Source: Salinirussus salinus (GTDB lineage Archaea; Halobacteriota; Halobacteria; Halobacteriales; Haloarculaceae). From it: a stretch of DNA of 64,000 nt. The position numbers and the translations under genes are program-made. The stretch lies in NCBI RefSeq assembly GCF_009831455.1, contig NZ_WOWO01000004.1, positions 372,001-436,000 of the forward strand, in the 5' to 3' direction. Below the pieces are notes generated by a model. The model had not been told where the DNA came from, did not search any database, and was given only the letters and a program-made list of their open reading frames with translations. Shown here in pieces: positions 1 to 64,000 of this stretch. Position 1 is the stretch's first letter, and every line of letters starts with the position of its first letter.

Positions 1-527
1 TGTACACGGCCGCGCTCGGGCCCGCGATGCGGCGCGTGACCGGCCGCGTCGCCGACGGGTGGCTGCCCCACAACATCCCCTTCCACGACCTCGCGAACGC
101 CTTCGAGACCATCGCCGAGACGGCCCGGGAGGCGGACCGCGACCCCGGCTCGATCACGGTCGCGCCCTACGTCCCCTCGGCGGTCAGCGAGGACCGCGAG
201 GCGGCCCTCCGAACGGCCCGGGGCCACGTCGCCTACTACGTGGGCAGCGGCGAGGGCTATCGGGCGGCCGTCGCCGCCCATTACGACGGCGCGGACGCGG
301 TCGCGGAAGCCTGGCGGGAGGGCGACCGCGAGGGCGCACGCGAGGCCGTGACCGACGACATGCTCCAGGGGCTGACCGTCGCCGGCACGCCAGAGGAAGC
401 CCGCGAGCAGCTGGCCGAGGTCGCGGGCCGCGACATCATCGACGAACCGATCGTGGTGATTCCCGGCGGAGCGAGCGACGAGGTGGCCGACTCGACCGTC
501 GAGGCGCTCGCGCCGGCCAACCGGTAG
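1..527 (+). CDS. Luciferase-like (LLM) flavin/F420-dependent oxidoreductase, C-terminal part
   Basis: The gene is cut by the left edge of the window; the open frame runs from base 3 to a TAG stop at 525-527 and gives about 174 C-terminal residues. The visible start ([19 protein letters not shown]) is typical of the middle of bacterial-luciferase-fold oxidoreductases, where an Ala-Asp-Gly-Trp segment lines the active site. The closing helix-rich part, with a PEEAREQL segment and an Ile/Val-rich strand before the end, also fits the TIM-barrel LLM family, including F420-dependent methylenetetrahydromethanopterin reductase-like enzymes common in haloarchaea. The substrate cannot be inferred. uvrB starts 40 bp downstream on the same strand, so co-transcription is possible but not shown. 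Confidence 0.8.
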
Positions 528-567
528 AGCGCACGGCTCAAGTCCGTCCGGCCCCACCGTTCTCCCG

Positions 568-2631
<2,064 letters not shown>

Positions 2632-2687
2632 CCGGCTCGCCGTTTTCCGGCGGCAGACTTCTTTGTCACGGGGCCTGACATCCGGAT

Positions 2688-3566
2688 ATGGCAGCCACCG
2701 AGACGGACGCCGGCGTCGACATTCCGGACGCCGCCACCGAGCGGACCGTCACCGCCAACGGCCAGCAGGTCCACTACCTGACCGCCGGCGATGGCGACCC
2801 GACACTCCTCCTGCTCCACGGCGGGATCATCGACGCCGCCCACGTCACCTGGGGCGAGCAGGTCGGGCCGCTGGCCGAGCACGCCACCGTGGTTGCGCCG
2901 GACCTGCCGGGCTACGGCGCGAGCCCGCTGCCCGACGGCGAGTGGTCGGTCCCCCACCACGTCGACACCGTCGCGGCCATGCTCGATGAGCTGGACGTCG
3001 ACGACGCGGTGCTCGCGGGCGTCTCGATGGGTGGCGGCGTCGCGGTCGGGGTCGGGCTTGCGGCTCCCGCGCGCGTCGACCGGCTGGTGGCGTTCGACCC
3101 CTTCGCGCTCGGCGGCGGGCTGCCGAACGGCCGTCTGTCCTGGCTGCTGGCGAAGGTACAGGTCACCAACCACGCCGCGGTCGCCCTGATGCGTCGGAGC
3201 CGGGGGTTCGTGGAGCGTTCCGTCAACGGGCTCTGTTACGAGGGAAACGAGGTCAGCGACGTCACGGTCGACCGGGTCTTCCAGGAGGTCCAGCGGCCGA
3301 ACGCGGGTGCAGCCTTCCGGAAGCTCCGCGACTACGAGGTCACACGCGAGGGCTACCGGACGGACTACTCTCCCCGGCTGGGGGAGCTTGCGGTGCCCGC
3401 GCGGTTCGTCCACGGCCGCGAGGACGACCTGATCCCGCTTGCGGTCTCCGAGCGCGCCCACGAGCGGGTTCCCGACTCCGAACTGTTCGTGCTCGAGGAG
3501 TGTGGCCACATCCCGCCGCTGGAGCTTCCCGAGCGGTCCCGCGAACTGCTCCGTGAAGTGCTCTGA
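2688..3566 (+). CDS. Alpha/beta-fold hydrolase
   Basis: This 292-residue protein has the alpha/beta hydrolase layout: an oxyanion-loop HGG motif (LLLLHGG, about residues 38-44), a PDLPGYG segment, a nucleophile elbow GVSMGG near residue 110, an acid residue in HGREDDLIPL, and a catalytic His in EECGHIPPLE near residue 270. The Ser-Asp-His triad is therefore complete. The length and cap region fit small esterases, epoxide hydrolase-like or meta-cleavage product hydrolases; the substrate is not inferable. No signal peptide is visible, so it is probably cytoplasmic. The ATG at 2688 is 56 bp after uvrB, which suggests independent leaderless expression or read-through. Confidence 0.85.
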   Translation: MAATETDAGVDIPDAATERTVTANGQQVHYLTAGDGDPTLLLLHGGIIDAAHVTWGEQVGPLAEHATVVAPDLPGYGASPLPDGEWSVPHHVDTVAAMLDELDVDDAVLAGVSMGGGVAVGVGLAAPARVDRLVAFDPFALGGGLPNGRLSWLLAKVQVTNHAAVALMRRSRGFVERSVNGLCYEGNEVSDVTVDRVFQEVQRPNAGAAFRKLRDYEVTREGYRTDYSPRLGELAVPARFVHGREDDLIPLAVSERAHERVPDSELFVLEECGHIPPLELPERSRELLREVL

Positions 3567-4083
3567 GCCCCGTCTGTCGACCCTCACCTCCTGTCGGATC
3601 TTCTTTCCGCCCCGACTCGATGTGAGAGCGCTCGCGTATTCTATATCGCGAAATGCGATTTACGATCGCCTGGCTCGCTCCAGACGCGGCCCGTGGCTCC
3701 GGTTTCACCGGGGCGGCGGCGTGGGGTCCGACACTCGCTGCGGCCCGCCGGCCAGTGCCATCCCTTCGCGCCCGGAGTCTCGCGGCCGGCCGTCGGAACT
3801 CCGGAGGCTCCGGGGCTCGTGGTCGCCACCCTCCCCCGGTCCGACGGCGGCGCCCGCCAGGACGGTCCCGCGCTCGCGAGAGCGTGTGCACGCACTCGCG
3901 CGGTGGCGCCCAGAGGTCCTCCCGCTACCGGTAGCCGGCCATCGTCCACGGCACAGCCTACCCCTGTGTCGTCCATCCACCGAATGGCCCGCATCTTCCG
4001 GCTTCAACAGTTCACGCGCCGCTTCCCGGCGGACGACGCGGTCCGCCGGGCTCACAAAATATACCGCATGTCGCGATATCGAA
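3567..4083. other. Gene-free interval between hydrolase and uvrC
   Basis: This 517-bp gap holds no ORF with credible haloarchaeal protein composition; the short ORFs present read as Arg/Pro-rich shadow products. Near its edges are two AT-rich palindromic sites in inverted orientation (see 3638-3661 and 4061-4084), each next to a TATA-like stretch pointing into the gap. It could encode an untranslated RNA, be a decayed small mobile element, or simply be regulatory. The sequence does not decide. Confidence 0.5.
3638..3661. repeat. Left copy of 24-bp inverted palindromic repeat
   Basis: Matches the reverse complement of 4061-4084 at 20 of 24 positions by direct alignment. The core is itself palindromic: ATCGC, five bases, GCGAT. 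A TATA-like stretch (tattctata) overlaps its left part. It could be an operator for a dimeric HTH regulator or a terminal inverted repeat; no target-site duplication is visible outside it. Confidence 0.6.
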
Positions 4084-4084
4084 T
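4061..4084. repeat. Right copy of 24-bp inverted palindromic repeat
   Basis: Partner of 3638-3661, ending on the last base of the uvrC stop codon. On the minus strand it is followed by a TATATTTT stretch. Its palindromic core (ATATCGC, five bases, GCGGTAT in minus orientation) fits a protein-binding site. Its position at the 3' end of uvrC is unusual for an operator of uvrC itself. Confidence 0.6.
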
Positions 4085-5853
4085 CAGAGGTGGTCGTCGA
4101 TCCGGGCGGCGGTCTGCTCACCCACGCCCTCGACGTCCCGGAGTTCCTCGAGCGAGGCCTCACGGACTCCCGCGACGCTACCGAAGCGGCCGAGCAGCCG
4201 CCTGCGGGTCTCCGGGCCGACGCCGGGCACGCCGTCGAGCGGGGTCGAGACCTCGTCGCGAACCGTCTCGTGGTACTGGCGGGCGAAGCGGTGGGCCTCG
4301 TCGCGGACCCGCTGGAGGAGATGCAGGTGGGGGGCGTCGTCGGGCCAGTCCTCGACGCCGTCCGGGGTGACGACCCGCTCCTCGCTCTTCGCGAGGGCGA
4401 CGACCGGCACGTCCCAGCCGACCTCGCGGAGCGCATCCCGGGCCGCGCCGAGCTGTCCCTCGCCGCCGTCGACCAGAAGCAGGTCCGGGTCCGGGCGGTC
4501 GTCCCGTCCCTCGCGGGCCCGCTCGGCGCGCCACCGCACCAGCGCCCGCATGTTGGCGTAGTCGTCGTTTCGCTCCGCCAGCTTCTTGCGGCGGTACCCC
4601 TCCTTGGCGGGCTCGCCGCCGACGAAGCAGACGTTGCTGCCCACGACCGCCCGGCCCTGCGCGTGGCTCACGTCGAAGCCCTCGACCCGCGCGGCGGCGT
4701 CCAGTCCCAGCGCCCCGGCCAGGGCCTCCGTCCCGTCCCGGGTCGGGTGACCCCGGCGGGCGTTCTTCGTCGCGAGGTCGACCAGCGTCGCCTCCCGACC
4801 GGCGCCCGGCACCCGGAGGTCGGTCCCGGCGCCGGCCAGCCAGGCCTCGATGTCCTCGCCCGCGCCGTCGCCTGCTTTCTCGGCGTCATCGCTCGCCCGC
4901 GGGTACTCGGGACAGAGCACCGCCGCCGGCAGTTCCCGCTCGGCGTAGTACTGGGTGATAAAGGCGCCAAGCACGTCCGCCGCCCCCGCGCTCTCGGGCG
5001 CGTCCAGGGGGTACCGGTCGCGCTCGACGAGCTTGCCGTCCTCCGCGCGGAGGCGCGCGACCGTGGCGCCGCTACCTTCGAGGGAAACTCCGAGCACGTC
5101 GACGGTCCGGCCCTCGCTCTCGCGGGCGGCCACGGCGCCGCCGCCCTCGCCGTGGAAGGACTCGACGGCTGCCAGCCGGTCCCGGAGGTTCGCGGCCCGC
5201 TCGTATGCCTGGTCCTGTGCGGCCCCCTCCATCTCCCGGCGCAGCGGCCCGGCGAGGACGCCGGTCTCGCCCTCGAGGAAGCGCTCGACGGCCTCGACGT
5301 CCGCGAGGTAGTCTTCGCCGCTGATCTCGCCGGTACAGGGGGCCGTACACAGCCCGACCTCGTAATCCAGACAGGGCCGGTCCCGGTTGCGGTACTTGTG
5401 GTCCGAACACCCGCGAACGCCGTAGACCTCCCGCAGGGCCTTCACGACGGTTTCGACTCTGCCCTTGTCGGTGAAGGGGCCGAAGACCGTCGCGCCCTCC
5501 TCGGGGTCGCGTGTCACCTCGATCCGAGGGGCGTCGTGGTCGGTCAGCTGCACGAGGGGGTAGGACTTGTCGTCTTTCAGCCGGACGTTGTACCGGGGCC
5601 GATGGCGTTTGATCAGGTTCGCCTCGAGCAGCAGCGCCTGGGTCTCGGTGTCGGTGACGGCGGGCTCGATCCGCTCGGCCTCCGCGACCATCCGGGCGAT
5701 CCGCTCGCTTCTCGGCTCGGCGTAGGAGCGCACCCGGTCGCGAACCGAGACGGCCTTGCCGACGTACAGGACGCGGTCACCGGCGAGGAACTGGTAGACG
5801 CCGGGCTCGTCGGGGAGTCCGGCCGCTCGCTCCAGGACCGCCTCCCGGTCCAT
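4084..5853 (-). CDS. uvrC: UvrABC excision repair endonuclease subunit UvrC
   Basis: This 589-residue protein is the dual-incision nuclease of UvrABC repair. The N-terminus carries the GIY-YIG nuclease domain for the 3' cut (PDEPGVYQF then VLYVGKA, residues 14-34). A Cys-rich segment follows ([13 protein letters not shown]). A UVR-like region near residue 200 binds UvrB. The RNase H-like domain for the 5' cut includes DVSHAQG and LLLVDGG. Tandem helix-hairpin-helix motifs ([27 protein letters not shown]) end the protein. All expected domains are present, though the protein is slightly shorter than the typical bacterial length. It converges with uvrB and the hydrolase. The ATG at 5853 begins [10 protein letters not shown]. 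Confidence 0.97.
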
Positions 5854-5962
5854 AGAGACGGTTGGGTGCCGCCGGCAATCAGCCTCACGCTCTCCGTCCT
5901 CCTGGGCGGTGTCTGTGGCGCCGACCCCCGACGGCTATGTGTCCGGTCGTCCAACCTCCGGT

Positions 5963-6799
5963 ATGATCGTCGCCGAGGCCGACGGGACGGTCCAGTTCGT
6001 CACGCAGCCGGCCCACGCCGCTCTAGCGGGGCAGTTCGCCGACCGCTGGGGCGGGGCCGTCGAGGCGCCGTCGCCCCGGGCGCCCGCGGTCCACGCCGCC
6101 TACGCCCACGACGACGGCTGGCTCGCCTACGACCGGGTCCCGCACCTCCACGACGACGGGCGGGTCGTCGACTTCCGCTCCGTTCCGGACGACGTGTGGG
6201 TCGACCTCTACGGGGAGGGGGTCGACGCCGTCGCCGCAGCCGACGCCCACGCCGGCCTGCTGTGCTCGCTGCACGGGGCCGGACTTCGGCGCCGGCGCTA
6301 CGGGCTCTCGCCGTCCTGGCCCGACACCCCGCCGGCCTTCGAAGCGTACGTCGCCCGCGAGGAGGACCGGCAGGCCCGCCTCGCCGAGGACCTCCGGGCT
6401 GCCGGCCGGCTCGACGATGCCGACCTGGGTCTGCTCGACGCGCTCCACGCGGCCGGCGGACCGCCCGCCGACCCGGACAGCCGGCTGTGGCGCAACTACC
6501 AGCGGCTGCAGGCCTGGGACGCGCTCTCGCTGTTTTTCTGCACCGCGGTCACCCCGGGGGCGACCGACCTGGAGCGGGTCCCGACCGGTCCGAACGCGGA
6601 GACGACCGTTCGGGTCGAACGTGACGGCTCCGGGGATGGCGAGTACCGCCTCGGCCCGTACCCCTTCGAGGCCGCGCCGCTCCGGGTGACCGTCCCGGTC
6701 CGAACGGTCACGGACGACTTCGACTCCGAGGCCGACCTCCGGCGGCGCTACTACGAGTCGCCCCGAGCGGAGAAGGCGTTCACGCTGCGGCCGGCGTGA
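5963..6799 (+). CDS. DUF3891 family protein
   Basis: This 278-residue cytoplasmic-looking protein fits the DUF3891 family: an N-terminal TQPAHAALAGQFADRWGG segment, an AYAHDDGWLAYD motif with conserved His/Asp residues, and a SLHGAG motif in the middle. The conserved His/Asp set suggests a metal-binding, HD-like helical fold, but this is inference and the biochemical role is not known. A longer in-frame start exists at 5909. I chose the ATG at 5963 because the N-terminus then begins MIVAEADGTVQFVTQ, and a TATA-like box (ctatgt, about 5934) lies some 27 bp upstream, as expected for a leaderless transcript. It is divergent from uvrC. Confidence 0.75.
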   Translation: MIVAEADGTVQFVTQPAHAALAGQFADRWGGAVEAPSPRAPAVHAAYAHDDGWLAYDRVPHLHDDGRVVDFRSVPDDVWVDLYGEGVDAVAAADAHAGLLCSLHGAGLRRRRYGLSPSWPDTPPAFEAYVAREEDRQARLAEDLRAAGRLDDADLGLLDALHAAGGPPADPDSRLWRNYQRLQAWDALSLFFCTAVTPGATDLERVPTGPNAETTVRVERDGSGDGEYRLGPYPFEAAPLRVTVPVRTVTDDFDSEADLRRRYYESPRAEKAFTLRPA

Positions 6800-7127
6800 C
6801 TGGCAGCCTGGACGCTCCACTGATCCCGGTCGGCGCGCGCTGTCGCGCGTATCCTCGCGCGACGAGCGCCGTGCGAGGTCTTCCCGAGTGCAACGAAGGA
6901 AGGCTCGGAAGGCGAGCGAAGCGAGTCTTCCGGTGGATGAGGAACGCAACGAGCGCAGCGAGTGAGTACCGCAGTCGGCTGGGGAGGTGTGTGGCCTCCG
7001 GTAGTTACTCTGGATAGTCGAGTCTGATGCGAGAACGGACCGACGGACCGGGGATTTCAGCCCGAGAGTTGGCCCACGCTCCCGACCGACGCGGCAGATA
7101 CAACAGGCTCCCGTCCGAGCCTCCGGT
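6800..7127. repeat. Intergenic interval with degenerate GAGCG/AGCGAG repeat units
   Basis: This 328-bp gap contains, at about 6835-6975, several near-palindromic units of the type GAGCGAAGCGAG and GAGCGCAGCGAG, plus possible stems such as CCGAG with CTCGG and GGAAG with CTTCC. Such AGCGAG-type units recur between haloarchaeal genes (recollection, not checked). They may act in RNA 3' ends or be non-coding mobile repeats. The last 30 bp before 7128 include a TATA-like agatacaac. Confidence 0.4.
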
Positions 7128-7400
7128 ATGAGCGGCGACGCCGACGACGAGGAGCGCGTCTGGCTGGTGGAACGCGATTACGACCAGAAGGGGCTGGTCA
7201 GGCTCGTCTACGCCACGCCCGGCGGCGACCGCCACCTCACGCGGGAACTCTCCCGGCAGATGCTCCAGCGGACCACCGTGACGGCCGCCCGGGTAGTCTC
7301 GGCAGACCGGCTCGAACCGACCCCCGGGACCGACCGGGAGCGCTACGCCGCCGAGGCGGGACGGATGGCCGACCGCCACGACCCCGACGACCCGGTCTGA
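7128..7400 (+). CDS. Conserved-looking hypothetical protein, 90 aa
   Basis: This small, acidic, soluble 90-residue protein has no family I recognise. It begins MSGDADDEERVWLVERDY and reads as a beta-strand-rich N-terminal half followed by a helix (HLTRELSRQMLQ) and an acidic tail. A TATA-like box about 30 bp upstream (near 7096) fits leaderless transcription from 7128. Codon use is haloarchaeal and the amino-acid balance is native, so it is probably a real gene. No Cys pairs or membrane segment are visible. Function unknown. Confidence 0.65.
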   Translation: MSGDADDEERVWLVERDYDQKGLVRLVYATPGGDRHLTRELSRQMLQRTTVTAARVVSADRLEPTPGTDRERYAAEAGRMADRHDPDDPV

Positions 7401-7437
7401 CTGTCCGGGACCGGCGGCTACCGAATCAGTTCCTTCG

Positions 7438-7447
7438 AAAGAAAAAG
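7438..7447 (-). terminator. T-rich terminator of the coiled-coil gene
   Basis: On the minus strand, about 30 nt after the stop at 7475, the sequence reads CTTTTTCTTTC. Such T-runs end many archaeal transcripts. No strong hairpin precedes it. Confidence 0.45.
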
Positions 7448-7474
7448 GGGTCTCCAGTCGGCAGCGGAGCGGCG

Positions 7475-8038
7475 CTACGCTTCGACGGCGTCGGCGGCCT
7501 GCTCGGAGATCTCCTCGACCTGCTGGGCGACCTCTTCCTGGGCCTCGGTGACCTGCTCGCGGAGGTGCTCGACCTGCTCGGAGACGCCCTCGACGGCCTC
7601 GACGGACTGGCCCTCGAGTTCGCTGTGGGCCTCGAGCAGGAGGTCGAGCTGCTCGTCGAGCGCGTCGAGGTAGTCCTGGGTCATCTCCTCGCCGGCCTCG
7701 ATGCTCTGCTCGAACTCGGCGGTGACCTGGTCGAAGGCCTCGGCGTGGTTGTCGAGCAGCGTCTCGTACCCCTCGTCGACGGCCTCGCGAACGTCCGCGA
7801 CGGCGTCTTCCATGCCGGGGACGTTGGCCTCGAGGGCGTCCAGCAGGCTGTGGGTGGCGCGCTGCTGGAGTTCGACGGTCGAGCGCTGGGCGGACTCCGT
7901 GCTCTCCATGCTGTCGAGCATTGCCTGGCCGGCGCGGTGCTGGAACTCGACGGTCTGCTCCATGGCCCGCTGGCTCTGCTCGATGCTCCGGCGCTGCAGT
8001 TCGAAGACGGTCGTGACGGGACTGGTGTACTCTGTCAT
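7475..8038 (-). CDS. Coiled-coil protein, phasin-like
   Basis: This 187-residue, highly acidic, almost entirely helical protein is rich in Glu and Gln, with heptad-like spacing throughout (QRRSIEQSQRAMEQTVEFQ, later VEHLREQVTEAQEEV). It has no Cys, signal peptide or membrane segment. The composition and Gln/Glu-rich amphipathic helices resemble phasin-like granule-coating proteins and apolipoprotein-like helices, but no phasin motif proves this; a structural or filament-forming role is also possible. The ATG at 8038 is chosen over a much longer upstream frame because a clear TATA box (ATATTTAT, 8067-8074 on the minus strand) lies at leaderless distance. A tandem repeat sits just upstream of that box. 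Confidence 0.7.
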   Translation of the reverse strand: MTEYTSPVTTVFELQRRSIEQSQRAMEQTVEFQHRAGQAMLDSMESTESAQRSTVELQQRATHSLLDALEANVPGMEDAVADVREAVDEGYETLLDNHAEAFDQVTAEFEQSIEAGEEMTQDYLDALDEQLDLLLEAHSELEGQSVEAVEGVSEQVEHLREQVTEAQEEVAQQVEEISEQAADAVEA

Positions 8039-8066
8039 CGTACCACCACGTACACCCCCGCGGCAC

Positions 8067-8104
8067 ATAAATATTCCGTTTACTACCATTTGATACCATT
8101 TGAT
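8067..8104 (-). promoter_or_regulatory. TATA box plus tandem 10-bp direct repeat upstream of the coiled-coil gene
   Basis: On the minus strand ATATTTAT (8067-8074) is a strong TATA box. Immediately upstream, the plus-strand decamer ACCATTTGAT occurs twice in direct tandem (8085-8094 and 8095-8104). A head-to-tail decamer, one helical turn apart and beside the TATA/BRE, looks like an activator or repressor site. Confidence 0.55.
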
Positions 8105-8245
8105 GCCACCACTGGTCGATACATCCCAAATGCGTGTCGAACAGCCACCAGCTGCCTGAGCTCCGGTAGTCGCGTTCCTCCGTCGTAGTTGCAGGTCCTG
8201 CACCTCCGCACCCGTTTTTATCCCCACTCCGGTCGACCCGCCGGT

Positions 8246-9205
8246 ATGGCGACGATCGAACTCAGCGGTCTGACCAAGACCTACGGCGACGTGACCGCGC
8301 TGTCCGGTGTCGACCTGTCGGTTCCGGAGGGAGAGATCTTCGGCTTTCTCGGGCCCAACGGCGCCGGCAAGTCCACGGCGATCGGCATCCTGCTTGATTT
8401 CGTCCGGCCGACCGCCGGCGAGGCCCGCGTGTTCGGCATGGACGCCCAGGCCCAGTCGCTGGCGATCCGCGAACGCACGGGCGTGCTCCCCGAGGGGTAC
8501 CACGTCTACGACCGCCTCTCGGGGCGCGAACACGTCGAGTTCGCCGTCGAATCGAAGGCTGCCAGCGAGGACCCCGACGGCCTCCTCGAGCGGGTCGGCC
8601 TCGCCGACGCCGCCGACCGCGCTGCCGGGGGCTACTCCAAGGGGATGAAACAGCGCCTCGCGCTCGCGATGGCGCTGGTCGGGGACCCCGACCTGCTCGT
8701 GCTCGACGAGCCCTCGACGGGGCTGGACCCGGCGGGCGCCCGCGAGATCCGCGAGCTCATCCGCGAGGAGAGCGCCGCCGGGACGACGGTCTTTTTCTCC
8801 AGTCACATCCTCAGCCAGGTCGAGGCAGTCTGTGACCGGGTGGGCATCCTCCGGGCCGGCGAGCTCGTCGCCGTCGACACCATCGAGGGGCTGCGCGAGG
8901 CCGCCGGGACGCGGGCGACGCTGACGGTCACCGTCGCGGCGCTGGCCGACGGGGCCGTCGAGGCGGTCCGCGAGACGCCCGGCGTCGCCTCGGTGTCCGT
9001 CGACGGCTCCCGGCTGGTCGTCGACGTCGAGGACGACGCCAAGACGGCCGTCCTCTCGGCGCTGGAGGATGCGGGCGCCGACGTCGAGGACTTCGAGACC
9101 GCCGAGTCCTCCCTGGAGGAGCTGTTCCTGTCCTACACCGGCGACGGCGAGCGGGAGGCGACGGGGACAGCGGTCGGGCGCGACGGGGAAGGAGGGAGGC
9201 GATGA
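8246..9205 (+). CDS. ABC-2 type transporter ATP-binding protein (pair 1)
   Basis: This 319-residue ATPase starts MATIELSGLTKTYGDVTALS. It has Walker A GPNGAGKST near residue 38, a signature written YSKGMKQRL near 130, Walker B LLVLDEPSTGLDP near 155, and the H-loop SSHIL. A C-terminal extension (after about residue 215) of the DrrA/NosF-like kind follows. It overlaps the permease gene at 9202 by 4 bp, giving translational coupling. The pair forms an ABC-2 exporter or membrane-remodelling system with unknown substrate. The ATG at 8246 is preferred to a longer upstream frame because the ATPase domain begins there directly. It is a close paralogue of the ATPase at 10119. Confidence 0.93.
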   Translation: MATIELSGLTKTYGDVTALSGVDLSVPEGEIFGFLGPNGAGKSTAIGILLDFVRPTAGEARVFGMDAQAQSLAIRERTGVLPEGYHVYDRLSGREHVEFAVESKAASEDPDGLLERVGLADAADRAAGGYSKGMKQRLALAMALVGDPDLLVLDEPSTGLDPAGAREIRELIREESAAGTTVFFSSHILSQVEAVCDRVGILRAGELVAVDTIEGLREAAGTRATLTVTVAALADGAVEAVRETPGVASVSVDGSRLVVDVEDDAKTAVLSALEDAGADVEDFETAESSLEELFLSYTGDGEREATGTAVGRDGEGGRR

Positions 9206-10053
9206 GCTGGACTGTCGTCGCCCGGAAGGACTTCCGGGACGCGCTGCGCTCGCGGGCCTTCTGGGGTGTCTCCGTGCTCTTCCTGTTGCTCGTGGTCAGC
9301 CTGTCGGTCGCCTACGCCCAGGTCGACGAGGTCTCCGGCGGCGACCCCTCGGCCCTGGGGCTCGTCTTCTTCGTCGCCACCGCGATCGGCGTGTTCGTCT
9401 CCATCGCGGCGATCCTCACCTGCTACAAGTCCGTCGCCGGCGAGCGCGAGAGCGGCAGCATGAAGCTGTTGCTCGCCCTGCCACACACCCGCCGTGACGT
9501 CGTGCTCGGGAAGGTGGCCGGCCGGACGGGCGTGCTCGCGGTCCCGATCGTCGCCGCGTTACTCGTGGGCGCCGGGCTCGGCACGGCGCTTCTGGGCGAG
9601 GTCGCCCCCCTCGCGACGGTGCTGTTCGGGCTCGTCGGCCTCCTGTTCGCGCTCACCTACGCCGCGCTGGTCGTCGGGATCTCCGCGACGACCGGCTCGA
9701 CCGGCCGCGCGGCCGCGCTCGCGATCGGCTTCTTTCTCGTCTTCGAGCTGCTCTGGGACACCGTCGTCATCGCGCTCGTGTTCGTCGCCAACGGGTTCGT
9801 CTTCCCATCGGGTCCGGGCGCGCTGCCGGAGTGGACCTACCCGCTCGTCCAGCTCCCCCCGAGCAACGCCTTCGTGACGAGCCTCTCGGCGGTCATCCCA
9901 GACGCACCCGGCGCGGCGGCCGGCCCCGGCCCCGGTGCCGGTCAGGTCGAGGCGTTCTTCGGGACGCCCTGGCTCGGGCTCGCCGTGCTCCTGTTCTGGG
10001 TCGTCGTCCCCCTGGCGCTCGGTTACCGCCGCTTCGCCCGCGCGGACCTCTGA
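9202..10053 (+). CDS. ABC-2 type transporter permease (pair 1)
   Basis: This 283-residue membrane protein starts MSWTVVARKDFRDALRSR, the usual cytoplasmic N-terminus (KDFRDALRSR) of ABC-2/NosY-like permeases. About six hydrophobic segments follow: one near residues 17-37, one near 50-75, and a cluster from about 105 to 200, then a final segment near 255-275. The conserved cytoplasmic GERESGSMKLLLALPHTRRDV loop corresponds to the ATPase-contact loop in the family (family knowledge). It overlaps the ATPase gene by ATGA and is followed within 65 bp by a second ATPase gene. The substrate is unknown. Confidence 0.9.
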   Translation: MSWTVVARKDFRDALRSRAFWGVSVLFLLLVVSLSVAYAQVDEVSGGDPSALGLVFFVATAIGVFVSIAAILTCYKSVAGERESGSMKLLLALPHTRRDVVLGKVAGRTGVLAVPIVAALLVGAGLGTALLGEVAPLATVLFGLVGLLFALTYAALVVGISATTGSTGRAAALAIGFFLVFELLWDTVVIALVFVANGFVFPSGPGALPEWTYPLVQLPPSNAFVTSLSAVIPDAPGAAAGPGPGAGQVEAFFGTPWLGLAVLLFWVVVPLALGYRRFARADL

Positions 10054-10118
10054 GGGCTCCAGTCGGGTCCTCTCCGGCGACCGCAATGCACTTGATCGAC
10101 ACGCTCCCAGGCTGGCGT

Positions 10119-11018
10119 ATGTCAGCCCTGACGATCTCCGGCGTCACCAAGACCTTCGGTGGCGTCACCGCCCTCCGCGACCTCGACCTCACGGTACACG
10201 AGGGAGAGGTCTTCGGCTTTCTCGGCCCGAACGGCGCCGGGAAGTCGACCGCGATCAACGTCGTGCTTGACTACCTCACTCCCGACACCGGCTCCGTCGA
10301 GGTGTTCGGGGTCGACGCACAGGCCGACCCGGTCGCCGTCCGGGAGCGCGTCGGTGTTCTCCCCGAGGGGTACAGCGTCCTCGGCGAACTCACGGGCCGC
10401 GAGCACGTCGCGTTCGCCGTCGAGTCGAAAGGCGGCAGCGAGGACCCTGCAGACGTACTCGACCTCGTCGGGCTCGCACCCGTCGCCGACCGCCGGGCCG
10501 CCGACTACTCGAAGGGGATGCGCCAGCGGCTGGCCTTCGGGATGGCCATCGTCGGGGACCCCGACCTGCTCGTGCTCGACGAGCCGACGACCGGTCTCGA
10601 CCCCAACGGCGCACGGTTCATCCGCGACACCGTCTCCAGCCTGCGCGACGACGGCACGGCCGTGTTCTTCTCCAGTCACATCCTCGACCAGGTTGAGGCC
10701 GTCGCCGACCGGGTGGGGATCCTCCGTGGCGGCGAACTCGTCGCCGTCGACTCCATCGACGGCCTCCGGGCCGCCGCCGGGGGTGGCTCCCGGCTGGAGG
10801 TCACGCTCGACGCCGACCCCTCCCCGGCCCGGCTCGACGCCGTCCGCGGCCTCAACGGCGTCTCGGAGGCCACCGCCGCGGGCACGACGGTCACGGTCGC
10901 CTGCGAGAATCGGGCGAAAGCCGCCGTCGTCGACGAGCTCCGGGCCGACGGCGCGACCGTGCTCGGCTTCGAGACCAGCGAGACCTCGCTGGACGAACTG
11001 TTCGCCCGCTACACATGA
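10119..11018 (+). CDS. ABC-2 type transporter ATP-binding protein (pair 2)
   Basis: This 299-residue ATPase is strongly similar along its length to the one at 8246: MSALTISGVTKTFGGVTALR, Walker A GPNGAGKST, signature YSKGMRQRL, Walker B LLVLDEPTTGLDP, H-loop SSHIL, and the same kind of C-terminal extension. The ATG at 10119 is chosen; an in-frame ATG at 10086 would add 11 residues that are not part of the family core. It overlaps the next permease by 4 bp. The arrangement points to duplication of an ATPase-permease unit followed by divergence. Confidence 0.93.
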   Translation: MSALTISGVTKTFGGVTALRDLDLTVHEGEVFGFLGPNGAGKSTAINVVLDYLTPDTGSVEVFGVDAQADPVAVRERVGVLPEGYSVLGELTGREHVAFAVESKGGSEDPADVLDLVGLAPVADRRAADYSKGMRQRLAFGMAIVGDPDLLVLDEPTTGLDPNGARFIRDTVSSLRDDGTAVFFSSHILDQVEAVADRVGILRGGELVAVDSIDGLRAAAGGGSRLEVTLDADPSPARLDAVRGLNGVSEATAAGTTVTVACENRAKAAVVDELRADGATVLGFETSETSLDELFARYT

Positions 11019-11815
11019 GGTGGCCACGCATCGCCCGGAAGGAATTCCGGGACGCAGCCCGCACCCGGTCGCTGTTCGTCGCCACCGCGCTGTTCGCTAT
11101 CCTCGGTGGCGCCACCGGCTACTTCGGCGGCGCAACCGGGGGCGCCGCGCGAGCGCTCCCCACCGCCGCCCTCGGCCTGCTGACCTTCTTCGTCCCCGTG
11201 GTCGCGCTGGGGTTCAGCTACGAGGCCGTCGTCTCTCCACGCGAGCGAGGGAGCCTCCAGTTCCTGCTCGGGCTGCCCTTCAACCGCTGGGACGTTCTCC
11301 TCGGTACCTATGCCGGCCGGCTGGCCATCGTCTGGGTCTCCGTGCTCGCTGGCTTCGTCGCGCTCGCGCTGGCGGCGCTGCTCCGTGGTGTCGTCGTCTC
11401 GCCGGCTGCCGCCGCCGGCTCGCTCGCGACCGCCGCAGCGCTGGGGCTCGCATTCGTCGCCATCGGCGTCGGCCTCTCGGCGGCCGTCCGCTCGACACAG
11501 GCCGCCGCCATCCTCGCGTTCGGGCTCTTCTTGCTGTTTTTCTTTTTCTGGTGGCAGGTGCCCGGGCTGGTCGCGTACGTGTTCAACGGCTTCGCCGCTC
11601 CGCCGGAGCCGCCCGCGTGGGCACCGGTCTTCCGGTCGCTGAACCCCGTCGCGGCCTACGGCGTCCTCGGTAACTCGCTCGCCGCCGACAGCGTCGGCGC
11701 CGGGCTCATCGGCGGCGCCGTCGACTCGCCGTCGCTCGCCGCCGCCGTCCTCGCCGGCTGGGCAACGCTCCCGCCGCTTGCGGGCTACCTGCGGTTCCGG
11801 GACGACGACCTCTGA
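11015..11815 (+). CDS. ABC-2 type transporter permease (pair 2)
   Basis: This 266-residue membrane protein starts with an RIARKEFRDAARTRSL cytoplasmic segment like the first permease. Six hydrophobic stretches follow, including a Phe-rich one near residues 165-185 (LFLLFFFFWW). The loop PRERGSLQFLLGLPFNRWDV corresponds to the ERESGSMKLLLALP loop of pair 1. The overall order matches pair 1, so the two permeases are paralogues. The gene ends 20 bp before the convergent ligA stop. Confidence 0.9.
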   Translation: MRWPRIARKEFRDAARTRSLFVATALFAILGGATGYFGGATGGAARALPTAALGLLTFFVPVVALGFSYEAVVSPRERGSLQFLLGLPFNRWDVLLGTYAGRLAIVWVSVLAGFVALALAALLRGVVVSPAAAAGSLATAAALGLAFVAIGVGLSAAVRSTQAAAILAFGLFLLFFFFWWQVPGLVAYVFNGFAAPPEPPAWAPVFRSLNPVAAYGVLGNSLAADSVGAGLIGGAVDSPSLAAAVLAGWATLPPLAGYLRFRDDDL

Positions 11816-11834
11816 AGCGGCTGACCCCCGCGGT

Positions 11835-13907
<2,073 letters not shown>

Positions 13908-13987
13908 CTATCGCCGGTCGGCACGGTATAGAAGCCGGCGGTCTCGGGTCGCTCGACTCCCACTCCGTAGCCGTGGCGCGGAGGTGC

Positions 13988-14821
13988 TCAGTCCTCGGAT
14001 TCGCCCCCCGCTTGCGGGTCACGCGGCCGCGTCCCCTGGAACGGGCGGGGCTCGAACGCCTCCCGGGCGAGGAAGGTGTCGGCGCGCTCGCGGAACTCCT
14101 CGGAGGCCCAGACCCGGGCGGTGAGGTCGCGGGCCATCTCCTGGCCCGTCAGCCCGAGGTTCGTCCACTGCTTCATCACGGCCTTGATCGTCCGGTAGGC
14201 CTGGGGGCTCTTGTCGTCGATGATGGTCTCGACCAGTTCTACTGCCCGGGCCTCCGCGCTGCCGTCCTCGACGACGCGGTTTATCAGCCCGATGGCCTTC
14301 GCCTCCTCGGCGGTCAGCAGCCGTCCGGTCAACAGGAGGTCGCGGGCGCGCTTCTCGCCGACCATCAGCGGGAGCAGCTGGACGCCCCCGCCGGCGGCGG
14401 TCGAACCCACACCGACCTCCGGCTGGCCGAACTCGGCGCTCTCGGCGGCGACGATGAGGTCACACGCCGAGGCGAGTTCGTTCCCGCCCGCGACGCAGGT
14501 CCCCTCGACGCCCGCGACCACCGGTTTACCCGTGTCGCGCAGGATGTCCAGCACGTCGAAGTAGGCCGTCAGCCAGCGCGCGCCCTCCTCGAACTCGAGG
14601 TCGGACAGCTCCTGGAGCGAGGCGCCGGCACAGAAAGCGTCGCCGGTCGCCCCGAGCACGATACCCCGGACGCCGTCGTCGCGGTCGGCGGCGACCACGG
14701 CCTCGGTCAGTTCGTGCAGCATCCGCAGGTCGATGACGTTGCTGCGCTCGGGCGCGTCCAGCCGGACCACCTCGATGCGGTCGTCCCCCGGGTGTCGCTC
14801 GGTCTGGATCGTCTCGGCCAT
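13988..14821 (-). CDS. Enoyl-CoA hydratase/isomerase family protein
   Basis: This 277-residue crotonase-fold protein has an oxyanion-hole segment GDAFCAGASLQEL and a GTCVAGGNELASACDL segment. The latter and QPEVGVG supply the two Glu residues that act in enoyl-CoA hydratases. It therefore probably hydrates or isomerises a CoA ester in fatty-acid or aromatic-acid breakdown; the substrate is unknown. I start it at 14821 (MAETIQTERHPG) rather than 14854, because a TATA-like tatag at about 14846 lies 26 bp upstream, which fits a leaderless mRNA. It lies between ligA and an aminotransferase on the same strand, 83 bp from ligA. Confidence 0.85.
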   Translation of the reverse strand: MAETIQTERHPGDDRIEVVRLDAPERSNVIDLRMLHELTEAVVAADRDDGVRGIVLGATGDAFCAGASLQELSDLEFEEGARWLTAYFDVLDILRDTGKPVVAGVEGTCVAGGNELASACDLIVAAESAEFGQPEVGVGSTAAGGGVQLLPLMVGEKRARDLLLTGRLLTAEEAKAIGLINRVVEDGSAEARAVELVETIIDDKSPQAYRTIKAVMKQWTNLGLTGQEMARDLTARVWASEEFRERADTFLAREAFEPRPFQGTRPRDPQAGGESED

Positions 14822-14909
14822 GGCCGGCAGGTCGGCGCCCACGACTATAGTCACCGGGGGCGGCTCCCGGGCAAGAGCGGGCGCAGGGACCCGCCGACGG
14901 CGCAGGCGA

Positions 14910-16052
14910 CTACAGCCCGGCGACGTCCTCGATGGCGTCGGTGAGTTCGCGGATACTCTCGACGGTGTGTTCGCCCATGTGGCCGATCCGGAAGCTCTCC
15001 TCGCTGATATCGCCGTACCCGCTGGAGAAGACCATGTCGTACTCCTCGGAGACGGCCTCGACGGTCCCGGCCACGTCGATGCCGCGGGTGTTCTCGACGC
15101 AGGTCACGGCCTGGGACTCGTACCCCTCCTCGGGGTAGAGGCCGAAGTGCTCGCGGGCCCACTCGCGGGTGTACTCGGCCATCTCCCGGTGGCGCTGGTC
15201 CCGTGCCTGGTGGCCCTCCTCGAGCATGTGTTTCATCTGCTTTCGGTAGGCGAGCATCAGCGGGATGGCGGGCGTGGAGTGTGTCTGGCCCTTCCGGTCG
15301 TAGTAGTCCAGATTCCGCTGGAAGCCGCCGTACCAGGAGGCGGACTCCTTCCCCAGCTCGCGCTCGTAGGCGGCGTCGCTGACCGTACACACGGCGAGGC
15401 CGGGTGGCATCGCGAAGGCCTTCTGAGTGGAGGTGAAGATACAGTCGATGTTGTGGCCCTCGACGTCGACGTAGTCGCCGCCGAGACAGGAGATGGCGTC
15501 GACGACGAAGTAGGTGTCCGGGTAGTCGCCGAGCAGGTCCCCGACCTCCTCGACGGGGTTGCGGACTCCGGTGGAAGTCTCGTTCATCACCATGCCGACG
15601 GCGTCGTAGTCCTCACCGGACTCCAGGGCGTCCCGGATGTCGTCGGGCTTGACAGCCTCGCCCCACTCGTACTCGACGCGGTCGACGGTCTTGCCGAGGC
15701 GCTCGGCGACGTTCGCCTGGCGCTCGCTGAACGCGCCGCTGGTGGGGACGAGCATCCGCTCGTCGACGAGGTTGAGGGTGGTCGCCTCCCAGAACTCGGT
15801 GCCCGAGGCGGTGAGCACGATGACGTCCTGGTCGGTGTCCAGAAACTCCTTGGTGTCCTCCACGATGGTCGTGTAGAGGTCGGTCATCCGGTCCATCCGG
15901 TGGCCGAACATCGGCTCGGCCATCGCGTCGATGACGTCCTCGCGGACCTCGGTCGGACCCGGAAGGTACAGCGTCTTTTCGGGGTAGTCGTCCCTGTATT
16001 GGTTGGTCACGGCAGCCACCTCGTGTGGCGTACCCTCGCGGCCGGGCGTCAT
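14910..16052 (-). CDS. Class V PLP-dependent aminotransferase (alanine-glyoxylate/serine-pyruvate type)
   Basis: This 380-residue enzyme has the class V layout: YLPGPTEVREDV near the N-terminus, ASGTEFWEATT as the phosphate-binding turn, VVDAISCLGG containing the Asp that contacts the PLP nitrogen, and STQKAFAMPPG carrying the Schiff-base Lys. It fits the serine-pyruvate/alanine-glyoxylate/phosphoserine-like group, with amino donor and acceptor undetermined. The ATG at 16052 gives a 16-residue lead before NQYRDDYPEK; a GTG at 16010 would also fit, and a longer in-frame ORF reaches 16196. No clear TATA box decides the start. Confidence 0.88.
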   Translation of the reverse strand: MTPGREGTPHEVAAVTNQYRDDYPEKTLYLPGPTEVREDVIDAMAEPMFGHRMDRMTDLYTTIVEDTKEFLDTDQDVIVLTASGTEFWEATTLNLVDERMLVPTSGAFSERQANVAERLGKTVDRVEYEWGEAVKPDDIRDALESGEDYDAVGMVMNETSTGVRNPVEEVGDLLGDYPDTYFVVDAISCLGGDYVDVEGHNIDCIFTSTQKAFAMPPGLAVCTVSDAAYERELGKESASWYGGFQRNLDYYDRKGQTHSTPAIPLMLAYRKQMKHMLEEGHQARDQRHREMAEYTREWAREHFGLYPEEGYESQAVTCVENTRGIDVAGTVEAVSEEYDMVFSSGYGDISEESFRIGHMGEHTVESIRELTDAIEDVAGL

Positions 16053-16164
16053 GGGCGTTTTGATGCCGTGCCGGTCGGTGTCTCCCCGGCTTCGCGACGG
16101 TGCGTCCGGCGCCACCGTGACGACAGACAGGTACGCCAAAGTACGGGGCCCCCTGACCCGGAAT

Positions 16165-16878
16165 ATGGACACGCTACAGGAGTTGCTCGAGCGCAACGCC
16201 CGTCACGTCGAATCGCTGCCCGAGGGACACTTCGCGGACGTCCAGGACGGTCAGGAACCGACGGCCGTCTCGGTCTGCTGTCCGGACTCGCGGGTGTCCC
16301 AGGAGGGGATGTGGGACGTCGAGGAGCCGGGCTGGCTGTTCGCGCCGAGCACCATCGGCAACCAGGTCTGGGACCGCCACGGGGGCGAGCGGGTCGTCGA
16401 CGGCTCCGTCCTGTACCCCATCGCCTACACGGGCACGCGGACGGCGGTCGTCGTCGGCCACACCGGCTGTGGCGCGGTGACGGCCGCGCTGGAGGCCGTC
16501 CGCGACGAGGGTAGCGAGGGAGACGGCGGCGACGGAGGGGACGACGAGACCCCGCCGGGCGTGGCGAAGTGGGTCGACGCGCTCGTCCCGGTCGTCGAGG
16601 ACGGGCTGGCCGACGAGCGCGTCGACTCCGACCGGGAGGCGGGGCTGGTCGACCAGCTCGTCGAGTACAACGTCGACCGCCAGGTCGCCTTCCTTTGCGG
16701 GAGCGAGGAGGTTCCCGACGATACCGACGTCTACGGCTTCGTCTACGACTTCCAGCGGGTCTACGGCGACGACCCCGGCCGGACCTACCTGGTCAACGCC
16801 GACGGCGAGACCGACGCCGGCGCGCTGCGCGAGCGCGTCCCCGCCGACTTCGAGGAGGCGGTCCGGCGACTGCTGTAA
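16165..16878 (+). CDS. Beta-class carbonic anhydrase
   Basis: This 237-residue enzyme interconverts CO2 and bicarbonate with a zinc site. The beta-class ligands are all visible: Cys39 with the Asp41-Ser-Arg43 dyad (CCPDSR), His99 and Cys102 (GHTGC). An acidic Gly/Asp-rich insert follows at about residues 115-130, before a dimerisation helix region. The ATG at 16165 is chosen because a TATA-like segment (ccaaagtac, about 16136) sits some 27 bp upstream and the next in-frame start upstream lies at 16003. It is divergent from the aminotransferase gene and converges with the MFS gene, stops 2 bp apart. Confidence 0.93.
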   Translation: MDTLQELLERNARHVESLPEGHFADVQDGQEPTAVSVCCPDSRVSQEGMWDVEEPGWLFAPSTIGNQVWDRHGGERVVDGSVLYPIAYTGTRTAVVVGHTGCGAVTAALEAVRDEGSEGDGGDGGDDETPPGVAKWVDALVPVVEDGLADERVDSDREAGLVDQLVEYNVDRQVAFLCGSEEVPDDTDVYGFVYDFQRVYGDDPGRTYLVNADGETDAGALRERVPADFEEAVRRLL

Positions 16879-16880
16879 CC

Positions 16881-18095
16881 TCAGGCCCGCTCGGCCCGCA
16901 CACGGTCGGGCCCGAGCCGGAGCAGCGCCGGAAGCGCGAGGACGGCGATGGCGACTTCCGAGAGGCCGACGGCGAGGAAGGCCGCGCCGAAGCCCGCCCT
17001 CGCGGCGACAGTGGCCCCGCCGACCACCCCGGCGAGAAAGCCCAGACTCCCGAAGACGTTGAACCCGCCCATCGCCGTCCCGCGGGCGTCGCCGGCCAGG
17101 TCGGTCACCAGCGCCATCGTCGCCGGCGCCACCAGCGCCCCGAGCACGCCGACGGCGACCATCACTGCCGCGGTCAGCGGAACGGAGGGCGCGAGGAAGA
17201 CACAGACGATGGCGACGCCGTAGAACAGCGAGCCGACCGCGACCGGGACGACCCGGCCGACCCGGTCCGACAGCCGGCCGAAGGGGTACTGTAACAACGC
17301 GAAGGGAGCGAAGAAGGCACCGAGCAGGAGTCCGGTCCCCGCGGCGTCGAGGCCGAGCTCGGAGCGGAAGTAGACGGTGCCCACGAGGGCGAAAAAGCCG
17401 GCAGTCAGGCGGTCGACGAAGCCGAAGGCGAAGGGGACGGCCAGCGAGGGGCGCTCCCGGAGGACGCTCACGGCGGCGCGGACGCCGCCCCGGCTGCTCT
17501 CGGGTGCCCGCTCCTCGACCAGCGCGGCCACGCTCGCGGCGACGACAAGCAGGGCGCTCGCCGCGTAGAGGGGGACGAACGGACCCAGCGCGTACAGCTG
17601 GCCGCCGACCGGCGCGCCCAGCGCGGTGCCGGCGCCGATGGCGATGCCCGCGGCGCCCATGTTCCGGCCGTGACCCCCGGGGAGGTCCATCAGCGTGGTG
17701 ACCGCAAGCGAGAAGGCACCGATGGTCGCCGCCCCCTGCAGGAACCGGAGGCCGAGCACCGTCGCGTACGGCAGCCCGAACCCCGGGACGAGCGCGACAG
17801 CGAGATAGCCAGCGGCGCCGAGCAGGGCGCCGGCGACGACGAAGCGCCGGCGCCGTCCGGCGGCGTCGCTGGCGGCCCCCCAGAGACCCGCGAAAAGGAC
17901 GAAGCCGAGGAACTCGGCGGTCAGGAACCACTTGCCGGCGCTGAGGACGGCGTCGACGTTTCCGCCCCAGGAGGCGGGCGTCCCGCCCAGCGCGCTCACG
18001 AGCGCTGGGATGTCGGGATACAGCGCCACCTGCGCGAACAGGACGGTGAAGACGACGCCAGCGAGCAGGGCGCGGTCGCGACGTTCGGCGGCCAC
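16881..18095 (-). CDS. MFS transporter
   Basis: This 404-residue protein shows about 12 hydrophobic segments in two halves. The first half has the MFS loop 2-3 signature form (GLWGAASDAAGRRRRF, about residues 70-85), and the second half carries the matching GRLSDRVGRVV near 270. The central loop after residue 190 is short and charged. It resembles drug or sugar efflux MFS proteins; direction and substrate cannot be read. A TATA-like aactatcc lies about 25 bp upstream of the ATG at 18095. The stop is 2 bp from the end of the convergent carbonic anhydrase gene. Confidence 0.9.
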   Translation of the reverse strand: MAAERRDRALLAGVVFTVLFAQVALYPDIPALVSALGGTPASWGGNVDAVLSAGKWFLTAEFLGFVLFAGLWGAASDAAGRRRRFVVAGALLGAAGYLAVALVPGFGLPYATVLGLRFLQGAATIGAFSLAVTTLMDLPGGHGRNMGAAGIAIGAGTALGAPVGGQLYALGPFVPLYAASALLVVAASVAALVEERAPESSRGGVRAAVSVLRERPSLAVPFAFGFVDRLTAGFFALVGTVYFRSELGLDAAGTGLLLGAFFAPFALLQYPFGRLSDRVGRVVPVAVGSLFYGVAIVCVFLAPSVPLTAAVMVAVGVLGALVAPATMALVTDLAGDARGTAMGGFNVFGSLGFLAGVVGGATVAARAGFGAAFLAVGLSEVAIAVLALPALLRLGPDRVRAERA

Positions 18096-18173
18096 GTTTG
18101 CCGCTCCGTCGTCCGGATAGTTGCCCCTGACGGTTTCGGGCGGTCGGGAACGCCGGTCGGGCGCGTCCTCGCC

Positions 18174-20171
18174 TCAGACCGGCAGCTTCTCCACGATATC
18201 CCAGCCGCGCTCGTCGAGGACGGTCACGGTCCGCCCGGCGAAGACGTAGAGGTGGTCGCCGACGTAGCGGGCGCGGGTCACGGGCTCCGCAGTCTCGACC
18301 CGGCGCTCGACGTCGAGGCTGCTGTCCGTGTAGTCGACGGCAAGCGCCTGCTGGCCGGCCGGGAGGACGAACACCTCGTGTCTGCGGTCGATGGTGAAGG
18401 CGTGGTGGCTGCCGGCGACGGCCGACCAGCCCGCCTCCAGCCGGAGGTTGTCGTCGACGACGGGGTCGGTCGGGTCGGAGACGTCGAACAGGACCGCCTT
18501 GACGCGGCCGTCCTCCTCGCCGACCCCCAGCACGTGGTCGTCGTCGATGGGGTGGAGATACGTCGAGAAGCCCGGCAGCTCCAGCGTGCCGCGCTCGACG
18601 GGCTCCTCCGGGTCGGAGAGGTCGACGACGTGCAGCGGGTCGACCTGCCGGAAGGTGACGACGTAGGCGGTCTCGCCGACGTAGCGGACGGCGTAGACGC
18701 GCTGACCCTCGCCCATGCCCGTCACCGAGCCCTGCCGGTCGAGCGACTCGGCCTCGAGCGTGTAGAGGTCGTTCTCGCTCTCGGCGCTGCCGTAGCCCGG
18801 GATGGTGGTGGCGACCCGGAGGGTGCCGTTGTGGGCCGACAGCGAGAACTGGTTCAGCGGCTCGCCGGGGACGCTCCCGTGGGCGGCAACCTCGAGCCGT
18901 CCGCCGAGTTCGACCCGCACGACGCCGGTCCGGGTGAGGGTGCGCTTGCGCTCGCCCAGATACTCCCGCAGCCCGTCGCTGAGCTCGCGGTAGACCGCCC
19001 GCTCCTCGCGGTCGGAGCGCTCGGCGTACTCCCTGACCCGCTCGGCGACCGCGCGCCACTGCTCGTCGCGGGGTTGGGTGTCGCGGATCATCGCCACCTC
19101 GGCTTTCACCGGCCCGGGGAGCACGTCGGAGGCCAGCAGGTAGTCGGTCAGGACCGCCGTCCGGTCGGTCCGTTCGGTGTAGGTCAGATAGAGGTCCTCG
19201 CCGTCGGCGTAGACGACGGTGTTCGCCCGGGTGCCGACCAGGCCCGTCGCGTTCGAGACGGCACCGGTCGCGGGGTCCATCGCGGCCACGGTGTAGGTGG
19301 CGTCGGCCCGGATCTGCGTCTCGGGGTGGGCGATGTCGGTACACGTCACCGGAGCGGCGCCGCCGAGCGGCTCGACGGGGCAGGGGTCGGCGGGGTCGAC
19401 CGCGTTCGCCGTGACGACGTAGAGCCGGTCGTCGGCCAGCCGCGCGGCCACCAGCGAGCCGTTCAGCGGGTGCGACCAGACCCGCTCGGGCGCGCTCGCG
19501 TCGCTGATGTCGTAGCCGACGAGCTCGTCGGGAGCGAGGACGACCAGGCTGTCGCCGGTCTGGAGCAGTTGCCCGCTCTCGTTGATCTCCGCGGCGACCT
19601 CGGGTGCCGCCGGGTCGCCGATGTCGATGACCGTCGTGTTGGGCTGCTTGCGGGGTTCGGGTCTGGCGACGCCGTCGCCCGAAACTGCGGTCGTCCGAAC
19701 CACGCGGTAGCGCTCCCGGGGCGCGTAGAAGAAGTGCTCGCCGTCGGTCTTGACCAGGTCCGGCTCGTCGACGCCGGCGACCTGGACGTTGGTCGTCCCG
19801 ACGCGGGTGTCGGCGCCGCCCCCTCCGGTGTCGGCCGCCGTGGCAGTCCCCCCGGTCGTCTCGACCGTCGCGTCCTGTTCGGCGACCGCATCCCCGCCTC
19901 CGCCGTCGCCACCGCCGGCTGCGCCGCTGGCGCGCGCGACGGGCGCGCCGCCGGAGCCGAGGCGCTGGCTGGCCTGGACGTACTCCCTGAACTCCGCCTC
20001 GCCGTCGAAGTAGCTGACCCCGGTCGCTGTCCCGTTCCCAGCGCCGGGCGTCGACCACTCGGCGTCGGACGTCGCCCGCGGCGGTTCCGGCCCGACCAGC
20101 GCGGCGCCCGCACCGGCCACCACGAGGACGGCGACGAGCCCGGCGACCACGAGATGCCTCGACAGTCCCAT
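18174..20171 (-). CDS. Secreted beta-propeller domain protein (PF09826-like)
   Basis: This 665-residue protein has an N-terminal hydrophobic segment (VVAGLVAVLVVAGAGAALVG, residues 8-27) acting as signal peptide or membrane anchor. An acidic Gly/Thr-rich linker with two short Gly runs follows, then a long beta-rich region from about residue 125 on. Repeated blades have forms such as DISDASAPERVWSHPL, HVVDLSDPEEPVERG and DVSDPTDPVVDD, the aspartate-rich strands of the beta-propeller family PF09826. It is probably exposed at the cell surface. Function is unknown; a ligand- or cofactor-binding role is plausible. A TATA-like ctattagc at about 20195 is at leaderless distance from the ATG. Confidence 0.85.
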   Translation of the reverse strand: MGLSRHLVVAGLVAVLVVAGAGAALVGPEPPRATSDAEWSTPGAGNGTATGVSYFDGEAEFREYVQASQRLGSGGAPVARASGAAGGGDGGGGDAVAEQDATVETTGGTATAADTGGGGADTRVGTTNVQVAGVDEPDLVKTDGEHFFYAPRERYRVVRTTAVSGDGVARPEPRKQPNTTVIDIGDPAAPEVAAEINESGQLLQTGDSLVVLAPDELVGYDISDASAPERVWSHPLNGSLVAARLADDRLYVVTANAVDPADPCPVEPLGGAAPVTCTDIAHPETQIRADATYTVAAMDPATGAVSNATGLVGTRANTVVYADGEDLYLTYTERTDRTAVLTDYLLASDVLPGPVKAEVAMIRDTQPRDEQWRAVAERVREYAERSDREERAVYRELSDGLREYLGERKRTLTRTGVVRVELGGRLEVAAHGSVPGEPLNQFSLSAHNGTLRVATTIPGYGSAESENDLYTLEAESLDRQGSVTGMGEGQRVYAVRYVGETAYVVTFRQVDPLHVVDLSDPEEPVERGTLELPGFSTYLHPIDDDHVLGVGEEDGRVKAVLFDVSDPTDPVVDDNLRLEAGWSAVAGSHHAFTIDRRHEVFVLPAGQQALAVDYTDSSLDVERRVETAEPVTRARYVGDHLYVFAGRTVTVLDERGWDIVEKLPV

Positions 20172-20337
20172 GCATGCCCCGTTATCTCACACCGGCTAAT
20201 AGGCGGCGTAGACTCAAACGGCGATTGTACACACGGATCAGCCTCTCGAACGCGTTTCAGCCGCTCAGCGGCCGAAATCGGCTCGCCGGACTGCCGCCGC
20301 GGGCAGGACTTTTCACCGCGGGGCCCCGGGCACGAGT

Positions 20338-21477
20338 ATGGAACACGAGGATGCCGGAGCGGCCTGCCGTCGGGTGCTCGACGCCGTCGGCGGGACCGTC
20401 GTCGCGGACACCGCTTTCCTCGAGACGGTACTGACGGGTATTCTGGCCCGCGGACACGTACTGCTCGAGGACGTCCCCGGCACCGGCAAGACGCTGACCG
20501 CCCGCTCGTTCGCCCGGACGCTCGACCTCTCCTTTCACCGGATCCAGTTCACGCCCGACCTCCTGCCCGCGGACATCACGGGCTCGACGGTCTACAGCGA
20601 GGCCACCGGCGAGTTCGAGTTCTCGCCCGGTCCCGTCTTCGCCAACGTCGTCCTGGCCGACGAGATCAACCGCGCGCCCCCGAAGACCCAGGCGGCCCTG
20701 CTGGAGGCGATGGGTGAGGGACAGGTCACCGTCGACGGCGAGACACACGACCTGCCCGACCCCTTTTTCGTCATCGCCACGCAGAACCCCGTCGAGCAGG
20801 AGGGGACCTTCGGGCTGCCGGAGGCCCAGCGTGACCGCTTCATGGTGAAGACGGCGATGGGCTACCCCGACTTCGCCGGCGAGCGCGAGCTGATCGACCG
20901 CCGGGCCGACCGGACGACGCAGGCCCCCTCCGCGGAGCCGGTCCTCGGTAGCGAGGAGGTGCCCGCGCTCCAGCGGGTCCCCGAGTCAGTCGACGTGGAC
21001 GGCCGGCTGCGGGACTACGTGGTCGAACTCGGGCGGGCGACCCGCGCGGACGACCGCGTCGAGGTCGGCGTCTCCCCGCGGGGCATCCAGCGGCTGTTCG
21101 AGGCCGCCCGCGCCCGGGCGGTCATCGACGGCCGGGACTACGTCGTCCCGGACGACATCAAGCGGGTGGTCGAGCCGGTGTTCACCCACCGGCTGGTGCT
21201 GACTGCCGACGCCAGCGTCCGGGGCGCAAACCGGCAGACGGTGCTCGCGGACGTGCTCGACGGCGTCCCCGTCCCCGGGTCCGGGGGCCGCTCCGCCGAC
21301 CAGTCCCGGCAGCCGACGGGCGCCGGCGGCCGCGGCGAACCGCGACAGCGCGGCGACGGGACCCGGTCGGCCCGGGACCAGTCCGGAGCACGCGGCGGCC
21401 AGCCGGGCCGCGGGGAGCCAGGGAGTCGCGAGCGCGCCCCCGGCGGCGACGGCGCGCGGCAGGATACCGACCGGTAG
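20338..21477 (+). CDS. MoxR-family AAA+ ATPase
   Basis: This 379-residue AAA+ protein has Walker A EDVPGTGKTLT near residues 43-53, Walker B LADEINRAPPKTQ near 106-118, sensor 1 IATQNPVEQEG near 148, and the MoxR-type LPEAQRDRF sensor/arginine-finger region. The last 70 residues are a low-complexity Gly/Arg/Gln/Ser-rich tail beyond the usual family length. MoxR ATPases act as chaperones or assembly factors for partner DUF58/VWA proteins. The convergent operon starting at 28071 encodes such a DUF58 protein, so a functional link is likely. The ATG at 20338 has a TATA-like cttttcac about 26 bp upstream. Confidence 0.92.
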   Translation: MEHEDAGAACRRVLDAVGGTVVADTAFLETVLTGILARGHVLLEDVPGTGKTLTARSFARTLDLSFHRIQFTPDLLPADITGSTVYSEATGEFEFSPGPVFANVVLADEINRAPPKTQAALLEAMGEGQVTVDGETHDLPDPFFVIATQNPVEQEGTFGLPEAQRDRFMVKTAMGYPDFAGERELIDRRADRTTQAPSAEPVLGSEEVPALQRVPESVDVDGRLRDYVVELGRATRADDRVEVGVSPRGIQRLFEAARARAVIDGRDYVVPDDIKRVVEPVFTHRLVLTADASVRGANRQTVLADVLDGVPVPGSGGRSADQSRQPTGAGGRGEPRQRGDGTRSARDQSGARGGQPGRGEPGSRERAPGGDGARQDTDR

Positions 21478-23124
21478 TCACCGGAGCGCGGCGACGAGCA
21501 GGAGAGCGCCGGCGAGGGCGGCCACGAGGCCGGCGGTCACGGCCGGCGAGGGGTCGACCGACCGACTGGCGAGCAGCGCCCGCGCCGCCAGCGCCGCGCC
21601 GGCGCCGGCAAGGCCCACTGCCAGCGTCGCGCCCACGTGGACGAGTTCGCCGCTACGGGTTCGGGCCCGCCGGCCGACCTCCTCGCCGAGCGTCGTGCCG
21701 TACTCGCCGGCGTCCCAGACCAGCAGGCTCACCACCAGCCCGCCGAAGACCAGCGGCGCCGGCGTCTCGAGCGTGCCCGCGAAGACGGTCGCGAGAAAGA
21801 GGCCGGCGCTCGCGAGCGCAAACCCCGCCCGCCGGCGGGAGAGGTACCCCAGCCACAGCAACAGCCGGGCAGCGAGGACGAGCAGGCCGGCGACGACGAG
21901 GCAGGCGGTCATCGCCCCGAGCACGACCGTCCCGGGGCCGTAGAAGACCTCCACCGACCCGGCGACCTCGCGGAACTCGGTGGCGAACACGGAGGGGAGC
22001 CGCCCGGCGACCGCGGCCACCAGCCGGTCGAAGGCCGGGCCGGCGAGAGCCAGCGCACCGAGCGCGAGCACGCCCCCGACGAGGACGGGACCGGCCCGCC
22101 TGGCCGCGGCCGTCAGCGACATCCGGGCGACCCGCCGGAGCGCCCACGTGACCGACACCGCGACGGCTGCGGCGAGCCCGACCGCGACCAGGGGCGCCCG
22201 CAGGACGGCCGCGCCGGTCAGCCCGGCGAGCGGGGCGGCGATACCGGGACCGACCGCCGCTGCCAGCCGGGCGGGCGTGCGGAACTGGACGTCGACGTAC
22301 AGGCCGGCGAGCGCCAGCCCGAGGGTGGCGACCCCGGCGTACAGCAGCCACTGTCTGACCGTCCTGACCCGGCGGGCCCCTGGCTCGCCGGCGCCGCTGT
22401 CGGCGACCAGCTCGGCGACCGGCAGGGAGTCGACGGCCGCCCTGACCGCCATCGCCGCCACCGAGACCGCCAGGAAGAAGCTGGCGACGTGCAGGCCCGG
22501 GCCGGGTGCGGCCAGCCACCCGAGTAGCCCGGCGGCCACTCCTGCGGGCGTGACGCCGGCGGCTCCGGGGCGCAACTCAGAGAGGACCGCCCCGCCGGCC
22601 GCGGTGGCCGTGACGGCGAGCGGGACCGTCCCGGTTCTCAGGACCGTCCAGTAGTACCGCGACAGCGTCGCCGGGTCGACGACGCTCCGGATGCCGAGCA
22701 CGGCCCCGAGGGTCGCGAGCACGCAGCCGACGACGATACCGAGCCGGCTGACCAGAAGCAGTGCGTTGACGGCGATCAGTCCCGCATCCGGAACCGGGAA
22801 GTACACCTCCACGAGCACGAGTGCCGTCCCGACGGTTCCGACGACGAACCCGACACCCACCGGGAAGGCGAGCAGCCCGCCGGCGACCTGGCCGACCGTC
22901 CGGAATCGCTCGCTGGAGACCGCCCAGAAGCCACCGGCGAGCGACAGCGCCCCTCCGATACCTACGAGGGCAGGAACGAGCGCAGGGCCGACGCGACCGA
23001 GCAGCACGGCGACCAGCCCGACCGTCCCCAGGAGGACGATCGCCACGCTGGTCCGCGTCGGGAGCTGGTGCTCTTCCTGGCGGCGAGCGACGCCGTGGTT
23101 CCGGGGGTCGGGTGCCGTGGTCAT
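21478..23124 (-). CDS. Polytopic membrane protein of MoxR/DUF58 cluster (DUF7519-like)
   Basis: This 548-residue protein is dominated by Ala/Val/Leu/Gly hydrophobic segments, roughly 12-14 predicted from sequence, with short charged loops. I do not recognise a catalytic motif. Its position as last gene of the transglutaminase-DUF58 operon, overlapping the DUF58 gene by 4 bp (ATGA), and its shared end with moxR (adjacent convergent stops) suggest it is the membrane scaffold of that complex. Haloarchaeal members of such clusters carry the label DUF7519 by recollection; I could not verify it. Confidence 0.7.
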   Translation of the reverse strand: MTTAPDPRNHGVARRQEEHQLPTRTSVAIVLLGTVGLVAVLLGRVGPALVPALVGIGGALSLAGGFWAVSSERFRTVGQVAGGLLAFPVGVGFVVGTVGTALVLVEVYFPVPDAGLIAVNALLLVSRLGIVVGCVLATLGAVLGIRSVVDPATLSRYYWTVLRTGTVPLAVTATAAGGAVLSELRPGAAGVTPAGVAAGLLGWLAAPGPGLHVASFFLAVSVAAMAVRAAVDSLPVAELVADSGAGEPGARRVRTVRQWLLYAGVATLGLALAGLYVDVQFRTPARLAAAVGPGIAAPLAGLTGAAVLRAPLVAVGLAAAVAVSVTWALRRVARMSLTAAARRAGPVLVGGVLALGALALAGPAFDRLVAAVAGRLPSVFATEFREVAGSVEVFYGPGTVVLGAMTACLVVAGLLVLAARLLLWLGYLSRRRAGFALASAGLFLATVFAGTLETPAPLVFGGLVVSLLVWDAGEYGTTLGEEVGRRARTRSGELVHVGATLAVGLAGAGAALAARALLASRSVDPSPAVTAGLVAALAGALLLVAALR

Positions 23125-24524
23125 CGGAGCAGGTGGGGAAGCGAACGCCGGAGTGCGTGGTCGATCGGCTGTCCGAGGTCCCAGCCGGCGACCGTCGCGC
23201 CGGTCCGTTCGAGCGTCCGCAGGCGAAGGCCCCGCCGGAGGCTGCCGACGCGCTGGCCGACCGTCCGGCCGCCGGTGACGTCCGGGCTGAGGACTACCTG
23301 CGGATACTCCCGGGCGGAGAGTGTCCGACAGAACTCGACCGGCCAGCCGTCGACCAGGGGTGTGCAGACGACGACCTGGGCGTTCGGGGGAAGCCGGGCC
23401 AGCAGCCGGTTCGTGAGTTCGTCGTCGGGGTCGGGAGGGTCGTCGGGCCCGGCGTTATCCGCCGCGCCGGCCACAGGTTGTCCGGTCGTGCCGCTCGCCC
23501 CGCCAGCCCCGTCGGCGACGACTGTCGTGGGGGGTTCCTCGGCGGTTCCGCGCTCCCCGACCTGCCCGGCGGCCCGGAACAGTCGCTCGGCGTGAGCCGT
23601 CCGGTTGCGGTCGTCGCTGTCGACCCAGGGTAGCCCGTCGGGGCCGACCAGCCCGTCCATCCCCTCCGTTTCGAGGCCGACCGCGGTGACGCTGGGGACG
23701 ACCCCTGCGGTCTCGAGGGCGTCGTAGAGGCGCTGGCCGGCGTAGGCGGCGAGTTCGGCCCCGGTCGGGTAGCCGGGCGCGCCGGTCACCCGCCCGACCG
23801 GCCGGGCGTCGACGACCAGCACCGTCCGGGCGGCCCGTTCCTCGCGGTACTGGACGGTGACGAACTCGCCGGTCTTCGCGTAGTGGCGCCAGTCCACGCG
23901 GGTCATCGAGTCGCCGGGACGGTACTCCCTGGTGGCGTGAAACTCCAGGCCGCTGCCCCCGGCGTCCGTCGGGAGCGTTCCCGCCCGCGGGAGCGCGGCG
24001 TCGTCGACCGGGAGCTCGCGGACCGCGTTGGTTCCCACGAGACGGCGGTCGCCCTCGGCGGCCACCTCCGCGGTGGCCCGCTCGCTGCCCGCGGTCGACC
24101 GCAGCCGCACGGCTGGCTCGGCGAAGTCGTACGCGCCGCGTTTGGCGACGACCTCGTAGGTGAGGGTCGTCGACCCGCCCGGCGGGAGCGCGACACAGCC
24201 CCGCGGCGACCCCGCTGTGACCGCCAGTTCGTCGGGAACACCGTCGATGACCCGCACGTCGGGCAGCACCCGCTCGCCGGTGTTCGTGACGGTCAGTTCG
24301 ACGCCGACAGCCTCGCCCGGCGCCGGGTCCGACCGGTCGAACGTTCGGGCCGTGCGCACGCTCGCCCCCTCGGGGAGGCCCGACAGCGACCCGTAGAGGA
24401 CGTAGGCCAGCGGGACCGCCGCCCCGGCCAGCAGCGTCGACGAGGCGTAGAGCAGGCCGACACTCAGCAGTGTCAGGGTGGCCACCAGCCCGACCGTCCA
24501 CCGGCGGACGCGAACCCGGCTCAC
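23121..24524 (-). CDS. DUF58 domain protein, membrane anchored
   Basis: This 467-residue protein begins at a GTG (24522-24524) overlapping the upstream stop (GTGA). Two hydrophobic segments lie near residues 10-45, then an extracytoplasmic beta-rich region (FDRSDPAPGEAVGVELTV). The DUF58 signature follows near residue 200: EYRPGDSMTRVDWRHYAKTG, then VLVVDAR, resembling the start of a VWA-like domain with a degenerate MIDAS. DUF58 proteins are usual partners of MoxR ATPases. It is translationally coupled with the genes on both sides. A longer in-frame ORF extends upstream to 25496 but reads as shadow sequence. Confidence 0.88.
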   Translation of the reverse strand: MSRVRVRRWTVGLVATLTLLSVGLLYASSTLLAGAAVPLAYVLYGSLSGLPEGASVRTARTFDRSDPAPGEAVGVELTVTNTGERVLPDVRVIDGVPDELAVTAGSPRGCVALPPGGSTTLTYEVVAKRGAYDFAEPAVRLRSTAGSERATAEVAAEGDRRLVGTNAVRELPVDDAALPRAGTLPTDAGGSGLEFHATREYRPGDSMTRVDWRHYAKTGEFVTVQYREERAARTVLVVDARPVGRVTGAPGYPTGAELAAYAGQRLYDALETAGVVPSVTAVGLETEGMDGLVGPDGLPWVDSDDRNRTAHAERLFRAAGQVGERGTAEEPPTTVVADGAGGASGTTGQPVAGAADNAGPDDPPDPDDELTNRLLARLPPNAQVVVCTPLVDGWPVEFCRTLSAREYPQVVLSPDVTGGRTVGQRVGSLRRGLRLRTLERTGATVAGWDLGQPIDHALRRSLPHLLR

Positions 24525-25150
24525 GCCCGCCCCCCCAGGCGTTCGATGGCCCGGACGGTCCGCTCGACGCGGCGCGCCCGCTCGCGCTCGGGAACCAGCC
24601 ACAGCCGGACCCGGGCGCCGAGTCCGGGCTCGGGTCCGCCCTCGCCTGCCAGGAACGCGGCGGCGACGGGGTCGCGGGTCCAGGTGCCCGCGCGGACGGC
24701 CTCGCGCGCCCGCTCGCGGTCGAGACCCGCGTACTCGGCGTAGGCGTCCGCCGCCGTCCGGGCGAGCGCTCCGCGGGCCTCCTGGAGTGCGGCCCCCCCA
24801 GTCGCGCTCGCCCGGTCGACGACCGCGTCGAGGTCGGCCCCCGCCAGCCGGCGGCGGTCGGCGGTCACGGCTTCCGGCGGCGTCTCCGCGGCGGCTGCGA
24901 ACCGGCGGTCGGCCGGGTCCTCGGGCGACGCGGCCCGTCCCGACCCGCCCGAGCGCGCCGCGACGGCGAGATACAGCCCCGTCACGCCGCTCGCCAGCAG
25001 CACCGCGGCGGTCGGTTCGACGCCGCCGGCCGCCTCGACGGCCCGCCGGACCGGCCCGACCGACAGCAGGGCCCCCGGCAGAAAGACGGCCACCGCGCCA
25101 GCGAGTGCCAGCGCCGCGCCGAGCAGTCCGAGCAGGCTCCGGGGCCGCAT
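24521..25150 (-). CDS. Small membrane protein of MoxR/DUF58 cluster (DUF7269-like)
   Basis: This 209-residue protein has two N-terminal hydrophobic segments (residues 4-30 and about 47-65), then a soluble helical domain with an Arg-rich C-terminal stretch (LVPERERARRVERTVR). I recognise no catalytic motif. It is locked into the operon: its ATG overlaps the transglutaminase stop (TAATG) and its stop overlaps the DUF58 start. In haloarchaea, small proteins in this place form their own family (DUF7269 by recollection, unverified). It probably forms part of the same membrane complex. Confidence 0.7.
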   Translation of the reverse strand: MRPRSLLGLLGAALALAGAVAVFLPGALLSVGPVRRAVEAAGGVEPTAAVLLASGVTGLYLAVAARSGGSGRAASPEDPADRRFAAAAETPPEAVTADRRRLAGADLDAVVDRASATGGAALQEARGALARTAADAYAEYAGLDRERAREAVRAGTWTRDPVAAAFLAGEGGPEPGLGARVRLWLVPERERARRVERTVRAIERLGGRA

Positions 25151-28071
25151 TACTCTCCCTCCCCGGCCGCGTCCGCGGCTGCCTCACTCCCGCCGGCGGT
25201 CCCGTCCGGCTCGCCTGCCGTCGTCCCGCCGTCCGCGGCCGTCCCGTCGCCGGCCGCGCCACGGCTGCCGGTGCCCGCCGTCGCGTCGGCGTCCGGGTCG
25301 CTCGCCCGCTCGACCGCCGCCAGCGCAGACTGGACCCGACCGAGCCGGTCGTCGGCGGCCCGGGCGCCGTACTCCACCTCCCGGAAGGTGTCCCGGAGCG
25401 TGCGGACGGCGTCGGCCGGGAGCCCGTCGCGCTCGACCGCGTGGGCGGCGAGCTCGCCGGGCGTCTTCGTCTCCGGGCGCCGGACGCTGAGTCCATCGAC
25501 CAGCCGCCGCCAGGCCGCCCGGACGGTCACCCGATCCCCGTTCGCGCCGCCCGCGGCCACGGCGCCACTGTGGGGCGCCTGCCCCGGCCGCCGCTCCCGG
25601 TACCACGTCCGCAGTCGTGCCCGGAGGTCGGCTGCGCTCGCCCGGCCCCCGAGGAGGTCGGCCAGCGCTCCCAGCGCGTGCCGGAGGCTGGCGAGTCCGG
25701 CCCGGAGCAGGTCCCCGCCCTGGGTCGCCACCAGCACGAGCGCGAGCTGGGCGTACCTGACCGCCAGGGCGGGTAGCCGCCCGGCGAGCGCCAGCAGGCC
25801 GCGCGGCCCGTGACCGAGCCGTCCGGCGCCCAGGACGAGCCCGCCGACCGCGGCCGCCAGCCCGACCACGACGAGCAGGAGATTGAGAAGCAGGTCGTCG
25901 ACGGTCCCGTCGGCGGTCAGCGGCCCGTCGCTGACGGTCACCGTGGCGCTGCCCGAGACCGGGAGGGTCACGGTTGCGGTCCCGTTCTCGTCGGTGGTGG
26001 CGACCCGCTCCCCGCCGACGGAGACCGGTGCGTCGGCGAGTGGCTGGCCACCCAACCGAGCGGTGACCGTCGCCTCGGTCAGCGGGAGCGCCAGCGGCGC
26101 GGTCGGTTCGACGTCGACGGACAGCGCCGGCACGCGGACTGTCGTCTCGCCGCTCACCGGCCCGCGCTCGACTGCGACGGTGACGTTGCCGGGCTCCTCG
26201 GGCAGGGGCACCTCCGCGCGGCCGTCGACGTCGGTCCGCACGACGGTCTCGCCGCCGACGAGAGTCACGTCATCGCCCGCGGCGGTCTGGTTGACTTCGC
26301 TCCGCGTGACGGCCTCGCCGCCGACGCGGACCACCGCGTCACGGACGGGGAACCGGCCGACCGTGGCGACCACGGTGACGGTCCCGCCGGCGCGGGGCTG
26401 GCCGGTGACGCGGACCGTGGCGTTCGTCTCGACGGGGTAGGTGACCGCGTTCAGCCCCGGTCCGACCGTGAACAGGGGCTGCCCGGGCGTGCCCGACGGG
26501 CCGGCGCCGAGCGCGGCAGGGGTCCCGATGGCGGCCGTTCCGTCCCCGCCGGTTCCGCCGTCGGCCGTCGCGTTGGTCGCGTTCGGCGGCTGGTCGACGA
26601 AGACCACGTTCCGGTCCGGCGTCTCGACCTCGACCTCCAGGCGCTCGGTGTAGGGGACGGTCGCGATGAGCGAGCCGTTCGCGTCGGTGACACCGACGAC
26701 CTCGCCGTTGAACAGCACCCGCGCCCCCGAGACCGCCGAGGCGTTTTCGGTGAGGGTCACCTCGACGGTCGCGCCGGGGACGGGCTGGCGGTCCAGCGCG
26801 ACCCGCACCCCGCTGTCGGTCCGGCGGGTCGGCCCCTCGGGCTCGAGTGGGTCGGGGTCGACCTCGATGCCGCCGGGCGTGAACGTCTCTCCGGGGCTCC
26901 CTTCCTCCCTGGGGTCGTAGTCGGTGCCGGGCTGTTGGTCCTCGACGGCCGACCGCTCGCTCTGGAGCCGGGCGCCGCCGGGCGTGGGGTCGAACTTCAC
27001 CCAGCCGACGTCCTCGAAGTAGACCTCGACCCAGGCGTGGGCGTTGAGGCTGCGGACCTGGTAGGTGTTCTCGGCGACCTGCTGGCCCGTCGAGTAACCC
27101 ACGACGTAACGGGCGGGCACTCCCTGTGAGCGCAGCATCACGACCATCGAGGTGGCGTAGTACTCGCAGTAGCCCCGCTCCATCTCGAAGATGAAGGTGT
27201 CGGCGATGTTCTCGCTCCGGCGGGAGACGTTCAGCGAGTACTCCTTGTTTTCCTCCAGCCACGCTTCGACGGTCTGTGCGGTCTCGTAGGGGCTGTCGGC
27301 GTCGGCGGTGAGGTCGTCGGTGAACTCCCCGACCCGGTCGGGGACGCTGTCGGGGAGGGCGGTGTAGCGTTCCTCGATGTCGTCGGGGTAGTCACGCCCG
27401 GTCGACCGGAGTACCGCCGGGTCGCGGAGCGGGCGGTCGCTGGTGCCGGTGAAGGTCGTCCCCGGGTCGAGGCGGTCGGCCGGCAGGAGTGCCCGGCGGT
27501 CGGTGACGGCGAGGTCGTCGACGCCCTCGACGGTCCGGGGCCGCCAGACCGTCGGCAGCGCCGTCGCCGACCGGTTCAGCGTCACCTCGTAGGTCGTCAG
27601 GCTTCCGTTCGCGCTGGTTCCCGGCACCGGCCCCTCGTAAGGGGTGGTCCCGCCCGCGCGGCGCCAGCCGGAGCCGGCGTACTCGCCGTAGGCGCCGGTC
27701 CGCCAGTAGGCCGGCTCGGCGCTGCGGACGGTGAAGTGGGTCGTCGCGTCCTGCGAGCGGAAGGCGTTCTCGTTGACGGGGCCGCCGACGCCGGCGAAGG
27801 AGCCGGGGCTCAGTGCCCCGAGGCTACTGGCACCGTCGCCCGCGTCGGGCCCGCCGGAGCCCCCGTCCGGAAGCTCCGCGCCCCCGCCGGCGACCGCGCC
27901 GTCGGGCAACGTCGATTCGATGGGGCTCCCGGCGACGCCGTCGCCCTCGCCGGTCGACAGCGCCGGCACGACCGTCCCGGCGACGACCACCGCGAGCAGA
28001 CAGCAGGCGACCAGCAGCACGCGGACGTACTCCCGGGACGTCTCCGTCCCGAACTCTGTGTCCTCTGCCAT
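25150..28071 (-). CDS. Transglutaminase-like membrane protein with DUF4129-type C-terminus
   Basis: This 973-residue protein heads the operon. It has one N-terminal hydrophobic helix (about 13-33), not the several helices of bacterial TgpA. The transglutaminase core holds Cys302 (RGYCEYYATS), His345 (LNAHAWVEVYFED) and Asp361 (KFDPTP), a complete papain-like triad facing outside. Ig-like or CNA-B-like beta domains follow (about 420-720), then a membrane helix near 730-755 and a cytoplasmic DUF4129-like tail ending in a disordered Gly/Thr/Glu-rich stretch. It may crosslink or cleave surface proteins, with MoxR and DUF58 as regulators; this is inference. A TATA-like gttattcacc lies about 40 bp upstream. 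Confidence 0.88.
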   Translation of the reverse strand: MAEDTEFGTETSREYVRVLLVACCLLAVVVAGTVVPALSTGEGDGVAGSPIESTLPDGAVAGGGAELPDGGSGGPDAGDGASSLGALSPGSFAGVGGPVNENAFRSQDATTHFTVRSAEPAYWRTGAYGEYAGSGWRRAGGTTPYEGPVPGTSANGSLTTYEVTLNRSATALPTVWRPRTVEGVDDLAVTDRRALLPADRLDPGTTFTGTSDRPLRDPAVLRSTGRDYPDDIEERYTALPDSVPDRVGEFTDDLTADADSPYETAQTVEAWLEENKEYSLNVSRRSENIADTFIFEMERGYCEYYATSMVVMLRSQGVPARYVVGYSTGQQVAENTYQVRSLNAHAWVEVYFEDVGWVKFDPTPGGARLQSERSAVEDQQPGTDYDPREEGSPGETFTPGGIEVDPDPLEPEGPTRRTDSGVRVALDRQPVPGATVEVTLTENASAVSGARVLFNGEVVGVTDANGSLIATVPYTERLEVEVETPDRNVVFVDQPPNATNATADGGTGGDGTAAIGTPAALGAGPSGTPGQPLFTVGPGLNAVTYPVETNATVRVTGQPRAGGTVTVVATVGRFPVRDAVVRVGGEAVTRSEVNQTAAGDDVTLVGGETVVRTDVDGRAEVPLPEEPGNVTVAVERGPVSGETTVRVPALSVDVEPTAPLALPLTEATVTARLGGQPLADAPVSVGGERVATTDENGTATVTLPVSGSATVTVSDGPLTADGTVDDLLLNLLLVVVGLAAAVGGLVLGAGRLGHGPRGLLALAGRLPALAVRYAQLALVLVATQGGDLLRAGLASLRHALGALADLLGGRASAADLRARLRTWYRERRPGQAPHSGAVAAGGANGDRVTVRAAWRRLVDGLSVRRPETKTPGELAAHAVERDGLPADAVRTLRDTFREVEYGARAADDRLGRVQSALAAVERASDPDADATAGTGSRGAAGDGTAADGGTTAGEPDGTAGGSEAAADAAGEGE

Positions 28072-28223
28072 GTTCAGGGCGGCGTGTTGGCCCTGCTTGT
28101 GCCGCGCGGTGAATAACGGTGACGCTCACCCAAACGGCTCTTTGGCCCTCCCGGCTCTGGAGCCAGGAGCGAGAGCGGTCGACCCGGAGTGGGACTTTTG
28201 CCCGCGCCGCCCCGAGGCCGGGT

Positions 28224-28841
28224 ATGGACGCACACCTCCGGGCCGGCGTCGCCATCTACAACGCCGGGGGGTACCACGCCGCCCACGACGCCTGGGAGGA
28301 CCACTGGCTCGACCTTGAGTCGGGCACCGCCGACGAGCGCTTTCTCCACGGCCTGATCCAGTTCACCGCGGCCGTCTACCACGCGACGGAGGGCAACGAC
28401 TCGGGGGCGACCGGCCTCGCGGAAAGCGCCCGGGAGTACCTCGCGGACCTGTCCGACGACTACCGCGGGGTCAACGTCGCCGAGGTCCGCGAGTTCCTCG
28501 CAGCCCTCGCGGCCGACCCCGCCCTCCTCGACGACCGGGACCCGCTTTCGCTTCGCCACGGCGGCCAGCGACTCACGCCCGAGGACCTGGACCTGGAGGC
28601 GACCTGCGTCGCCGCCGCGGTGCTCGCCGAGGAGGAGGGCTACGACGAGGAGACTGTCGAGCGCGCCGCCGCGTACGCCCGCGCCGACGCCGAGGGCGGG
28701 GCGACCGGCAGCCCCTTCGTGCCGCTCGTGTTCGACTTCGTCCGCGACGCCGACAACCGGGGGATCATCTTCCAGCGCCTCTCCGAGCACGTCGCCCGGC
28801 GCCGCAGCCGGGAGGATGACGTCTCCGGTCTCTTCGAGTGA
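28224..28841 (+). CDS. DUF309 family protein
   Basis: This 205-residue all-helical soluble protein has the DUF309 hallmark HxxxxxWE form: YNAGGYHAAHDAWEDHW (about residues 12-28), then FLHGLIQFTAAVYH. The conserved His, Glu and Trp residues suggest a small-ligand or metal pocket, but the family has no proven activity. The ATG at 28224 follows a TATA-like gacttttgcc by about 27 bp, so it is probably leaderless. It is divergent from the transglutaminase operon. Confidence 0.85.
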   Translation: MDAHLRAGVAIYNAGGYHAAHDAWEDHWLDLESGTADERFLHGLIQFTAAVYHATEGNDSGATGLAESAREYLADLSDDYRGVNVAEVREFLAALAADPALLDDRDPLSLRHGGQRLTPEDLDLEATCVAAAVLAEEEGYDEETVERAAAYARADAEGGATGSPFVPLVFDFVRDADNRGIIFQRLSEHVARRRSREDDVSGLFE

Positions 28842-28949
28842 GCCCGGCGGGGCAGCGACGGTCGACGCAGCGGCGACGACCGGTCGGGCAGTCGGTGGGC
28901 GGCGCCCGCACCGCGTGGTATAAACGGGAGACGCCCCTACTCCCGGGCG

Positions 28950-29330
28950 ATGCCGCCGCTCGCCGAGGAGGCGCTCGCCGAGGCCTTCACCGGGCTGGTC
29001 GTCGAGAGCCTCGCGGTCAAGCAGGACTTCGGCGCCGCGGCGGTCGGCTGCCGGACCTGCGGAGCGGAACTCGGGGCCGGCGACCCGGTGACGGTCGCGC
29101 TGTCCTGCTACGAGGACCACTCCTGGGAGATCGAGGGCGTCTACTGTGCCACGCATCCGGTCGGCGCCGTCGCCGACGCGATGGCGGTCCGCGCCGAGAC
29201 GCAGGCGCTCGTCGACGCCACGCTCGCCGCCGGCAGCTACCGGCCGCCGAAGGGAGCCGTCGAGTCCGACGCGCTCGTCCTCGAAGACGTGTCGGTGCGG
29301 GACTACAGCCCGACCGCCGACGGCTACTGA
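28950..29330 (+). CDS. Hypothetical protein with CxxC pair, 126 aa
   Basis: This 126-residue soluble protein contains CRTCG near residue 32, then Cys residues in ALSCYEDHSW and EGVYCATH, so four Cys and nearby His could bind zinc in a treble-clef or ribbon-like fold. The N-terminal half is helical (PPLAEEALAEAFTGLVVESL). I know no named family. A TATA-like ggtataaac at 28918-28926 sits about 28 bp before the ATG, so leaderless expression is supported. No membrane segment is visible. Function unknown. Confidence 0.65.
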   Translation: MPPLAEEALAEAFTGLVVESLAVKQDFGAAAVGCRTCGAELGAGDPVTVALSCYEDHSWEIEGVYCATHPVGAVADAMAVRAETQALVDATLAAGSYRPPKGAVESDALVLEDVSVRDYSPTADGY

Positions 29331-29422
29331 ACGCCCGCCGACCGGCGCCCGCGTCGCCACCACGGCAGACGCGTCCAGGTGAAGAGAATTTCAGTAACTC
29401 CGTCTACAGAAATGTTCTTCAG

Positions 29423-29432
29423 ATTATACTTA
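29423..29432 (+). promoter_or_regulatory. TATA box of the small membrane protein gene
   Basis: ATTATACTTA lies about 34 bp upstream of the ATG at 29462, in an AT-rich stretch (29380-29435) unlike the GC-rich surroundings. It excludes the earlier in-frame ATG codons around 29432 as starts. Confidence 0.6.
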
Positions 29433-29461
29433 TGGTGATGGGGGGTCTTCGTACAGATACG

Positions 29462-29746
29462 ATGAGCCAGACACGCTCCCCGACTGTTCGCCCGTCGAAT
29501 CGCCCGAACGACCGTCGATCGACGCCCGCCGGCCTCGTCGGCTATCTGGCTGTCCTCGCCGTCGGGCTCGGTCTGCTGACCGCCCCCGTCGTCGTCGGTG
29601 CCGGCCTGGCCGTTGCTGGGCTGGCCGCCGTCGTCGTCTCCCTGGCGCGGACCGTGGTGCGGTCCCGGGCCCCCGGCCGCACCGCCGCCGGTGTCGGTGC
29701 CGACGCGGACCGCGGCGTCGACCCGGACGCCCGCGCCGCCGACTGA
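29462..29746 (+). CDS. Small two-helix membrane protein, 94 aa
   Basis: This 94-residue protein has a basic N-terminus (PSNRPNDRRSTPAGL) and two hydrophobic segments (about residues 24-43 and 45-60) separated by a Gly/Val turn. A basic stretch and an acidic tail follow. No family is recognised. The start is fixed by the TATA box at 29423, which leaves only a short leader before 29462; a longer open frame upstream is judged shadow sequence. It may be a small membrane accessory protein. Confidence 0.55.
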   Translation: MSQTRSPTVRPSNRPNDRRSTPAGLVGYLAVLAVGLGLLTAPVVVGAGLAVAGLAAVVVSLARTVVRSRAPGRTAAGVGADADRGVDPDARAAD

Positions 29747-29884
29747 CTCCCGGTGTCCCCTCCCTCCACGCCCCCGCTGCCGCCCTGACTCCCCCTGACG
29801 CCGCGGCCCTCCAGGCTCTCCGCCTCCACGCCCGTCCCCTCCCTGTTCGGTACGCATATACCGCTGTCGACGGACACCGCGGGT

Positions 29885-30784
29885 ATGAGCGGTATCGAGC
29901 CCATCGAGACGGCCGACCCTGAGGACGCCTTCGCCGCCCTGGCCGACGAGACCCGCATCGCCATCCTCCGGGCGCTGTGGGAGGCTGACGAGGCGATGGC
30001 ATTCTCGGAGCTCCGGGAGGCGGTCGGAATGGCTGACTCCGGACAGTTCAACTACCACCTCGACAAGCTCGCCGGCCGCTTCGTCGCCGAGACCGAGGCC
30101 GGCTACGCGCTCACGCTCGCCGGCCGCAAGATAAACGGCGCGGTCGACGGCGGAGCGTACACGATGACGGGCTCGTTCGACCCACTCGAACCGTCTGAGG
30201 CCTGCCCGTCCTGTGGCGGCGACCGTCGGCTGCGTTACGAGGACGAGCGGGTCACTGTCGAGTGTGATTCGTGTGCGCTGCACGCGACGACCGACGTTCC
30301 GCCCGGTGTCTTCGCCAGCTACGACCGCGAGGAGGTACCGGCGGTCGCGGACCGCTACTTCCGGACGATCTACAGCCAGCTCGCCAACGGCTTCTGCTGG
30401 TACTGCGAGGGACGGCTCGACTCGTCGGTCGTCCCCGGAGCGCGCCTCGTCGACGACCCGGCCGACCTCGCGGACTATCCCGAGTGGTACGACGAGTTCC
30501 CGCTGGTCACCTACCGGTGTCGGCGCTGCGGGACCGAACCCACGGCCGACCTCGGCACGGCGCTGGCCGACCACCCGGCCGTCGTCAGCTTCCACTACGA
30601 CCGCGGGGTCGACATCCGCGAGCGCACGCAGTGGGAACTGGTCGCCTGGGACCCGGACCGCGCCCGAATCCGCGAGCGCGACCCCCTCCGGGCGGCCGTG
30701 ACCTACACCGTCGACGGCGACGACTGCACGCTCGTCGTCGACGACGCGCTGGACGTCCAGCAGGTCGACCGGAGCGACGGGTAG
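29885..30784 (+). CDS. Winged-helix (ArsR-like) regulator with zinc-ribbon domain, copy A
   Basis: This 299-residue protein has an N-terminal winged-helix DNA-binding domain (about residues 12-85). It includes FAALADETRIAILRALW, which begins the ArsR-type first helix, and SGQFNYHLDKL in the recognition-helix region. Three Cys pairs follow that look like zinc ribbons: CPSCGG, CDSCAL, then CWYC and CRRCG. The pattern is the haloarchaeal regulator type with DUF7347/DUF7351-like parts (name recalled, unverified). A TATA-like gcatatac at about 29854 indicates a leaderless mRNA. It is paralogous to the protein at 38493. The sensed signal is unknown. Confidence 0.85.
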   Translation: MSGIEPIETADPEDAFAALADETRIAILRALWEADEAMAFSELREAVGMADSGQFNYHLDKLAGRFVAETEAGYALTLAGRKINGAVDGGAYTMTGSFDPLEPSEACPSCGGDRRLRYEDERVTVECDSCALHATTDVPPGVFASYDREEVPAVADRYFRTIYSQLANGFCWYCEGRLDSSVVPGARLVDDPADLADYPEWYDEFPLVTYRCRRCGTEPTADLGTALADHPAVVSFHYDRGVDIRERTQWELVAWDPDRARIRERDPLRAAVTYTVDGDDCTLVVDDALDVQQVDRSDG

Positions 30785-30830
30785 CGAATCCCCCGGCGCT
30801 CCACCGCGGTCCAGCGGCCGCGCCCGGCCG

Positions 30831-31205
30831 TCAGCCGTGGGGCATGAGGACGACCATCTTCCAGCCGTCGTCCGTCCGCCGGAAGACGTGGGTCGTGGTG
30901 AGCCGCTCGAGCACCCCGTCGGCGGTGTAGCGAACCCACTGGACCCGCGCCCGTGCGCGGTCCTCGCCGACCGCCTCGACCGCGACCTCGTCGGCCGCCG
31001 AGCGGTCGTAGCCCCGCTCTACCAGCCCGTCCAGCACCGCGGTAAACAGTGCCTGCACGTCCTGGCGGGTCTCCAGCACGCGGACCCGCCCGCCGACGAG
31101 CATCGCCGGCTCGTGGAAGTGGGCGGCGATGGCCTCGGGGTCGGCGGTCGAGAAGACCTCGCCGTAGTCGTGGACGAACTGCCTGACCTCGTCTTCGGTG
31201 TCCAT
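30831..31205 (-). CDS. SnoaL/NTF2-like fold protein
   Basis: This 124-residue protein fits the NTF2-like (SnoaL, DUF4440) cone fold. It has an N-terminal helix pair (DEVRQFVHDYGEVFSTADPEA), the HFHEPAMLV strand region, and C-terminal strands ending VFRRTDDGWKMVVL, where Trp is typical. Proteins of this fold serve as enzymes or small-ligand carriers; no clear catalytic set is evident. The ATG at 31205 (MDTEDEVRQF) is preferred to an upstream start at 31265, since the fold begins there. Confidence 0.75.
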   Translation of the reverse strand: MDTEDEVRQFVHDYGEVFSTADPEAIAAHFHEPAMLVGGRVRVLETRQDVQALFTAVLDGLVERGYDRSAADEVAVEAVGEDRARARVQWVRYTADGVLERLTTTHVFRRTDDGWKMVVLMPHG

Positions 31206-31306
31206 GCCGGCGACTCGCGGGACGGGGGGAAATAGCTGTCCGTGACGTAGCGTAGGCGGTGCCAAACTTTACCAGGGAGCCCGGTAGCAGTTCCCGGGTG
31301 ATCCGA

Positions 31307-31441
31307 ATGGGGGTGCTCGACCTGCTCCCCACGAGTGGGGGGTCAGTCCACTACGAGTGTCGACGGTGCGGGACGAACCTGCGGCGGGACCGACCCGCGT
31401 GTCCGGCCTGCGGCGGGAGCGTGGCGGCCTACGAGGTCTGA
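31307..31441 (+). CDS. Small zinc-ribbon protein, 44 aa
   Basis: This 44-residue protein starts MGVLDLLPTSGGSVHYECRR and has two Cys pairs, CRRCG and CPACGG, forming a single rubredoxin-like zinc ribbon. Such mini-proteins are abundant in haloarchaea; the DUF7577 label is recalled, not checked. A TATA-like actttacc lies at about 31266-31272, giving a short leader before the ATG at 31307. An upstream in-frame ATG (31259) precedes that box and is not used. Function unknown. Confidence 0.7.
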   Translation: MGVLDLLPTSGGSVHYECRRCGTNLRRDRPACPACGGSVAAYEV

Positions 31442-31491
31442 CCTGCGGGGCGGCGCAGCCCGACCGCTGCCCGCCGGCGAAAAGCGGCGGC

Positions 31492-32262
31492 TCAGTCCCG
31501 CGGGCCGACGTACTCGGTGCCGTCCCAGTGGGCGGAGTTGTCCCGTGGCTCGTAGCCGAGGGCCTCCTTCGCGCGCTCCAGGCTGTAGTACTTCCGGTCG
31601 TTGTCCGAGATGCCGTAGACGATCTCGTAGCCGTACTCGGCCTCGAGCGCGCGCTCGTGGATGTGCGCGCAGTCCCGCATCGAGAGCCACATCGCCTGGC
31701 CGCGCTCGTAGTCCACGGGCGGGTGGTCCTCGTTGAGGTTGCCGATGCGGATGTTACAGACCGAGAGGTCGTGGCTGTCGTGGAAGTAGCGGCCGATGAC
31801 CTCCCCCGCGACCTTCGAGATGCCGTACTTGTTGCCCGGCCGGGGGAGTTCGGTGCCGTCGAGCAGGAAGCCGTCGTCGGCGCGGTACATCTCCGGGGTG
31901 CGCTCGTCGGTCTCGAAGGCGCCGACGGCGTGGTTCGAGGAGGCGTAGACCACCTTCTCGACGCCCTCCTCGACGGCCACCTCGTAGACGGTGTGAGTGC
32001 CGTCGATGTTGTTCGCGAGGACGCTGTCCCAGGGGGCGCTGGGTCGGGGGTCGCCCGCGAGGTGGATGATGGCGCCGACGCCCTCGGCGGCGGGGGCGAC
32101 GTCGGCCGGGTCCTCGACCTCGCCGGTCCAGTAGGGGTGGTCGGGCTCCTCGGCCGGGGGGTTGTGGTACAGCAACCGCCAGTCGTAGGCGTCGCCGAGC
32201 CCCTCGAGGATCGCCCGCCCGACGTGGCCGCCCGCGCCCGTGAGCAGAACCGGCTCGTCCAT
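31492..32262 (-). CDS. azf: NAD-dependent glucose-6-phosphate dehydrogenase Azf
   Basis: This 256-residue extended short-chain dehydrogenase has the NAD(P)-binding GAGGHVGR loop (residues 9-16), an HLAGDPRP segment, the catalytic Tyr-Lys of NKYGISKVAGE, and a C-terminal YGISDNDRKYYSLERA stretch. These match the haloarchaeal Azf enzyme (archaeal zwischenferment), known from Haloferax volcanii as the NAD-dependent glucose-6-phosphate dehydrogenase of the oxidative pentose phosphate pathway (family match from memory). Uronate dehydrogenase is a close alternative. The ATG at 32262 begins MDEPVLLTGAGG. It is cytoplasmic, a central-carbon gene beside mptD. Confidence 0.8.
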   Translation of the reverse strand: MDEPVLLTGAGGHVGRAILEGLGDAYDWRLLYHNPPAEEPDHPYWTGEVEDPADVAPAAEGVGAIIHLAGDPRPSAPWDSVLANNIDGTHTVYEVAVEEGVEKVVYASSNHAVGAFETDERTPEMYRADDGFLLDGTELPRPGNKYGISKVAGEVIGRYFHDSHDLSVCNIRIGNLNEDHPPVDYERGQAMWLSMRDCAHIHERALEAEYGYEIVYGISDNDRKYYSLERAKEALGYEPRDNSAHWDGTEYVGPRD

Positions 32263-32393
32263 TCGGGTGTACCCACGTCCACCGCCGATAAGTAGCCAGC
32301 GGTTTTCCGCAGCCGACGCCCGGGCGGCCTCCTTCGGGCCCCTGGCTTTGCCGGGACCGACGGGCAGTTGTGTCCGCCGGGAGAGACGGGAGC

Positions 32394-32768
32394 ATGAGCG
32401 ACACCGCCGACGGCGCGGACCCCACGGACCCGCAGGTCGCCTGCTTCGAGGCCGGCATCAAGTTCGGCTCGCTGTACCACCAGTTCGCGGGCACGCCCGT
32501 CAGCCCCGCGAGCGCCCCCTCGCTGGCCGCGGCGATGGAGGAGGCCATCGAGAACCAGCCCCACTGCGAGTCCGTCACCGTCGACGTCCGCGAGGACGCG
32601 CTGGCGGAGGCGGTCGCGGAGGGGCCGGCGGAGTACACCGAGCTCACCGGCCGCTTCTTCGAGGCCGAGATCCACATCGCCTGCGAGGGGGTCGAGGTGG
32701 TCGCCGGGATGGCGATGGCCGACGGCTACCCGCTGATGGAGGTCCGCTCGGTGCGAAAGCGGGCGTGA
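32394..32768 (+). CDS. mptD: Archaeal dihydroneopterin aldolase MptD
   Basis: This 124-residue protein fits the MptD/DUF372 family, which cleaves 7,8-dihydroneopterin to 6-hydroxymethyl-dihydropterin in pterin (methanopterin or folate) synthesis. The conserved ACFEAGIKFGSLYHQFAGTP segment (residues 14-33) contains the Glu and Tyr-His set of the active site. The end EVRSVRKRA is a short basic tail. A short acidic N-terminus suits haloarchaea. The ATG at 32394 is used although an in-frame GTG eight codons earlier exists. It is divergent from azf. Confidence 0.85.
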   Translation: MSDTADGADPTDPQVACFEAGIKFGSLYHQFAGTPVSPASAPSLAAAMEEAIENQPHCESVTVDVREDALAEAVAEGPAEYTELTGRFFEAEIHIACEGVEVVAGMAMADGYPLMEVRSVRKRA

Positions 32769-32860
32769 CGCCGGCGCCGCTGTGCCGGCGGGGCGGTGTC
32801 GTTCGGTTTCACTTTCAGTTTCGGGCGCGGATTTAACCCCACAGCGGGCGAAGTCCGGGT

Positions 32861-33301
32861 ATGTCACAGTCGACGCTCGACGACGACGACCTCTTCGGCG
32901 AAGCGGCATCGGAGATGCGCGAGGACGTGGAGGAGTCGCTTTCGGCGGCCCGCGGGGCGCTGCCGGCCGCGGACGACGTCTGGGAGACCGACGCCGACAA
33001 CACGCTGGGCGCGCTCAACGGGCTCAAGACCGCCCTCGACGTCGGCGACGCCCGCGACCACCTCCGGGACGCCAAGAAGTGGTACACGATGGGCGAGCGG
33101 GCCGACGCCTTCGAGGACGCCGACGACCTCGCCGCCGACATCGAGGCCGTCGAGGAGCTGGTCGAGGACATCGAGGACGCCCGCGAGCAGGTCACCGACC
33201 TCACCAGCACGCTCCCCCAGCTCAAAAGCTCCCTCGAGGAGGGCGCCGATGACGGGGCCGACGCCGAAAGCGACGCCGACGAGGCCGAGGCGGAAGCCTG
33301 A
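32861..33301 (+). CDS. DUF5790 family protein
   Basis: This 146-residue, highly acidic, helical soluble protein starts MSQSTLDDDDLFGEAASEM, a sequence typical of the Halobacteria-specific DUF5790 family. The middle holds two coiled-coil-like helices (VEELVEDIEDAREQVTDL), then an Asp/Glu/Ala tail. Function is unknown. A TATA-like gatttaacc at 32830 lies about 27 bp upstream, as for leaderless mRNAs. It ends 12 bp before the convergent amidohydrolase gene. Confidence 0.85.
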   Translation: MSQSTLDDDDLFGEAASEMREDVEESLSAARGALPAADDVWETDADNTLGALNGLKTALDVGDARDHLRDAKKWYTMGERADAFEDADDLAADIEAVEELVEDIEDAREQVTDLTSTLPQLKSSLEEGADDGADAESDADEAEAEA

Positions 33302-33313
33302 CCCCGCTTCCCG

Positions 33314-34042
33314 CTACTCTCCCTTCTGCTCCCACTCGCGGTCTACCACGACACCCATGAGTGCCGCGAGTCCCTCGCCGGCGGCGTCCAGAAGGGCCGC
33401 CCCCTGCTGCTCGCTCGCCTCCCGGGGGTCGCCGACGACGCCGTTCCCGGAGAACTCGGCGCTGTCGTAGGCGAGATTCACGCCCGCCTCCCACTCCCCC
33501 CACCGGGCCGCACCGCCGGCGGCCGCCTCCTCCAGCCGCCCCTCGCGGACGAGCTCGGGCCGGGTCGCGAGCAGGAGGCTCGTCTCCATGGGTCCGGCGT
33601 GACCCATTCCGAGGTCGGTGTCGACGGCGTCGAACCAGGTGAACGGGGCGGTGTAGGCGACGCCGTCGCGGGTCAGCCGGGCGGCGACCTCCCGGAGGGC
33701 GTCGACGTTGCCCCCGTGGCCGTTGACCACCACGACGCGGTCCCAGCCGTGGTGCGCGAGGCTCTCGACGGTCTCGCGGACGTACGCCCGGAAGGTGTCG
33801 GGGCTGACCCACAGCGTGCCCGCGAAGTGGCGGTGTTCCTCGCTGACCCCGACGGGGACGGCGGGCGCGACGACGGCCTCGCCGTCGTAGGCGTCGGCCC
33901 CGCGGGCGGCCACGGCCTCGGCGGCCAGCGTGTCCGTTCCGAGGGGGGCGTGGGGGCCGTGTTGCTCGGTGCTGCCGACCGGGAGCAGCGCCACGTCCGC
34001 GTCCTTCTCGGCGTCGGTCCACGTCGTCTCCGCGAGGTGCAT
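33314..34042 (-). CDS. Creatininase-family amidohydrolase (possibly ArfB-type)
   Basis: This 242-residue protein has all creatininase-family metal motifs: GSTEQHGPHAPLGTDT (about residues 23-38), VVNGHGGN (about 105-112) and GHAGPMETS (about 145-153). It hydrolyses a cyclic or linear amide with Zn/Mn. In archaea one branch is ArfB, which deformylates FAPy in F420/riboflavin synthesis, and haloarchaea use F420, so ArfB is a fair guess. Creatinine or a mycofactocin-like substrate cannot be excluded from motifs alone. The ATG at 34042 begins MHLAETTWTD. Confidence 0.82.
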   Translation of the reverse strand: MHLAETTWTDAEKDADVALLPVGSTEQHGPHAPLGTDTLAAEAVAARGADAYDGEAVVAPAVPVGVSEEHRHFAGTLWVSPDTFRAYVRETVESLAHHGWDRVVVVNGHGGNVDALREVAARLTRDGVAYTAPFTWFDAVDTDLGMGHAGPMETSLLLATRPELVREGRLEEAAAGGAARWGEWEAGVNLAYDSAEFSGNGVVGDPREASEQQGAALLDAAGEGLAALMGVVVDREWEQKGE

Positions 34043-34086
34043 ACCCGCCCTACCGCGGCGGCCCCAAAGAATGTGCAGGCTCCGCG

Positions 34087-35991
34087 TCAGTCGTCGGCGT
34101 CGGGCGTGGCCTCGGCCTGGCGGCGGCTGGCGCGCTCGACGAACTCCTCGGGGAGGTCGTCGATCTCGCCGGCCTGGACCGCCCAGAGGTTGGCGTAGAG
34201 GCCGTCCTCCGCGAGCAGGTCCCCGTGGGTCCCCCGCTCGACGACGCGGCCGTCCTCGATGACGACGATCTGGTCGGCGTCCTTGACCGTCGAGAGCCGG
34301 TGGGCGATCACCAGCGTGGTGCGGTCGGCGGTCAGCCGGTCGAGGCTTTTCTGGATCAGGAGTTCGGTCTCCGTGTCGACGTCGGAGGTGGCCTCGTCGA
34401 GCAGGAGGATCTCCGGGTCCTGGAGGATGGCGCGGGCGATGGCCACTCGCTGGCGCTGCCCGCCGGAGAGCTTCACGCCTCGTTCGCCGACCATCGTGTC
34501 GTAGCCGTCCGGCAGGTTCGTGACGAAGTCGTGGGCCTCGGCGGCCTTCGCCGCGGCCACGATGTCATCGTCGTCGGCGTCGGGCAGCCCGTAGGCGATG
34601 TTGTCCCTGACCGTGCCGTAGAAGAGGTAGGTCTCCTGCCCGACGTAGCCCATCGCCTTCCGGAGGCTGGGTACCGACACCTCCCGGACGTCGGTGCCGT
34701 CGACCCGGACCGTGCCCTCGTCGACGTCGTAGAGCCGGAGCAGGAGTTTGATTGCCGTCGACTTGCCCGCGCCTGTCGGCCCGACGAGCGCGACCGTATC
34801 GCCGCCCTCGACCTCGAAGCTGACGTCCTCGAGGATCGGTTCCTCGGGGTCGTAGCCGAAGGTGACGTCCTCGTACTCGACGTGTCCGTCCTCGACCTCG
34901 AGTTCGGTCGCGTCGGGTCCTTCGGCGATCCGGCTGGGAGTCTCCATCAGGCCGAACACGCGCTCGGCGGAGGCGTAGGCCCGCTGGTACATGTTGATGA
35001 CCTGGCCGAACTGCGCCATCGGCCAGATAAAGCGCTGGGTGTAGAGGATGAAGGCGACGAACTGCCCCTCGCTGACCCGGCCCTCGAAGACCCACAGCCC
35101 GCCGACCAGGAAGGTGGCGACGAAGCCCAGTCCGGCGAGCAGGCGCAGTCCGGGGAAGAAGGTGATCCGGGTGCGGATGGCGTCCCAGTTGGCGTCGTAG
35201 TAGTCCTGCGAGACGTCGTCGACCCGCTCGGACTCGTAGGGCTCGGTGTTCGAGCTCTTGATGACGGTGATGCCGCCGAGGTTGTTCTCAAGCCGGGAGT
35301 TCAGCGAGCCGACCGTCGACCGGACCTCGGCGTACTTGGGCTGGATGATCTGGATGAACTTCCGGGTGAAGATGGCGATCAGCGGCACCGGGAGCAGGGC
35401 CACCAGCGCGAGCTGCCAGTTCATCGCGAAGAGGATGACCGCGATACCCAGCACCATCACCACCAGCCGGGAGACGGAGTTCATCCCGTCGTTGAGGAAC
35501 TTCTCGAGCCTGTTGACGTCGTTCGAGAGCACCGACATCAGCTCGCCGGTCTGCTTGTCGGCGAAGAAGTCCATGTTCAGCCGCTGCATCTTGTCGTAGG
35601 TGTCCGTCCGGATGTCGTGCTGAACCCCCTGAGCGAAGCGGTTCCACCCCCAGTTGCGGGTGTAGTGGAAGACCGCCGCGCCGAGGAAGGCCGCGCCGAT
35701 GATCCCGGCAGTGAGCCACAGCTGGCCCGACTGCGTCGTCGGCAGCCACGACTCGGGCACCAGGAAGATGCTGAAGCCGGTTTCGTTGCGGAAGACGGAG
35801 TCGATGGCGACCGCGAGCAACAGCGGCGGCAGCAGGTCGAGCACCCGCGCGAGGATGCTGCTGACCAGGCCGACCGCGAAGTAGCCCTTCCGGTCGCCGC
35901 CGTACTCGGTGAACAGCCGCCACATCGGCCGGTTGACGGCCTCCCGCTCCTCCTCGAAGGCGTCCGAATCCGGGCCGGCGTCGATATCCAC
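34087..35991 (-). CDS. ABC exporter, fused permease-ATPase
   Basis: This 634-residue half-transporter has an N-terminal six-helix ABC membrane domain (helices between about residues 35 and 330, starting GYFAVGLVSSILARVLDLLPP). A nucleotide-binding domain has Walker A VGPTGAGKST near 415, signature LSGGQRQRVAIARA near 518 and Walker B EILLLDEATSDVD. It works as a homodimer and probably exports lipid, peptide or drug; the substrate is unknown. The start is the GTG at 35991 (VDIDAGPDSDAF), because the longer frame to 36303 has a shadow-like N-terminus. An ATG nearby lies out of frame. Confidence 0.9.
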   Translation of the reverse strand: MDIDAGPDSDAFEEEREAVNRPMWRLFTEYGGDRKGYFAVGLVSSILARVLDLLPPLLLAVAIDSVFRNETGFSIFLVPESWLPTTQSGQLWLTAGIIGAAFLGAAVFHYTRNWGWNRFAQGVQHDIRTDTYDKMQRLNMDFFADKQTGELMSVLSNDVNRLEKFLNDGMNSVSRLVVMVLGIAVILFAMNWQLALVALLPVPLIAIFTRKFIQIIQPKYAEVRSTVGSLNSRLENNLGGITVIKSSNTEPYESERVDDVSQDYYDANWDAIRTRITFFPGLRLLAGLGFVATFLVGGLWVFEGRVSEGQFVAFILYTQRFIWPMAQFGQVINMYQRAYASAERVFGLMETPSRIAEGPDATELEVEDGHVEYEDVTFGYDPEEPILEDVSFEVEGGDTVALVGPTGAGKSTAIKLLLRLYDVDEGTVRVDGTDVREVSVPSLRKAMGYVGQETYLFYGTVRDNIAYGLPDADDDDIVAAAKAAEAHDFVTNLPDGYDTMVGERGVKLSGGQRQRVAIARAILQDPEILLLDEATSDVDTETELLIQKSLDRLTADRTTLVIAHRLSTVKDADQIVVIEDGRVVERGTHGDLLAEDGLYANLWAVQAGEIDDLPEEFVERASRRQAEATPDADD

Positions 35992-36071
35992 ACCGCCATA
36001 TCGCTCTCCGGACGCAAAAACACGTCGGGATCCGGGCCACGGCGACGCGGCTCGCGCCCGTACGACGGCGT

Positions 36072-36665
36072 TCAGGCCGGCTCGACCCGGTCGCCCGTTT
36101 CGAGGCCGGTGCGGTTGGCCCACCCCCGATTCACCTCCAGCACGTACTTCGCCCGTGCCCTGTAGGGGGCGCCGGTCTCCGCGACATCGGCGTGGAAGAT
36201 CCGAGTGACGGTGCCGTTCGCGTCCACGAAGACGATGTCGAGCGGGAACGACATTCCCCGCATCACGTAGGCTTGCCGACCCTCCTCGGGGTGGACGAAC
36301 CACATCCCCTCGTCGGGGGGGAGTGCGTCGGTGTCGCTGAGGCCGGTGTAGCGCTTGGCGCTCGTGTCCGCGACCCGGACGTCGACGGTCGCGAGCTCGG
36401 TGCCGTTCGCGTCGTAGGCCGTTACCGTGGTCCGCTCGTAGCCGTCGTCGGCCTCCGTCTCTGTCGCCGTCTCCGTCTCAGTCTCGCTGTTCCGGTCCGT
36501 CGGCTCCCTGGTGGGCGTCGCGGTCGAGTCCGGGGGGTCGGGTCCGGTTTCCGCCGGCGCCCGGCTCCCGGGGCTGTCCGCACAGCCGGCGACGGCGCTC
36601 GCGCCGACCGCGACTCCCGCGAGCACCTCCCGCCGGCTCCACCTGCCGGCCCGACCATCGGCCAT
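36072..36665 (-). CDS. DUF192 lipoprotein, Tat type (paralogue 1)
   Basis: This 197-residue protein starts MADGRAGRWSRREVLAGVAV, a twin-arginine signal (RR at 11-12) with a lipobox VAGC ending near residue 28, so it is exported and lipid-anchored. A Thr/Glu/Ser-rich linker follows. The DUF192 domain then runs from about residue 85, with DEGMWFVHPEEG, SFPLDIVFVDANG and LEVNRGWANRTGLETGD. DUF192 proteins are small extracytoplasmic beta barrels of unknown activity. The ATG at 36665 is chosen because the RR motif then lies at the proper distance. It is paralogous to the gene at 36766, with a 56-bp identical DNA block. Confidence 0.87.
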   Translation of the reverse strand: MADGRAGRWSRREVLAGVAVGASAVAGCADSPGSRAPAETGPDPPDSTATPTREPTDRNSETETETATETEADDGYERTTVTAYDANGTELATVDVRVADTSAKRYTGLSDTDALPPDEGMWFVHPEEGRQAYVMRGMSFPLDIVFVDANGTVTRIFHADVAETGAPYRARAKYVLEVNRGWANRTGLETGDRVEPA

Positions 36666-36765
36666 GCGGGCCGTAACAGCGGCAGCCACTTACCGTCGGT
36701 GTCACGAGCGCGACACTCGTGTCGGTGCCGCGGGCGTGGTGCTCCGGGACGGCCGCGAAAGCGTG

Positions 36766-37263
36766 TTACCGTGCCTGCAGGTCGGGCGGTACCTCGACGG
36801 TGTCACCGGTCTCGAGGCCGGTGCGGTTGGCCCACCCCCGATTCACCTCCAGCACGTACTTCGCCCGACCCTCGAACCGGCCGGAGGCGTCGACGGCGGC
36901 GTGGTGGATGGTGGTCACGGTGCCGTTGGAGTCGACGAAGACGATGTCCAGCGGGAAGGACATGTCCTCCCGCGGGCCGGACATCACGAAGGGGTGGACG
37001 GCTTCGGTCTCGTGGACGAACAGCATCCCCTCGTCCGGGGCCAGCGAGTCCGTCTCGCTGAGCCCGACCCGCCGTTTCGTCTGCGTGTCCGCGACCCGGA
37101 CGTCGACGGTCGCGAGTTCGGTGCCGTTCGCGCTGTAGGCCGTCACCGTGGTCCGTTCGTAGGGGCCGGGGTCGCCGACGAGCAGGCCGGGAAAGAGCGT
37201 CAGCAGCAGAACCACACCCGCGGCGAGAAAGAGGGTCGCGCTCACGGCCTGGCGGGTGTCCAT
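36766..37263 (-). CDS. DUF192 membrane-anchored protein (paralogue 2)
   Basis: This 165-residue protein has an N-terminal hydrophobic helix (residues 7-28, LFLAAGVVLLLTLFPGLLVG) in place of a Tat lipobox. The same DUF192 domain follows, with DEGMLFVHETEA, SFPLDIVFVDSNG and LEVNRGWANRTGLETGD. It lies upstream of paralogue 1 on the same strand. Blocks of the domain are nearly identical in DNA between the pair, indicating recent duplication or gene conversion. It has an insert before SFPLD not found in paralogue 1. Function unknown. Confidence 0.85.
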   Translation of the reverse strand: MDTRQAVSATLFLAAGVVLLLTLFPGLLVGDPGPYERTTVTAYSANGTELATVDVRVADTQTKRRVGLSETDSLAPDEGMLFVHETEAVHPFVMSGPREDMSFPLDIVFVDSNGTVTTIHHAAVDASGRFEGRAKYVLEVNRGWANRTGLETGDTVEVPPDLQAR

Positions 37264-37356
37264 GCCGGCAGGTGGGACAGCCAGGGCCTAAGCCTTCCGA
37301 AGAGCGGGCCTCCGAAGGGCAAGGATTATTCGCTCGGGCGGACTTGGTTCGGGTGC

Positions 37357-37430
37357 GGGTTCGTGGTCTAGCTGGCTATGACGCGGCCTTTACAAGGCCG
37401 AGGTCGGCGGTTCGAAACCGCCCGAACCCA
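37357..37430 (+). tRNA. tRNA-Val (anticodon TAC)
   Basis: This is a 74-nt cloverleaf with acceptor GGGTTCG paired to CGAACCC and discriminator A. The anticodon stem CGGCC/GGCCG closes a 7-nt loop TTTACAA, giving anticodon TAC (reads GTA/GTG Val codons). The T arm is GGCGG, TTCGAAA, CCGCC. No intron is visible, and CCA is not encoded. An upstream AT-rich stretch (ggattatt) at 37323 may be the promoter. Its 3' half is duplicated 118 bp downstream (see repeats). Confidence 0.95.
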
Positions 37431-37457
37431 CTCTGCGAGGAACGGACGTGACGAGCG
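37408..37457 (+). repeat. Copy 1 of 50-bp perfect direct repeat (tRNA-Val 3' end)
   Basis: It includes the T arm and 3' acceptor end of tRNA-Val and 27 bp downstream. It is identical over 50 bp to 37526-37575, offset 118. A tRNA 3' end repeated intact with flanking sequence is the signature of att sites of integrative elements. Confidence 0.85.
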
Positions 37458-37525
37458 GGTGGGCCGCGGTTTCGCCACCCCGGGAGTCGCAGCGGCCGAG
37501 TGAAGCGAGGCCGACCGTCTCCATC

Positions 37526-37575
37526 CGGTTCGAAACCGCCCGAACCCACTCTGCGAGGAACGGACGTGACGAGCG
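37526..37575 (+). repeat. Copy 2 of 50-bp perfect direct repeat (tRNA 3' end fragment)
   Basis: Exact copy of 37408-37457 without a full tRNA upstream: identity stops one base before the C at 37526. The intervening 68 bp hold no gene. It is likely a residual attachment site from an element now gone, or a short duplication; repeat slippage is less likely since the copy is a functional-unit fragment. Confidence 0.75.
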
Positions 37576-37596
37576 AGCCCCCATTCAGACTCCGGA

Positions 37597-38325
37597 CTAC
37601 CCGTCGCTCTCGGCCAGGCGCCGGCCGATGTACCCGCCCAGCGCGCCGAGGCCGGCCCCGTAGGCGGCGACGAACAGCACCACGAGCACCATCGCCAGGA
37701 GGACGACCACTTCCAGGCCCGCGGCCGGGACTGCAGACATGCCCGTGAACAGCCCGACGGCGACGAAGAGCAGGATCGACACGCCCGGCACCATCGCCAG
37801 GAAGCCGGCGAGCGCGCCGACCCGAACCGACCGGCCGCCGTCGTAGTGTTCGAGGTAGCCCGCGAGCCCGCCGCCGAGCAGCGGCGAGAGCGGGACGAAA
37901 GAGAGCACTCCCGTCGCGACCGCGCCGGCGACCGCGTAGGCCCGGCTCGAGTCCGGGGGCTGGTCGGGGGTCGCCCGCCCGTGGGCGCGGTGGCGCACGA
38001 CGACGTAGCCGACCGCGAAGGCCACCAGCCCGATGCCGGTGACGAGCAGCCCGATCCCGGTCCAGTCCACGACGGCTTCGGCCACCGCGAGCGCCTCCGC
38101 ATCGGTCAGTTCCCTCTCGAGGAAGACGACAGTAACCTGGCCCGACCGGACCCCCTCCTCGAGCAGCCCGCGGTCGACGACGAACGACAGCGCGCTGCCC
38201 CCGATGGCCAGGCCGAGCCCGCCGAGAGCGACGAGTACGGCCGCGACCCAGTCGACGTACTCCGGGAGCGGGCGAGCGAAGTCGTGAGTGCGTCCCTCCC
38301 GGCTTGTGGTGTCTTCGGTCTCCAT
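37597..38325 (-). CDS. Haloarchaeal polytopic membrane protein (DUF5518-like)
   Basis: This 242-residue protein has about five to six hydrophobic segments. The first lies near residues 26-48 (VDWVAAVLVALGGLGLAIGG), then one near 90-110, two Gly/Pro-rich ones between about 130 and 195, and a C-terminal pair ending GALGGYIGRRLAES. The C-terminal Gly-rich half resembles DUF5518-type haloarchaeal proteins, which have a similar four-helix pattern, but I cannot verify this. A TATA-like ataaag at 38355-38360 lies about 30 bp before the ATG at 38325, fixing a short leader; a longer frame to 38484 is not used. Confidence 0.7.
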   Translation of the reverse strand: METEDTTSREGRTHDFARPLPEYVDWVAAVLVALGGLGLAIGGSALSFVVDRGLLEEGVRSGQVTVVFLERELTDAEALAVAEAVVDWTGIGLLVTGIGLVAFAVGYVVVRHRAHGRATPDQPPDSSRAYAVAGAVATGVLSFVPLSPLLGGGLAGYLEHYDGGRSVRVGALAGFLAMVPGVSILLFVAVGLFTGMSAVPAAGLEVVVLLAMVLVVLFVAAYGAGLGALGGYIGRRLAESDG

Positions 38326-38492
38326 GTCTGGCCCGAGACGTGTGAGTGACTTGACTTTATTCCCTGGACGGCCAGCCCCGGGAGTCCCGCGCCGAGTAGC
38401 CACGGGACTCCCGAGCCGAGCAGCCGCGACCTGCGTGTCGGCGCCGGCGGACCGTCGACAGCCTGATTGGTCGGGCGAAAGCATAGCGTGGT

Positions 38493-39410
38493 ATGCACGA
38501 ACCGAGCCTCGGCGCCGACCTCGACGAGGTCTTCGGCGTCGTCGCCAACGAGACCCGGATCGCCATCCTCCGGGCGCTGTGGGACGAACACACCGCGAAC
38601 CCGGAGGAGGTCGACGGGCCGCGGTCGGATCCGGTGGCGTTCTCGACGCTCAGGGAGCGAGTGGGGGTCGCGGATTCGGGCCAGTTCAACTACCACCTCG
38701 ACAAGCTCGTCCCGGAGTTCGTCCAGCACCGCGAGGGCGGCTACGTGCTGACGCACGCGGGTGCCCAGGTCGTCGGAGCGGCCGTCTCCGGGGTGTACAC
38801 CGACACCGACGCCGACCTTGAGGCCGCGGAGATGGGCGCGTGTACGGTGTCGGACTGCACCGGGACGCTCGAGGCGAGCTACGAGGACGGCCACGTCACC
38901 GTCGCCTGTGACACCTGTGACCTCCGGACCGTCATGCACGTGCCGCCGGTCGTCGTCGGGACGCAGGACGTCGGGGCGAACCCCGACCTCCTCCAGCAGT
39001 TCACGCTGACGGAGATGCAGCGGCTGGTCCGTGGCTTCTGTAATCTCTGTGACGGTCCGGTCGGGGCACGCGTCGCCGACTCCCTGACCGACGGCCCGTC
39101 CGAGGGCTCGGTCGCGGTTGTCCACGTATGTCAGTCGTGTGGTAGTATCTCGCACACCTCGGCAGCGGTCTTCGTCCTCGACCACCCGGCCGTCGTCTCC
39201 CTGCTGCACGACGCGGGTATCGACTACCGGTCGATCGCTCTCTGGCAGACGCCGCCCGAGCTGGCCTACGAGGAGACCGTCCGGAGCCTCGACCCGCTCC
39301 GCCTCGAAGTCACAGTCACCGTCGACAGCGAGACGCTCGACATCGTGCTCGACGACGACTTCGATGTGGTCGAGGCCCGCCGGGGACCCGGGCCGGCCGA
39401 CGGGGAGTGA
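38493..39410 (+). CDS. Winged-helix (ArsR-like) regulator with zinc-ribbon domain, copy B
   Basis: This 305-residue protein is a paralogue of the protein at 29885. The N-terminal winged-helix domain contains ANETRIAILRALW and DSGQFNYHLDKLV. The middle carries a metal-ligand-like CTVSDC, then CDTCDL, and further on CNLC and CQSCG, so the same zinc-ribbon-like spacing is kept. An insert of about ten residues (EEVDGPRSDP) separates the first helices. The DNA target is unknown. It is divergent from the membrane protein gene at 38325, sharing a 167-bp intergenic region, so it could regulate that gene or itself. Confidence 0.85.
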   Translation: MHEPSLGADLDEVFGVVANETRIAILRALWDEHTANPEEVDGPRSDPVAFSTLRERVGVADSGQFNYHLDKLVPEFVQHREGGYVLTHAGAQVVGAAVSGVYTDTDADLEAAEMGACTVSDCTGTLEASYEDGHVTVACDTCDLRTVMHVPPVVVGTQDVGANPDLLQQFTLTEMQRLVRGFCNLCDGPVGARVADSLTDGPSEGSVAVVHVCQSCGSISHTSAAVFVLDHPAVVSLLHDAGIDYRSIALWQTPPELAYEETVRSLDPLRLEVTVTVDSETLDIVLDDDFDVVEARRGPGPADGE

Positions 39411-39472
39411 ACGGCCGGCGACCCGCACGCGGAGGCTCGCCCGGCGTGCGTCCCGTCACAGCGCGACCCGCC

Positions 39473-40270
39473 TCACCGCCCCTCGAACTCCGGCTCGCGT
39501 TTCTCCAGGAACGCCTCGACGCCCTCGCGGTGGTCGTCGGTCTCCATCACGGCGGCCTGTGCGATGGCCTCGTCGGCGAGCGCGTCCTCCAGGTCGGCGT
39601 CGTGGCCGCGGTCGATGAGCCGCTTGGTGTGCCGGAGCGCGACCGTCGGCCCGGTCGCGACCTCCTCGACGAGCGCGTCGGCCTCGCTCTCGAACTCCGC
39701 GGCCGGGTAGACGTGGTTGACCAGGCCGAGCTCCTCGGCGCGCTCGGCACCGACGAGTTCGCCCGTCGCGGCCAGCTCCTTGGCGACGTTGTCCCCCACG
39801 ACGCGCGGGAGGAAGTAGGAGGCACCGTTGTCGACCGCGAGGCCGACGTTCCGGAAGACGAAGCCGACGACCGACCGGTCGCTGGCGACCTGGATGTCAC
39901 AGGCCAGCGAGAGCACCGCGCCGGCGCCCACCGCGGGGCCGTCGATCTTGGCTATCGTGTACAGCGGGAACTCGTCCACCCGCTTCATCAGGGACATTCC
40001 CGCCTCGATCTCGCGGGCGCGCTCCGCCGGTGGGGTGTCGTCCTCGAGCCACGCCTGCATCTTCTCGATGTCGCCGCCGGCACAGAAGGCCTCGCCGGCG
40101 CCCTCGAAGACGACGACGCGGGCGTCCTCGCGACCCTCGATCTCCTCGAGCGCCTCGCGGATCCCCGACTGGACCGCCGCGGAGAGGGCGTTGCGCCGGT
40201 CGGGTTCGTTGAGCGTGATCGTGGCGACGCCGCCGTCCATCTCGAGCAGGACCGAATCTGTCGATGGCAT
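39473..40270 (-). CDS. Enoyl-CoA isomerase-like crotonase (PaaG type)
   Basis: This 265-residue crotonase-fold protein has an oxyanion-hole segment GEAFCAGGDIEKM. It lacks the two hydratase Glu residues: GAGAVLSLACD replaces the usual Glu-containing stretch, and FVFRNVGLAVDNGASYFLP contains an Asp instead. That Asp-containing GL-x2-D-x-G segment is seen in PaaG-type and other enoyl-CoA isomerases, so isomerisation is more likely than hydration. It is a distant relative of the hydratase at 13988. The ATG at 40270 begins MPSTDSVLLEMDGG. The substrate is unknown. Confidence 0.82.
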   Translation of the reverse strand: MPSTDSVLLEMDGGVATITLNEPDRRNALSAAVQSGIREALEEIEGREDARVVVFEGAGEAFCAGGDIEKMQAWLEDDTPPAERAREIEAGMSLMKRVDEFPLYTIAKIDGPAVGAGAVLSLACDIQVASDRSVVGFVFRNVGLAVDNGASYFLPRVVGDNVAKELAATGELVGAERAEELGLVNHVYPAAEFESEADALVEEVATGPTVALRHTKRLIDRGHDADLEDALADEAIAQAAVMETDDHREGVEAFLEKREPEFEGR

Positions 40271-40369
40271 GCTCACGCGTGGCACCCCCGCACACATGAA
40301 ACGGCCGGGTCCGGACCCGTGGTCGGTCCAGCCCGGAGCGCACCCGGCACGCGCCGACCGCCCGCGAAC

Positions 40370-40378
40370 GCTTTTGAG
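40370..40378 (+). promoter_or_regulatory. TATA-like box 26 bp before the ATG at 40400
   Basis: GCTTTTGAG lies at the distance expected for a leaderless transcript starting at or near 40400. It favours transcription beginning at the short leader ORF, not at the GTG of the transporter at 40491. Confidence 0.5.
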
Positions 40379-40399
40379 GCCGGTCCCGGAAGGGGACGT

Positions 40400-40489
40400 A
40401 TGCAGACGGCTCCCGGTCGCCGACGCCCGCCCGCTACACCCCGGCCGCCAGTGCCGTGCCGGCCGTCCGTTCCCCGGAGGCCGGGCTGA
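40400..40489 (+). CDS. Possible 29-residue leader ORF (uORF) before the PiT transporter
   Basis: A leaderless-positioned ATG opens a 29-codon frame, MQTAPGRRRPPATPRPPVPC onwards. It stops at 40489, one base before the GTG (40491) of the transporter. Rich in Pro and Arg, including several Pro-Pro pairs, it could slow ribosomes and couple or regulate translation of the next gene. No protein homology is known to me; it could also be a chance frame in GC-rich DNA. It is in a different frame from the transporter. Confidence 0.35.
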   Translation: MQTAPGRRRPPATPRPPVPCRPSVPRRPG

Positions 40490-40490
40490 C

Positions 40491-41696
40491 GTGGCGGTCG
40501 CCTTCTGGGGGCTGGTCGGGCTCGCGACGCTCGCCTGCCTGGGGATGGCCTGGGCACTGGGGGCGAACAGTAACTCCCCGCCCTTCGCGCCCGCGATCGG
40601 CGCCAACGCCATCTCGACGATGCAGGCGGCCTTCGTCGTCGGCGTGCTCGCGGCGCTGGGCGCGGTCACGCAGGGCGGGGCCATCTCCGAGACCGTGGGC
40701 GCCGACCTGATCAACACCGTCGGGATCACCCCTCTCGCCGCGACGGCGGGGCTGCTCACCGCAGCCATGTTCATGGCCTTCGGCGTCTACTCGGGCTACC
40801 CGGTTCCGGCGGCGTTCGCGACGACGGGCGCGATGGTCGGCGTCGGGCTCTCGCTGGGCGGCGACCCGGCGACGGCCACCTACCAGCGCCTGGGGCTGTT
40901 CTGGGTCCTCGTCCCGCCGGTCTCGGGCGGGATGGCCTACGGCACGGCGAAGCTGCTGCGGGGCGAGAACGTCCCCGAGACGGTCGGCGTGCCGCTGCTC
41001 GCGGGCGTCGTCGCTGGGATCGTCGCCAACATCCAGCTCGGCGTCATCCCCGCGCCCCCGGGCGCCGCCCAGAACTCCCTGGCGGGGTACGTCTCGATGG
41101 TGGCCGGCCTCCCCGCCGTCGGGGGACTGGACCTGGCACGGGTCCTCGCGACCGCCGCGCTCGCGCTTCTGGGCTTCGTCGCGATCCGCCGGCGCACGCA
41201 GGCCTCGGTCGACCGCGGCATCCGCACCTTCCTGGTCGTCCTGGGCGGGATCGTGGCCTTCTCCAGCGGCGGCAGCCAGGTCGGGCTCGCGACGGGGCCG
41301 CTGCAGAACCTCTTCGTCGAACAGCTCCGGCTGGACGTCCTGCTGTTGCTCTCGCTGGGCGCGGTCGGGATCCTCGCCGGCGCCTGGATGGGTGCCCCCC
41401 GGCTGCTCCAGGCGACCTCGCGGGAGTACGCCCAGCTCGGCGTCCGGCGCTCGATCGCCGCGCTCGTCCCGGGCTTTATCATCGCGCAGGCCGCCATCGC
41501 GCTGAGCATCCCGATCTCCTTCAACAACATCATCATCTCGGGGGTCATCGGCGGCGGGCTGGCCGCGGGTTCGGCGGGGGTCTCCCGCCGGAAGATCGGC
41601 GTCACCGTCACCTTCTGGGTGCTCACGCTGGTAACCTCTGTCGCCATCGGCTACGGCGTCCACACCGCGTTCTCGACGGTGCTGGGCGTCCAGTGA
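40491..41696 (+). CDS. PiT-family inorganic anion/phosphate transporter
   Basis: This 401-residue membrane protein has about 10-11 hydrophobic segments. It carries the family's paired GAN-type motifs: ALGANSNSPPFAPAIGANAI near residues 20-40 and a degenerate partner SIPISFNNIIISGVIGGG near residue 340. These are characteristic of PiT phosphate/sulfate permeases (Na+ or H+ coupled). The start is the GTG at 40491 (VAVAFWGLVG): family N-termini begin about there, and the preceding ATG at 40400 is in another frame. The stop is 1694-1696 of the 40-kb block (TGA at 41694-41696). A cytoplasmic loop lies near residue 230. Confidence 0.85.
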   Translation: MAVAFWGLVGLATLACLGMAWALGANSNSPPFAPAIGANAISTMQAAFVVGVLAALGAVTQGGAISETVGADLINTVGITPLAATAGLLTAAMFMAFGVYSGYPVPAAFATTGAMVGVGLSLGGDPATATYQRLGLFWVLVPPVSGGMAYGTAKLLRGENVPETVGVPLLAGVVAGIVANIQLGVIPAPPGAAQNSLAGYVSMVAGLPAVGGLDLARVLATAALALLGFVAIRRRTQASVDRGIRTFLVVLGGIVAFSSGGSQVGLATGPLQNLFVEQLRLDVLLLLSLGAVGILAGAWMGAPRLLQATSREYAQLGVRRSIAALVPGFIIAQAAIALSIPISFNNIIISGVIGGGLAAGSAGVSRRKIGVTVTFWVLTLVTSVAIGYGVHTAFSTVLGVQ

Positions 41697-41722
41697 ACGG
41701 GCTGTTCGCTCTGGTGGAATAG

Positions 41723-41760
41723 CGACATCCTCCGCGCCGTGAACAGCGGGGTTCTCTCGC
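41723..41760. mobile_element. Possible IS605/IS1341-type end remnant (hairpin)
   Basis: GACATCCTCCGCGCC, GTGAACA and GCGGGGTTCTC form a short stem (CTCCGC with GCGGGG, one G:T pair). This resembles the hairpin near the right end of haloarchaeal IS1341/TnpB-type elements, as I recall. No tnpA or tnpB is present here. It is tentative, based on a short recalled pattern. Confidence 0.3.
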
Positions 41761-41878
41761 TGTATCAAGACAGAGGGCGCGTAGTCAGCATCCCGGCGTA
41801 CTGTGACCCGGTACGCCGTCGCTGGTCTGTCGGCTGACTGAACTTGTGGTAGAGCCAGCTTCGGACACGGCGTATGAC

Positions 41879-41900
41879 TTATACTACAGTAGTACATGTA
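41879..41900 (+). promoter_or_regulatory. vapBC promoter with overlapping palindromes
   Basis: A TATA-like TTATA (41879-41883) lies about 27 bp before the vapB ATG. Downstream are ACTACAGTAGT (41883-41893), a perfect palindrome with one central base, and TACATGTA (41893-41900), a perfect 8-bp palindrome. Such sites at a toxin-antitoxin start usually bind the antitoxin or complex for autorepression. Confidence 0.65.
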
Positions 41901-41907
41901 ATACATC

Positions 41908-42165
41908 ATGGGAAGTGTCAGTTTCCGTGTCCCCGACGAGGTGAAAGCACGGATGGAGGAACACGACGAGGTAAACTGGAGTGCGGTGCTCCGTGACCAC
42001 ATCAAGGAGGAACTACAGAGTCTGGAATCGCGGAACATCGCCCACGCGGTTGCAACCAGCGAGCGATTGAGCAGTGCCATCGACGCCGACGACGTGGCGA
42101 CGACGAACACTGCAGAACAGATCCGCGAGTTCCGTGATACCCGATACAGCGGGGAGCGACCCTGA
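41908..42165 (+). CDS. vapB: VapB-like antitoxin
   Basis: This 85-residue protein begins MGSVSFRVPDEVKARMEEHD, a strand followed by a helix, as in ribbon-helix-helix (CopG-like) DNA-binding antitoxins. A second helix (VNWSAVLRDHIKEELQSLE) follows, then a variable tail that would wrap the toxin. The stop overlaps the toxin ATG (42165) by one base (TGATGG), giving coupling. Its G+C content is visibly below that of its neighbours. It is expected to neutralise the PIN toxin and repress the operon through the promoter palindromes. Confidence 0.85.
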   Translation: MGSVSFRVPDEVKARMEEHDEVNWSAVLRDHIKEELQSLESRNIAHAVATSERLSSAIDADDVATTNTAEQIREFRDTRYSGERP

Positions 42166-42584
42166 TGGCCGACGTCGTCGTCGACACCAGCACTGTCGTC
42201 AAGTGGTACATTCCCGAACAGTATCACGAACAGGCTCGAGCACTCCGTGACGATTTCCTCAACGGCAAACACGACCTGTGCGCACCGGCGCTCATGCCCT
42301 TCGAGGCGGTCAATGCACTCAACTACAGCGGCCACTACGATGGCGAGCGGCTCCACGAGGCCGCAACCTCGCTCGACAACTACGGTATCGAACTCGTCTC
42401 GTTCGGGTCAGTCGGCCCCATCGCGGAGGTCACGACCGCCGTTGACATCACGGCCTACGACGCTGCCTACGTCGCACTCGCCGTCGAACGAGATGCGACA
42501 GCCTACACCGCCGATGGGGATCTCTTGCAGGAGTTAGACGGAAGTGAGTATGAGGACACCGTCGCCCACATCCAGACCTACTGA
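42165..42584 (+). CDS. vapC: VapC-like PIN-domain toxin (ribonuclease)
   Basis: This 139-residue PIN-domain protein holds the acidic metal site: Asp7 (VVVDTSTVVKW), Glu47 (PFEAVNAL), Asp99 (AYDAAYVALA) and Asp117/Asp119 (TADGDLL). The set is complete, so an Mg-dependent RNase (tRNA or mRNA cutting) is expected. It is coupled to vapB and has similarly lower G+C. Together they form a compact toxin-antitoxin cassette between the PiT transporter and the UspA gene. Confidence 0.9.
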   Translation: MADVVVDTSTVVKWYIPEQYHEQARALRDDFLNGKHDLCAPALMPFEAVNALNYSGHYDGERLHEAATSLDNYGIELVSFGSVGPIAEVTTAVDITAYDAAYVALAVERDATAYTADGDLLQELDGSEYEDTVAHIQTY

Positions 42585-42734
42585 GCGGTGAGTTGTGTTC
42601 TCTTCTGCATACACCCTGCGTATTCAGCACGCCACTCCTCCCTGGTGCTAGGGATTCCAACAGAGCCGGACTGCCGTCACACCGCACGACTGTGTCCGGT
42701 CGTATCGACAGAGCGTGCCAGCAGGCTGTCCGAG
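42585..42734. other. 150-bp noncoding flank downstream of vapC
   Basis: Lower in G+C than the rest, with no gene and a few Cys/Ser-rich shadow frames. It probably belongs to the same acquired block as vapBC. No clear insertion-sequence end or terminator T-run is visible. Confidence 0.4.
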
Positions 42735-43166
42735 TCACCGAACGACGGTCACGCTGACCGGCGCCTCGCCGACGACGGCCGTCGCGGTGGTGCCGAGCAG
42801 GCGGCGCGCGACCCGCCCCCGCTCGCCGCCGTGACCACCCATCACCACGTGGTCGACGTCGTGGTCCTCGACGAACTCGAGGACCGTCTCGGCCGGTTCG
42901 CCGGTCTCGACGGCCGTTTCGACCGTCTGGCCGGCCGCTTCGGCCCGCTCGCGGGCGTCCTCGACGACCCGCTCGGCCCGCTCGCGTGCCGCCGCGAGCC
43001 GGTCCTCGTCGGTCTCTATCAGCCCGCTCTCGCTCATCCCTTCGTCCAGGGAGGTCACGACGTTGAGGACGGTCACCCGGCAGTCGAACGTCTCCAGCGC
43101 GTGCTCGAGGGCGTCGTCGGACAGCGGCGACCCGTCCATCGGGACGAGGACGTGCGAGGGAGCCAT
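42735..43166 (-). CDS. Universal stress protein (UspA fold)
   Basis: This 143-residue single-domain USP starts MAPSHVLVPMDGSPLSDDAL, with the Val-Pro-x-Asp-Gly-Ser motif of the nucleotide-binding fold. GGHGGERGRVARRLLGTTA near residues 110-128 fits the ATP-binding pattern G-x2-G-x(9)-G-S/T in a slightly altered form. Many haloarchaea have several such genes for stress or resting conditions. The ATG at 43166 is chosen; the frame is open far upstream but other starts give a shadow-like sequence. Confidence 0.9.
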   Translation of the reverse strand: MAPSHVLVPMDGSPLSDDALEHALETFDCRVTVLNVVTSLDEGMSESGLIETDEDRLAAARERAERVVEDARERAEAAGQTVETAVETGEPAETVLEFVEDHDVDHVVMGGHGGERGRVARRLLGTTATAVVGEAPVSVTVVR

Positions 43167-43250
43167 GCCGGCCGTTGTCGCCGCTCGCTTTTGTATCCCC
43201 CGTGCAACGCTCCCCCTCAACATTATTACTGCGTGATACGAAACTCCGCC

Positions 43251-43688
43251 ATGCCTGACACCACGCTCGCGGCCCTCGGCGGCTCGCTCCCGGCGCCGAA
43301 ACTCCTGCACCCGCTCGGGCTCTGGGTGCTGATGGCGGTCCTCGCGGTCGCTAACGGCGTCTTCCGGGAGCTGGCGCTCATCCCGCGGGCCGGCGAGTAC
43401 GGTGGCCACGTCCTCAGCACCGCTATGCTCGTGGCGGCGATCCTGCTCGTCTCCTTCGCGTACTTCACGACCACGGCCGTCGCGTACACCCGGCTCGAAC
43501 TGCTGGCGGTCGGCGTCGCCTGGACGGTGCTGACCGTCGGCTTCGAGTTCCTCGTCGGCTATCTCGAGGGGGCGCCGGTCGCGGAGACCCTCGGCCAGTA
43601 CGACGTCCTCGCGGGCCAGGTGTGGATCCTCGTCCCGCTGGCGCTTCTGACCGCGCCGCTTCTGTTCGGCGACGTACTCTCGGGGTGA
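43251..43688 (+). CDS. Four-helix membrane protein, 145 aa
   Basis: This 145-residue protein has four hydrophobic segments (about residues 22-41, 60-80, 86-106 and 120-140). Between helices one and two lies a conserved-looking Arg/Glu segment (ANGVFRELALIPRAGEYGG). The layout recalls a bacterial membrane family of unknown role; I do not name it. A TATA-like cattatta at 43221 is about 28 bp before the ATG, so leaderless expression is supported. It is divergent from the UspA gene and upstream of mutL with a 70-bp gap. Confidence 0.65.
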   Translation: MPDTTLAALGGSLPAPKLLHPLGLWVLMAVLAVANGVFRELALIPRAGEYGGHVLSTAMLVAAILLVSFAYFTTTAVAYTRLELLAVGVAWTVLTVGFEFLVGYLEGAPVAETLGQYDVLAGQVWILVPLALLTAPLLFGDVLSG

Positions 43689-43758
43689 CGGTCCCGGCGC
43701 CGCCACCGCGGCCCTGACCCGCAAGACCCTTTCAGGCCCGCGCTCCAACCACTCCCCG

Positions 43759-45804
<2,046 letters not shown>

Positions 45805-45871
45805 GGGGTCGGAATATCGACGCGAAACACCGGCCGACAGTATAAGGCTCCCGGGGGTCGATCGGGGGCGT

Positions 45872-46831
45872 ATGACCCTGCTGACGTTCGGGGAGACGCC
45901 GCTGCGGTTCGCGCCCGCCGACGGCGGGCAGCTCCACACCGCGCGGGAGATGCGCGTGTACGCCGACGGGACCGAGAGCAACGCCGCGGCCGCGGCGGCC
46001 GCCATGGGCGGGGAGGGCGTCTGGGTCTCGAAGCTCCCCGACACGCCGCTCGGTCGCCGGGTCGTCTCGGAGCTCCGGCGGTACGGTGTCGATACCGCCG
46101 TCGCCTGGACCGACGGACGCCGCCAGGGGTTGCGCTTCGAGGAGGCGGGCGTCCGCCCCCGGGAGGGGACGACGCTGCAGGACCGCTCGGGGGGCGCGAT
46201 GGCCGCCGTCGAGCCCGACGACCTGCCGATGGACGAGCTCAGGGCCGCGGACGCCGTGTTCACCGGCGCCAGCACGCTGGCGCTGTCCGGGAAGGCCGCC
46301 GACACCGCCGCGGCCGTCTTCGAGGCGACCCGGGGGACCGCCATCACCGCCGCCACCGACTTGGACCTCCAGCCGGGGCTGTGTTCGGCCGCCGACGCCC
46401 GCGCGGCGCTGGACCGGCTGTCCGGCGCGGTGGACGTGCTCGTGGCCAGCGAGGACGACGCGGCAGCGGTCCTCGACGCGGGCGGCGGGGCCCGGGAACT
46501 CGTGACGGCGGCGGCCGACGAGTTCGACCTGGAGCTCGTGGTCATCACTCGCTCGGAGCGCGGCGCGCTCGCCATGCACGACACCCCGGGGACGAACGTC
46601 GTCCACGAGCGGGCGGCCGTGGAGACGGAGACGGTCGACCCGGCCGGCGGGCACGCCGCCTTCGTCGGAGCCCTCCTCCAGCGGCTGGTCGACGGGGCCG
46701 ACGTGGCCGACGCGCTGAGCTACGGGGTGGCTGCCGGTGCGCTCGCCCGGACCGTCCCCGGCCCGTACCTGACCGCCGACCGGGCGGAACTGGACCGGGT
46801 CGTCGAGGAGTCGGTCGACGAACCCCGGTGA
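45872..46831 (+). CDS. PfkB-family sugar kinase with altered active site
   Basis: This 319-residue ribokinase-fold protein starts MTLLTFGETPLRFAPADGGQ. A glycine-rich nucleotide region (GTESNAAAAAAAMGG) and a hinge SKLPDTPLGRRV follow. The C-terminal loop reads VDPAGGHAAFVGAL (His261, Ala262) where the family has GAGD with the catalytic Asp before AF. The Asp is therefore replaced by Ala, which should destroy phosphoryl transfer by the usual mechanism. In haloarchaeal relatives such as KDG kinase I recall GQHDAF, where Asp is kept. It has a TATA box at 45841-45846. It may be a pseudokinase or a regulatory homologue. Confidence 0.8.
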   Translation: MTLLTFGETPLRFAPADGGQLHTAREMRVYADGTESNAAAAAAAMGGEGVWVSKLPDTPLGRRVVSELRRYGVDTAVAWTDGRRQGLRFEEAGVRPREGTTLQDRSGGAMAAVEPDDLPMDELRAADAVFTGASTLALSGKAADTAAAVFEATRGTAITAATDLDLQPGLCSAADARAALDRLSGAVDVLVASEDDAAAVLDAGGGARELVTAAADEFDLELVVITRSERGALAMHDTPGTNVVHERAAVETETVDPAGGHAAFVGALLQRLVDGADVADALSYGVAAGALARTVPGPYLTADRAELDRVVEESVDEPR

Positions 46832-46885
46832 CTCCCGGTCTTCATCCGCGTATATCCGGTAATCCGCCGGTAAGCTGCCGATAAC

Positions 46886-46893
46886 CATATAAG
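46886..46893 (+). promoter_or_regulatory. TATA box of the PGF-CTERM protein gene
   Basis: CATATAAG lies about 27 bp before the ATG at 46916, the expected distance for a leaderless transcript. Confidence 0.6.
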
Positions 46894-46915
46894 AACAAGC
46901 ACCGAGCATTCCGGT

Positions 46916-48160
46916 ATGCACCGGTCGCTCGTCCGGGCCGTGGTTCTCGTCGTTCTCGTCGGGGTCGTTACACCTGCAGCCGTCGGCGGCGCTACAGCAC
47001 AGGAACAGACGACCGTCACGGTCACCGTCGTCGACCAGGCAGGCGATCGGGTCGGCGACGTCGACCTGACGGTTGTGTGGAACGACGGCGAGGGCAGCGA
47101 GAACGTGACGACGCGCGCGAACGGGCAGGTGCTCGTCGACGTCCCCGAGGGCGCGACCGTCGAGGTGCGCGTCACCGACGACGAGTACCTCCGCAACAGG
47201 CCCGCGGTCTTCTTCGGCGCCGACGGCGGCGAACTCGAGGTCGAGGCCTCGCTGCCGGGGACCACACGCGTCACCGTGACCGACAGCGCCGGCCCGGTCG
47301 AGGGGGCGACGGTCCGGCTCTCCGGACAGGGGGTCACCCGGTCCGTCGACACCGACGCCGAGGGCGTGGCCGTCCTCGGTCCCGTCGAGCGCGGCAGCTA
47401 CGGGCTGCGGGTCAGCGAGCCCGGCTACCTGAGCAACTCGACCGGCGTCAACCTCACCGGCGAGGTCAACCGGACGGTCACGCTGCGCGAGGCCGACCGG
47501 CAACTCACCGTCCGGGTCGTCGACGACCATTTCGACCCGCCGCGGGCGCTCCCGGACGCGACCGTCGACATCGAGGGCGTGGCCGCGCTGACCACCGGGA
47601 ACAACGGCCAGCGCGGCACGACCGTGGCCGTCAACACCGACTACGAGGTGACCGCCACCAAGGACGGCTACGAATCGGTCACGCGAACGGTGTCGGTCGG
47701 CGAGTCCGACGAGTCGGTGACCCTCGCGGTCCAGCGCGAGGAGGCAGTCTCGGTCGAGGCGACTTCCACGCGGGTCGTCCTCGGCGAAGTGACGCGGCTG
47801 ACCGCCACCGACGAGTACGGCCAACCGGTCGCCGGCGCGACCGTCAGCGTCGACGGCACGGAGGTCGGGCAGACCGACGACCGGGGCGTCTACGACCTGA
47901 CGGTCGAGTCGGCCGGTAACCAGACGGTGACAGTCTCGACCGACGGCCTCTCGAGTTCGGTCACCATCGAGGGCTTCGAGCCCGACGGACAGGACACGCC
48001 GACGACCGCCGCCCCGACCGACGCCCCGACCGACACTCCGGAACCGACTGAGATCGACACCACTCCCGGCGGCGGTGGCCCCGGATTCGGCGCCGCTGTG
48101 GGGCTGACCGCGCTCGCGGTGCTCGTCGGACTCGCGCTCGCCCGCGCCCGGGACGCTTAA
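46916..48160 (+). CDS. Secreted PGF-CTERM protein with Ig-like/regulatory-type repeats
   Basis: This 414-residue protein begins with a Sec signal peptide (hydrophobic, about residues 8-28). It then has four or five beta-sandwich domains with strands like TVTVVDQAGDRVGDVDL and TVRLSGQGVTRSVDTDAEGV, similar to carboxypeptidase-regulatory or Big-type modules. A Thr/Pro-rich O-glycosylation-like linker leads to the C-terminal GGGPGFGAAVGLTALAVLV tail: the PGF motif, a membrane helix and an Arg-rich end. This is the archaeosortase A (ArtA) recognition tail, so the protein would be lipid-anchored after processing. Role: cell-surface structure or binding. Confidence 0.85.
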   Translation: MHRSLVRAVVLVVLVGVVTPAAVGGATAQEQTTVTVTVVDQAGDRVGDVDLTVVWNDGEGSENVTTRANGQVLVDVPEGATVEVRVTDDEYLRNRPAVFFGADGGELEVEASLPGTTRVTVTDSAGPVEGATVRLSGQGVTRSVDTDAEGVAVLGPVERGSYGLRVSEPGYLSNSTGVNLTGEVNRTVTLREADRQLTVRVVDDHFDPPRALPDATVDIEGVAALTTGNNGQRGTTVAVNTDYEVTATKDGYESVTRTVSVGESDESVTLAVQREEAVSVEATSTRVVLGEVTRLTATDEYGQPVAGATVSVDGTEVGQTDDRGVYDLTVESAGNQTVTVSTDGLSSSVTIEGFEPDGQDTPTTAAPTDAPTDTPEPTEIDTTPGGGGPGFGAAVGLTALAVLVGLALARARDA

Positions 48161-48187
48161 CCCTCGGGCCCGCCCACCAGTAGGTGA

Positions 48188-49264
48188 ATGACCCTCGCGG
48201 ACATCCACGAGACACACGGCGCGACCTTCGCCGAGCGCGGCGGCCGGCGTGTCGTCACCGACTACGGCCGCCCGGAGCGGACCCACCTGGCCGTCCGGCG
48301 CGGGGTCGGGTTCATCGAACACGCGTTCGACGTCCTCGCGGTGACCGGGGAGGACCGCCACGGCTTCGTGGACGACGCGGTCTCGAACCAGGTTCCGGAA
48401 GCCGACGGCGAGGGGGTCTACGCGCTCCTGCTCGACCCCCAGGGCGGGGTCGAGACGGACATGTACGTCTTCACCACAAGCGAGCGCCTGCTCGTCTTCC
48501 TCCCGCCGGGCGTCGGCGCGGACCTCGCTGAGGAGTGGCGCTCGAAGACCTTCATCCAGGACGTCGGGATCGAGGTCGTGACCGACGACCTCGGCGTCTT
48601 CGGGGTCCACGGCCCGAAGGCCACCGAGAAGGTCGCCAGCGTCCTCACCGAGGGGACGCCCGAGGCCCCGCTGACGTTCGTCCGGGGGCCGATGGGCGAC
48701 GCCGGCGTCACCGTCGCCCGGACCGACGCCCCGACCGGCGAAGAGGGGTATCTCGTCGTCTGCGGGGCCGAGGACGCAAGCGACGTCTTCGACACCCTCG
48801 AGAACCGCGGGCTCAACGCCGTCCCGTTCGGCCGGCGAACCTGGGAGACGCTCACCCTCGAGGCCGGGACGCCGCTGTTCGAACCGGAACTCCGTGGGGA
48901 GATCCCCAACGTCCTCGGGGTCAGGAACGCCCTGGACTTCGAGAAGGGGTGTTACGTCGGCCAGGAGGTCGTCTCGCGGGTCGAGAACCGCGGCCGGCCC
49001 AGCCGCCGGCTGGTCGGGCTCGCCCCCGAGGCCGTCCCCGGGGACGGGGCCGCAGTCTTCGCGGGCGACGAGGCCGTCGGCGAGGTGACGCGGGCGGCCG
49101 ACGCGCCGACCTACGGCGGGCCGGCGGCGCTCGCGCTCGTGGACTTCGACGCGGAGCCGGACGCCGTCCGCGTCGACGGCGCGGACGTTCCTGCCGAGCG
49201 CGTCGAACTCCCCTTCGTCGAGGGCTCGGAGCGGTCGGCCCGGCTCCCGTCGTACCCCTCGTAA
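48188..49264 (+). CDS. GcvT-like folate-binding protein of YgfZ type
   Basis: This 358-residue protein has the aminomethyltransferase (GcvT) fold. The sequence EKGCYVGQEVVSRVENRG near residue 260 is the K-G-C-Y-x-G-Q-E signature of YgfZ, a tetrahydrofolate-binding protein that supports Fe-S cluster assembly or repair. A region near GVFGVHGPKATEKV fits the family. The catalytic Asp of glycine cleavage GcvT is not needed for YgfZ. The ATG at 48188 lies about 28 bp after ttaacc, a weak TATA-like stretch. Alternative: true GcvT; the CYxGQE signature argues for YgfZ. Confidence 0.85.
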   Translation: MTLADIHETHGATFAERGGRRVVTDYGRPERTHLAVRRGVGFIEHAFDVLAVTGEDRHGFVDDAVSNQVPEADGEGVYALLLDPQGGVETDMYVFTTSERLLVFLPPGVGADLAEEWRSKTFIQDVGIEVVTDDLGVFGVHGPKATEKVASVLTEGTPEAPLTFVRGPMGDAGVTVARTDAPTGEEGYLVVCGAEDASDVFDTLENRGLNAVPFGRRTWETLTLEAGTPLFEPELRGEIPNVLGVRNALDFEKGCYVGQEVVSRVENRGRPSRRLVGLAPEAVPGDGAAVFAGDEAVGEVTRAADAPTYGGPAALALVDFDAEPDAVRVDGADVPAERVELPFVEGSERSARLPSYPS

Positions 49265-49268
49265 CGGC

Positions 49269-49379
49269 TCATTCTGCGGCCGGGAGCGCGGTCCCACACT
49301 CCGGACACTCCTCGTCGACGACCGTCACCGGGAGGTCACAGGCCGGACAGTAGTCGCGCTGGCAGGCACGCTCGCCCAT
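49269..49379 (-). CDS. 36-residue zinc ribbon mini-protein
   Basis: This small ORF reads MGERACQRDYCPACDLPVTV, then EECPECGTALPAAE. Two CxxC pairs (CPAC, CPEC) spaced about 11 residues apart form a zinc ribbon, and one extra Cys at 6 precedes them. It follows the YgfZ gene (convergent, 4-bp gap) and is short for automatic annotation. Haloarchaea have many such two-Cys-pair proteins, so it is probably translated. Expression is inferred only from the ATG, haloarchaeal codon use and the complete motif. Confidence 0.6.
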   Translation of the reverse strand: MGERACQRDYCPACDLPVTVVDEECPECGTALPAAE

Positions 49380-49419
49380 GGCGGGGGTGGGTGGGCCGGC
49401 CGGAAATGGGTTCCCCCGC

Positions 49420-49833
49420 TCAAAAGCGCAGGTGGGAGGTCGAACTCGGCCCGCCGTCGCCGTCCTCGCTGGGGCCCTCGCCCGCGAACTCGTAGGCGTC
49501 GTCGGTCAGGAACACGTCGCCGCGGTTGACGCTCACCTCGACGCCGAGCAGCTCGGTTCCCGCCGCGGGGCCGTTCTCACAGCTCCCCTCACAGACGTCG
49601 AAGACCGACCCGTGCTTGGGGCAAACGAGGCCGCCGCCGCGAATGACCGCGCCGACGTCGCCCCCGCGGTCGAGGGGCTGGTCCTCGTGGGTACACCCGT
49701 TCACCCAGGCCGCGACGCCGTCCTCGCAGGGGAGAAGCGTCACCTCCACCTCCTCGCCGCGGCCGTCGGTGACGGTGAACAGCCAGGACCCCTCCTCGTG
49801 GACGGTTTCGACGGACGTGAGTCGGGTGGGCAC
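49420..49833 (-). CDS. Rieske [2Fe-2S] domain protein
   Basis: This 137-residue protein holds the Rieske cluster ligands Cys-x-His (NGCTHEDQPL) and Cys-x2-His (CPKHGSVFD). A second Cys pair (CEGSC) between strands is unusual. It is of the small ferredoxin type (as in ring-hydroxylating dioxygenases or nitrite reductase small subunit), transferring one electron. I use the GTG at 49833 as start, because a T-run (ggggttttt on the minus strand, about 49856) lies some 28 bp upstream; a longer ATG at 49914 would add an Arg/Pro-rich stretch. No partner oxygenase is adjacent. Confidence 0.85.
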   Translation of the reverse strand: MPTRLTSVETVHEEGSWLFTVTDGRGEEVEVTLLPCEDGVAAWVNGCTHEDQPLDRGGDVGAVIRGGGLVCPKHGSVFDVCEGSCENGPAAGTELLGVEVSVNRGDVFLTDDAYEFAGEGPSEDGDGGPSSTSHLRF

Positions 49834-49932
49834 GCCCCACACTGGCGGCGGGTGCGTGAAAAACCCCTCGCAGGGGAGCGCTCGCACCGCCAGGCCGACG
49901 GCCCGCGCCGGCACGCTACGTGATTAGCGGGG

Positions 49933-49942
49933 GGTTACTTGT
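49933..49942 (+). promoter_or_regulatory. GGTTACTTGT element, first copy
   Basis: The same decamer occurs at 52393-52402, 35 bp before the next gene of the surface block. TTACTT may act as a TATA-like box. Here transcription would start near 49963 and leave a leader of about 115 nt carrying the GGAGGG site 5 nt before the FAD oxidase ATG at 50079. Confidence 0.4.
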
Positions 49943-50078
49943 GGGATTGCCGGGAAGCCCTGCACCAGGACATGCACACGTATCCACCGTCGGCGGAGGG
50001 GGCGGCCGGCTCGAACGGCGCTTCGATGCCCGGGCCAACGGTCTGGCGTTCCGACGGCCGGCCTCCCGGAGGGCGGCC

Positions 50079-52310
50079 ATGACTGACGACCGGGACGGCG
50101 AGCCGGAGCGCGAGGACCGTCGGGAGAGCGACGGTGCCCCGGTCGACCGCCGGGATTTCCTGCGCTCTGTCGCGGCCGGCGTCGCGCTCGACCGGACGGT
50201 TGTCGAGGGCGCGGTCGGCCGCGGCAGCGAGGTCCGGCCGACGGGCAGGGACGGACGGCTCGCGAGCCAGCACACGCCAGTCTCCAGGCGGAGCTATCTC
50301 CCGGTCGAATCGGACTTCCTCTCGGTTCGCGGGCTCGCGCCCGCCCAGGGGACGAACGCCGGCGGGAACGTCTGGCGCGCCGGGACGTTCAGCGTCGCCG
50401 ACCTGGCAACCGAGTACGACGTCAACCGCGACCCGGTCTCGGTCCGCGAGCTGCGAACGCCACAGAAGGCTGCCAGCCAGGTACCGGTCTGGCAGAGCGG
50501 CTGGCAGAACTGGCTCGACGACTACGAACAACCGAACGCCAAGGACGTCAACATGGCCCAGGGGTCAGCCCACACGGAATTGCTCCGGACCGTCGTCAGC
50601 AAGACCAGCGGCGAGTTCCGCGGGGTCGGCTCCGGCCACTCCCACTCCGAGGCGGCGGTGCCGAAGGACCTGTTCACCGATATCAAGAGCCTCGAGGGAG
50701 AACTGCCCCGCCCCTGGCTCCGGGACCCGGGCGACGATTTCTGGGACTCGGGGAAGAAGCCCAACCCCGAGCCGCCCAGCCGGGACCACCTGATCCGGCT
50801 GCGAGGGGGGACGATCCTGAAGAAGCTCAACCGGAAGATCCTCCCCGGTGGCGGGGTCAACGGCCGGAAGCCGCTCGCCCTGCCGAACATGGGCGCGTGG
50901 GACGGGCAGACGCTCGCGGGGGCGATCAACACCTCGACACACGGCAGCGGACTCGGGCTCGGAACCTTCGCGGACCTGGTCCGGTCAGTCGAGATCATCA
51001 CCATCCCCGAATCACAGTACGAGAGCGGCGAGTCACACGTGCGCATGCTCCGGGTCGAGCCCTCCGAGGGAGTCACCGACCCGAAGAAGTTCGCGCGGGA
51101 CGCGGGCACTCACGACATGGTACTGGTTCAGGACGACGATATCTTCCACTCCGTCGTGGTCGGCTACGGAAGCATGGGGCTGGTCTACGCCTACACGCTG
51201 GAGCTGCGCGACCCCTTCTGGCTCGAGGAGACGAACAGCTTCGAACAGTGGGGCAGCTTCAACCCCTACCAGGAGGCCAAGCCCAAGAACAACCGCCACT
51301 ACCAGTTTCTGGTTAACATCATCGAGCCACAGCTGGAGGTGTTTACCGGAACGTCGCCCTCGAACGCGGCCTCCCCGCGCTGTCTCGTCCGGAAACGCAA
51401 CAAGGTGCCGGCCGGGAACTGGAGTCCGACCGAGCGGTTCAACACGGCAAACGAGGTCACGCAGTACGTCAACGCCTTCCAGAACGCCTACAAGAACTTC
51501 AACGCGAACGACCTCAAGAATCTGAACTTCTCGGCGGGGTTGACCAGGCTGGTGAACTTCGACATCCGGGACCTGGTCGCGCCGGACCCGCCGTTCAAGG
51601 CCCGGCCCGGCCGGAGTTCGGGCGAGGACAAGACGGCCTCCTACATCGCGTTGCGCCGGAAGCAGGACCTCCACCCCAATGACCTGACGAAGGCCGAACC
51701 CCCTGTCGACACCATCACGGCGGAGGTCGCCGTGCCCGCAGCGGACGTCAAGCCGGCGGTCGATGCCGTCATCGACTACGCCCTGAACAACCCGCGGCTG
51801 TTCCCCGCGCCCCTTGGGGTCCGGTTCACCGCCGGCAGCGAGCACTTCCTCTCCCCGGAGTACGGCCGGGAGACTGCGATGCTGGAGCTGCCGATCCCTC
51901 TGCCGGACACGCTGTCCAACGAGTTCAGCAACGTGAACACGGTGTACGACACGCCGGGTCCCGTCGGCGGCGTCTACACCAAACCGAAGAAGATCTTCTT
52001 CCAGAAGCTGAAAAAGCTCAACCAGAACACCAGAAACAGCCCCCACGACGGCCGGACGGGCTTTCTGGACCACATGCTCAACATCGACGAGGCGAAGAAG
52101 GAACTGGAGAAACTGGAGGACAGGCTCGTCAAGAACTTCGACGGCCGGCCACACATGGGCAAACACAACACAGTCGACGCCACCCCCTCCCGGAGCTACA
52201 TGAAGCCACAGAACATGTATCCGGAGTACGACAAGTGGCTCGACGCCTACAGGTACTTCAACAGCTCCGGGACGTTCGACGGGACGTTCACCGACAACAA
52301 GACGCCGTAA
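50079..52310 (+). CDS. Large exported-looking FAD-linked oxidase (VAO/ALO-like)
   Basis: This 743-residue protein has an N-terminal RRDFLRSVAAGVAL twin-arginine-like stretch (residues 23-36) that is only weakly hydrophobic. The first FAD region has GSGHSHSEA, with His187 where VAO-family enzymes often bind FAD covalently. The second has LPNMGAWDGQTLAGAINTST, then HGSGLGLGTFADL, typical of the FAD-binding half of arabinono- and gulono-lactone oxidases. C-terminal RPHMGKHNTVD and YRYFNSSGTFDGTF match the ALO-type tail. It is longer than most relatives, with Lys/Asn-rich segments unlike the acidic neighbours. The substrate is probably a sugar lactone or alcohol. A GGAGGG site lies 5 nt before the ATG. 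Confidence 0.7.
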   Translation: MTDDRDGEPEREDRRESDGAPVDRRDFLRSVAAGVALDRTVVEGAVGRGSEVRPTGRDGRLASQHTPVSRRSYLPVESDFLSVRGLAPAQGTNAGGNVWRAGTFSVADLATEYDVNRDPVSVRELRTPQKAASQVPVWQSGWQNWLDDYEQPNAKDVNMAQGSAHTELLRTVVSKTSGEFRGVGSGHSHSEAAVPKDLFTDIKSLEGELPRPWLRDPGDDFWDSGKKPNPEPPSRDHLIRLRGGTILKKLNRKILPGGGVNGRKPLALPNMGAWDGQTLAGAINTSTHGSGLGLGTFADLVRSVEIITIPESQYESGESHVRMLRVEPSEGVTDPKKFARDAGTHDMVLVQDDDIFHSVVVGYGSMGLVYAYTLELRDPFWLEETNSFEQWGSFNPYQEAKPKNNRHYQFLVNIIEPQLEVFTGTSPSNAASPRCLVRKRNKVPAGNWSPTERFNTANEVTQYVNAFQNAYKNFNANDLKNLNFSAGLTRLVNFDIRDLVAPDPPFKARPGRSSGEDKTASYIALRRKQDLHPNDLTKAEPPVDTITAEVAVPAADVKPAVDAVIDYALNNPRLFPAPLGVRFTAGSEHFLSPEYGRETAMLELPIPLPDTLSNEFSNVNTVYDTPGPVGGVYTKPKKIFFQKLKKLNQNTRNSPHDGRTGFLDHMLNIDEAKKELEKLEDRLVKNFDGRPHMGKHNTVDATPSRSYMKPQNMYPEYDKWLDAYRYFNSSGTFDGTFTDNKTP

Positions 52311-52392
52311 CGGGCCTCAAACTCCGGATACTGCACTCTCGGAGGGGTTGGAAAAACGCGGCATCTGAACCGACACTAAGTGGCTAGTGCAT

Positions 52393-52402
52393 GGTTACTT
52401 GT
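52393..52402 (+). promoter_or_regulatory. GGTTACTTGT element, second copy
   Basis: Identical to 49933-49942 and about 35 bp before the ATG at 52431. Shared promoter-like elements before two adjacent genes suggest co-regulation. Two copies in one window is weak evidence. Confidence 0.4.
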
Positions 52403-52430
52403 CGTCGGCTTTAGACCTGTAGACAGACCG

Positions 52431-53657
52431 ATGGCCAACCCCGACATCTTACTCGAACAGGACCGGATCAGCGTCGTTGGCGGCAGCGGTCCGGAGGAAA
52501 CAAACGGCACGGAGCGGGGCGACCTCGAGATCACGGCATCGGAGGGGGACCCTGCGAGCATCAGGTTGAACGCGGACCGGGCGAACCTGACCCTCGGCGG
52601 CGGGGGCGGGCGGGCGCCGGAAGGCGACCTGAAGATCCGCGACGCAAAGGAGAACCTGCGGATCCAGGTCAGCGCGGAGACCGGCAACCGGACCGCCCCC
52701 GGCGAAGACCGGGTGTGGATCAACGGCGGCACCGGGGAGGTCATGCTCGGTGACGGTGAGAACGACTTCGTGCACCTCGACGGGGGGAACGCGGAGATCG
52801 AGGTCAGGGACGCGACGGGGGACACGCAGGCCAGACTGAACAACGCCGGTTTGACGCTCTCCCAGTTCACCGGGGAGCCGGGAACTGTCACGGTGGCGCC
52901 GCTCATCCCCCCCGATACCAGAGAGACGATCCGGCTGTACGGGAACTCTGCGCGTGCTGCCATCGGAAACAACTTCGAGAGCGGCTCGCTCGAACTCTTC
53001 CGGAGCGGGAACACCGCCCAGTTTCATAAGACCATCGACCTCGACGGCGAGGAGGCTCAGGCGACACTCGGCGGGAGCAACCGGAGCGGGCGGGTCACAC
53101 TCACCGACAGCAACGACAACGACCGGGTGACGCTCGACGCCAGCACGGGGGAACTGCGCCTCTACGGGACGCCGCCGGACAGCGGGACGGACGCCCCGGA
53201 GGTCACGCTTGAGGCCGGGCAGAACAGGGCGAAGGCCTACATCGGCGGCTTCGACCGGAGCGGACAGGTCTGGCTGGCCAAGCAGAGCTCCGGCAATCAG
53301 TTATCGGTCCCGATCGACCTCGACGCCGAACACGCCCGGGCGACCGTCGGCGGCGACGGGACCGACGGCGTCGTCAAGACCACCGACAGCGGCGGGAGCA
53401 CGACCGCGGAGCTGCAGGGTGGAGACGGGAACGTCGTCGCCGGCGGCGACGGCACGGAGGGGACGGTGCTCCTGAGACACACCGACGGGAGCGGCACCAG
53501 CGTCAACTACCGGCTCACGGCCACCCAGCAGGGGCTGGTCTTCTCGACGATGCGGAGCCCGTCGGGAAGCGGGTCGACCACCAGCGAGCAGGAGGCGCTG
53601 CGGATCGACCCCGACGGGACCGTCCGGGTGAAAGGCGGCTCAGTCCAGTCGTTATGA
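52431..53657 (+). CDS. Beta-strand-repeat protein (tail-fibre-like), 408 aa
   Basis: This 408-residue protein has no signal peptide, Cys or membrane segment. It is built of irregular beta-rich repeats of about 20-35 residues with shared shapes such as QATLGGSNRSGRVTLTDSN, KAYIGGFDRSGQVWL and RATVGGDGTDGVVKTT, interspersed with RLYG and VTLDAS motifs. Such Gly/Asn/Asp/Thr-rich short strands recall beta-solenoid regions of phage tail fibres or bacterial adhesins. The stop overlaps the next ATG by 4 bp (ATGA), so it is translationally coupled to the PKD protein. How it reaches the surface is unclear. No enzymatic motif seen. Confidence 0.7.
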   Translation: MANPDILLEQDRISVVGGSGPEETNGTERGDLEITASEGDPASIRLNADRANLTLGGGGGRAPEGDLKIRDAKENLRIQVSAETGNRTAPGEDRVWINGGTGEVMLGDGENDFVHLDGGNAEIEVRDATGDTQARLNNAGLTLSQFTGEPGTVTVAPLIPPDTRETIRLYGNSARAAIGNNFESGSLELFRSGNTAQFHKTIDLDGEEAQATLGGSNRSGRVTLTDSNDNDRVTLDASTGELRLYGTPPDSGTDAPEVTLEAGQNRAKAYIGGFDRSGQVWLAKQSSGNQLSVPIDLDAEHARATVGGDGTDGVVKTTDSGGSTTAELQGGDGNVVAGGDGTEGTVLLRHTDGSGTSVNYRLTATQQGLVFSTMRSPSGSGSTTSEQEALRIDPDGTVRVKGGSVQSL

Positions 53658-56188
53658 CCGACGGACGCCGTGTCGTACTGACTGCCGCGTTCGCGGTCTG
53701 CCTCCTCGCCGTCCTGCTGGTTCCGGCCTCGGCGGCAGCCGCCTCCGCTGACACACCGGTCGGAGGGGGTGACTCGCCAGCCACGCTCGCTGCAGTCGAC
53801 CGGGCAGGGACCCTCGCGGCGGTCACTGCGCGGTGTGAACTCTCCCCGACCAGTATCGCGCCCGGCGAGTCCGCGACCATCGACGCCTCGGCCTCGCAGG
53901 ACGCCGACGTCTACCGGTACGACCCGTTCGGAACCGGCGAGTTCGGCGACTTCGTCGAGCGTGCGACGCGGACGGTCACCTACCAGGAGGTCGGCACCTA
54001 CGAGCCACGGGTCAGGGCGATCAACGCGACGACGGAAACCACCGACCAGGTGACCTGCGGGACGCTCACCGTCGCCAGCACCAGCGAGAATCAGAAACCC
54101 ACTGCCGACCTCTCGTACTCGCCGACCGAGCCCGCACCCGACCAGGCGGTGTCGTTCACTGCCGAGGCATCCGACCCGGACGGCGAAGTCGTGGCCTACA
54201 CCTGGCTGGTCGACGGCGAGCCCGTCGCCGAGGGGCCGGACTTCGAGTACGCGTTCCCCGGTCCCGGGAACTACACAGTCGGAGTGAGAGTGACCGACGA
54301 CGACGGTGCGACCGGGACCGTGAACCGGACGGTCACCGTCGAGAGCGTCGACGTCGTCGCGCGGTGTGAGCTCTCGGCGACCAGCATCGCGCCCGGCGAG
54401 TCCGTGACGCTCGACGCCGCGGCGTCGCAGGACGCCAGCGCCTACCGGTACGACGTGTTCGGGACCGGCGAGTTCGGCGAGCTCGTCGACCGCGCATCGC
54501 GGACGGTCACCTACCAGGAGGTCGGCACCTACGAGCCACGGGTCAGGGCCGTCGCCCTCCCGACGGAGGACACCGACCAGGCGGTCTGTGGGGAACTCAC
54601 CGTCGCTAGCACCAGCGAGAACCAGGCCCCGACGGCAGAGGTATCGTACTCCCCATCCGAGCCCGTCGCCGGGGAACCGGTAGCGTTCAGCGCGGACGCG
54701 ACCGACCCCGACGACGACCTTCTGGAGTACGACTGGCGGGTTAACGGGAGACAGGTCAGCGTCTACCCCGAGTTCGAGTACACCTTCGAGGGCCCCGGCG
54801 AGTACGAGGTCGCGGTGACGGTCACCGACGACGACGGCGGGGCCGACACCGTCCGCAGGGTCGTCACCGTCGCCGGCACCAGCGAGAACCAGCTCCCGAC
54901 GGCGGACTTCTCGGTCACCCCACAGGAGCCCACGCCGGGTGCGGAAACGACGTTCGTCGCCGACGCGTCGGACCCCGACGGCGAGGTCGTCGAGTACACC
55001 TGGCAGATCGACGGCCAGCGGGTCGCCGGCGGCTCCGAGTTCACGGTCTCCCTCCCCGAGGCGGGCGAGTACGAGGTGCGGCTGACGGCGACCGACGACG
55101 ACGGGGGCGTCGCCACTGCAACCAAGACCGTCACCGTCAGCGAGTCCGGCACGAACCAGCCGCCGACCGCCGACTTCGCCGTCGACCCGCTGGCGCCGGC
55201 CCCGGGGGAGACGGTCGCGTTCGAGGCGACTGCGAGCGACAGTGACGGGAGCGTGGGGGGATACCAGTGGCGGATTGACGGGTCGGTGGTCGCCGAGGGA
55301 CCGGACTTCGAGTACGCCTTCCCGGACCGCGGTGAGTACACGGTCGCGCTGACCGTGACCGACGACGACGGGGCGACCGCCTCGGCCAGCCGTGAGGTTA
55401 CCGTGGACGGCGAGGAACGGACACAGACGGCCACCCCGCAGCCGACGGCCACGCCGACACCGAGAGGGGACCTCACGCTGAGTGCCGCGTGGTGGCACTC
55501 CCCGACCGTCCCGCTCCGGGGCGAGCCGGTGACGCTGGTCGCGAGCGGCCCCACGGACCCGGCGGTGACCTACCGGTGGGACGTCGACGACGACGGGAGC
55601 TACGAGACGCAGGGGGCGCTCGCCAGCCACGTGTTCACCACTGCGGGCGACCACGCAGTGACGCTCCAGGCCACGCTCCCGGACGGGTCGACGGAGACGA
55701 CCACCGAGGCCGTCGCCGTGGCCGACGAGACGGTGAGCCAGCCCGGGACCGGTGCCACCCTCCTCTGGCACGCCCCGGTCAACCCACAACCCGGCGAGAC
55801 GGTGACGCTGGTCGCGGACGTCCGAGCGGACGACGAGACCGTCGCGGCGTACCGGTGGGACGTCGACGACGACGGAGGGACCGACGCCGGCGGCGAGGTC
55901 GTGGCCCACACGTACCGGAGCGAGGGCCGGTACACGGCGCGGTTGACTGTCGAGTACGCCAACGGGAGTACCACAGCCGGCGCTGACACCGTCGTTGTCG
56001 GGGACCCGGCGGCGACCGCGACGGCGACCCCGTCGCCGGCTCCGGCGCGGACGACGACAGACGGGGGGACGGCGACCGCCACATCCGTTGGGGGAACGAC
56101 CGGCGGAGGAAGCCCCGGATTCGGCGTCCCGGCCGGCCTCGCTGCGTTCGCGTTGCTCGCTGTCCGCCTTCTCAGGGTGTCGCGGTGA
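53654..56188 (+). CDS. PKD-repeat surface protein with PGF-CTERM anchor
   Basis: This 844-residue protein has a Sec signal peptide (about residues 7-30). Two homologous blocks starting RCELSPTSIAPGESATID and RCELSATSIAPGESVTLD follow, with about four PKD domains (NQKPTADLSYSPTEP-type starts, with DTV or DDDGG strand endings) and two further PKD-like modules near the end. A Thr-rich linker leads to GGSPGFGVPAGLAAFALLAV plus Arg, the PGF-CTERM archaeosortase tail. PKD domains bind proteins or carbohydrates at cell surfaces. A perfect 51-bp DNA repeat (53968-54018 and 54499-54549) shows recent internal duplication. It is coupled to the beta-repeat gene. Confidence 0.9.
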   Translation: MTDGRRVVLTAAFAVCLLAVLLVPASAAAASADTPVGGGDSPATLAAVDRAGTLAAVTARCELSPTSIAPGESATIDASASQDADVYRYDPFGTGEFGDFVERATRTVTYQEVGTYEPRVRAINATTETTDQVTCGTLTVASTSENQKPTADLSYSPTEPAPDQAVSFTAEASDPDGEVVAYTWLVDGEPVAEGPDFEYAFPGPGNYTVGVRVTDDDGATGTVNRTVTVESVDVVARCELSATSIAPGESVTLDAAASQDASAYRYDVFGTGEFGELVDRASRTVTYQEVGTYEPRVRAVALPTEDTDQAVCGELTVASTSENQAPTAEVSYSPSEPVAGEPVAFSADATDPDDDLLEYDWRVNGRQVSVYPEFEYTFEGPGEYEVAVTVTDDDGGADTVRRVVTVAGTSENQLPTADFSVTPQEPTPGAETTFVADASDPDGEVVEYTWQIDGQRVAGGSEFTVSLPEAGEYEVRLTATDDDGGVATATKTVTVSESGTNQPPTADFAVDPLAPAPGETVAFEATASDSDGSVGGYQWRIDGSVVAEGPDFEYAFPDRGEYTVALTVTDDDGATASASREVTVDGEERTQTATPQPTATPTPRGDLTLSAAWWHSPTVPLRGEPVTLVASGPTDPAVTYRWDVDDDGSYETQGALASHVFTTAGDHAVTLQATLPDGSTETTTEAVAVADETVSQPGTGATLLWHAPVNPQPGETVTLVADVRADDETVAAYRWDVDDDGGTDAGGEVVAHTYRSEGRYTARLTVEYANGSTTAGADTVVVGDPAATATATPSPAPARTTTDGGTATATSVGGTTGGGSPGFGVPAGLAAFALLAVRLLRVSR

Positions 56189-56284
56189 GCACTGACTGCT
56201 CCGGACCACGACCGGCTACCGACCGGAAGCGGGGCTGAATCGACGGTACCGTTTTCACCGACCCACCGGAACCAACCTCCAGCG

Positions 56285-56482
56285 ATGAAAGTCGAGATCG
56301 AGATACCCGACAAGTACGCACAGAAACTCGAGGAGGTCGAGGCGGTCGAGCCGACGATCCACGACCAGATCGAGGTCGAGGTCCTCCCGCAGGTCCTCCG
56401 GCTGATAAACGACGCCCACAGGCAGCTCGAAGAACAGAGCCAGGGCCAGCTCGTTGGGGGCACCGACGACGCGCGGGAGTAG
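56285..56482 (+). CDS. Hypothetical 65-residue protein
   Basis: This small protein starts MKVEIEIPDKYAQKLEEVEA, a strand followed by a helix somewhat like a ribbon-helix-helix or a coiled-coil start. A second helix (VLRLINDAHRQLEEQSQ) and a charged tail follow. No family is recognised. A TATA-like cgttttcacc lies about 30 bp upstream, and codon use is native. It could be a regulator of the surface block, but no operator matching is visible. Confidence 0.5.
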   Translation: MKVEIEIPDKYAQKLEEVEAVEPTIHDQIEVEVLPQVLRLINDAHRQLEEQSQGQLVGGTDDARE

Positions 56483-56500
56483 CGAGGCCGGGGTTCGTGT

Positions 56501-56516
56501 ACATATATTTATATGT
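56501..56516. promoter_or_regulatory. AT-rich 16-bp palindrome before the beta-helix gene
   Basis: ACATATATTTATATGT has perfect 7-bp arms (ACATATA/TATATGT) around TT, in a GC-rich setting, about 85 bp before the ATG at 56601 and 19 bp after the preceding stop. It could be an operator or a strong AT-rich promoter core. A further AT-rich TATA-like stretch at 56562-56576 is closer to the ATG. Confidence 0.5.
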
Positions 56517-56600
56517 CTCCAGCCCCGCCCCGCCGGTTCCGCCAATCTAGACACACTAACACCCAAATTTACATATGCGACTTACAACAAACGAGCAAAC

Positions 56601-57941
56601 ATGTCAAACGGATCTGGGAACGAGGGGCAGGCCGACCCGGGCTTCGCGCGGCGGGATATCCTCGCCACGGCGGGGGCTGTCGCCGTCGGCGGCGTCGCGG
56701 GCTGCTCGCAGAGTACCGGCACGCCCACCGGGTCGGGGAACACACCGACGACGACGCCCCCTGGAGCGACCACGACCACCGCTCGCACGACGACCCCCGC
56801 GAACCCCTGTGAGTCTCCGACAGTCCTCTCGCCGTCTGACGTCGAGGACGGCGGGACCGTCTCGGCGGGGTGCTACCGGGCAGAGAACACGCTCACAGTC
56901 GAGCGCGGGACCCTGACGCTGGAGGCCGGCGTCGTCATCCAGTTCACGCAGAACGAGGGCCTCGAGGTCGAATCCGAGGGCCGGCTGCGGGCCAGCGGAA
57001 CCGAGGGCCAGCCCGTGATACTGACGGGCACCGAAGAGAGCAGAGGCTTCTGGAAGGGGCTCCGGATCGGGAATTCCAACTCGACCGACAACGTCCTCGA
57101 ACACACTGTTGTCCAGTACGCCGGCGCCTCGTCCTGGAACCCCAACTACTCGCCGGCGGGCGTGTTCGTCCGGGGCGAGACCGCCACGCTGTCCGTCCGC
57201 CAGTCGACGGTCCGGAGCAACGCCAGCATGGGGCTGACCGTGACCCAGCCGGAGGCCCACCTCGACCTCCAGGGGGTCTCGTTCGAAGACAACGAAGCCC
57301 CGCTGTACATCCCCGCGAACCTCGCCGGCGGTATCGCCCCGAACACCGCCTTCGAGAACAACGACGAGAGCGCCGTCTTCCTCGGCGAGCCGAGCGGTGC
57401 CGGCTGGACGACCGTCGCAGAGTCGGCCGCCTGGCCGGCACTCGACGTGCCCTACCGGTCGCGCATCAACGTGCACGTCGAGGCCCCCGTGGAGGTCGCT
57501 CCCGGCACGACCGTCGAGTTCGAACAGGGACGCGGCATGCAGGTTCGCGGCGAGGGGCGGCTGACGGCCGATGCCGCCGAAGCCGAGCCGATCACCTTCC
57601 GCGGGACCGAGGAGATCACCGGGTTCTGGAAGGGGCTGTTCTTCACCAACTCGCTGAGCAGCGACAACGTCCTGCGCAACGTCGTCATCGAGAACGGGGG
57701 CAGCGGCGAGACGGAGAGCGGTGGTGCCAACGACGTGGCGAACCTCTACGTCGACGGTGACCAGACCGCCGCCGCCGTCACCGTCAGCAACTCGACGGTC
57801 CGGGGGAGCGGGAAGTACGGCATCGCCGTCAGAGACGGGAACGCGCGGCTGATGGGCTGTGGCGGCGTGACCTTCGAGAACAACGCGGGGGCGGACACGT
57901 ACAACCTCGAGGCGGGAGCCCCGATCTCCCGGTGCCAGTAG
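56601..57941 (+). CDS. Tat lipoprotein with right-handed beta-helix (pectate-lyase-like)
   Basis: This 446-residue protein has a Tat signal with lipobox: RRDILATAGAVAVGGVAGC (Arg18-19, Cys near 35). A Thr/Gly/Pro-rich linker follows, then two halves of a parallel beta-helix. Repeated forms are LEVESEGRLRASGTEGQPVI, TGTEESRGFWKGL, SVRQSTVRSN and later VEFEQGRGMQV, ITFRGTEEITGFWKGL and TVSNSTVRGSGKYG. The matching halves show internal duplication. Beta-helix proteins are often carbohydrate lyases or adhesins; no catalytic Lys/Arg set is identified. The ATG at 56601 has an AT-rich TATA-like stretch (56562-56576) at the right distance. Confidence 0.85.
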   Translation: MSNGSGNEGQADPGFARRDILATAGAVAVGGVAGCSQSTGTPTGSGNTPTTTPPGATTTTARTTTPANPCESPTVLSPSDVEDGGTVSAGCYRAENTLTVERGTLTLEAGVVIQFTQNEGLEVESEGRLRASGTEGQPVILTGTEESRGFWKGLRIGNSNSTDNVLEHTVVQYAGASSWNPNYSPAGVFVRGETATLSVRQSTVRSNASMGLTVTQPEAHLDLQGVSFEDNEAPLYIPANLAGGIAPNTAFENNDESAVFLGEPSGAGWTTVAESAAWPALDVPYRSRINVHVEAPVEVAPGTTVEFEQGRGMQVRGEGRLTADAAEAEPITFRGTEEITGFWKGLFFTNSLSSDNVLRNVVIENGGSGETESGGANDVANLYVDGDQTAAAVTVSNSTVRGSGKYGIAVRDGNARLMGCGGVTFENNAGADTYNLEAGAPISRCQ

Positions 57942-57988
57942 CCGCCCGGCGGGGGGAGTACCGGTGAGCGGTCCGGCCCCTCCACCGC

Positions 57989-60709
57989 TCAGTTTCCGTC
58001 CATCCGTTCTTGCCACTCCTGGACTTTCGCCATCAGCTCGACCGGCGGCGTCTCGTTGACATCGACCGCACCGAGTTCCTCGAGGACGGCTTCCGCTTCG
58101 GGGTCGATTGCCGCCTCCCCCGTCCGCTCGGTCGTGGCCTGTGGACTCCCGTCGGACCCGGGCCGTTCCCTGCCCGCGCTTTCGTCCCCGTCACGGACGA
58201 ACTGCCCCGAGCCGAGGTCGAAGACGGCCTGTGTCGTCCCGCCGCCCGTGTCGCTGCCCTGGACCTCGACCGCCTCGTTCTCCCTGAGTCTGTCGAGCAC
58301 GTCCCGCGAGCGCTCGACGACCGGTTCGGGAACGCCCGCGAGGGCCGCGACGTGGATCCCGTAGGAGCGGTCCGTCGCACCGTCGCGGACCGTCCGCAGG
58401 AACGTGACGTCCTCGTCTCGCTCGTCACCGGAGCGGGAGGATGTCCCGCTCGGCGATGGCGACCCGGGCTCGCCGTCGACGGCGACGTGGACGTTCTCGA
58501 CGGTCGGGAGCTCCTCGCCCAGCGTCGTCAGTTCGTGGTAGTGCGTCGCGAAGAGGGTCCGACACCTGACCTCGTTTGCGATGTACTCCGTCGCGCTCCA
58601 GGCGATGGAGATGCCGTCGTAGGTCGCCGTGCCGCGTCCTACCTCGTCCAGAATGACGAGTGAATCCTCGGTCGCGGAGTGGAGGATGTTCGCGAGCTCC
58701 GTCATCTCGATCATGAACGTCGAGCGGCCCTGGGCGAGTTCGTCGAGCGCGCCCACGCGGGTGTAGATGCCGTCGACAAGCCCGACTCGCGCGCTCCGGG
58801 CGGGGACGAAACTCCCAACCTGCGCGAGCAGCGTGATGAGTGCGGCCTGGCGCATGTACGTCGACTTCCCGCTCATGTTCGGCCCCGTCACGACCAGGAA
58901 CCGCCGGTCGTCGTCCATCCGGAGGTCGTTCGGGACGAAGTCGGTGGTTTGCTCGACGACGGGGTGGCGCCCGGCCTCGACCTCGAGTTCGCGGCCGTCG
59001 ACGAGTTCGGGCCGGGTCCAGTCGTTGTGGACGGCATGCGCCGCAAAGCCCGCCAGGACGTCCACCTCGGCGAGTGCCCGGCCGACGCCCTGGAGCAACT
59101 CCGCTCGCGCCGCGACCCGCTCGCGCAGCTCCTCGAACAGCTCCCGCTCCAGCTCGTACCGGCGCTCTTCGAGTCTGAGGATCTCCCGCTCTTTCTCCTC
59201 TAACTCCTCCGTCGTGTACCGCTCGGCGTTTTTCAGGCTCTTGACGCGGTCGTACTCCTCGGGGACCTCGTCGGTCTCGCTGTTGCCGACCTGGATGTAG
59301 TAGCCGTCGGTCTTGTTGCGGTCGACGGAGAGGTGGGTGACCCCGAGGCGCTGTTTCTCCCGGTCGGCGAGGCCGTCGACCCACTCCAGGGCCGCCTCGT
59401 GGCGCTCGACCACCTCGTCGAGGTCGGCGTCGTGGCCGCGGGCGATGACCCCGCCCTGCGTGACCGTTCCGGGTGGCTCCGCGACGAGCGCGGCGTCGAG
59501 GTCGGCGGCGAGGGCTGCGGCCGCTTGGCGGTCGGGCCGGTCGAGCACCTCGGCGAGCGGCGAGCCGGCGAGGCGGTCGGTCCCGGCGACGAGGTCGACG
59601 GCCTCGCCGAGCACGGAGAGCGTCGCGGCGACCGACCGGAGGGCGCGGCCGTCGGCGCTGCCCGAGGCGGCCCGCGAGGCCAGCCGCTCGAGGTCGGCCG
59701 CGCCCTCGAGCAACTCGCGGAGGTTCTCGCGGGCCATGGCGGCCTCGGCGAGGGCGGCCACCGCGGCCTGGCGGGTCTCGAGGACGCCCCGCGAGCGCCG
59801 GGGGCGCTGGAGCCACTCCGCCAGCAGCCGGCCGCCCGCGCTGGTGACGGTGTGGTCGACGGTGTCGTAGAGACTCCCCTCGCTCTCCCCGCGCATGGTC
59901 TCGACGAGTTCGAGGTTGCGCCGCGTTGTCGCGTCCAGCGCCACCCCCTGGCCGGCGGCGTGAGACTGCAGGCGGGTCATCGAGGCGAGCACGCCGGCGC
60001 CGGTCTCCTCGACGTAGGAAAGCACCGCACCCGCGGCACGGACCGCGGCGTCGGCCTCGAGCCCGACGCTCTCGACGGCCTCCGCGCCGAACTGGTCGCG
60101 GACGCGGTGGCGGGCCCGGCCGGGCGCGAACGCCTCCGCGGCGTGCAGCGTGACCGTCGCGTCCGTCCGCTCGCGAACCCGCCCGAGCAGTCCCTCCTCG
60201 GCCCGCAGGTCCGGCCCCGGCAGCACCTCGACGGGCGCGAAGCGGTACAGCTCCGAGAGGGCCCCGTCGGCGTCTGCCGCGGTGGCGACGTGGAACTGGC
60301 CGGTCGTGACGTCGGCGAAGGCCAGCCCGTACGCCCCGTCGCGACAGACCGCCGCGAGGTACTGGCTGTCGGCGTCAGTCGTCTCGAGGAGGGTGCCCGG
60401 CGTGACGACCCGCTCTATCTCCCGTGCGTGGCCGCCCGCTGTCTCGTACTGGTCGGCGACCGCGACCCGGTAACCCCGCTCGACCAGCGCCCGGAGGTAG
60501 GGGGTGAGGTCGTCGACGGGCACGCCGGCCATCGGGTACGACGAGCCGTGGGAGGACTTTTCCGATACTTTGAGGTCGAGTTCGTCGGCGACCGTCTCGG
60601 CGTCCTCGCCGAAGAACTCGTAGAAGTCGCCACACTGCATCGCCAGCAGGTCGGCGTCGGTCCCCTCCTTCAGCGAGAAGAACTCCCCGACGATACCCTC
60701 CCCGGTCAT
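57989..60709 (-). CDS. mutS: DNA mismatch recognition protein MutS
   Basis: This 906-residue MutS has the mismatch-binding domain I with GDFYEFFGEDA (Phe-x-Glu clamp), then MAGVPVDDLTPYLRALVERG, core and lever domains, and a clamp region. The ATPase domain carries Walker A TGPNMSGKST and the later ERGTATYDG-type DEVGRGTATYDGIS and ATHYHELT, ending with a helix-turn-helix dimer region. A low-complexity acidic insert (GSDTGGGTTQ area) sits near the C-terminus. It recognises base mismatches and recruits MutL. The ATG at 60709 is chosen; a GTG two codons earlier is possible. A ttttag stretch about 30 bp upstream fits a leaderless promoter. Confidence 0.97.
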   Translation of the reverse strand: MTGEGIVGEFFSLKEGTDADLLAMQCGDFYEFFGEDAETVADELDLKVSEKSSHGSSYPMAGVPVDDLTPYLRALVERGYRVAVADQYETAGGHAREIERVVTPGTLLETTDADSQYLAAVCRDGAYGLAFADVTTGQFHVATAADADGALSELYRFAPVEVLPGPDLRAEEGLLGRVRERTDATVTLHAAEAFAPGRARHRVRDQFGAEAVESVGLEADAAVRAAGAVLSYVEETGAGVLASMTRLQSHAAGQGVALDATTRRNLELVETMRGESEGSLYDTVDHTVTSAGGRLLAEWLQRPRRSRGVLETRQAAVAALAEAAMARENLRELLEGAADLERLASRAASGSADGRALRSVAATLSVLGEAVDLVAGTDRLAGSPLAEVLDRPDRQAAAALAADLDAALVAEPPGTVTQGGVIARGHDADLDEVVERHEAALEWVDGLADREKQRLGVTHLSVDRNKTDGYYIQVGNSETDEVPEEYDRVKSLKNAERYTTEELEEKEREILRLEERRYELERELFEELRERVAARAELLQGVGRALAEVDVLAGFAAHAVHNDWTRPELVDGRELEVEAGRHPVVEQTTDFVPNDLRMDDDRRFLVVTGPNMSGKSTYMRQAALITLLAQVGSFVPARSARVGLVDGIYTRVGALDELAQGRSTFMIEMTELANILHSATEDSLVILDEVGRGTATYDGISIAWSATEYIANEVRCRTLFATHYHELTTLGEELPTVENVHVAVDGEPGSPSPSGTSSRSGDERDEDVTFLRTVRDGATDRSYGIHVAALAGVPEPVVERSRDVLDRLRENEAVEVQGSDTGGGTTQAVFDLGSGQFVRDGDESAGRERPGSDGSPQATTERTGEAAIDPEAEAVLEELGAVDVNETPPVELMAKVQEWQERMDGN

Positions 60710-60816
60710 ACCCACCCCTGGGACCCTGCCCGGCTAAAACGCTGTGGGTCCGGGGTGGACGTGGCCCGGCTCCCCGCGGCCGGTAGACCTATCCTCCCGG
60801 CCCCGTACCCGAGCGC

Positions 60817-62835
60817 ATGGTGGCCGTCCGCGAACTCGCCGCGGCACTCGTCGTCGTCCTCGCGCTCGGGGCGGCCGTCGCCCCGGCGGCTGGAACCGTC
60901 CCCGCTCCCGGCGGGGGGGCCCAGACGGACGACACGAGTCAGACCGTCGTCGTCACCCAGGAGTTCCGGCTCATGCCCGACCGCCCGGGATACATCGACG
61001 TCCGCTGGGAGTTCGACATCCCGGAGGCCGTCTCCGAGGTCCGCCCGCGGGTCCCGGCGGACGCTGTGAACCCTCGAACCGACGGGTTCACGCCTGCTGC
61101 CGGCACCAGCTACGAGTGGGACGGGACGACCGAGACGCCGTCGCTGACGTTCACCGTCCCGGTCAACGAGACCCGAGAGGTGCCCGGTCCCGAGGGCGCC
61201 GACGGCCAGTACGTCTTCGTCGACACTGGCGACTGGGCGGTCGCCGGAAACGACGGCGTCCCCTTCGGCTACACCTACCGCGGCGATACGGATATCACCG
61301 TCCAGCAGCGAAACGTCACCGCCGGCCCCGGCGTCGCCGGCCGGGCGATGGTCTTTCTGGGCGCCCACGAGGAGTACACTCGCTCGGCACACGGCCAGCG
61401 GTTCCGGCTGGTCGTCCCGGACGCCGCCGACCTGGCGCCCTCCAGGGAGGAGGTCTTCGACAGCGTGACCGCCGCCTCGGACACGCTTCGGGTCGGCGAC
61501 CGGGACCCGCAGGTCCTGATGGTCGCGGCGCCGACGACCGTCGACTGGGGGGTCGAGGGGCTCCAGCGCGGTGACCGCGACCTCTACGTTACGGCCGACG
61601 AGGGCGTCGACACCCCCGAGAACACCTGGCTCCACGAGTACGTCCACACCCGCCAGCGGTTCAACCTCTCCGCGGAGACGACCTGGCTGGCGGAGGCGAC
61701 AGCCCAGTACTACGCCGCCCGGCTGACCCTCCGGCAGGACCGGGTCGGCTTCCGCGAGTTCGCTGGCCTGCTCCGCCGCGGGACCGACAGCCGCTTCTCG
61801 GAGGCGGTGCTCGCGAACCCGGCGACGTGGTCGACGGCGAACTACCACGTCGGCGCGCTCGTCGTCGGTGACCTTGACCGGCGGACCCGGCTGGCGACCG
61901 ACAGCGCGAGCACCTTCCAGGCGGTGTTCCGCCGGCTCAACGAGCGCTCGACGGCCACCTCCGGCCGCGAGTTCCTCGGGATAGTCCGCGGGACCGGGGG
62001 CGACGCCGTGGCCGAGCGGGCCCGCCGGTACGCCGAGACGACCGACCGCCCCGCGGTCTGGTCGGCCACCGAGCACGGCGAGGCCTTCGGCCCGCTCCCG
62101 GCGCGCATGCGGTACGCCATCGACGGGCTCGCGGTCCGCGGTCCCTACCGCAACGGGAGTCTGTCGGCCTCGGGCACGGTCCGGCTCGTGACCGGCGAGT
62201 CGGTCGGCGTGAACGCGACGGCGACGAACGTCGGCGGCCGCACAGGGCCGTACAACCTGACGCTGACCCGTGACGGCCGGGTCGTCGACTACGCGACCGG
62301 CGAGCTCGACCCCGACGGGACCGCCGCGGTGCCGGTCGCGGCCTCCTTCGGAGAGCCCGGCACCTACGCGCTGGCGGTCGAGGGGGCACGCCGGACCGTC
62401 GAGGTGCGCCGGCCGGCCGCCCTCACCGTGTCGGAGCTCGCTGTCGACCGCGGGCGGGTCGAGCCCGGTGCGTCGGTGACCGTGACCGCGACCGTCCGCA
62501 ACGGTGCCGACCGGCCCGGGGAGACGGCTCTGACCGTCGCCCGCGACAGCCAGGTCGTCGACCGCCGCACCCTCCGCCTGGACGCCGGCGGCGTGCGAAC
62601 CGTCTCCCTGAGCGTCCGGGTCCCGGAGGGCAGCCACCGGATCACCGCCGGCGACCGGTCGGTGACCGTCACCGGCGGGGACGGTGAGACGACGGCCGGG
62701 GGGCGTGAAGAGACCGGCGGGTCGGGCGGCGACGCCACGGCCGGCGGCGCCACGCCCGGCTTCGGGGTCGCCGGCGTCGTTCTGGCGGTCGCTGCTGTGC
62801 TCGCGGTGGCCCGCGCGCTCGCCCTCGACCGCTAG
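60817..62835 (+). CDS. Secreted HExxH metallopeptidase-like protein, PGF-CTERM
   Basis: This 672-residue protein has a Sec signal peptide (about residues 5-25). An N-terminal beta-rich domain follows, then WLHEYVHTRQRF (HExxH: His273, Glu274, His277) and LAEATAQYYAARL with Glu293, 16 residues after His277. This gluzincin-like zinc site resembles M1/M61 peptidases, though the spacing is slightly short. CARDB-like beta domains (about 430-640) follow, then GATPGFGVAGVVLAVAAVLA and Arg, the PGF-CTERM tail for archaeosortase A. It is probably an anchored surface protease. A weak TATA-like ctatcc lies about 30 bp upstream. Confidence 0.8.
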   Translation: MVAVRELAAALVVVLALGAAVAPAAGTVPAPGGGAQTDDTSQTVVVTQEFRLMPDRPGYIDVRWEFDIPEAVSEVRPRVPADAVNPRTDGFTPAAGTSYEWDGTTETPSLTFTVPVNETREVPGPEGADGQYVFVDTGDWAVAGNDGVPFGYTYRGDTDITVQQRNVTAGPGVAGRAMVFLGAHEEYTRSAHGQRFRLVVPDAADLAPSREEVFDSVTAASDTLRVGDRDPQVLMVAAPTTVDWGVEGLQRGDRDLYVTADEGVDTPENTWLHEYVHTRQRFNLSAETTWLAEATAQYYAARLTLRQDRVGFREFAGLLRRGTDSRFSEAVLANPATWSTANYHVGALVVGDLDRRTRLATDSASTFQAVFRRLNERSTATSGREFLGIVRGTGGDAVAERARRYAETTDRPAVWSATEHGEAFGPLPARMRYAIDGLAVRGPYRNGSLSASGTVRLVTGESVGVNATATNVGGRTGPYNLTLTRDGRVVDYATGELDPDGTAAVPVAASFGEPGTYALAVEGARRTVEVRRPAALTVSELAVDRGRVEPGASVTVTATVRNGADRPGETALTVARDSQVVDRRTLRLDAGGVRTVSLSVRVPEGSHRITAGDRSVTVTGGDGETTAGGREETGGSGGDATAGGATPGFGVAGVVLAVAAVLAVARALALDR

Positions 62836-64000
62836 ACCGCGTCGAGGAGTGTCGTAACCCGGTCGACCAGCGCTCCCGCGCCCGGCGCGAACAGCGTGAC
62901 CAGCGGTTCCCTCGCGCCGCCCGTTCCCACGGCCGCGACGGGACTCCGGTCGGCGCCGGTGACTGCGGCCTCGACGCCGCGCCGGATGGCGACCGGAGCG
63001 GCGCCGTCTTCGCGCCCGTCCCCGTCCGCGTGGTCCTCCCGGTCGTACTCGACGACCGCCCCCTCCAGGTCGGAGAGCGCCGTCGCGATAGCGTCGTCGT
63101 ACCGGCAGTTCGCGGCGAAGCGCAGGTCGGCGTCGGCCTCGCGGGCGGCGAGCAGCGCGCCGGCGACGTGGGTCGAGGCGCCAAAGCGGACCCCCCGGGG
63201 GGAGGCGACGCCGTCGAGCGTCCGCGTGACCCGTCCCTCGACGGCCGCACACTCCCCCGCGGTTTCGGCGTAGGGAGTCGCGCCGGCGACGTTCATACCC
63301 ACCTCGGGAACGAGCGGCGAGACGTCGCGCTCGATGAGGTCCCGGAGGACCCACTCGACGCGCTCGGCGGTCGGCTGGCGGGCCGCGCGGTCCCGGAGCG
63401 CGACCGCGTGGTGGACCGCGCCCGGCCCCCCGCCGACGTCGACGTTGTACCGGACCGCCCGCGCGAGCAGGTCCACCCCCGACCGGACCGCCGCCGGCAG
63501 GTCGTCGCCGTGGGCGAGCCGGGTGGCGATGGCCGAGGAGAGCGTACAGCCCGAACCGTGGGTCGCGGTCGTGTCGACGCGCGCGTGCCGCAGCGTCTCG
63601 ACGGTGTCGGCGGTGACGAGCACGTCGACGACGTCCTCGCCGCCGAGGTGGCCGCCCTTGACGAGGGCGGCGTCGGCTCCCATCCCGACCAGGTCCTCGC
63701 CGGCTGCGGTAGCGCTCTCTGGGTCGGTCACCTCCCTGCCCGTGAGCACCTCCGCCTCGTCGACGTTGGGCGTGACGAGCGTCGACCCGGCGACCAGTTC
63801 CTCGTAGGCGTCCTCGGCCGCTGGCTCGAGCAGACGGTCGCCCGAGGCGGCGACCATCACCGGGTCGACGACCGCCGGGCAGTCCAGCCCGGCGACCCGC
63901 TCCGCGACGAGTTCGACGACGGGTGCGGTGGCGAGCATCCCGGTCTTGACCGCTGCCACGTCGAAGTCCTCGAAGACTGCGGTCGCCTGGGCGTCGACCT
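62832..64000 (-). CDS. thiD: ThiD-ThiN fusion: HMP(-P) kinase and thiamine-phosphate synthase, C-terminal part
   Basis: The gene runs off the right edge; about 388 C-terminal residues are visible. The ThiD part has [22 protein letters not shown] and [14 protein letters not shown], the anion-hole and catalytic GSGC motif of hydroxymethylpyrimidine (phosphate) kinases. After a linker, a ThiN domain (from about [21 protein letters not shown]) contains [18 protein letters not shown], which makes thiamine phosphate in archaea without ThiE. The fusion links pyrimidine activation and coupling in thiamine synthesis. Its stop overlaps the preceding convergent gene by 4 bp. Confidence 0.92.

Follow-up and report, generated by a model that had tools for sequence, protein, structure and literature searches.

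We analyzed a 64-kb stretch of DNA from Salinirussus salinus (the window), in which all five genes that an initial annotation had described as an accessory surface block were found to be present; a 65-aa open reading frame that the annotation had left undescribed proves to be the most conserved part of the locus. The features are as follows.

49916..49942, + strand: first copy of a 27-bp element, CTANGTGNNTAGNGNNNGGTTACTTGT; a whole-genome search finds two copies, both at this locus
49972..50082, + strand: possible 36-codon upstream open reading frame, its stop codon running into the oxidase start (ATGA), suggested on grounds other than homology
50079..52310, + strand: flavin oxidase, GLDH/ALO-type and FAD-linked, 743 aa, start ATG, N-terminal RRDFLR
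52376..52402, + strand: the 27-bp element again (second copy), ahead of the beta-repeat gene
52431..53657, + strand: beta-repeat protein, 408 aa, Pfam search without match
53654..56188, + strand: PKD-repeat protein carrying a secretion signal and, at its C-terminus, a putative PGF-type anchor
56285..56482, + strand: 65-aa acidic protein, the most conserved cassette part, of no known family
56601..57941, + strand: Tat-lipoprotein with right-handed beta-helix, start ATG; a neighbor, not a recurring part

The beta-repeat stop and the PKD protein start overlap as ATGA (53654 vs. 53657). A shared decamer, from which common control had been proposed, occurs exactly twice in the 64 kb (0.01 expected) and forms the end of the longer element, whose copies at 49916–49942 and 52376–52402 are identical at 20/27 bases, a level reached in 0/300 dinucleotide shuffles of both intergenic regions. 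Allowing up to 3 mismatches, these are the two copies in the 3.37-Mb genome, and this locus-specific element supports the proposal. The gap from decamer to ATG is 38 nt at the beta-repeat gene and 39 nt at the 36-codon upstream frame.

The oxidase had been credited with lactone-oxidase-like FAD motifs and unusual length. It matches Pfam ALO (E = 1e-7), a family (PF04030) that is above gathering in the window oxidase and in those of loci L010, L009, L008 and L057, and the haloarchaeal oxidases measure 661–814 aa, compared with 422–540 aa for the known enzymes, and have an extra N-terminal region and inserts. FAD_binding_4 is above gathering in L009 and L008 only, falling below it in the window oxidase (18.7 vs. 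26.4), L010 and L057, and the NCBIfam cut-offs of TIGR01678/01679 are missed far by the window oxidase (62.4 bits vs. 292.25, and 30.1 vs. 396.8). Like AldO (2vfr), GLDH (7sml) and ALO/GULO, all of the VAO/PCMH fold, the protein carries GSGHS, NMGxxDxQTxxGA, HxGK and the Arg of E-x-R; alignment assigns the covalent-FAD His to position 187, the oxidase-type Gly to 272, the Arg to 582 and HxGK to 692–695, with H187 and G272 invariant across all nine aligned proteins. This His/Gly pair, typical of covalent, O2-using enzymes, accompanies covalent flavin and oxidase activity (PMC11099136), and the alignment also retains the Arg/Lys catalytic pair, Arg388/Lys456 (PMC11099136). From these residues we strongly infer that the oxidase binds its flavin covalently and reduces O2 to H2O2. 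A sugar, sugar lactone or alditol is its probable substrate. In contrast to the known enzymes, the Glu of E-x-R (Glu386 in GLDH) is replaced: Gly580 aligns to the Glu of 8qnc/8qnr and is invariant in five haloarchaeal sequences, and because this substrate-binding residue is missing the substrate is likely altered from that of classical lactone oxidases. Bacteroidota relatives of the oxidase likewise lack this Glu in the alignment; several of these relatives adjoin patatin-like genes. A second genome match to the oxidase, L002, shows 33% identity along only a portion of the protein and was put down to an ordinary FAD enzyme, distantly related.

Across 391 Halobacteria genomes, the oxidase occurs in 4, and a beta-repeat protein lies no more than two genes away in all four. 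These beta-repeat proteins share only ~30% identity and were located by reading gene neighborhoods, not by sequence search; a single-sequence search with the window protein returned only itself (1/391), and would wrongly have refuted the oxidase link. The 65-aa protein was found in 3/391 genomes, all three among the four with the oxidase and none elsewhere, with no such gene in genome G043 in this search, a point against the reading proposed below. Serving as the query within the window's family, it was recovered in 5/146 genomes (oxidase 3/142, all three among those five) and led to three further loci beyond the window: one complete (L057), one in which an endonuclease/phosphatase-fold enzyme replaces the oxidase (L058), and one at a contig end. 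An apparent match to it at E = 0.009 in G121 falls within a frame of 758 aa and is regarded as spurious. The co-occurrence check set beforehand, which looked for homologues that are neighbors elsewhere, upheld the link, as oxidase and beta-repeat genes adjoin in 5/5 haloarchaeal oxidase loci examined, from three families. A general pairing throughout the oxidase family was rejected, the relatives in Bacteroidota and one Proteobacterium (25–29%) having no beta-repeat neighbor.

The conserved unit is the beta-repeat protein (52431), the flavin oxidase (50079) and the 65-aa frame (56285–56482), the last defining a new family of small proteins and serving as a reliable marker of the unit. A PKD or FG-GAP protein forms a fourth part, as alternative partners, and such a surface-type beta-protein accompanies the oxidase in 5/5 loci. 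The window PKD protein has six or more PKD domains and a C-terminus, GGGSPGFGVPAGLAAFALLAVRLLRVSR, that is PGF-type by inspection, the Pfam PGF-CTERM model for archaeosortase substrates not being reported for it; its C-terminal part shares 37% identity with the PKD protein that neighbors the oxidase in G345. The same model scores 11.2 bits (threshold 18.8) in the L009 oxidase, and all three FG-GAP neighbors carry RRDLL motifs. The claim that the genes belong together is right, though partly wrong as to which ones: the beta-helix lipoprotein (Pfam Beta_helix, E = 1.5e-6) does not appear in the genes listed for the other loci and is not part of the unit.

Flanking genes differ at every locus, and in the oxidase tree the window sequence (family f1) joins G345 (family f4) at 100/100 support, away from the other f1 members G257 and G404. 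Horizontal transfer of the cassette between haloarchaea is most likely. The cassette itself is well supported; the mechanism that we propose for it below is putative. A virus or plasmid origin was rejected, as no relatives of the oxidase or the 65-aa protein were found in viral contigs or plasmids, and none of the beta-repeat protein in phage records; a defense system was likewise set aside, with no PADLOC match.

The nature of the beta-repeat protein is indicated by its homologue at L009 (G043), which closes with a Peptidase_S74 domain, an intramolecular chaperone of phage tail fibers (E = 1.5e-16), in the order beta-repeats, S74 domain, coiled coil, and also matches many phage tail-fiber families. 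Peptidase_S74-type C-terminal domains are trimeric chaperones (PMC4690869), and the presence of one on a beta-repeat homologue therefore implies a trimeric fiber; we strongly infer that the beta-repeat protein is a trimeric tail-fiber-like shaft. The domain was not found in the window protein, nor at L010, L008, L057 or L058, and the L008 homologue has a C-terminal domain common to other haloarchaeal repeat proteins, some of them YadA-like. The resemblance to S74-bearing phage fibers such as T5 pb1 and K1F endosialidase is through the G043 homologue, whereas here the gene is cellular, beside an enzyme and without virus genes. A bacterial-type GG-repeat protein in G239 (L038) has the same repeat style (28% identity, E = 1e-14) but a different C-terminal domain and no oxidase or 65-aa gene beside it. 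Searching PDB sequences with a profile of the beta-repeat protein yielded weak lectin matches only (E > 0.3). The AlphaFold monomer of the protein (mean pLDDT 35) is unusable, which counts against a fiber scaffold.

Our leading reading, which we regard as plausible but hold tentatively, is that of a horizontally transferred cassette making a fiber-scaffolded ectoenzyme; it appears to be an enzyme-display system, probably at the cell surface and hitherto undescribed. The folded oxidase would be exported via the Tat route, on its own signal in the window and G345 and by hitchhiking on an adjacent Tat-signaled FG-GAP propeller in G043, G257 and G404. It would stay at the membrane through a C-terminal helix of its own (G043, G404) or next to the PGF-anchored PKD protein (window, G345). 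The 65-aa protein, with two predicted helices and no export signal, may act as assembly adaptor or cassette regulator, and the module would display a Tat-exported, H2O2-producing oxidase on a fiber scaffold. Bacteria have Tat heterodimers and also C-tail hitchhikers (PMC10924467), including hydrogenases and formate dehydrogenases, and G043 and G404 share with them a signal-less cofactor enzyme, a C-terminal helix and an adjacent Tat-signaled partner, although the haloarchaeal partner is an FG-GAP propeller and co-export is putative.

A bolder version, which we consider doubtful, is an undescribed mobile archaeal module in which a virus-tail-fiber-like trimer, together with a dedicated 65-aa adaptor, would present exchangeable enzymes (flavin oxidase or endonuclease/phosphatase fold) on the cell exterior, possibly loading them via a short N-terminal motif that these unrelated enzymes have in common. 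Such a motif, [ILV]S[LFVI]R[SDG][LIV][AT][PD], is present in 4/5 oxidases and in the L058 enzyme; the similarity to the latter stands clearly above shuffles only against the L057 oxidase (5/1000), and it is therefore kept as a lead. Since the enzyme is exchangeable, redox is not a constant of the system, and the initial proposal of a surface redox or glycan-processing system is partly supported. Of the proteins encoded here, only the PKD protein and lipoprotein have support for a surface location, which is presumed for the rest, the beta-repeat protein having no recognizable signal peptide.

The absence of signals matters for the strongest competing explanation, a cytoplasmic scaffold in which the beta-repeat and 65-aa proteins organize an intracellular enzyme and the PKD/FG-GAP proteins are passengers. 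The beta-repeat and 65-aa proteins, three of the five oxidases and the L058 enzyme carry no recognizable export signal, and L058 has no FG-GAP or PKD partner; in the window oxidase, the Tat-like RRDFLR is followed by only a short, charge-interrupted hydrophobic stretch. The unit could therefore lie in the cytoplasm, in part or as a whole. We nevertheless judge this unlikely, given the Tat-like N-terminus of the G345 and, weakly, the window oxidase, the C-terminal hydrophobic anchors of the G043 and G404 oxidases, and the surface-type beta-protein at all five oxidase loci.

Enzyme exchange between unrelated folds, the tail-fiber chaperone, and sporadic distribution with transfer would also suit a competition cassette, whose tail-fiber-like binder aims a damaging, exchangeable enzyme at other cells, while the 65-aa protein would regulate it or confer immunity. 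This is improbable, as the gene lists of the loci show no sheath, tube, needle, baseplate or secretion genes, PADLOC gives no match, and one 65-aa protein is unlikely to confer immunity to both enzymes. Also improbable is a reading of the cassette as no more than a co-regulated catabolic or surface operon, with the 65-aa protein as a ribbon-helix-helix-like transcription factor that would act at the 27-bp elements. The sequence pattern of this protein is strand-helix-helix, and its AlphaFold monomer (pTM 0.40) shows two helices, 9–21 and 25–58, with the strand not formed. The elements are confined to this locus, yet the would-be DNA-facing strand is acidic (KxEIEL/IP), the PDB holds no structural match, and no similar element was found at the homologous loci despite 49–70% protein identity. 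Chance gathering of unrelated accessory genes in a variable region, which would fit the beta-helix lipoprotein, is scarcely credible for the unit, since adjacency repeats across families and the 65-aa bait correctly predicted new loci.

The finding replaces four "hypothetical" neighbors with a concrete, testable gene unit, and the proposed export of its oxidase would make this haloarchaeal flavoenzyme a candidate for Tat hitchhiking. One cassette host, Halapricum hydrolyticum (HArc-curdl7, locus L014), is described as a beta-1,3-glucan user in a title cited in PMC10963439, which hints at a role in polysaccharide oxidation. More broadly, the cassette may be a sign that archaeal cells have taken over tail-fiber-type proteins to scaffold enzymes.

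The block of genes that the initial annotation had picked out between a Rieske gene and mutS is borne out, with its members on the plus strand of a 3.37 Mb haloarchaeal genome, in which the window occupies G000:C4:372001-436000:

49420-49914, minus, Rieske gene, left flank of the block
50079-52310, plus, ALO/GLDH-type FAD oxidase
52431-53657, plus, beta-repeat protein
53654-56188, plus, PKD protein, its start overlapping the beta-repeat gene (ATGA)
56285-56482, plus, 65-aa ORF, left undescribed by the initial annotation
56601-57941, plus, Tat-lipoprotein with beta-helix
57989-60715, minus, mutS, right flank of the block

The oxidase gene (65.7% GC) and the 65-aa ORF (62.6%) are lower in GC than the flanking genes (71-73%). 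Two surface-type proteins with PGF/PGFG-type C-termini are encoded near the block, one with carboxypeptidase-regulatory-like repeats (46916-48160) and one with a CARDB domain (60817-62835).

A link between the oxidase and the beta-repeat protein had also been suggested, and we ran the proposed co-occurrence test across 391 Halobacteria genomes. The oxidase is rare (4/391), and reading its neighborhoods revealed a GG-repeat protein beginning M-x-x-x-D-I at most two genes away in all four carriers, namely the window's genome, G345 (an uncultured Halobacteria MAG; loci L010 and L013), G257 (Halapricum hydrolyticum; L008 and L014) and G043 (L009). Because the beta-repeat proteins of the other three loci are just 28-31% identical to that of the window, a single-sequence search of the 391 genomes with the latter found nothing beyond the query itself; a profile, in turn, gave full-length matches exactly in the four oxidase genomes, its remaining matches having in common the C-terminal domain alone or, in G239, the repeat style. 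These results establish that the link is real. The G239 protein (L038:8526-9986), from a haloarchaeal genome, is built of highly regular GG-repeats of bacterial type and has no oxidase or 65-aa gene alongside.

The 65-aa protein, which matched no Pfam, NCBIfam or PHROGs model, directly adjoins the oxidase in G257 and G345, and in the window it lies behind the beta-repeat and PKD genes. These two homologues are 66-70% identical to the window copy, compared with 41-48% for the oxidase. Its profile matched 3/391 genomes, precisely at the window, G257 and G345 loci, leaving G043 as an oxidase locus without it. Used as bait in the window's family (146 genomes), it uncovered three additional loci: L057 (G404), with 65-aa and beta-repeat genes, a Tat-signalled FG-GAP protein and an oxidase; L058 (G421), with 65-aa and beta-repeat genes but a 514-aa endonuclease/exonuclease/phosphatase-family protein in the oxidase position (6843-8384, minus; PF03372, E=2e-5, slightly over gathering); and L059 (G440), a contig end where the 65-aa gene is accompanied by the terminal portion of a repeat protein. 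Three of 142 genomes searched within this family encode the oxidase, each of them a carrier of the 65-aa gene as well. The constant core is therefore the beta-repeat and 65-aa proteins (the latter missing from G043); what varies is the enzyme. The N-terminal VSLRSVAD of the L058 enzyme resembles ISLRSLTD of the L057 oxidase.

Oxidase loci fall into two architectures. In the window and G345, the oxidase bears an N-terminal RR motif (by inspection, a good Tat-type signal in G345 and a short, charge-interrupted one in the window) and is accompanied by a PKD protein with a PGF-type end, the two PKD proteins sharing 37% identity over ~235 residues of their C-terminal parts. In G043, G257 and G404, by contrast, the oxidase has no recognisable signal peptide, and the FG-GAP protein that precedes it bears a Tat-type RRDLL signal; the G043 and G404 oxidases end in a hydrophobic helix with PGF/PGL ahead of it. 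In the oxidase tree, the window sequence groups with that of G345, from a different haloarchaeal family (support 100/100), apart from two other sequences of its own family, and flanking genes differ in every locus; the cassette has thus moved between families.

Against solved structures, the oxidase profile matches alditol oxidase (AldO; 2vfr, E=1e-20) and GLDH. His187 aligns with the His of AldO GSGHS, the covalent-flavin residue of the family, and Gly272 with GLDH position 113, a residue that confers oxidase behaviour as Gly and dehydrogenase behaviour as Ala (PMC11099136). Arg582 and Lys695 correspond to the catalytic pair Arg388/Lys456 (PMC11099136), the Lys match being our reading of the HxGK motif. 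Gly580 takes the place of Glu386, which contacts substrate in GLDH and is missing in Bacteroidota relatives too. We predict a covalent flavoprotein oxidase that makes H2O2 and acts on a substrate other than a classical aldonolactone. The extra length of the enzyme consists of an N-terminal region and inserts, variable among homologues. Bacteroidota relatives (L016, L017, L019) have a different recurrent neighbour, patatin-like phospholipase genes, adjoining or within 1-2 genes.

The beta-repeat family is best read as a trimeric fibre, since the L009 homologue closes with a Peptidase_S74 domain (E=1.5e-16) and, beyond it, a coiled coil, and the L008 homologue has a C-terminal domain that recurs on YadA-like repeat proteins from other haloarchaea. 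Domains of the S74 type act as trimeric intramolecular chaperones (PMC4690869), and the L009 protein also matches many phage tail-fibre families. The window's protein has neither Peptidase_S74 nor the L008-type domain, and its AlphaFold model (pLDDT 35) is too low in confidence to support a fold. Haloarchaeal repeat proteins at L039, L040, L041, L042 and L046, some with YadA-like GGG..N repeats, share the L008 domain; the L039-L041 matches adjoin dTDP-rhamnose-type sugar genes.

The decamer previously reported before 50079 and 52431 makes up the 3' end of a 27-bp element whose two copies agree at 20 positions, a level matched by 0/300 shuffles. Genome-wide, the element occurs at this locus only, which, as the search pattern was derived from the two sites themselves, excludes just a general promoter element. 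It shows no conservation at the other cassette loci. Both copies lie 38-39 nt from the next ATG, which on the oxidase side is that of a 36-codon ORF (49972-50082) whose stop overlaps the oxidase start (ATGA).

A limited search of the open-access literature found no published description of this unit. A main doubt about its mechanism is that the beta-repeat and 65-aa proteins lack export signals, and we give the full scheme slightly less than an even chance: the fibre would scaffold an oxidase exported via Tat, with the 65-aa protein serving as a small adaptor.
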